DNA of 33,923 nucleotides. Source: Burkholderiales bacterium. GTDB lineage: Bacteria > Pseudomonadota > Gammaproteobacteria > Burkholderiales > Burkholderiaceae_C. Shown piece by piece: positions 1 through 33,923 of this stretch; the first letter of the stretch is position 1; each line of letters starts with the position of its first letter. The position numbers were made by a program, and so were the translations under genes. A model generated the notes under the pieces. The model searched no databases, was not told the DNA's origin, and saw only the letters and a list, made by a program, of their open reading frames with translations. Location of the stretch: assembly GCA_017302655.1 (NCBI GenBank), contig JAFLDE010000042.1:1-33923 (forward strand). The letters run 5' to 3'.

Positions 1-1
1 C

Positions 2-124
2 GCGGAGTTGGTTTTCCTCGTTGTGCTCTGGCCGGACTTCGGAAAGGAAGCGCTTGCGAAGGCCATCGATATCTTCCGCGGCCGCGATCGCCGCTATGGA
101 GGGTCGGCGCCTGAATCCGCCTGA
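2..124 (+). CDS. 3' end of an unidentified reading frame, cut by the window edge
   Basis: Frame 2 is open from the left edge to a TGA at 122-124 and gives 40 residues. They begin with a hydrophobic strand-like stretch (AELVFLVVLWPDFG) followed by a basic amphipathic helix (KEALAKAIDIFRGRDRRYGG). The composition and mostly G/C third positions look like a real protein C-terminus, but I do not recognise the family. It overlaps the start of the VOC-like frame, so at least one of the two is probably not an intact gene. It could equally be a chance open frame in GC-rich DNA. Confidence 0.3.
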   Translation, partial: AELVFLVVLWPDFGKEALAKAIDIFRGRDRRYGGSAPESA

Positions 125-350
125 CGCCGTCCAATCAGCGCCCGCCGCGCGCGGCGACTACCGCTGGCTGATCACCATCCGCCCGGACGGCCTGCCGCAG
201 CAGGCGGGCGCCGTGCCCAGCCTGATCCAGTGGCAAGGCCCGCACCCAGGCGACGCCCTGCCGCCCTCGCCCTGGCGCCTGCAGGCTTTGTTCTCCGATG
301 ACCGGCTGGGCGCCACCCTGACCGGCCCGCGCACCGTTCACTTGCCATGA
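21..350 (+). pseudogene. VOC/glyoxalase-like protein, C-terminal part only
   Basis: From about base 100 the frame reads like the second half of a glyoxalase-like (VOC, Glyoxalase_3 type) protein. The stretch GDYRWLITIRPDGLPQQAG is followed by VPSLIQWQGPHPGDALP, the usual 'ptLIeW ... HP' segment. Family members are usually about 200 residues. Here the upstream residues do not resemble the N-terminal VOC half, and no good start with a ribosome site is visible (TTG at 21, ATG at 96). The frame is open to the left edge, so a longer gene cannot be excluded, but a truncated remnant fits best. Its TGA overlaps the ATG of the next gene (ATGA at 347-350), suggesting the two were once translated together. 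Confidence 0.5.
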
Positions 351-1048
351 CCGACGAACTCTTCCGCGACGACGCCACCCTGCTCACCTGCAGTGCCACC
401 GTGGTGGCGCAGGAGGAGGGCGGCGCGATCCTCGACCGCACCGTGGCCTACCCGCTGGGCGGCGGGCAGGCGGGCGACAGCGGCTTCCTCGTGGCGGGCG
501 AGGCCCGCTGGCGCTTTGGCGACACGCGCAAGAGCAAGCAGCACCCGGGCGGCATCCTGCACCTCGTGGAGGGCGCCCTGCCCGCCGTGGGCACGGTGGT
601 GGAGGTGCAGGTCGACGCCGCCAAGCGCGACGCGCATCGCCGCTTCCACACCGCCACGCATTTGCTTTGCGCGCTGCTGCCTTACCCGGTGGACGGCTGC
701 TCCATCACCGAAAGCTACGCGCGGCTTGACTTCCACACCGACGCCCCCTTCGACAAGGCCGCCATCGAGGCCGGCCTGGCGCGCCTGGTGGCCGAGGCGC
801 ATGCGGTGAATCACCGCTGGATCAGCGAAGCCGAGCTCGACGCCAATCCCGGCCTGGTGCGCAGCATGAGCGTGCAGCCCCCTCGGGGCCTCGGACGGAT
901 CCGGGTCATCGAAGTCGAGGGCGTCGACCTGCAGCCTTGCGGCGGCACCCATGTGCGCAATACGGCCGAGATCGGCGCGCTGGTGGTGACCAAGATAGAG
1001 AAGAAAAGCGCCATGACCCGGAGGGTCGTGCTGGGCTTCGCCCCCTGA
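347..1048 (+). CDS. Alanyl-tRNA editing protein (AlaX-like, trans-editing)
   Basis: This 233-residue protein resembles the free-standing editing domain of alanyl-tRNA synthetase, which hydrolyses Ser or Gly mischarged on tRNA(Ala). The zinc site is complete: H101 and H105 in RRFHTATHLLCAL, and C198 and H202 in QPCGGTHVRN. Residues 30-45 (RTVAYPLGGGQAGDSG) match the N-terminal part of the family. The length fits a mid-sized AlaX lacking the synthetase catalytic domain and the C-terminal oligomerisation domain. The start is the ATG that overlaps the VOC-like stop. The family call is firm; which mischarged substrate it prefers cannot be read from the sequence. Confidence 0.9.
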   Translation: MTDELFRDDATLLTCSATVVAQEEGGAILDRTVAYPLGGGQAGDSGFLVAGEARWRFGDTRKSKQHPGGILHLVEGALPAVGTVVEVQVDAAKRDAHRRFHTATHLLCALLPYPVDGCSITESYARLDFHTDAPFDKAAIEAGLARLVAEAHAVNHRWISEAELDANPGLVRSMSVQPPRGLGRIRVIEVEGVDLQPCGGTHVRNTAEIGALVVTKIEKKSAMTRRVVLGFAP

Positions 1049-1075
1049 GCGCATGCCTACACTGCGGCGCTTGCC

Positions 1076-1594
1076 ATGGACCCAGCCCCTACGCTGCAAC
1101 TGCTGACCCCGTCGGATGCGCCCACCTGGGCGGAGGCACGCGCCGTCGTGCGCGAGTACGCGGAACAGCTCGACATCGACCTCTGCTTCCAAGGCTTTGA
1201 GAAGGAGCTGGGCGAGATGCCCACGCATTACGGCGAACCCCAGGGCCTGTTCCTGCTCGCCCTGGTGGACGGCGCGGTGGCCGGCTGCGGCGGCTTCCGG
1301 CCCCTGCCGGACGTCGACTACCCCAACGCCTGCGAGATGAAGCGCCTCTTCGTACGCCCGGCCTTCCGCCGCTTCGGCCTGGGCCGGCTGCTGGCGCAGG
1401 CCCTGCTGGACCGCGCGCTGGAAGCCGGCTACTCGACCATGCTGCTCGACACCCTGGACGAGATGGAGGCCGCACGCGGTCTTTACGAAACCCTGGGCTT
1501 CGAGGAAGTGCCGCCCTACTACTTCAACCCCATCCCTGGCGCGCATTACCTGAAGTGCGATCTGGGCGCGCCGCGCGCCAGCCAATACGGCTGA
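1076..1594 (+). CDS. GNAT family N-acetyltransferase
   Basis: A 172-residue single-domain acetyltransferase. The acetyl-CoA loop is at residues 98-111 (RRFGLGRLLAQALL), after the beta4 strand EMKRLFVRP. The C-terminal pattern EAARGLYETLGFEEVPPYY is the usual motif B and beta6/7 region. Such proteins transfer an acetyl group from acetyl-CoA to a small amine or a protein N-terminus; the acceptor is not predictable here. It starts 27 bases after the editing-protein stop. A TACACT hexamer sits about 14 bases upstream of the ATG, so it may have its own promoter with a very short leader. Confidence 0.9.
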   Translation: MDPAPTLQLLTPSDAPTWAEARAVVREYAEQLDIDLCFQGFEKELGEMPTHYGEPQGLFLLALVDGAVAGCGGFRPLPDVDYPNACEMKRLFVRPAFRRFGLGRLLAQALLDRALEAGYSTMLLDTLDEMEAARGLYETLGFEEVPPYYFNPIPGAHYLKCDLGAPRASQYG

Positions 1595-1639
1595 ATTCCT
1601 CGGCTGAGTTCCATCGCGTTACCGGCCTACAGTGGGCCG

Positions 1640-2518
1640 ATGAACACGCCGACGCCCCTGAACGATCACCGCGCCCTGCTGGGCGAGTCGCCCGTGTGGT
1701 GCGCGCGCGAGCAGGCGCTGTGGTGGGTGGACATCCCCGGCCGCGAGCTGCTGCGCTGGGTGAACGAGCGCCTCACCCGCTGGTCGCTGCCCGCCGAGCC
1801 CGGCTGCCTGGCCCTGCACGAAGACGGCCACCCGCGCCTGGCGCGCCGCGACGGCCTGTTCCGCTTCGACCCCGCCACCGGCGAGAGCACGCTGCTCGCC
1901 CCGCCGCCCTACGACCCCGGCCGCCAGCGCTTCAACGACGGCAAGGTCGGGCCCGACGGCGCCTGGTGGATCGGCACCCTCAGCGACGCCCGCGAGAACG
2001 AGGCCGCGCTGTACCGTTGGGACGGCCGCAGCCTGCAGCGCATGGGCGAGGACGTGGCGGTCTCCAACGGCCTGGCCTGGAGCCCCAACGGCGGCACGAT
2101 GTACTGGTCAGACACCAAGGCGCACCGCGTGTTCAAGCTCGCCTTCGGCGAGCGCCTGGGCGCGCGCGAGGTCTTCGCCGAATGGCCGGTGCGCGACACG
2201 AACCAAGCCCTGAGCGCCTACGCCGGCCGCCCCGATGGCGCGGCCATCGATGCCGAGGGGTGCTACTGGACCGCGATGTTCGAAGGCCAGCAGCTGCTGC
2301 GCCTGTCGCCGGCAGGCGAGGTGTTGCAGCGCCTGGAACTGCCCGTGCGCTGCGCCACCATGCCCTGCTTCGGCGGGGCGGATCTGCGAACGCTTTTCAT
2401 CACCACCGCCCGCGCCGGCCGCCCGGCCGACGAGCTGGCGGCGCAGCCTTGGGCGGGGGCGGTGTTGACGGTGCGGGTGGAGGTGCCTGGGGCGGCGGTG
2501 CCGGTGTTGAGGGTGTGA
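1640..2518 (+). CDS. SMP-30/gluconolactonase/LRE family protein
   Basis: This 292-residue six-bladed beta-propeller of the SMP-30/regucalcin family probably hydrolyses a sugar lactone. The divalent-metal ligands of the family are visible: E16 in GESPVW, N143 in SNGLAWSPN and D199 in GRPDGAAID. The segment FNDGKVGPDGAWWIGT (98-113) and the YWSDT motif (155-159) are also typical. The length is normal. Family members often belong to sugar-oxidation clusters, but no dehydrogenase or sugar transporter lies nearby, so the substrate is open. The remnant of a LysR regulator just downstream (2678-2806) may once have controlled it; that is inference. Confidence 0.9.
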   Translation: MNTPTPLNDHRALLGESPVWCAREQALWWVDIPGRELLRWVNERLTRWSLPAEPGCLALHEDGHPRLARRDGLFRFDPATGESTLLAPPPYDPGRQRFNDGKVGPDGAWWIGTLSDARENEAALYRWDGRSLQRMGEDVAVSNGLAWSPNGGTMYWSDTKAHRVFKLAFGERLGAREVFAEWPVRDTNQALSAYAGRPDGAAIDAEGCYWTAMFEGQQLLRLSPAGEVLQRLELPVRCATMPCFGGADLRTLFITTARAGRPADELAAQPWAGAVLTVRVEVPGAAVPVLRV

Positions 2519-2550
2519 AGTCGCTGGACCGGGCTAAAGATTGAAGGCCT

Positions 2551-2677
2551 GACGCCGAAGCCTGACCCCGAAGCCTGTGACCCCGAAGCCTGTGACCCCG
2601 AAGCCTGTGACCCCGAAGCCTTGACCTCGAAGCCTTGACCCCGAAGCCCGGACCCCGAAGCCCGACCCCGAAGCCCC
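2551..2677 (+). repeat. Degenerate 13-15 bp tandem repeat, about nine copies
   Basis: The unit is GACCCCGAAGCCTGT with small variants. Successive copies are 13, 15, 15, 15, 14, 14, 14, 13 and 14 bases long and differ mainly at the end (CCT, CCTGT, CCTT, CCCG, CCC). Because unit length changes, the array shifts reading frame and has stops (for example TGA at 2636-2638), so it is not protein-coding. It begins 32 bases after the SMP-30-like stop and runs directly into the LysR remnant. Slippage during replication is the simplest origin. Confidence 0.85.
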
Positions 2678-2806
2678 ATCCTGCACATCGAGCTGCCCTG
2701 CGGCATGGACGCCCTCGGCATCATCACCCGTGAGGGGCAACAGATGAGCCCCGGGGCGAGGCAGCTGCTGCAGCAGGTGAGGTTGGCGGCGAGGGATTTG
2801 TACTGA
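2678..2806 (+). pseudogene. LysR-family regulator, C-terminal remnant (42 codons)
   Basis: Right after the tandem repeat a frame reads 42 residues to a TGA at 2804-2806. The core LGIITREGQQMSPGARQLL has the shape of the last strand and helix of the LysR effector domain (L-G-I/L-x-T-R ... S-P-x-A-x-x-L-L). No start codon lies in this frame, and a stop inside the repeat closes it upstream, so the rest of the gene is gone. The fragment is GC-rich like the core genome. It marks the left border of the lower-GC toxin-like cassette. The LysR assignment rests on pattern alone, since only the tail remains. Confidence 0.6.
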
Positions 2807-2833
2807 GGCGCGGCCGTTGTGTGCGTCGTAGGG

Positions 2834-3316
2834 CTACCCGAAAACTTGGCCCGACCTGACGATGAGCTCAAGGAACGAACGACACCGCACGTCTACGCCG
2901 TCTATGCCGCAGACGGCTGGAATTTTGTAGCGCCGCCTATTTGCTGGCAGCGTTGGTTGAACGTTCTCGTTGCTAACGAGTTCGTGCTGATTGCAGCGAG
3001 CAGTTGCGATGATGAAAAGGTCGTTCTCGCCGACACCGTCAGCGTGGTAGTCGTCACCGACAATTCCGAGCAGCCCCTTGATCCGATTTGCTTCTGCGGT
3101 CACGCTACCGGTCATAGGCATCACGACGACGCCCGCCGCACTGAGCCACGCACCGCAGTCCGGTGAAACGTGTGACACCTCCTCTAGCGCAACGAACGGA
3201 ATCTTGATGCGCGTCGCGTGAACCTCTGCAGCCAAGTAGGCCCAGAGTTGTGGAAACAGCGCGACGGGATAGTTATCCCATGCGTAAACGGCGGAAGAGG
3301 CGTCAAGCGCCAACAA
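2834..3316 (-). CDS. DUF4411 family protein (PIN-like nuclease fold)
   Basis: A 160-residue protein of the DUF4411/PIN-like type, considered a ribonuclease-toxin fold. Acidic residues expected of a PIN active site are present: D5 in MLALDASS, E45/E46 in FVALEEVSH and D99 in [10 protein letters not shown]. The tail [16 protein letters not shown] (130-145) is typical of DUF4411. Its ATG lies inside the end of the XRE-ImmA gene (14-base overlap), so the two are translated as a unit, with the putative toxin second. The codon use and GC are lower than the flanks, which suggests transfer. Family assignment is fairly secure; RNase activity is inferred from the fold. Confidence 0.82.
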
Positions 3317-4454
3317 CGTGGCGCTCCAGACTATGCAGATCGCTGAGCTTTAGGCCGTCTAGATACGAGCAGGCCTTGGTCGCGGTAATCCGGCGGGCAC
3401 TAAGTGCGCCTAGTACCGTGCGAACGAATGCGTCACCGAAGATGTGCTTAGGCTCTCGATGTCGATATGCGCGGCTACCCGCTGCCTCGTCATCATTGAA
3501 CGGTAGCCCTCGGACGTAGCCTCGGTAGGCCGAGTAGAGCTCTTGCGAGAGTCGGCCGGCGTCTAGAAGGCGGCGCAGGATTACTTCACCGCTGACACCC
3601 CATCGCTGGCGGTACTCGGCCAGCCAGGTATCGAAATGCTCAACAGCAGCCGGGCGGTCTGCATCGCGAACGTGTTCGAGGAATGCATCTGGCACCAAGA
3701 GATGGCCCGCAAAGGCGTTGGCTTCGCGCTCCTGGCCTGTACGCGAGTGCATATCGGTGTCGTCGTCTATCGAGCTGGCCCGATGCATGATCAGGTGGCC
3801 AAGCTCATGCATCAGCGTAAAGGTTTGCTGTGCTTCTGCTCGCGCCTTTTTGACGACGATGACTGGGCACACTTCGCTGTAGAGGCCAAATCCGAGGATC
3901 GGGCTCTCCTTCGCGATCTGCCAGCGACCGGCGTAGCCATTACTACGGAAAACGAGGATGCCTTTGGCTTCTACCGCGCGCCGGAATTGATCAAAGGTGT
4001 TTGCTGCCCCTAGTCGAAGCCAGCCGCGAACGGCCGCCGCTGCAGCAGTTGGTTGAGCAGCTTCCACTTCAACAGGCCTGAAGACCGGGTAGTCATCAGC
4101 GTGCATATCCTCACGAAGAGCAAGGTAGAGATCACGTTGACGCTCTACTCGCTCGATCAGTTTGCGGACCGCAGGCGATAGCTCGGGTTTCTGTCCCGTA
4201 AGTGTTCGGTACTGAACCGAGTGCAAACGCTCTTCGTTGACGGGATCCTGGTCAAGGAAGAACAACACGCCGCGACCGAAGTACTCTGCAAGCGCTCGCA
4301 ACTGGAGAAACGTCAACCCGGTTCCGTCGTCCATGAGGCGCGTGAGCGCCTTGACCGAGACTCCCGACTCAGCGGCGACCTGATCCATCGAAACGCCGCG
4401 CTCGTTCGCACACCAGCGAATGCGTTCTCGGTTAATCGATTCGATGCGGTCCAT
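3303..4454 (-). CDS. XRE-family HTH plus ImmA/IrrE zinc peptidase
   Basis: A 383-residue two-domain protein. Residues about 8-65 form an XRE helix-turn-helix ([20 protein letters not shown]). Residues about 150-310 are an ImmA/IrrE (COG2856) metallopeptidase with HELGH at 216-220 and a third zinc ligand probably E244 in EREANAFA. Such proteins act as DNA-binding repressors that can cleave a partner, or as the antitoxin side of toxin-antitoxin pairs. I chose ATG 4454 (MDRIES) because the in-frame extension to 4526 is low-complexity and precedes the usual HTH start. It is cotranscribed with the DUF4411 gene it overlaps, and autoregulation is likely. The pairing is a recurrent one in bacteria; the direction of control here is inferred. 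Confidence 0.87.
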
Positions 4455-4663
4455 TGACGTTTTGGGGCTTCTTTGCGGATAGCTACCCGCGTCTTGATGC
4501 TTGCGCTGGCATCGTACCGGAGCCACCTCGGCAACTCAGTGTCAACCGTCACTGCACTCAGCCGAGCAAGAGCACCCCGACCACGACCCTCGTTCCCTGG
4601 TCTCATGCCGCAGTGATATCCACTCTGCCTCGCTAAAGCGCCAGGTCGCGCCTGCGCAAACCC

Positions 4664-4819
4664 GAACCCCAGCTCCCAGTGATGCCGTATCGACAGCAGA
4701 TAGACCGTCGCACTCTCGTCGCTCGCGATGTAGAGCAGCAGGTAGTCCCCAAGCGAACGCCCAGGGTCTGGAGAACGCCCAGCAGGACGCCCAGAGACGC
4801 CCAGGTTCAGGCCTTGAAT
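4664..4819 (-). pseudogene. RelE/ParE-type toxin, C-terminal remnant
   Basis: Immediately downstream of the MerR-regulator stop (TAG at 4822-4820), and in the same frame, a run reads SLGDYLLLYIASDESATVY followed by LLSIRHHWELGF. This is the pattern of the last two strands of RelE/ParE toxins. There is no start codon and the N-terminal two thirds are missing. The frame drifts into unrelated sequence after 4664. Four short direct repeats (4757-4804) lie within its upstream half. Loss by a deletion that joined the toxin tail to the end of the MerR gene is the simplest reading. Only about 35 residues carry the resemblance. Confidence 0.55.
4757..4804. repeat. Four short direct repeats ACGCCCAG
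   Basis: The octamer ACGCCCAG occurs at 4757-4764, 4775-4782, 4787-4794 and 4797-4804, with irregular spacing (18, 12 and 10 bases start to start). The sites lie inside the toxin remnant behind the MerR gene and about 300 bases upstream of the XRE-ImmA start. They may be slippage products, like the array at 2551-2677, or operator-like sites for the XRE regulator. Nothing in the sequence decides between these. Confidence 0.5.
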
Positions 4820-5245
4820 CTATAGCCCCCTTCGGCCACCCGCCCTGCCTGGGTCGCCCTCTGCCAAGCCCTGCAGGATCCCGCACGCGTCCACCGCCGC
4901 CGGCTCGGTGCAGCGCCGGCGCAAGGCCTGCAGCTCCTTCTTGAGCGCCTGCAACTCGGCAATGCGCGCCGTGACATGGCCCAGGTGCGCGTCGAGCAAG
5001 GCATTCACCTCGCCGCACTGCGGCCCCTTCGCGTCCTGCACGGCGAGCAGCGCGCGGATTTCCACGAGGTTCATGTCCAGCGAGCGACAGCGGCGGATGA
5101 GCCGCAGGCGTTGCACCTGCGCCGGGCCGTAGCGCCGGTAGTTCGCGTCCGTGCGCGGCGGCGCGGGCAGCAGGCCTTCGCGCTCGTAGTAGCGGATGGT
5201 CTGGGCGGGGGTGTCGGTGGCGTGCGCCAGTTCGCCGATCTTCAT
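4820..5245 (-). CDS. cadR: MerR-family heavy-metal regulator (CadR/PbrR-like)
   Basis: A 141-residue MerR protein starting at MKIGELAHAT (ATG at 5245). The upstream extension to 5293 would cross the divergent promoter and is rejected. The winged HTH is at residues 1-40 (TIRYYEREGLLPAPPRT), followed by a long dimerisation helix. The three metal-binding cysteines of the Cd(II)/Pb(II) subgroup are present: C77 in QCGEVNALLD, C112 in RRRCTEP and C121 in DACGIL. It should repress, and with metal activate, the divergent transporter gene by distorting the promoter at 5254-5284. Cd versus Pb or Zn specificity cannot be settled from sequence. The last 11 residues are glycine/arginine-rich and may be a degraded end. 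Confidence 0.85.
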   Translation of the reverse strand: MKIGELAHATDTPAQTIRYYEREGLLPAPPRTDANYRRYGPAQVQRLRLIRRCRSLDMNLVEIRALLAVQDAKGPQCGEVNALLDAHLGHVTARIAELQALKKELQALRRRCTEPAAVDACGILQGLAEGDPGRAGGRRGL

Positions 5246-5253
5246 GGGGGGGC

Positions 5254-5284
5254 TTGACCTTGCACCGGCTTCAGGGTTTGCAAT
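5254..5284 (+). promoter_or_regulatory. MerR-type promoter and operator of the metal transporter
   Basis: A -35 TTGACC (5254-5259) and a -10 TGCAAT (5279-5284) are separated by 19 bases, the over-long spacer typical of MerR-controlled promoters. The spacer region carries a dyad, ACCTTG...TTCAGGGT (5257-5277), matching the shape of CadR/PbrR operators (ACC-N15-GGT). It lies between the divergent regulator start (5245) and transporter start (5314), exactly where it is expected. Confidence 0.72.
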
Positions 5285-5313
5285 GGCGCCCATCTTGCTT
5301 CCAATCGAGCCCC

Positions 5314-5940
5314 ATGAGCGCCCACTGCCACGATTCCGCTTGTTCCGCTTCCACCGCTGCCGCCAGCCCGCGCTACCGCCGCGTGCTGTGGGTGGCGCTC
5401 TTCATCAACGCCGCGATGTTCGGCGTGGAGGTGCTGGCCGGGCTGGCGGCGGGTTCGGTGTCGCTGCTGGCGGATGCCGTGGACTTCTTCGGCGACGCAG
5501 CGAACTACGGGGTGTCGCTGATGGTGCTGGGCATGGCGGCAGCGGCGCGGGCGCGGGCGGCGCTGCTCAAGGGCCTGTGCATGGCGGCCTTCGGCGTGTT
5601 CGTGATCGGCCGCACGCTGTGGTCGCTGCAGGCGGGCGGGGTGCCCGAGCCGCTGACCATGGGGGCGGTGGGCCTGCTGGCGCTGCTGGCCAACGTCACG
5701 GTAGCGGCCATGCTCTACGCCTGGCGCGAGGGCGACGCCAACATGCGCTCGGTCTGGCTGTGCAGCCGCAACGACGCGATCGGCAACCTGGCGGTGATGG
5801 CGGCGGCGCTGGGCGTGTTCGGCACGGGCTCGGCCTGGCCGGATCTGCTGGTGGCGGCGGTGATGGCGGGCCTGGCCCTGAGCGCCGCGCGCTCGGTGCT
5901 GAAGCAGGCGCGGCACGAGCTCCGACAGAGCGCGCCATGA
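5314..5940 (+). CDS. Cation diffusion facilitator (short CDF), metal efflux
   Basis: A 208-residue inner-membrane protein with about six transmembrane helices, read from ATG 5314. The metal-site pair is D57-x3-D61 in helix 2 (DAVDFFGDAANY) and N153-D154-x3-N158 in helix 5 (SRNDAIGN), a variant of the usual HxxxD pairs. The protein ends shortly after helix 6, so the C-terminal cytoplasmic metal-chaperone-like domain of typical 300-residue CDFs is absent. The N-terminus has a small His/Cys cluster (HCHDSAC). It exports divalent metal in exchange for protons. Divergence from a CadR/PbrR-like gene across a MerR promoter points to Cd, Pb or Zn. Confidence 0.87.
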   Translation: MSAHCHDSACSASTAAASPRYRRVLWVALFINAAMFGVEVLAGLAAGSVSLLADAVDFFGDAANYGVSLMVLGMAAAARARAALLKGLCMAAFGVFVIGRTLWSLQAGGVPEPLTMGAVGLLALLANVTVAAMLYAWREGDANMRSVWLCSRNDAIGNLAVMAAALGVFGTGSAWPDLLVAAVMAGLALSAARSVLKQARHELRQSAP

Positions 5941-6155
5941 TGAAATCCCGCGCCCATGCCGACACCCGGACGCCGAGCGAACGCCGAAGGCCTAGCTTGG
6001 AGCCCCCTGCCACCAGCAAAGCAACCAGCGCTCTCGCGTGAAGGAAGAGCGATTGCGAGACCGCTGCGAAGCGTCATCGCCCTCGTGGCGGCGGATGCCA
6101 AGGCTCGCGTACTGCACCTTGGTGCGGCGCGGAGGAAGGGGGCTCCGCCCGCCCC

Positions 6156-7295
6156 TCACTGCAGCGCGTGCTGGGGACGCGCGGTGAAGAGGGCGACGAC
6201 GGGCTCGTCGCCAGCGTCCAGGGACAGGTGGTAGGCGCGCTGCACCAGGCGCACCGGGCCTTGCTGCAGGACAGCGGGCGCGTTGCCCACCTGCACATCG
6301 AAGCCGGCGGCGGTGAGCCGGCGCAGCCAACTGGCCGCCGATTCATGGCGCTCGCTGCGCTGGCCCTCAGGTTGTCCGAGGATGTCGGCGATCTCCCGGC
6401 CGAAGAAGCCCACTTTGAGCGCATCGCGCTCGGCCTGCCGCAGCGGCAGTTGATCCAGGGTGGCGAAGACCGCGCTGAAGTGCGCCCAGCAGTTGCGGAA
6501 GCGCGCGTACAGCGCGGGTTCGAGATGGTCCACGTCGGGTTCGGCCAGAACCAACAGGGCCGGTTCGAGTGCATGGAGCAGCGCCAGCACCTGCTGGCGT
6601 CCGTCGGCCGTCGGTGTGTCGGCAATGTGATGCAGTGCGAAGGAGGCGTTCACCACCGGCTGCGTGCCTGCGCAGGCGGTGCGGATGGCGCGCCAGGCAG
6701 TGGCGTCAAGCGCCTCCACGCTGCCCTCGATGGGCACCATGCGCAGTGAAATGCCAAGCGACTCGGCACATCGCGTGAGATCGGCCTGCGCGACCTGCAG
6801 CGCCCACCCGCTGGGCTCGATTCCAATCACGGTGAGCGAACGCGTGCCTTGCGCCGCGAGCTGCGGCAGCAGGTGCAGGACTTGACGCCCGGTGCCAATG
6901 CCGACATCGATCAGCACGGGATGTGCCTGCTGGGACAGCGCTTGCCGCAAGGCCTGGTTGCACACCTGGGTGGCCAGCCCGACGAAGGGCACGGCGCGGC
7001 CGAGCAGGTTGAACAGTTCGATCTGCGGCACCTCGAAGCGGCTGAGGTACAGGTTCGCCTGGGCGGCGGTCTGGCCGGCCAGGCGTTGTGCCAGCGCCGC
7101 ACCGAACACATAGAGGCCCACGTGTCGTGGGTCTTGGGCGCCTTGCAGGCCGTCCAGCCAATGCTGCAGGGCGGCACGCACGCCGGGCGTCTTGCCTGCC
7201 ACCGCACGGGCCAATCGATGCAACTGCAGCACTTGCGAGTCGAAGTCGTCAGCCAGGGGACGGGCCAGGGGGGTGGTGTGCAGCGCGGGGAACAT
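6156..7295 (-). CDS. Bacterial GRAS-domain protein (Rossmann methyltransferase fold)
   Basis: A 379-residue protein whose landmarks match the GRAS family best known from plants. The VHIID-like motif is [20 protein letters not shown] (127-146), with a glycine loop that could bind S-adenosylmethionine. Other matches are [10 protein letters not shown] (215-224), the acidic [15 protein letters not shown] (252-266) and the PFYRE/SAW-like block [13 protein letters not shown]...[17 protein letters not shown] (299-332). Bacterial GRAS proteins are thought to be small-molecule methyltransferases. The N-terminal 90 residues ([16 protein letters not shown]) resemble a leucine-rich LHR segment. It is transcribed away from metH, which makes methionine and hence the precursor of the likely cosubstrate. 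The methyl acceptor is unknown, and a general class I methyltransferase is the alternative. Confidence 0.78.
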
Positions 7296-7299
7296 GGGC

Positions 7300-7423
7300 G
7301 ATCCTGGGAGTGCGCCCCTGCTGGGGCATGGATCGCACTTTGGTCAGCGCTTGTTTCAGCGGCGCTGCTGTTCGGCCGGCCCTGGGTTTCATTTGTTGCA
7401 TCGCGGGGCGCAACCCCAGGATC
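7300..7423. repeat. Long imperfect inverted repeat filling the GRAS-metH gap
   Basis: The arm GATCCTGGGAGTGCGCCCC (7300-7318) is complementary to GGGGCGCAACCCCAGGATC (7405-7423) at 17 of 19 positions, with 86 bases between. Inside lie a local hairpin GCCCC/GGGGC (7314-7318 with 7323-7327), which competes with the outer pairing, and a second, CAGCGC/GCGCTG (7345-7350 with 7362-7367). The element occupies the gap between two divergent starts (7295 and 7473). It could be a structured leader for metH, a small mobile palindrome, or paired regulator sites. Confidence 0.6.
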
Positions 7424-7472
7424 CAGCCCCCAAGGGACCGGTGCGGAGGCTGGACGGGCAGGAGCTCCGACA

Positions 7473-8543
<1,071 letters not shown>

Positions 8544-9299
8544 TCACTCCAGCGGCGGTGGCGGCGGCACATGGGCCGCCTCCAGCTGCTGCAACACCCC
8601 TTGCGCGCGCAGCTTGCGAAGCGCCTGGTTGAAGGCACGAAGGCGCTCGCTACTGGCTGGCACCCGCCGGCTCAGCGCCAGGTGCACCGGCTCTTCGGCG
8701 AGCACGAAGTGCGCGGCACGCAGGCGCGGCCCTTCGGCGCGCAGCGCCTGGGCAGCCGCCCAACCCGTGTTCTGGCCGGCAATCACGAAACGCACCCGGC
8801 CAGCCTGCAGCATGCGGAAGCAGGCCTCGATCTGGCTGACCCGCTCCAAGGGAACGCGCTGGGCATCGATCTCGATCTGCAAGACCGCTGGCGCCTGGGC
8901 GCCCTGCAGGGTGCAGCCGATCTGGCTGCGCAGATCGCGGATGCCCCCGGGGTCCCAGCCGTCGCTGGCGCGCAGGAAGACCTGCACCTTGGCCATGAAG
9001 AAGGGCTCGCTGAACCAGAAAAAGCGCTCCCGCTCCAGGGTGCGCTTGTAGGGGAACGCGCCGTCGAGCTGACCTTCCAGCGCCATCTGGTACGCGCGCT
9101 GAGTTGGCAGGAAGACGAACTCGGCCTGGGCGCCGATCTCCTGCAGCACCCGCCGAAGCAGCACCGCGTAGTAGCCCTGTTGCACGGCATGGGCGCTGAT
9201 CGAGGGCGGCAGCTCAACGGTGCCCAGGCGCCAGCGCTCGGCCATGGCCAGGTTCGGCAGCAGCAGGGCCAGCAGGCAAAGGGCGCGGATCCACCTCAT
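8544..9299 (-). CDS. Periplasmic amino-acid-binding-like protein (SBP family 3)
   Basis: About 251 residues from ATG 9299 (MRWIRAL). A signal peptide is clear (ALCLLALLLPNLAMA). The mature part reads like a type 3 solute-binding or transporter-like domain: WRLGTVELPPSISAHAVQQG, then a YYAVLLRRVLQEIG helix, and DGAFPYKRTLERERFFWFS, the 'aa-pf-T-eR' segment. No permease or ATPase is next to it, so it may be a sensor-like or orphan binding protein. An alternative ATG at 9326 lengthens the N-region by nine residues. It sits on the opposite strand between the two MetH halves, and a functional link is not evident. Confidence 0.78.
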   Translation of the reverse strand: MRWIRALCLLALLLPNLAMAERWRLGTVELPPSISAHAVQQGYYAVLLRRVLQEIGAQAEFVFLPTQRAYQMALEGQLDGAFPYKRTLERERFFWFSEPFFMAKVQVFLRASDGWDPGGIRDLRSQIGCTLQGAQAPAVLQIEIDAQRVPLERVSQIEACFRMLQAGRVRFVIAGQNTGWAAAQALRAEGPRLRAAHFVLAEEPVHLALSRRVPASSERLRAFNQALRKLRAQGVLQQLEAAHVPPPPPLE

Positions 9300-9383
9300 G
9301 GGTCGATCATGCCGTCGTTCGGCCATTTATTCGCAGGCCTCACGCAGGCAGGGCACGAAGAAACCGCCACGCAGGCGAACCGT

Positions 9384-10583
9384 TCACGCGGCCAGGCGCG
9401 CCAGCTTGTCGATGGCGACGCGCAGGCGCAACTCGTGCGGTGCCAGGCTGTGCGTCACCGCCTGGCTGGCCAGGCGGGTGTCGCGCGGCACCGGTTCGGT
9501 GAGCGGATTGCCACTCTTGCCGATCAAGGCGGCCACCAGGGGCTCGGTGGCGCCTGACCCGCGGCGCACGACCATGCCCTCTTCGCCACTGGCCAAACGC
9601 ACGAAGCTGCCGGGCGGGTAGAGGCCGACGGCCTTGATGAGGGCTGCGCCGGCTTCGTCCTGCTGGCGCAACTCGTCCAGGAAGATGGCTCGTGAGGCCT
9701 GCGCGCCCGCCTGGGCCTTGCGCGCCACGCGCGGAGACAGGCGCGCCGCGAACTGGTCCACGCGCATCAGCAGGCGGGCTAGGCGCTCGCCCACGGCACG
9801 GCCGCCCAAGGGCCCCGGCGCCGCATCGTGGTGCAGGCGCACCGCCTGCAGCCAGTTCGCGTCGTGCACGCCCATCCGCATCAGCAGGTCGGCGGCACGG
9901 TCGCCATGGTCGGCCAGTTGGCGCTGCTGGTCCGCGTTCAGGCCCTCTCGTTGGTGGGTCAGGCGATCCTGCAGCAGCCCCAGTGCCAGATTCATGGACA
10001 GCGCGGCGCGGGTCAGGGACTCCTGCTCCGCGTGCGGCCACTCCAACCGCTCGGCCGCCAGCTGCGCCAGCACCATGCACAGCAGGGCATGGCGGGCGGT
10101 GTAGTGCTGGATCTCCTGGCTGGCGTCGTGCACGGCCAGCATGAGGGTCTGGTCCGGATGGCGCTGCAGGCGCTCCAACGCCTCCTGGCGCAGCGCCTCG
10201 AAGCGGCTCAGGAAGTGCTCGGCCTGCGGTTCGCGCAGCAGCTGGTGGGTGCGCAGCTGCAACTCCTGCCATTGCGCGGCGTCGCCGGCCTCGGCCACGG
10301 GGCGGGCGCGCTCGGTGCTGAAGTCAGGGCGGACCCGGGCGATCTCACCGAGGCTGGCGTTCTGGTGCACCAGCGCGTTGGCGCGCTCGGTCATCTCGCG
10401 CCGGTAGTTTTCGGTCTCGTAGGCCTGGGTGTAGGCGCCGCGCGCCAGCAATTCGCGCACGGCCTCGCTGGCGGGCAAGACCGAGCCGCTCGCAAACAGC
10501 AGCTTCCCGCTGGCGTCGCGCAGCGAGAACGCCAGGCGCTGGCCCGGGCGCAGGGCGTTGGGAGGGAGTCGAACCAGGTCCAT
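9384..10583 (-). CDS. HD-GYP-like protein with a degenerate active site
   Basis: About 399 residues from ATG 10583. The order of segments follows HD-GYP phosphodiesterases of cyclic-di-GMP: YTARHALLCMVLAQL (161-175), ALSMNLALGLLQDRL (194-208), HGDRAADLLMRMGV (226-239), VRLHHD (248-253) and MRVDQFAARLSPR (273-285). However, the HD pair is replaced by MN at the expected place, and HHE..DGSGYP is reduced to HHDAAPGPLGG. It is therefore probably not a normal phosphodiesterase. The C-terminal 100 residues (GLYPPGSFVRLASGEEGMVVRRG) match the tail common in Burkholderiales HD-GYP-like proteins. A longer frame reaching 11750 runs antisense to metH and is rejected. A role as a c-di-GMP receptor or scaffold is inference. 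Confidence 0.78.
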   Translation of the reverse strand: MDLVRLPPNALRPGQRLAFSLRDASGKLLFASGSVLPASEAVRELLARGAYTQAYETENYRREMTERANALVHQNASLGEIARVRPDFSTERARPVAEAGDAAQWQELQLRTHQLLREPQAEHFLSRFEALRQEALERLQRHPDQTLMLAVHDASQEIQHYTARHALLCMVLAQLAAERLEWPHAEQESLTRAALSMNLALGLLQDRLTHQREGLNADQQRQLADHGDRAADLLMRMGVHDANWLQAVRLHHDAAPGPLGGRAVGERLARLLMRVDQFAARLSPRVARKAQAGAQASRAIFLDELRQQDEAGAALIKAVGLYPPGSFVRLASGEEGMVVRRGSGATEPLVAALIGKSGNPLTEPVPRDTRLASQAVTHSLAPHELRLRVAIDKLARLAA

Positions 10584-10611
10584 CAGCGGCGCCCGGCCGC
10601 CCGGAGCCGCT

Positions 10612-10663
10612 GAGCGCCCCCTTGGGGGGTGGCGAGCGATCGTGAGACTGGGGGCATGTCTCA
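10612..10663. repeat. GC-rich palindromic intergenic repeat upstream of metH half 2
   Basis: CCCCC-TT-GGGGG (10617-10628) is followed by GGCGAGCG and a second hairpin TGAGAC/GTCTCA (10643-10648 with 10658-10663). This layout is typical of dispersed palindromic intergenic repeats in Burkholderiales genomes. A similar arrangement (C-run, short loop, G-run, then a GACTG-containing stretch and G-run) occurs in the mreC/mreD insert at 28326-28368. It lies between the divergent HD-GYP-like and metH genes and could terminate transcription on either strand. Confidence 0.5.
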
Positions 10664-10702
10664 TTGTCGGCAGGCTTCGCCGCCTCCGGAGAGGGGGCTT
10701 CC

Positions 10703-10708
10703 TAGAAT
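10703..10708 (+). promoter_or_regulatory. Candidate -10 box of the second metH half
   Basis: TAGAAT lies 31 bases before the ATG at 10740, and the same CCTAGAATC string precedes pyrE. No convincing -35 hexamer is seen at the usual distance, so an activator may be needed or the box may be spurious. Confidence 0.3.
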
Positions 10709-10739
10709 CCGTGCCCTTTTTCCCGGGTATTTGTGCCCG

Positions 10740-13459
<2,720 letters not shown>

Positions 13460-13463
<4 letters not shown>

Positions 13464-14611
13464 CGCTTCACCTGCCCACCGTGCTGTTCTTCGCCGGTCT
13501 GCTGACCGTGGCGATGACGGTGGGCATCGGCCTGCTGGCTTACCGCGAACGGCGCGACTACCTGTGGCACTGGACGGCGGCCCTGGCGAGCACCTTCGTG
13601 GGCATGGTGTTGTTCGCGGTGCGCGGCTCGGCGCCCGACCTGCTCACAGTCGTGCTGGCCAACATGTTGTTGCTCGGCAACCTGCTGTTCACGCTCAGCG
13701 GTTACCAGCGCCTGTTCCGGCTCTCCAAGGCCCCGCGCGGCATGGGCGCCTTGGTCGTGGTGCAGTTGATCGCCTTCCTGTGGCTGACCTACGGCCTCGA
13801 CCACTACCCCTCGCGGGTCCACGCCTTCAACAGCACGCTGGCGGCGCTCTCGCTGGCTTCAGCGCACCTCCTGTGGCAACAGCGCCATCGCCTGGGCTGG
13901 ACGGTGCTGGCCCTGCCGGTGATTGCCCACCTGCTGCATGCCGGCATCGGCGTCACGCGCATCGTCATGACCCTGACCGACGCCGGTGGCGTGACCAGCC
14001 TGCATGCGGCGAGCCAGGCGCATGTGGTGGCCATCATGCTGAACAGCTTCGCTGCCATCGCGTTGGCCTTTGGCTTCCTGGCCCTGCATGCCGGCGACCT
14101 GCTGGAGGAGCTGAACGAGCAGGCCTCGACGGACGCGCTGACCGGCCTGCTCAATCGGCGCGGATTCGACCCTGCCCTGCAGCTGGAGTGGGAGCGCCAC
14201 CGACGTCTGAGCCAGCCGTTGGCGCTGCTGCTGATCGACATCGACCACTTCAAGCGCATCAACGATCTCCATGGGCACGCGGCCGGCGACGCCGCGCTGC
14301 GCCATCTCGGTCAGGTACTGCGCCAGCACCTGCGGCCCTATGACCTCTCGGCGCGCATCGGTGGCGAGGAGTTCTGTGTGGTGCAAAGTGGCGTGCACCC
14401 CGAAGAAGCGCGGCAGACCGCCGAACGTCTGCGCAAGGCCGACCTGTGCTTTGGCCTCGACGCGCAAGGCGAGGCCATGCGCATGACCATCTCCATCGGC
14501 TTGGCCACCGCGCGGCCCGAGGACACGGAACCGGCGCAGTTGCTGGCGCGCGCCGACACCGCGCTGTACCTGGCCAAGGCCGAAGGCCGCAACCGCGTGA
14601 TGCCGGGCTGA
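13460..14611 (+). CDS. Membrane-bound GGDEF diguanylate cyclase
   Basis: A 383-residue inner-membrane enzyme that should make cyclic-di-GMP from GTP. Six to seven hydrophobic helices fill residues 5-210, with no recognised sensory domain, and are followed by a GGDEF domain (about 222-383). The catalytic motif is intact (RIGGEEF, 301-305) and the inhibitory I-site RPYD (292-295) stands at the canonical five-residue distance, so product feedback is expected. [11 protein letters not shown] and [18 protein letters not shown] are textbook. Its ATG overlaps the metH stop (ATGA), indicating cotranscription with methionine synthase. Confidence 0.93.
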
Positions 14612-14616
14612 ACGCT

Positions 14617-15567
14617 TCAGGGACTGGTCGGGCCTGGGTCGCCGGGCACGCGCTTGCGACCCTCCAGCTCGGCTTGCTGGTCCCGCACATTGGCCGGCGC
14701 CAGGCCGCGAAAGAAGGCCCAGTGGCCAAAGCGAGGTTTCAGTTGCGCCACTGCGCGCTCAGCGTCCGCGCCTGCCTCTCGAACCGCCTGTTCCAGCGCC
14801 GCCAGGTAGTCAGCCAGATCGAGCAGCGCCTGGGCGCGCGCCGGTGCGCCGTGCCCCGGCACGTACCAAAGCGCTGGGCTGGACTCAGCGGCCAGCGACG
14901 CCAAGGTGGCGCGCCAAGCGGCAGGCATGGCATCGACCAGGTTCGGAATGGCGGCCTGCCAGAGCAGGTCGCCCAGGAAGCGCACCGGGGCGTCCGACAC
15001 CTGGACCACCAGATCGCCTCCGGTATGACCCGGCCAGTGCCGAAGCAGCAACTGACGGCCGCCGCCGAGATCCAGCGACATCGCCGCCTGCACGAGCAGC
15101 TGCGGTTCCGGCAGTTGCCCGATGCGCTCGCGCAGCGCCGGCGTCAGGCGCGGGCCGAGCAGGCGCAGGTTCTCGCTGCGCTGCCAGTCGGCCACGCGCG
15201 CATGCGCCACCAGCTGTGCGCCGGCCTTCACGAACACGGCGTTGCCGGCCACATGGTCGATGTGGTGGTGCGTGTTGATGAGATAGCGAATGGGCCGCGC
15301 CGTTTGCGTGCGGATGTGGGCCAACAGTTCGCGCGCGGCGTCCTCGTGGAAGAAGCTGTCGATCACCGCGACCGCATCGGCGCCGATCACGAAACCTGCG
15401 TTGGCGCCGGCGCGCCCCTCGCGGTCGAGCACGGCAAAGACGCCCGGCGCCAGCTCCTGCACGGTGAAGCGGGTGGGCTCGGTGGTCTGCCCCCGGGCCG
15501 CCGGCAGCACCGACGCCAGCACCAGCAGCAGCGCCAGCCCGACCCTCAGCATTCGACGGGTTCGCAT
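14617..15567 (-). CDS. Secreted metallo-beta-lactamase-fold hydrolase
   Basis: A 316-residue protein with an N-terminal signal peptide (LRVGLALLLVLASVLPAARG). It contains the MBL-fold zinc sites: THHHIDH (H100, H102, D104, H105), H181 in WPGHTGGD, D200 in FLGDLLW and H239 in VPGHGA. All seven ligands of a dinuclear site are present, so it is likely an active periplasmic hydrolase, resembling the SoxH/quinoprotein-relay type more than a true B-class lactamase. The substrate is unknown. It is convergent with the cyclase gene (five bases between stops) and lies five bases from the end of the MATE gene, in the same direction, so the two may form an operon. Confidence 0.88.
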   Translation of the reverse strand: MRTRRMLRVGLALLLVLASVLPAARGQTTEPTRFTVQELAPGVFAVLDREGRAGANAGFVIGADAVAVIDSFFHEDAARELLAHIRTQTARPIRYLINTHHHIDHVAGNAVFVKAGAQLVAHARVADWQRSENLRLLGPRLTPALRERIGQLPEPQLLVQAAMSLDLGGGRQLLLRHWPGHTGGDLVVQVSDAPVRFLGDLLWQAAIPNLVDAMPAAWRATLASLAAESSPALWYVPGHGAPARAQALLDLADYLAALEQAVREAGADAERAVAQLKPRFGHWAFFRGLAPANVRDQQAELEGRKRVPGDPGPTSP

Positions 15568-15572
15568 GTCTA

Positions 15573-16916
15573 TCAGGTTCCTCTCTGCAAGGCGCGCACG
15601 CGTCGACGAGCGGCACGTGCATGGGTCAGCCAGTCACGGCGCAGCCAGCGGCGCCACATCAACAAGCCGCGGATCCACTCGTCCAGCACGTAGGCCACGA
15701 ACACGCCGAACAGGCCCCACCAGCTGCCAAGCAGCCAGCTGCCGCCGGCCAGCACCAGCGCCTGCGAACCGATGCCGACGTACAGCGGGTAGCGGGCATC
15801 GCCCGCAGCGCGCAGCGCATTGATGACCACGAGGTTGAACGCCCGGCCCGGTTCCAGCAGCACCGCCAGCCACAGCACCTGCGCGCCCAGCGCCACGATG
15901 GCCGCGTCCTGCGTGAACGCACGCATCAACCAGGGCGCGACGAGTGCGGCTGCCAGCGACAAGCCGCCGGCGCTCAGAAAGGCCAGGCGCATGGCGCGAC
16001 GCAGCTGCTGGTCGGCTTCATGCAGGCGGCCGGCGCCAACCAGATGGCCGATGACGATTTCCATCGACAGACCGATGGCCAGGCTGGCGATGAGCAGGAA
16101 GTGCAGCACCTGGAAGGCGTAGGCGTGGGCCGCCAGTTCGCGCGTGCCCATGGCCGCCACCACCGCCACGCTGACCATGAAGGACAGGCGCCAGGCGAGG
16201 TTCTCGGCCGCGCCGGGCAGACCGAAGTGCATCATGGCCGCGACAGGCTCGCGCCGCCAGGCCCACCAGTCGGCGGCGCGCGGCTGCAGCCCCAGGCGCA
16301 CGCGCCACAGCAGCAGATGCAGAGCCAGCGCCAGCAGCCGGCGGGCCAGCACGGCGAGCGCGAAGCCGATCAGGCCCAGGCGCGGCATCAGCAGCAGGGC
16401 CAGCAGCAGCTGCAAGGCGTTCATGGCCACCAGCACCATCAAGGCGTCGCGAGCGCGCAGATGGGCACGCATCACGCTGGCCATGCTGGCGTTCCAGGCG
16501 TCGAGCAGCAGCGCGGGCGCCAGGCACTGCAGGAGCGGCAGCGCCAGCGGCAGCGCCTCGGGAGGCGCCTTCATCAAGCGCAGCAAGGGTTCGGCCCCCA
16601 GCAACACCAGCACAGCGCAGAAGCTGCCGATGCGCGTGCTCGCGCCCAGGCAAGCCAGCGCCAGACCGTCCGCGGCTTCGCGCTGGCGCGCGCCCAGGGC
16701 CTGGGTGAGCACCACGCCGATGCCTGCACCGACCACGCGGAAGAGCAGGAACAGCGTGAAGGAGATGTGGTTGGCCAGCGCGAAGGCCGCAGCGGCCGGG
16801 TCTGACACGCGCGCCGCCAGCAGCGTGGCGGCCAGGCCCACCAGCATGCCGAGCAACAGCTCGAGGGTCAGCGGCCAGAGCAGCGGCCAGAGCTTGGGGG
16901 ACGGGGCCGCAGGCAT
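15573..16916 (-). CDS. MATE family multidrug/toxin efflux transporter
   Basis: A 447-residue integral membrane protein with about twelve helices in two similar halves. Typical stretches are FALANHISFTLFLLFRVVGAGIGVVLTQ in helices 1-2 and the second-half repeat HAYAFQVLHFLLIASLAIGLSMEIVIGHLVGAG. Such pumps export organic cations or toxins against Na+ or H+. The start at 16916 is preceded by a GCGCGC/GCGCGC hairpin (16920-16936) in the short gap to the NrsF gene. It probably shares a transcript with the MBL gene downstream. Substrate cannot be told from the sequence. Confidence 0.9.
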   Translation of the reverse strand: MPAAPSPKLWPLLWPLTLELLLGMLVGLAATLLAARVSDPAAAAFALANHISFTLFLLFRVVGAGIGVVLTQALGARQREAADGLALACLGASTRIGSFCAVLVLLGAEPLLRLMKAPPEALPLALPLLQCLAPALLLDAWNASMASVMRAHLRARDALMVLVAMNALQLLLALLLMPRLGLIGFALAVLARRLLALALHLLLWRVRLGLQPRAADWWAWRREPVAAMMHFGLPGAAENLAWRLSFMVSVAVVAAMGTRELAAHAYAFQVLHFLLIASLAIGLSMEIVIGHLVGAGRLHEADQQLRRAMRLAFLSAGGLSLAAALVAPWLMRAFTQDAAIVALGAQVLWLAVLLEPGRAFNLVVINALRAAGDARYPLYVGIGSQALVLAGGSWLLGSWWGLFGVFVAYVLDEWIRGLLMWRRWLRRDWLTHARAARRRVRALQRGT

Positions 16917-16955
16917 GGGGCGCGCATTGTGCGCGCGGTCACCGCCTTGAAACCG

Positions 16956-17600
16956 CTACCAGCGCAGCAGCCGCGGCCCGAGCAGCGCACCCAGGCCACT
17001 CACCGCCGCAATGCCCAGCACGTACCAGGTGGCCACGAAAGCCAGCGAGATCTCGTTGCACACCAGCGCATAGCCCAGTGCTCCACAGCCACCGGCCAGC
17101 AGGCCGGCCGCCGCACCGGCTGCGCGCAGCCGCGTCGGCCCCAAGCCGCGCAAGACCCACAGGCCCATCGCCAAGGCGGGCATCGCGCAACCCAGCACGG
17201 CCAAGGGGCAGTACCACCACGAATGACCCAGCCAGACTTGCGGCAGCTGCCCTGGAGGCGCCAGCAACAGGCCCACGGCGCCGATGCCGAAAACCAGCCC
17301 CAGCCCCAGGCCGAGCGTTCGGCGCGGTGCACGCAGGCGATGAGCCGCGGTCAGCGGGCGTCCCAGCGCGAGCGCGAAGCCCAGGCCCAGCAAGGTCGCG
17401 GCGGCCGCCAGGCCCAACTTGAACCAGTAGGCCGGTTCAGCCCACAGGGATGTCAGAACCGCCTCGTGACTGCTCAAGGCCAGCAGCGCGGCTAACGCGA
17501 TGCCGCCGAGCAGCAGCGGCGCCAGCCGGCGCAGCGCCGGGTCGGACTCGGTGGGGCCGGCGCCTCTGGCCAACCAATCGATCAATTCGTACGTCTTCAT
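16956..17600 (-). CDS. NrsF/DUF1109 family anti-sigma factor
   Basis: A 214-residue membrane protein with about six helices, read from ATG 17600 (MKTYELIDWLARG). This N-terminal cytosolic segment is the part that binds the sigma factor in DUF1109 proteins. NrsF in Caulobacter holds the ECF factor SigF inactive until metal or oxidative stress. Here the start codon overlaps the sigma-factor stop (ATGA), the classic sigma/anti-sigma coupling. The signal it senses is not visible; cysteines are few (WWYCPLAVLGCAMPAL, GGCGALGYALVCNE) and could be redox or metal sensitive. Confidence 0.82.
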   Translation of the reverse strand: MKTYELIDWLARGAGPTESDPALRRLAPLLLGGIALAALLALSSHEAVLTSLWAEPAYWFKLGLAAAATLLGLGFALALGRPLTAAHRLRAPRRTLGLGLGLVFGIGAVGLLLAPPGQLPQVWLGHSWWYCPLAVLGCAMPALAMGLWVLRGLGPTRLRAAGAAAGLLAGGCGALGYALVCNEISLAFVATWYVLGIAAVSGLGALLGPRLLRW

Positions 17601-18172
17601 CGCGCGCCTCCGCGCACCCATTCGCTCAACTTCTTCAGCCCCCGGTGCACCTGCACCTTGATGGCCGACTCGCTCACGCCGACCTCGGCCGCCGCCTCGG
17701 CGCCACTCAGGCCCTCCACCTTGGTCAGCAGGATGGCGCGGCGCTGCGCTTCGGGCAGGCGGTCCAGCAGGCGCTGCAGGTCCAGGCGCGTGCCGCCTTC
17801 GGGCTCGGTGCTGGGCAGGTCGAACTCGGCGACGTCGTCGATGGCCTGGTGCGCGCCGCCCCGCGCGCCTTGCCGGCGCCAGCGGTCCACCAGCTTGTGC
17901 CGCGCGATGGCCGTCGCCCAGGCGCCGACGGGCAGCGATGGGTCGTAACTGGCGCGATGCACATGCAAGGCCATCAGCGTTTCCTGCACCAAATCCTCCG
18001 TGTCGTCGCCGGCGTCCCCCAAGCGGCGCCGGAAAAAGCCGCGCAGGCGCTGCGCAAGTTGGGAGAGCGCCTGTCGGTAAGCGGCCTCGTCGCCGGCCTG
18101 CGCGCGAAGCCAGGCGTCGCGCACGGCCCGCTCCCAGGCCTCCTGGTCGGCTGATTCGCGCGTGTCACCCAT
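17597..18172 (-). CDS. ECF RNA polymerase sigma factor (SigF-like)
   Basis: A 191-residue sigma-70 family factor of the extracytoplasmic-function type. Region 2 contains EDLVQETLMALHVHRASYD and VGAWATAIARHKLVDRWRR. Region 4 contains LPEAQRRAILLTKVEGLSG and GVSESAIKVQVHRGLKKL. No region 3 is present, as expected. The start is ATG 18172 (MGDTRESADQ); the longer frame to 18385 is antisense to and inside exonuclease III. It is controlled by the NrsF-like protein encoded right after it. Four bases separate it from xthA upstream, so the three genes look like one operon. Confidence 0.93.
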   Translation of the reverse strand: MGDTRESADQEAWERAVRDAWLRAQAGDEAAYRQALSQLAQRLRGFFRRRLGDAGDDTEDLVQETLMALHVHRASYDPSLPVGAWATAIARHKLVDRWRRQGARGGAHQAIDDVAEFDLPSTEPEGGTRLDLQRLLDRLPEAQRRAILLTKVEGLSGAEAAAEVGVSESAIKVQVHRGLKKLSEWVRGGAR

Positions 18173-18176
18173 TCGG

Positions 18177-18959
18177 TTACAGCGAAAAGCCGTAGTCGAT
18201 GAGCAGCGGGGCGTGGTCGCTGAAGCGCGGCTCCAGGTGGATGCGCTCTTTGCGCGCCAGGGCCGCCAGGCCCGGCGTGGCGATCTGGTAGTCCAAGCGC
18301 CAGCCCACGTTCTTCGCCCAAGCCTGGCCACGCTGGCTCCACCAGGTGTATTGCTCTTCCTTGTCGTTGAGCGTGCGGAACACATCCACCAGGCCCATGT
18401 CGCCGAACAGGGTGTCCAGCCAGGCGCGCTCCTCGGGCAGGAAGCCGCTGTTCTTCTGGTTGCCCTTCCAGTTCTTCAGGTCGATCGGCTTGTGGGCGAT
18501 GTTCACGTCGCCGACCAGGATGAACTCGCGCTCGGTCTTCAGCTTCTGCAGATGCGGCGCCATCTCGGCCAGGAAGCGGAACTTGGCGGCTTGCCGCTCC
18601 TCGCCCGAACTGCCACTGGGGAAGTAGCAGCTGATCAGGCTGAGCTTGCGCCCTGGCTTGTCGAAGCGCTTCTCCACCCAGCGCCCTTCGGTGTCGAACT
18701 CGCGAGAGCCGTAGCCGATCAGCACATCGGAGGGTGTCTCCCGCGTGTAGAGCCCGACGCCGGAATAGCCCTTCTTCTCGGCGTAGTGGAAGTGCCCGGT
18801 CAGCTTGCCGCAGGCGTCGAACTGGCCGTCCACCACATCGGCCTGCGCCTTCACCTCCTGCACGCCCACGGCATCGGCCTTCTGATGCTTGAGCCAGTCG
18901 AAGAAGCCCTTGCTGGCTGCAGAGCGGATGCCGTTGAGGTTGGCGGTGACGAAGCGCAT
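18177..18959 (-). CDS. xthA: Exodeoxyribonuclease III (AP endonuclease)
   Basis: A 260-residue member of the exonuclease III/APE1 family that cuts DNA at abasic sites during base-excision repair. The magnesium and catalytic residues are visible: N7 and E35 (VGVQEVKA), D and N in LVGDVNIAHKPIDLKNW, and the terminal SDHAPL Asp-His pair; WRLDYQI is also typical. The length and start (ATG 18959) are standard. It heads a minus-strand operon with the ECF sigma and anti-sigma genes. The upstream gap holds the terminator of the TonB-receptor gene, only about 15 bases before the ATG, so the promoter must overlap or precede that hairpin. Confidence 0.95.
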   Translation of the reverse strand: MRFVTANLNGIRSAASKGFFDWLKHQKADAVGVQEVKAQADVVDGQFDACGKLTGHFHYAEKKGYSGVGLYTRETPSDVLIGYGSREFDTEGRWVEKRFDKPGRKLSLISCYFPSGSSGEERQAAKFRFLAEMAPHLQKLKTEREFILVGDVNIAHKPIDLKNWKGNQKNSGFLPEERAWLDTLFGDMGLVDVFRTLNDKEEQYTWWSQRGQAWAKNVGWRLDYQIATPGLAALARKERIHLEPRFSDHAPLLIDYGFSL

Positions 18960-18969
18960 CGTTCGGACA

Positions 18970-18996
18970 AGAAAAGAGCCCGCCGAGGCGGGCTCT
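18970..18996 (-). terminator. Rho-independent terminator of the TonB-receptor gene
   Basis: Read on the minus strand, AGAGCCCGCC/GGCGGGCTCT forms a 9-10 bp GC-rich stem (18975-18996) followed by TTTTC. It begins 55 bases after the receptor stop. The same hairpin stands just upstream of xthA. Confidence 0.82.
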
Positions 18997-19051
18997 GGGC
19001 TGCGGATAGCCGCGACTTTAGAGCGTGTCCGCTCCTGTGCGGAGCCAGCGG

Positions 19052-21400
19052 TCAGAACGTGGCGCGGAAGGTCACGCCGTAGGAGCGCGGCTCGTTGATG
19101 ATGCCGGTGAGGTTGTTGAAGTCGATCGCGGCGATGGCCTGCTGGCGGTTGGTGATGTTGCGGCCGTAGACCGACACTTCCATGTTGTCCCAGCTGTAGC
19201 CGGCGCGCAGGCCGCCCTCCAGCATCGACTTGGCGCGGTACTCGACGGCCTCGTAGAGGAACATGTTGTACTTGTCCTTGAACGCCCAGTCGGTCAGCGC
19301 ATAGAACTCACCGTTGCCCACCGGGCGGGTGTACTTCAGCGTCCAGTTCCACACCACCTTGGGCGCGCGCGGCAGGTCATTGCCATTGATCGACACCGTG
19401 CCGTTCGGGCCGTCCGGGTCCAGCACCGTGCAGCCCGTATTGGCCTGCAGGAACGGGAAATTGCGGTTGCCGCAGGGGCTGACGTACAGGTTCTTGTCCT
19501 TGATCTCGGTCTGGTTGTACGAAAGACCCAGGGTGGTGCGCCAGTTCTCGCTGAGGATGGCCTGCGCGTCGAGCTCGAAGCCACGGCCGACCGCCTTGTC
19601 GGCGTTGACCAGGCGGTTCTGGTTGATCTCGCCGCTACCGGCCGTCAGTTGCAGGTCCTTCACCTGGTAGCTGAACACCGTGCCGGTGACGCGCGCGCGG
19701 TTGTTCATCAGGTCGGCCTTGAAGCCGCCTTCGACCGACAGGACCTTCTCCGACTTGGCCACCGAGATCGGCGAGGTGCCGGCCGGCACGGCGCCGGCGT
19801 CGAAGAAGAGCACGCGGCCTTGAACGGACGGCGCGCGATAGCCGGTGGCGACGCGGCCGAACAGCGAAGTGGCCTTGTCCAGGCTGTAGTTGGCGCCCAG
19901 GTCCCAGCTGAAGTTGGTGGAGCTCGGATTGGTGCGCACCGGCGCAATGTTCGGCAGGAAGGGATGCTGCGTGCGCGAGGCCACGAAGTCCTTCTTGTCG
20001 TTGGTGTAGCGCATGCCAGCGCGTAGCTTCAGGTCTTGGCTGAGCGCGAAGTTCACGTTGCCGAACAGCGCCCAGCTCTTGGCGTTCTGGTGCTGCACCG
20101 CGTAGCCGTTCTGCGGGTCTCCGACGGCGAAACTGTCGTAGTTGAAGCTGTCGACCTGCAGGTCTTCCTTGAAGAAGTAGGCACCCACGATCCACTGCAT
20201 GGGGTCCTGCGTGGTCGACTGCAGGCGGAACTCCTGCGTCAGCTGCGTGAGCTTGGGGATGCCGTCGGCGGTCTGGGCGTCGAAAGGCACGAGTGCCGGC
20301 TGCCCCGGATAGCTTGGTCCGTCCGGGATGTTGCCGAAGCGGCTGCCAAAGCCTCCGTCGACATCGCCGCGGCTGAAGTAGTCGGCCTTGTCATAGCCGG
20401 TGATGGAGTGCAGGGACACGCTGTCGAAGTCCCAGCGCAGGCGGGCACTCAAGGCGGTGGACTTCAGCTGCTGGAAGTTGAAACCGTCGGTCGGGTAGTT
20501 GGCGGCATTGAAGCCGTCCACCAGCTCATTGGTGCCGCGCCTCATGATGTTGGCACGGAAGGTGGTGGCATGGCCGTTGTAATCGCGGCCCTGCAGCTTG
20601 AACAGCGCGTTGAACCCACCGTTCTTGTAGGCCAGCTGCACGCGCGCCGCCTTGTCGCTGTAGCCCTCGAGGTCGCTGGTGGCGGTGTTGGTGGCGCTGG
20701 CCAGCGGGTTCTTCACGCGATCGTCCTGGCGCTGCCACATGCCCGAGGCGCGCAGCTGCCAGTCGCCCATCGGCACGTTGACGGCGGTCTCCAGGTTGAC
20801 GGCACTCCAGCGGCCCAGACCGATGCTGGCGTAGCCCTCGAAGCGCTTGCCCGGCTTGGCCGAGTCGAACTTCATGACCCCGGCCGGCGAGTTGCGACCG
20901 AACAGCGTGCCCTGCGGACCGCGCAGCAATTCCACCTGGTCGATGTCAAAGAGCGGGAAACCCTTCAGGATGGGGTTCTCCTGCACGATGTCGTCGAACA
21001 CCAGGCCGACGGGCTGCGAGGCGTTCAAGTCGAAGTCGGTGTTGCCGAGGCCACGCACGTAAAAGCGCGGGAAGCTGCGGCCGAAGTCCGACTCCACGTT
21101 CAGGCTGGGCACACGGCCCGAGATGGCGCGGATGTCCGCGCCCCCGACGCTCACGGTCTCGATGGCCTCGGTCTTCATGGCCGAGATGGCGATGGGCACG
21201 TCCTTCAGGTTCTCCACGCGGCGGGCACCGGTGACGATCACCTGCTCGAGCTGCTGGCTGTCCTTCTTGGGTTCGCTCTGTGCCTGGGCGGCGGGAAAGG
21301 CGGCGGACAGCGCCAGGGCGACGGCGTGCAAACGGATGGAGGAGGGCTTCACTTTTACCTTTCGGTCAAAAACGTCGGGGAATTCTTGACGCGAAGTCAT
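19052..21400 (-). CDS. TonB-dependent outer-membrane receptor
   Basis: About 782 residues. After a signal peptide (SSIRLHAVALALSAAFPAAQA) comes a TonB-box-like LEQVIVTGARR, the plug domain (PIAISAMKTEAIE, GRVPSLNVESDF, VRGLGNTDFD, DQVELLRGPQGTLFGRNSPAG) and a 22-strand barrel ending in a terminal phenylalanine (GVTFRATF). It should import a siderophore, cobalamin, sugar or similar ligand with TonB energy. The wording of the plug (RGPQGTLFGRNSPAG) is that of the broad catecholate/pesticin-like group; the ligand is unknown. ATG 21400 has GGGAGGG upstream. A GTG at 21352 with AAAGG gives a more normal signal peptide and is a real alternative. Confidence 0.92.
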   Translation of the reverse strand: MTSRQEFPDVFDRKVKVKPSSIRLHAVALALSAAFPAAQAQSEPKKDSQQLEQVIVTGARRVENLKDVPIAISAMKTEAIETVSVGGADIRAISGRVPSLNVESDFGRSFPRFYVRGLGNTDFDLNASQPVGLVFDDIVQENPILKGFPLFDIDQVELLRGPQGTLFGRNSPAGVMKFDSAKPGKRFEGYASIGLGRWSAVNLETAVNVPMGDWQLRASGMWQRQDDRVKNPLASATNTATSDLEGYSDKAARVQLAYKNGGFNALFKLQGRDYNGHATTFRANIMRRGTNELVDGFNAANYPTDGFNFQQLKSTALSARLRWDFDSVSLHSITGYDKADYFSRGDVDGGFGSRFGNIPDGPSYPGQPALVPFDAQTADGIPKLTQLTQEFRLQSTTQDPMQWIVGAYFFKEDLQVDSFNYDSFAVGDPQNGYAVQHQNAKSWALFGNVNFALSQDLKLRAGMRYTNDKKDFVASRTQHPFLPNIAPVRTNPSSTNFSWDLGANYSLDKATSLFGRVATGYRAPSVQGRVLFFDAGAVPAGTSPISVAKSEKVLSVEGGFKADLMNNRARVTGTVFSYQVKDLQLTAGSGEINQNRLVNADKAVGRGFELDAQAILSENWRTTLGLSYNQTEIKDKNLYVSPCGNRNFPFLQANTGCTVLDPDGPNGTVSINGNDLPRAPKVVWNWTLKYTRPVGNGEFYALTDWAFKDKYNMFLYEAVEYRAKSMLEGGLRAGYSWDNMEVSVYGRNITNRQQAIAAIDFNNLTGIINEPRSYGVTFRATF

Positions 21401-21521
21401 TCGCACCCTCCCGGGTGAACCCTCAAATGCGAACGGACGATGCGGCCGCACAACAACCGGGCTCGGGTTTGTCACCGGACGGTCACTCGCCACCGGTGCA
21501 GAGGTGCGGAAGGCGCGTCCC

Positions 21522-21527
21522 TAGAAT
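21522..21527 (+). promoter_or_regulatory. Candidate -10 box of pyrE, nearly leaderless
   Basis: TAGAAT ends eight bases before the pyrE ATG, so transcription from it would begin at or next to the start codon. No clear -35 or Shine-Dalgarno sequence is seen. The same CCTAGAATC string precedes the second metH half. Confidence 0.35.
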
Positions 21528-21535
21528 CGCCGCCA

Positions 21536-22204
21536 ATGGCCGCCGACCCTCTCGCCCAGCACTTCATTGCCTTCGCCCTGCAGTCCGGTGTGCTGCGCTT
21601 TGGCGAGTTCAAGACCAAGGCCGGCCGGCTCAGTCCGTACTTCTTCAATGCCGGTTTGTTCGATGACGGCGCCAAGCTGGAGCGCCTGAGTCAGGCCTAT
21701 TGCGAACGCCTGTTGCCGCACATCGGCACGTTCGACCTGGTGTTCGGCCCAGCCTACAAGGGCATCACCCTGGCCGCCGCGCTGGCCATGCAGTTGGCGC
21801 GCGCCGGGCACAACAAGCCCTACGCCTACAACCGCAAGGAAGCGAAGGACCACGGCGAAGGCGGGGTGCTGGTGGGCGCACCGTTGGCCGGGCAGCGGGT
21901 GCTGATCATTGATGACGTGATCAGCGCCGGCACCTCGGTGCGCGAGAGCATCGCCATGATCCGCGCTGCGGGCGGCACGCCGGTGGCCGTGGCCATCGCG
22001 CTGGACCGCCAGGAGAAGGGGCGCGACGGCGACCGCGATCTGGACGAGTCCGCCGTTCAGCAGGTGCAGCGCGAGCAAGGCCTGGCCGTGCACGCCATCG
22101 CCACCCTGGCCGACCTGATGGATTTCGTGCGCGATGCGCCGGCCGCACAGGCGCATGCCGACGCGGTCCACGCCTACCGGGCCCGCTACGGGGTGACCGC
22201 GTGA
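21536..22204 (+). CDS. pyrE: Orotate phosphoribosyltransferase
   Basis: A 222-residue enzyme of de novo pyrimidine synthesis that joins orotate and PRPP to make orotidine monophosphate. The PRPP loop VLIIDDVISAGTS (from about residue 122) is exact, and LSPYFFNAGLF and GPAYKGITLAAALA are typical family segments; KDHGEGG is the catalytic flexible loop. ATG 21536 is chosen because it gives the standard length; a longer frame to 21440 adds an arginine-rich tail with no counterpart. The GTG of the next gene overlaps its TGA (22201-22204). Confidence 0.96.
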   Translation: MAADPLAQHFIAFALQSGVLRFGEFKTKAGRLSPYFFNAGLFDDGAKLERLSQAYCERLLPHIGTFDLVFGPAYKGITLAAALAMQLARAGHNKPYAYNRKEAKDHGEGGVLVGAPLAGQRVLIIDDVISAGTSVRESIAMIRAAGGTPVAVAIALDRQEKGRDGDRDLDESAVQQVQREQGLAVHAIATLADLMDFVRDAPAAQAHADAVHAYRARYGVTA

Positions 22205-22926
22205 GGCGCTTCTCGGCTCCCCTGCTGCTGGGTCTGCTGGGCATTCAGCAGGCGGGCGTCGCGCTGGCGCAGACACCCGCGGCGCCGAAGATCTTTTCGT
22301 GCACCGCCCCCGACGGCCGCCGCCTCACCTCCGACCGCCCGATTCCCGAGTGCCTGACCCGCGAACAACGCATGTTGCGCAAGGACGGGTCCACGCAGGG
22401 CGTGCTGCCACCGGCCATGTCGCCCGAAGAGCGCGCGGCGGCGGAAGTTCGGGCGCGCGAACAGGCCGCTGCCGAAGCAGCGCGCCGCGATGCCGCGCGG
22501 CACGACCGCAACCTGCTCGCGCGCTACCCGCGCCAGCTTCAGCACGACGCTGCCCGACGCACGGCGCTGGACGACATCCTGGGTGCCACCGAGGCCAGCG
22601 AGCAGCGCCTGCGCGAACTCGCCAAGGATCGAAAGACCCTGGATGACGAGGCCGAGTTCTACAAGGGCAAGCTGCTGCCGCCCAAGCTGAAGCAGGCGCT
22701 CGACGCCAACCAGGCCGCCGCCGAAGCGCAGAAGCTCTTCATCAGCCAGCAGGCCGACGAGCAGGCGCGCGTCAACCGCCGCTTCGACGTCGAGCTGGCG
22801 CGGCTGAAGAAGCTCTGGGCCGGTGCGCCGCCCGGTTCGCTGGGCGCGCCGCCCAGCGGCAAGGAAGAAGCGCCCGCCGCCGCGGCCGCCGTCAGCCCCC
22901 GAGCTTCTTCCGCAGCATCTCGTTGA
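22201..22926 (+). CDS. Secreted hypothetical protein with DUF4124-like N-terminus
   Basis: A 241-residue protein beginning at GTG 22201. A signal peptide ([20 protein letters not shown]) is followed by [21 protein letters not shown], the short DUF4124-like motif with two cysteines. From about residue 75 to 200 it is rich in Ala, Arg, Glu and Gln and likely coiled-coil ([21 protein letters not shown]). The C-terminus is low-complexity Pro/Ala. Proteins of this make-up often follow core genes in Burkholderiales, but no function is known to me. It is translationally coupled to pyrE. Its last 35 bases overlap the convergent gatB end. Confidence 0.8.
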
Positions 22927-24340
22927 CGAGGCCCGGGTTGGCCTTGCCCTTGGTCGCCTTCATGGCCTGACCCACCAGGGCGTTGAAGGCCTTGTCCTTG
23001 CCGGCGCGGAATTCCTCGACCGACTTGGCGTTGGCGGCCAGCACCTCGTCGAGGATGCGCTCCAGCTCGCCGGTGTCGCTCATCTGCCTGAGGCCCTTGG
23101 CCTCGATGAGGGCGTCCACGTCGGCCCCTTCGCCTGCCCACAGCGCGTCGAACACCTGGCGCGCCGCGTTGTTGGAGATGGTGCCGTCCTGGATGCGCTG
23201 GATCAACGCCGCGAGCAACACAGGGCCTACGGGCGCCTGCTCGATGTCCTTCTCCTCGGCATTGAGCCGTCGGGACACCTCGCCCATCATCCAGTTGGCC
23301 ACGAGCTTGGCTTGGCCGCAGGCGCTGCGCGCCGCCTCGTAGTAGCGCGCGGTGGCCAGGCTCGTGGTCATCATCTGCGCGTCGTACTCGGGCAGGCCGT
23401 CCTGCTGCACGAAACGCGTGGCCATCACGGCGGGCAGCTCCGGCAGCTCGGCCTTCACGCGCTCCACCCAGTCGGCGCCGATCATCAGCGGCGGCAGGTC
23501 GGGGTCGGGGAAGTAGCGGTAGTCGGCCGCGTCTTCCTTGCTGCGCATGGCGCGGGTCTCGCCGGTGTCCGGGTTGAACAGCACCGTGGCCTGCTGGATG
23601 CTCAAGCCGTCTTCGAGCCGGTCGATCTGCCAGTTGACCTCGAAGTTCACCGCCTGGATGAGGAACTTGAAGCTGTTCAGATTCTTGATCTCGCGCCGCG
23701 TGCCGAAGGGCTCGCCGGGCTTGCGCACGCTGACGTTCACGTCGCAGCGGAAGCTGCCCTCCTGCATGTTGCCGTCGCAGATGCCCAGCCACATCACCAG
23801 CGCGTGCAGGGTCTTGGCGTACTCGCAGGCCTCGGCAGCCGAACGCAGTTCGGGCTCGGAAACGATCTCCAAGAGCGGCGTGCCGGCGCGGTTCAGGTCG
23901 ATGCCGCTCATGCCGTGGAAGTCCTCGTGCAGGCTCTTGCCCGCGTCTTCCTCCAGATGGGCGCGGGTGAGGTTCACGGTCTTCTTCTGGCCGTTCACGA
24001 AGAAGCTCACCGAGCCGCCCTGCACCACCGGGATCTCGTACTGGCTGATCTGGTAGCCCTTGGGCAGGTCGGGGTAGAAGTAGTTCTTACGCGCAAAGAT
24101 GGACAGCGGCGCCACCTTGGCGCCAACCGCCAGGCCGAAGCGGATGGCGCGCTCCACCGCACCGCGGTTGAGCACCGGCAGCGTGCCGGGCAGGGCCAGG
24201 TCGACGGCGCTCGCTTGCGTGTTCGGCGCGGCGCCGAAGGCGGTGGAGCTGCCACTGAAGATCTTGCTCTGCGTGGAGAGCTGGACATGGTTCTCGAGGC
24301 CGATCACCACCTCGTAGCCGCGGACAAGTTGTGCCGTCAT
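22892..24340 (-). CDS. gatB: Asp-tRNA(Asn)/Glu-tRNA(Gln) amidotransferase subunit B
   Basis: About 482 residues, starting at ATG 24340 ([16 protein letters not shown]). It binds the mischarged tRNA and phosphorylates the Glu or Asp so that ammonia from GatA can amidate it. Signature stretches include [39 protein letters not shown] and RCDVNVSVR, and the C-terminal YqeY-like tail ends in [13 protein letters not shown]. One base separates it from the gatA stop. It is the last gene of gatC-gatA-gatB. Confidence 0.97.
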
Positions 24341-24341
24341 C

Positions 24342-27388
<3,047 letters not shown>

Positions 27389-27406
27389 TCTGACGAGGAG
27401 AGAGCT

Positions 27407-28288
27407 GTGGCCCTTGCCACGCTCGACCGCCGCCCGCCCTCGCTGTTCCGCCAGGGCCCCACCGCGCTCTCCAAGCTGCTGCTGTGCGCGGCCGCTGCCA
27501 TCGCGCTGATGGTGGCCGACGCCCGCTTCCAGCTCACGCCCCCGCTGCGCTCGGCGCTCGTCAACGCCCTGCAGCCGCTGCAGAGCCTGCTGCTCGCACC
27601 GGTGGCCAGCTACGACCAGCTGAGCAACCGCCTGCGTGGCGCCGAGAGCGCCATGCGCGCGGAGGAGACCGCCCGGCAGCAGCTCGCCCAGCAAGCGCTC
27701 GTGCTGGCGCGCACCAACACCCTGCAGCGCGAAAACGAAGCCCTGCGCCGCTTGCTGCAGCTGCGCGACAGCCTGCCTGTGCAGACCCTGGCGGCCCAGG
27801 TGCTCTACGAACAGCGAGATGGCTTCTCGCGCCGAGTCGTCATCGACCGCGGAGCCGCTGACGGCCTGCGCCCCGGTGCCCCGGTTATCGACGAGCGCGG
27901 CGTGCTCGGCCAGCTGCAGCGCGTGCACCGCAGCGTCAGCGAACTGGGCCTGCTGGCCGACCGCGACGCCAGCATCGCCGTGCGCAACCAGCGCACCGGC
28001 GTGCTGCATCTGGCTTATGGCGGCGCCCAGCCCTGGGGCATGGAACTGCGCTTCGTGAGCAGCAGCGTGGACGTGCAGGTGGGCGATGTGCTGCGCACCT
28101 CGGGCCTGGACGGCGTCTTCCCGCCCGACCTGCCGGTGGCCCGTGTGGCCCAAGTGGAGCGACGCGGCGACACCAGCTTCTCGCGCATCGGCGTGCAACC
28201 CTACGCGGTGGCCGACCGCGCCGGCCAGGTGCTGGTGCTCAAGCCGCTTGCACAGGTCGAACAAGCGAAGCAGGAAACCGCGCCATGA
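27407..28288 (+). CDS. mreC: Rod-shape-determining protein MreC
   Basis: A 293-residue bitopic membrane protein starting at GTG 27407 with GAGGAGAG just upstream. A short cytosolic segment, one transmembrane helix (KLLLCAAAAIALMVADARF), a periplasmic coiled coil (about 75-125) and beta-barrel-like MreC domains (AQVLYEQRDGFSRRVVIDRGA, PVIDERGVLGQLQRV, DVLRTSGLDGVFPPDLPVA) follow in the normal order. It links MreB to PBP2 in the elongasome. Its stop (28286-28288) overlaps an ATG at 28285 that was probably the original mreD start; see the repeat at 28279-28466. Confidence 0.97.
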   Translation: MALATLDRRPPSLFRQGPTALSKLLLCAAAAIALMVADARFQLTPPLRSALVNALQPLQSLLLAPVASYDQLSNRLRGAESAMRAEETARQQLAQQALVLARTNTLQRENEALRRLLQLRDSLPVQTLAAQVLYEQRDGFSRRVVIDRGAADGLRPGAPVIDERGVLGQLQRVHRSVSELGLLADRDASIAVRNQRTGVLHLAYGGAQPWGMELRFVSSSVDVQVGDVLRTSGLDGVFPPDLPVARVAQVERRGDTSFSRIGVQPYAVADRAGQVLVLKPLAQVEQAKQETAP

Positions 28289-28466
28289 TCATGCCGAAGG
28301 CTTACCCCCTGGGCGCCTGCGGCGCCTTCCCCCCGAGGGGGATCGGCCGGCGCGGGACTGAGACGGGGCCGAGCAAGCCCGGTGGGCTTGCGACGCCTGT
28401 CGAAGGCCGAGGCCTCTGCGCCGAGGCGGCCCGGCGCCGACCGAGGAGCGCGCCATGATCATGCCG
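28279..28466 (+). repeat. 18-bp direct repeat flanking a 152-bp insert in the mreC/mreD junction
   Basis: CGCGCCATGATCATGCCG is present at 28279-28296 and again, base for base, at 28449-28466. The 152 bases between are GC-rich and palindromic: GGCGCC-TGC-GGCGCC, CCCCC-CGA-GGGGG and GCAAGCCC-GGT-GGGCTTGC (28373-28391), ending in GAGGAG. The repeated 18-mer contains the palindrome CATGATCATG and the mreC stop/mreD start overlap. The layout fits a small non-coding repeat element inserted with duplication of its target, or an element-mediated tandem duplication. No transposase is present. Confidence 0.75.
28285..28458 (+). CDS. Possible 57-residue linker ORF inside the mreC/mreD insert
   Basis: From the ATG that overlaps the mreC stop, a frame runs 57 codons to a TGA at 28456-28458 that in turn overlaps the mreD ATG. 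The peptide begins MIMPKAYPLGACGAFPPRG, sharing MIMP with MreD, and is otherwise low-complexity, Gly/Pro/Arg-rich, with no family resemblance. It is probably not a functional protein, but its translation would carry ribosomes from mreC to mreD. Confidence 0.3.
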   Translation: MIMPKAYPLGACGAFPPRGIGRRGTETGPSKPGGLATPVEGRGLCAEAARRRPRSAP

Positions 28467-28976
28467 CGCGGCCAGCAGCGCCTGCTGCTCCCCGCCAAGC
28501 CCTGGTTCATCGTGCTGACGCTGCTGCTGGCGCTGTGCGTCGACATGCTGCCGCTCGGGCCGGCGCCGGCCATGCCCCTGGTGTCGGCACTGGTGCTGGT
28601 GTTCTGGAACGTGCACCAGAGCCGGCGCATCGGCGTGGGCTGGGCTTTCCTGCTCGGGCTGCTGGTCGATGTGAGCCAGGGCGCGCTGCTGGGTCAGCAT
28701 GCGCTGGCCTACGCCGGGTTGGCTTTCGCGGCAGTCAGCCTGCATCGGCGCCTGCTGAAGTTCAACGTGCTCGAGCAGGCGCTGCAGGTGCTGCCGCTGT
28801 TCCTGCTGGCGCAGGGTCTGGTGGTGCTGGTGCGCCTGCTCGTGGGCGGTATGGCGCCTTCGCCCTGGCTGCTGGTGGCGCCGCTGCTGCAAGCCCTTTT
28901 GTGGCCGCTGGCCCACCTGCTGCTGCTGGCCCCGCAGCGCCGCACGCCGGGAGGCGACGAGCCCCGGCCGCTTTGA
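28455..28976 (+). CDS. mreD: Rod-shape-determining protein MreD
   Basis: A 173-residue inner-membrane protein with about five helices (WFIVLTLLLALCVDMLPLG, VSALVLVFWNVHQSRRIGVGWAFLLGLLVD, LAYAGLAFAAVSLHRRLL, LPLFLLAQGLVVLVRLLVG, PWLLVAPLLQALLWPLAHLLLL). It is part of the elongation complex. ATG 28455 has GAGGAG six bases upstream, supplied by the inserted repeat. Seven bases separate its stop from the mrdA start. Confidence 0.95.
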   Translation: MIMPRGQQRLLLPAKPWFIVLTLLLALCVDMLPLGPAPAMPLVSALVLVFWNVHQSRRIGVGWAFLLGLLVDVSQGALLGQHALAYAGLAFAAVSLHRRLLKFNVLEQALQVLPLFLLAQGLVVLVRLLVGGMAPSPWLLVAPLLQALLWPLAHLLLLAPQRRTPGGDEPRPL

Positions 28977-28983
28977 CCAACTC

Positions 28984-31041
28984 GTGACCCAGCTCCGCGA
29001 CCAGCTCGCCGCCAACGCCTCCTTCCGCCTGCGCCTGTGGGTGGCGGTGGGCTTCGTGGCCGTGTGCTTCGCGCTGTTGCTGCTGCGCCTGGTGCACCTG
29101 CAGGTGGACCGGCACGACGAACTGCTCGAGGCCGCCGAGGCCAACCGCGTCACCGTGGTGCCCATCCCGCCCAACCGCGGGCAGATCCTCGACCGCCACG
29201 GCGTGGTGCTGGCCACCAACTACTCGGCCTACACGCTGGAGATCACCCCCAGCCGCATCCGCGGTGACCTGGAGCCGCTGATCGACGAGCTGGCCCAGGT
29301 CATCGACATCCAGCCGCGCGACCGCAAGCGCTTCCACCGCCTGCTGGCCGACGGCAAGCGCTTCGAATCCCTGCCCATCCGCAACCGTCTCACCGACGAG
29401 GAGGTGGCCAAGTTCGCTGCGCAGCGCTGGCGCTTTCCCGGCGTGGACGTGCAGGCGCGCCTGTTCCGCCAGTACCCGCAGGGCGAGGCCGGCGCGCACC
29501 TGATCGGCTACATCGGCCGCATCAGCGCGCGCGACCGCGAGGCCATGGAGGACTGGGAAGAAGACCGGGTGGCCAACTACCGCGGCAGCGACCACATCGG
29601 CAAGCTCGGCCTGGAGCAAGCCTACGAGGACGTGCTGCACGGCCAGGTGGGCTTCCAGCATGTCGAGACCAGCGCGGGCGGCAAAGCGGTGCGTGCGCTC
29701 GGCCACCGGCCCCAAACGCCGGGGCAGACCCTGCACCTGTCGGTGGACATCCGCCTGCAGTACTTGGTCGAGCAGCTCTTCGGCGAGCGGCGCGGCGCCC
29801 TGGTCGCCATCGACCCGCGCAACGGCGAGGTGCTCGCCCTGGTCAGCAAGCCGGGCTTCGACCCCAATCTGTTCGTCGACGGCATCGACCAGGAGAACTG
29901 GTCGCGCCTGAACGACGATCCGGACCGGCCCTTGCTCAACCGCGCCATCCGCGGTACCTACCCACCGGGCTCAACCTACAAGCCTTTCATGGCCCTGGCC
30001 GCGCTGCAGACCGGCGCACGCCGGCCCGACACCATCATCAACGACACCCTGGTCTTCCACTTCGGCGGTCGCGCCTTCGGCAGTCCCTCGGGCGAGCGCG
30101 GTGGCGCCATGGACATGCGCCGCTCCATCGTCGAGAGCAGCAACGTCTACTACTACAGCCTAGCCCACCAGCTCGGGGTGGACACCATCCACGAGCAGCT
30201 GCTGCCCCTGGGCCTGGGCCGGCTCACCGAGATCGACCTGCCGGGCGAGGTGACCGGCGTGCTGCCCAGCAAGGCCTGGAAGAAGAAGCGATTCAAGCAG
30301 GACTGGTACCCCGGCGAGACCATCAGCCTGGGCATCGGTCAGGGCTACAACGCCTTCACGCCGCTGCAGATGGCCAGTGCCACCGCCACCCTGGTCAGCG
30401 GCGGCCAGCGCTTCAAGCCGCGCCTGGTGCGCGAGGTGCAGGACCTGGTGAGCCAACAGCGCCGTCCGGTCTCGGGGCAGGAAGAGGCCCGCCTGCCGCC
30501 TCTGGCCATCGCGCCCGCGCACACCGCCCTGCTGAAGGATGCGCTGCACGGCGTGACCATCGGCGGCACCAGCACGCGCGTGTTCGCCGGCAGCGGCTAT
30601 CTGAGCGGTGGCAAGACCGGTACCGCGCAGGCCGTGGGCCTGCGGCAGGGTCAGAAGTACAACGCCGCGCAGATGGCCGAGCGCCAGCGCGACCACAGCT
30701 GGTACGTGGCCTACGCGCCGGTCGAGGCACCGCAGGTGGCGCTGGCGGTGATCGTCGAGAACGCCGGCTTCGGCGCCGCCGCCGCCGCCCCCATCGCGCG
30801 CCGCGTGTTCGACTACCTGCTGCTGGGCAAGGTGCCCTCGCCCGAGGACATCGTCGCCATGCAGCTCGGGCAGGCCGGCGCGCCCATCGGCAAACCCCGC
30901 ACCGTCGCCGAGTGGAAGCTGCCCAGCGAGACCGCCGAAGCCGCAGCGATGGCGGCCAGTGCCGTGCCCGTGGTCGCCGCACCGGCGGCGTCGGCTGCAC
31001 CGGCCTCCCTGCCACCCGCCTCCGGAGTGCGTCGGCCATGA
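28984..31041 (+). CDS. mrdA: Penicillin-binding protein 2 (peptidoglycan D,D-transpeptidase)
   Basis: A 685-residue class B PBP that cross-links peptidoglycan during cell elongation. One N-terminal membrane anchor (VAVGFVAVCFALLLLRLVHL) is followed by the pedestal domain (PIPPNRGQILDRHGVVLATN) and a transpeptidase domain. The three active-site motifs are intact: S330-T-Y-K333 in PPGSTYKP, S385-S-N387 in VESSNVYYY and K544-T-G-T547 in SGGKTGTAQ. The start is GTG 28984. The last 60 residues are Ala/Pro-rich and variable. It overlaps rodA by four bases. Confidence 0.97.
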   Translation: MTQLRDQLAANASFRLRLWVAVGFVAVCFALLLLRLVHLQVDRHDELLEAAEANRVTVVPIPPNRGQILDRHGVVLATNYSAYTLEITPSRIRGDLEPLIDELAQVIDIQPRDRKRFHRLLADGKRFESLPIRNRLTDEEVAKFAAQRWRFPGVDVQARLFRQYPQGEAGAHLIGYIGRISARDREAMEDWEEDRVANYRGSDHIGKLGLEQAYEDVLHGQVGFQHVETSAGGKAVRALGHRPQTPGQTLHLSVDIRLQYLVEQLFGERRGALVAIDPRNGEVLALVSKPGFDPNLFVDGIDQENWSRLNDDPDRPLLNRAIRGTYPPGSTYKPFMALAALQTGARRPDTIINDTLVFHFGGRAFGSPSGERGGAMDMRRSIVESSNVYYYSLAHQLGVDTIHEQLLPLGLGRLTEIDLPGEVTGVLPSKAWKKKRFKQDWYPGETISLGIGQGYNAFTPLQMASATATLVSGGQRFKPRLVREVQDLVSQQRRPVSGQEEARLPPLAIAPAHTALLKDALHGVTIGGTSTRVFAGSGYLSGGKTGTAQAVGLRQGQKYNAAQMAERQRDHSWYVAYAPVEAPQVALAVIVENAGFGAAAAAPIARRVFDYLLLGKVPSPEDIVAMQLGQAGAPIGKPRTVAEWKLPSETAEAAAMAASAVPVVAAPAASAAPASLPPASGVRRP

Positions 31042-32213
31042 CCGTCATCGCCCGCGCCCCGCTGCTCGATCGCCTGCGCCCGTTCTGGCAGGGTTTCGAT
31101 GGCCCGCTGCTGCTGGCCTGCCTGTGGCTGATGGCCTGGGGGCTGCTCGGCATGTACTCGGTGGGCTTCGACCACGGCACCCGCTTCGTGGACCAGTCGC
31201 GCAACTTTGCGCTCGGCGCGGCCGTGCTCTTCGTGGTCGCGCAGTTCCCCTCGGCCAAGCTCATGCGGCTGGCGGTGCCGCTTTACGTCGTCGGCGTGGT
31301 GCTGCTGCTGGGCGTCGAGTTCTTCGGCATCACCCGCAAGGGCGCCACGCGCTGGCTGAACGTGGGGGTCACCGTCATCCAGCCCAGCGAGCTTCTGAAG
31401 ATCGCCACGCCGCTGATGCTCGCCGCCTGGTTCCAGTGGCGCGAGAACGCGAGCGCCAGCCTGCGCATGCGCCTGCCCGACTTCCTCGTCGCCTTCGCGC
31501 TGCTGGCCATTCCCTTCCTGCTGGTGGCCAAGCAGCCCGACCTCGGCACCGGCCTGCTCATCCTCTTTGCCGGCCTCTACGTCATCTACTTCGCCGGCCT
31601 GTCGTGGAAGCTCATCGTGCCGGTCGTGGCAGCCGGGGTGATCGGCATCGGCGCGCTGGTGGCCAGCGAGGATCACATCTGCCAGGACGAGGTGAAGTGG
31701 GTGCTGCTCAAGGAGTACCAGAAGACCCGCGTCTGCACCCTGCTCGACCCGCACAAGGACCCACTCGGCAAGGGCTTCCACGTGCTGCAGGGCGAGATCG
31801 CCATCGGCTCGGGCGGCATCACCGGCAAGGGCTTCATGCAGGGCACGCAAACCCACCTGGAGTTCATTCCCGAGCGCACCACCGACTTCATCTTCGCCGC
31901 TTTCTCCGAAGAGTTCGGCCTGCTGGGGGGCCTGGCTTTGCTGGGCGGCTTCTCGGTGCTGCTGTTCCGCGGCCTGGTCATCGCGGGCAGCGCGCCGAGC
32001 CTGTTCGAACGCCTGCTGGCCGGCTCCATCACGCTGTCGATCTTCAGCTACGTCTTCGTCAATCTGGGCATGGTGATGGGCCTGCTGCCGGTGGTGGGCG
32101 TGCCCCTGCCCTTCATCAGCTACGGCGGCACGGCCATGGTGATGCTGGGGCTGAGCCTGGGGCTGCTGCTGGCCATCGGGCGGAGCGGGCGGGCAGGTCG
32201 ACGGAGTTACTGA
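31038..32213 (+). CDS. rodA: Peptidoglycan glycosyltransferase RodA
   Basis: A 391-residue SEDS-family polymerase with about ten membrane helices that builds glycan strands together with PBP2. Characteristic stretches are RWLNVGVTVIQPSELLKIATPL, KQPDLGTGLLILFAGLYVIYFAG, ERTTDFIFAAFSEEFGLLGG and the C-terminal VPLPFISYGGTAMVMLGLSLGLLL; the catalytic aspartate lies in the ERTTDF region. ATG 31038 overlaps the mrdA stop. The stop lies seven bases inside the convergent sigma-54 regulator gene, and no terminator hairpin is visible between them. Confidence 0.97.
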   Translation: MTVIARAPLLDRLRPFWQGFDGPLLLACLWLMAWGLLGMYSVGFDHGTRFVDQSRNFALGAAVLFVVAQFPSAKLMRLAVPLYVVGVVLLLGVEFFGITRKGATRWLNVGVTVIQPSELLKIATPLMLAAWFQWRENASASLRMRLPDFLVAFALLAIPFLLVAKQPDLGTGLLILFAGLYVIYFAGLSWKLIVPVVAAGVIGIGALVASEDHICQDEVKWVLLKEYQKTRVCTLLDPHKDPLGKGFHVLQGEIAIGSGGITGKGFMQGTQTHLEFIPERTTDFIFAAFSEEFGLLGGLALLGGFSVLLFRGLVIAGSAPSLFERLLAGSITLSIFSYVFVNLGMVMGLLPVVGVPLPFISYGGTAMVMLGLSLGLLLAIGRSGRAGRRSY

Positions 32214-33923
32214 CCCAGCCGCCGGTACAGGGTGTTGCGCCCGATGCCCAGGCGCCGCGCGGCCTCCGACACATTGCCGCCGCTCTCTTGCAGCACCTGG
32301 CGAATCAGCGCATCGCCCTGCTCGCGCAGCGCCCCGGCTGGCAGGCCGCTGCCGCCAGTCAAGGGCTGCAATTCGGCCGCCAGATCTTCGGGCAGGTGCG
32401 CGGGCCCGATCAGGCGCTCGCCGTCGTCCAGCAGGGCGCAGGCGGTGCGCAGCGCGTGCTGCAACTGGCGCACATTGCCCGGCCAGGCATACGCCTGGAA
32501 AGCGCGCAGCAGCTCGGGTTCGAGCGCCAGGCTGCGGCCCGGCGCCTCGGCAGCCAGCAGGCGCTCGACCAGCGCGGGCAGGTCGCTGCGCGCACGCAGC
32601 GGCGGCAAGGTCAGCGTGAGCCCGTTGATGCGGTAGTACAGGTCGGCACGGAAGCGCCCGGCGCGCACCGCCTCGGCCAGCGGCTGGTGGGTGGCACAAA
32701 GCAGGCGGAAGTCCACCTTCACCGCGCGGCCCCCGCCCAGGGGCTGCACCTCGCCGTCTTGCAGCACGCGCAGCAGGCGGGCCTGCAGAGGCAGCGGCAT
32801 GTCGCCGATTTCATCCAGGAAGAGCGTGCCGCCGTCGGCCTCGCGCAGGCGACCCGGCGCGCCCTCGCGTCCCGCACCGGTGAAGGCGCCGGGCCGGTAG
32901 CCGAAGAGCTCGGCCTCGATCAAGCCCTCGGGCAGCGCCGCGCAGTTCAGTGCCACGAAGGGCTGTTCGCGCCGCGCGCTGCTGTCGTGCAGGGCCCGCG
33001 CCAGCACCTCCTTGCCGACGCCAGACTCGCCGAGCAGCAGCAGGGCGATGGGCTTGTCGAGCACGCGCCGGGCGCGGTCGATCAGCGCCTGCATGGCCGC
33101 GTCACCGCTGTCCAGGCGGGCCAGCGGGTCGACCGGCAGCGCGGCCGCCGCCACCCACCCACGGCCCTGGCGGCCGAGATCGAGGCGCACCCACAGGGTC
33201 TGGCCGCGGTGTTGCAGCGCAGTGGGCACGCCGGCGCGCAGGCGGCGCCAATCCAGGCCGAACAGCTCATCCACCCGCGTGGCGCCGATGACCGCGCAGG
33301 GGAGGGCCAGCAGGTCCAGCGCCGCGCGGTTGGCGCCCATCACCCAGCCGTCCTCGGCCAGCGCGAGCAAGCCCTCGGTGACACCGCCCAGGCCCTCGGC
33401 TTGGGCATGCAGACGCATTTGCAGGCCTCCGCCATGGCGCGCCTGGAAAAGCTGGTGCTCGATCAGGCGCGCCCCCGAGCGCACCAGACCCAAGGTGTGG
33501 CGGTGGTAGCCGCGCCGGTCGCCCGAGATGTCCAACACGCCCAAGAGGGCGCCTTGCGGGTCGCTGATGGGCGCGGCCGCGCAGGTCAGAAAACCGTTGC
33601 GCTCCAGATAGTGCTCGGCGCCGTGCACCTCCACCGCATGGCCCTCGGCCAGGGCCGTGCCGATGGCATTGGTGCCGCGCCATTGCTCGCTCCAGATGGC
33701 GCCGGGCCGCAAGGCCACGCGCGCGGCGCGGTCGGCAAAGCGGGGGTCGCCCAGCGCATGCAGCAGCATGCCCTGCGGGTCGGCCAACAGCACCAGGCTG
33801 CCGCTGTCGCCGATCTGCTCATTCAGAAAAGCCATCACGGGCTTGGCCTGCGCCACCAGGCTGCGGCGGTGCTCCAGCGCTTGCGCCAGCTGCGCACCCG
33901 ACGCATGCGGCGCGCCGGGCGGG
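32207..33923 (-). CDS. Sigma-54-dependent activator, AcoR type, 5' end outside the window
   Basis: The frame is open from 32207 to the right edge with no convincing start (a GTG at 33856 is internal to coding sequence, since LAQALEHRRSLVAQAKPVM runs through it). An N-terminal GAF sensor segment (LVLLADPQGMLLHALGD, EQWRGTNAIGTALAEGHAVEVHGAEHYL, CAAAPISDPQGALLGVLDISG) is followed by an AAA+ domain with Walker A GESGVGKE, the sigma-54 contact loop GAFTGA, Walker B GGTLFLDEIGD and an arginine finger region. A Fis-type HTH (GNVSEAARRLGIGRNTLYRRL) ends the protein. Relatives activate acetoin or alcohol catabolism genes; the target here is probably beyond the edge. Confidence 0.92.
   Translation of the reverse strand, partial: PPGAPHASGAQLAQALEHRRSLVAQAKPVMAFLNEQIGDSGSLVLLADPQGMLLHALGDPRFADRAARVALRPGAIWSEQWRGTNAIGTALAEGHAVEVHGAEHYLERNGFLTCAAAPISDPQGALLGVLDISGDRRGYHRHTLGLVRSGARLIEHQLFQARHGGGLQMRLHAQAEGLGGVTEGLLALAEDGWVMGANRAALDLLALPCAVIGATRVDELFGLDWRRLRAGVPTALQHRGQTLWVRLDLGRQGRGWVAAAALPVDPLARLDSGDAAMQALIDRARRVLDKPIALLLLGESGVGKEVLARALHDSSARREQPFVALNCAALPEGLIEAELFGYRPGAFTGAGREGAPGRLREADGGTLFLDEIGDMPLPLQARLLRVLQDGEVQPLGGGRAVKVDFRLLCATHQPLAEAVRAGRFRADLYYRINGLTLTLPPLRARSDLPALVERLLAAEAPGRSLALEPELLRAFQAYAWPGNVRQLQHALRTACALLDDGERLIGPAHLPEDLAAELQPLTGGSGLPAGALREQGDALIRQVLQESGGNVSEAARRLGIGRNTLYRRLGQ

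Follow-up and report, generated by a model that had tools for sequence, protein, structure and literature searches.

Overlaps of the ATGA or TGATG type couple genes by termination-reinitiation, and a gap of ~20 nt nearly abolishes this coupling, according to two reports (PMC10666635, PMC6728339). Two families of repeats resemble the arrangement studied here. In PMC12548453 the mycobacterial MIRUs (Supply 1997) are described as short, apparently mobile sequences found inserted at start codons, each with an ORF coupled at -4 nt to the gene at that site, and PMC10969869 describes the Rickettsia palindromic elements (RPE) as repeats integrated in frame into ORFs. Here we analyse an mreC/mreD junction located in a window of 33,923 nucleotides (the whole stretch of DNA under study) from a genome of the genus Inhella. 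The junction contains a mini-ORF that we call a relay, meaning a tiny ORF that begins within the mreC stop (ATGA) and ends within the mreD start (ATGA). A ribosome terminating on mreC could thus reinitiate at the relay and once more at mreD. Our preferred reading, which we hold to be probable, is that a relay already present at mreC/mreD was later entered in frame by an element of a dispersed family, of which the copies that keep the stop-to-start chain have been retained.

A mini-ORF between mreC and mreD

A repeat search of the window returned the exact 18-mer CGCGCCATGATCATGCCG twice at the mreC/mreD junction (Table 1). The copies lie 170 bases apart from start to start, with 152 bases between them, as reported in a preliminary description of this DNA. 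By simple arithmetic with equal base frequencies, the chance of an exact 18-mer repeat within ~350 bases is about one in a million, a figure that is somewhat higher for GC-rich DNA. The linker also holds two copies of ATGATCATGCCG, and the sequence CATGATCATG, claimed to be a palindrome, reads as a perfect one. The 57-codon frame that had been proposed to keep a stop/start overlap at both ends indeed does so, with ATGA in both places. Its predicted peptide matched no Pfam family.

Table 1. Features of the mreC/mreD junction and of the second element copy in the window
Feature	Position	Strand	Basis and remarks
mreC	27407..28288	+	ORF; Pfam MreC, 1e-33; stop TGA 28286-28288 inside ATGA
18-mer, copy 1	28279..28296	+	100% identity; contains mreC stop and relay ORF start codon
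Relay mini-ORF, 57 codons	28285..28458	+	ATG 28285 to TGA 28456-28458, which overlaps mreD ATG at 28455; ATGA overlap with mreC and with mreD
Insert relative to G003 linker	28299..28442	+	144 nt = 48 codons, in frame; gapped linker alignment
Element left module CCCCC..CCCCCCGAGGGGG	28305..28341	+	read from sequence
Internal cassette, common to copy at G000:C9	28377..28436	+	78% identity, E 4e-7, own genome
GAGGAG, Shine-Dalgarno-like	28443..28448	+	six bases 5' of mreD ATG
18-mer, copy 2	28449..28466	+	contains relay stop and mreD start
mreD	28455..28976	+	ORF; Pfam MreD, 1.3e-12
Second element copy, canonical	10573..10654	-	model R1, 82.6 bits; one of 40 training members
24-codon ORF through second copy	10583..10657	-	translation; ends TGATG at next gene's start

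The preliminary description attributed the 18-base repeat to the insertion itself. On that account an element would have entered where mreC and mreD simply overlapped by ATGA, and the 18 bases of target duplicated in the process would have restored a start codon at both ends. The exactness of the two 18-mers speaks for this, as does the four-base overlap that had been expected in relatives, which is present as ATGA in four of the five congeners examined. The expectation fails for the fifth, G003, whose 26-base linker has ATGA at both ends and no insert.

Further junctions show that duplicated starts recur at this place. We assembled 80 named loci, G003 and the window, 82 in total, and set two aside whose mreC end was unclear. 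Among the 80 usable junctions, which as related sequences are not independent events, mreC and mreD overlap directly in 50 and are separated by a spacer in 30. One or two mini-ORFs chained through stop/start overlaps bridge 26 of these 30 spacers, whereas spacers with shuffled interiors chain in 24% of cases; in the other four the mreC stop has no start codon in it. The mreD start ATGATCATG is duplicated within several linkers, and three linkers are made up of paired units of the same size (29+29 in two cases, 26+26 in one). At E up to 0.1, none of the 80 named junctions held an element recognised by the covariance model described below. When any in-frame mreD start was allowed, a second set of 68 junctions gave 50 direct overlaps (some of which may also duplicate named loci), 10 relays and 8 junctions without a chain, two of the latter (L413 and L446) looking like location errors from the printed sequence. 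L416 and L423 probably duplicate the genomes of L164 and L178, whose linkers they share, which leaves 8 new relays among the 10; L413 likewise shares its linker with L159. Since duplicated ATGATCATG start regions with a mini-ORF occur without a recognised insert, a target duplication is not supported as the source of the 18-base repeat. Judged from their sequences, relays seem to have arisen by duplication of the region around the mreD start, and they come and go among relatives.

Comparison of filled and empty linkers bears on the same point. The G003 linker encodes MIMLNRSAP and that of the window MIMPK-(48 codons)-RSAP; the two align on either side of a single gap of 144 nt, the right flank RSAP of the window included. 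The alignment with G003 also covers AGGAGCGC, at the GAGGAG region of the window linker. The GAGGAG motif had been described as the end of the insert; it is present at the distance given, and is better read as probably part of the older linker. In a tree of mreC, mreD and part of mrdA, G003 groups with I. gelatinilytica and I. proteolytica and the window genome is placed weakly (0.30); as G003 is not its sister there, the two linkers may be separate duplications.

A second pair comes from another genus. The linker of G112 (L434) contains an element copy recognised by the model (41.9 bits, E 1.5e-7), and that of L202, a MAG, has no element and is shorter by 75 nt (25 codons). Apart from one mismatch the left flank ATGATCATGCAGACC and the right flank CCGGGAGGCGCGTC are the same in both, the linkers being identical at 28 of 29 positions. 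An empty linker thus matches both sides of a filled one, which argues against a repeat made by the insertion, and the pair is our best evidence that a relay with its repeated start can be present first and receive an element later. The linkers agree this well although the two genomes are not close: over 600 nt of mreC they show 417 identities, 118 mismatches and 130 gap positions (~78% identity at aligned positions). This counts against our preferred reading.

Finally, we examined the flanks of 49 copies of the element. Flanking repeats scoring at least 8 were found for 7 copies, against 2.1 expected from mispaired flanks, and repeats scoring at least 9 for 5 copies, against 0.85, so that a minority with long flanking repeats (12 in L074; 9 in L048, L102 and L115) does favour a duplicating insertion. 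These repeats have no constant length, and a constant-length target duplication, a MITE trait, was absent across the 49 copies; in the CACTGA subfamily part of the apparent flanking repeat is the element's own stem. Bracketing by 18-base duplications, proposed as a check on other copies of the insert, is not a feature of the family. Together with the linkers of relatives these flanks disfavour an 18-base target-site duplication, and we regard the entry of the element into a plain overlap as unlikely.

A dispersed family of hairpin elements

By its alignments, the mreC/mreD insert is a diverged, cassette-bearing relative of an ~80-nt hairpin element. The search that led to this family went from a copy at G000:C9, whose neighbouring genes look like lptB and rpoN on inspection, through BLAST to the core pattern CCCCCAGTCTC, which has 64 matches in six Inhella genomes, against 6 for the reversed control. 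The G000:C9 copy has the canonical left end, and the cassette that it has in common with the insert aligns over 60 nt (Table 1). Alignment of the whole insert to this copy scored 82, compared with 33 +/- 5.9 for 300 shuffles (maximum 55). The insert itself is without the canonical AGTCTC left end, and against covariance model R1, trained on 40 Inhella copies, it gave no significant full-length match, the best one covering 13 positions (28329-28341) with 10.8 bits. The prediction that related copies would be found elsewhere in the same genome was borne out.

The short form of the element has three hairpins, namely a small one, one of the C5/G5 type and a right one whose stem varies and whose loop is fairly constant; long forms have an internal cassette, in either orientation as judged by eye. 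In the 40 copies 95% of stem cells are paired, and covariation amounts to 0.476 against 0.116 after shuffling. Three of five structure measures exceeded all 500 shuffles; the other two did not stand above them (9 pairs changed on both sides where the shuffles gave 8.4, and 23 further pair types where they gave 22.8). The nine variable pairs comprise 328 Watson-Crick cells, 29 unpaired cells and 3 G-U cells, where 24.9 G-U would be expected under column independence, and this scarcity of G-U fits a constraint on DNA better than one on RNA. Six pairs of copies occupy apparently the same sites: stems are identical in two pairs, and the other four show six both-side and five one-side changes, which we do not take as proof of compensatory change. 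At the apparently shared sites L065/L102 and L064/L069, in two species, the stems differ yet still largely pair. A search of Rfam gave no family at the gathering threshold within the window and, for 10 element loci, just two weak matches to a microRNA family, away from the element.

Model R1 has 55 matches in the window genome and 11 to 32 per congener at E 0.01, and it detects the element in 102 of 120 genomes (E 0.001) of the family of the window genome, which we take to be Burkholderiaceae in the GTDB sense. In a class-wide sample at E 0.0001, 3 of 143 genomes matched, namely the window genome, a second genome of its family and a MAG labelled as belonging to a different family. Outside the family the element was thus found in 1 of 141 other genomes across the class, the family label not being given for 120 of the negative genomes.

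The second copy in the window precedes a 399-aa ORF that has no Pfam match, and an ORF for a B12-dependent methionine synthase adjoins it on the opposite strand; the arrangement is therefore not confined to places with a co-directional gene immediately upstream. Locus L074 holds two copies in tandem. The tandem copy matches two Variovorax plasmids, and an Azoarcus plasmid over 27% of the query; on a Variovorax plasmid the same arrangement precedes an annotated permease start. The mreC/mreD insert had no match in plasmids or phages. Arrays of two to four adjacent element matches were observed at L264, L286 and L288 and at G118:C1:2692256-2692585. We also sought a mover at 10 Y1_Tnp loci of six Inhella genomes. 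As no element match was found in their fetched flanks at E up to 1, a RAYT was rejected as the mover.

Position and phase of element copies

The fetched loci contain 155 unique Inhella copies, of which 150 were classed by codon usage. Relative to both neighbours, 119 are sense, 25 antisense and 6 mixed. The sense copies lie mostly at junctions (111), with 7 in frame within genes and 1 running over; the antisense copies are divided between positions in frame within genes (12) and positions after a stop (12), with 1 running over. The element is accordingly in frame inside a gene in 19 of the 150 cases, gene frames being taken from codon usage only. An antisense in-frame copy within recQ (identified by eye) is seen in three Inhella genomes, at L043, L072 and L085 (G000, G005 and G001).

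These positions also serve to weigh the possibility of a cis-acting RNA structure retained for a regulatory role, as an attenuator or coupling hairpin, in place of a mobile repeat. The strong covariation of the element and its prevailing sense orientation between co-directional genes would fit such a role, as would the junctions common to congeners noted below. We nevertheless find it improbable, given the near lack of G-U pairs, the copies in frame inside genes on either strand, the tandem copies, the variation in site presence between congeners and the absence of an Rfam family.

Applying a stricter rule, we retained 109 junction copies, 87 of which have an upstream stop within 40 nt, and 68 of which were testable. 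The 87 near-junction copies form 73 clusters, 13 of them with more than one member. ATG or GTG precedes the element in 74 of the 87 and is missing in 13, and 7 are without a clear downstream start. We scored the chain as kept when the ORF opened by the first start crosses the element and terminates between -30 and +8 of the next start. This is the case for 55 of the 68 testable copies, and for 45 of 58 when orthologous sites are counted once; among the 13 broken chains 5 fuse in frame, 5 overrun and 3 stop early. The exit is tight (+4, +1, -1, -2) in 45 of the 68. As a matter of sequence arrangement only, 27 copies end in a 4-nt overlap, 4 in a 1-nt overlap and 12 with one base between stop and start.

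When halves of different Inhella copies were mispaired, a mean of 24.5 chains was obtained, and never more than 35 in 2000 permutations. For other genera we took the best-scoring places at 49 loci, which yielded 52 unique copies, 45 with both neighbours sense and 37 testable. The chain is kept in 30 of these 37, compared with 19.6 after mispairing and at most 29 in 5000 permutations; the 7 broken chains comprise 4 fusions and 3 early stops. A shifted-frame control was partly trivial, as the +1 frame of ATGA is a stop, and the phase claim rests on the permutations. The suggestion in the preliminary description of selection or tolerance at gene overlaps holds to the extent that related repeats do sit at stop/start junctions in the window's own genome and in relatives, with an insertion phase far from random.

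It could be argued that there is no coupling at all, the open frames reflecting GC-rich sequence devoid of stops and the overlaps arising by chance. Indeed, the element is hardly more open than its shuffles (of 40 copies, 34 are open in all three forward frames and 19 in all six, where the shuffles gave 31.1 and 16.9), and mispaired halves still chain in about one third of Inhella cases and about one half of those in other genera. Shine-Dalgarno scores do not separate first from second starts (n=68; score at least 4, 20 against 15; at least 5, 6 against 9), which counts against our preferred reading. Yet permutations that keep composition never reach the observed counts, and the mreC/mreD spacers chain far more often than their shuffled versions, which leaves chance with very little credit.

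Empty orthologous sites were found for the trpS, purK, grxC and hinT copies (names by eye) in 4, 4, 4 and 3 alignable congeners, respectively; alignment failed for two hinT relatives and, in the other species, for the gene that follows argB. At these sites the aligned flanks are 2 to 41 bases apart with no element between them, and ATGA is present in most of the intervening stretches. The stretch from first to second start in the same four copies has its ATG at the beginning because of how we cut it; its TGAx ending was no part of the cutting rule, and in the argB copy this ending is missing. At the trpS junction of G003 (L398), the place of the window genome's long copy is taken by another hairpin-rich sequence, 145 bases in length.

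Mechanism and comparison with known systems

According to our preferred reading, a long-form element with its cassette would have landed in frame in the relay ORF of mreC/mreD, lengthening it from ~9 to 57 codons without bringing in a stop. Relay ORFs would be translated and reinitiation would feed mreD. The element itself would move, or have moved, as DNA and with the help of an enzyme. Because published coupling is confined to overlaps and very short gaps (PMC10666635), expression should suffer from an insertion between coupled genes unless its frame hands the ribosome on, and the survivors would presumably be those insertions that kept the stop-to-start chain. A phase bias is what such selection would leave, and our phase statistic, in two samples, suggests that intergenic insertions have been filtered in this way. 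The relays also suggest that coupling may take two steps, by way of mini-ORFs, in an operon for cell shape, whose proteins can be expected to depend on a suitable ratio.

A wider generalization can be offered tentatively, and we think it possible rather than probable. The element would then be a DNA-hairpin mobile family of most genera of one large betaproteobacterial family, and translationally transparent: many copies would read ATG...TGAx between a stop and a start and so form a relay ORF each, their stems would be kept paired or rewritten at the DNA level, and they would even invade existing relay ORFs such as that of mreC/mreD.

We found no description of the hairpin element, its hairpins or mreC/mreD relays among the literature matches listed, which mostly do not cover subscription journals, and a search with the element's own sequence gave nothing on bacterial repeats among the matches listed. 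None of the six terms sought occurs in the text of PMC3733652, on palindromic repeats. The principle of keeping the chain is already known, because MIRUs are described in such terms (PMC12548453).

Known cases of termination-reinitiation link two genes directly, whereas the mreC/mreD spacer is bridged by a third, mini-ORF. The hairpin element is short, abundant and palindromic, as REPs and REPINs are, and differs from REP/REPIN-RAYT systems in its absence from the fetched flanks of the 10 Y1_Tnp loci. REPs are not known to have a coupling ORF. The in-frame copies within genes recall RPEs; most copies of the hairpin element are, unlike these, intergenic with an ORF of their own, and its hosts and sequence are others.

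The likeness to MIRUs is closer. The ORF of the hairpin element exits at the downstream start with a short overlap, most often of 4 nt in terms of sequence arrangement, and the junction copies in Inhella, the empty sites in congeners and the tandem copies may reflect a mobility like that attributed to MIRUs. Its hosts belong to another phylum, it is strongly structured with covarying stems, and it also exits by one-base overlaps and one-base gaps. By analogy of arrangement, the hairpin element appears to work like the mycobacterial MIRUs. If translation bears this out, it would be a second case of the principle proposed for MIRUs, one for which many more genomes are available.
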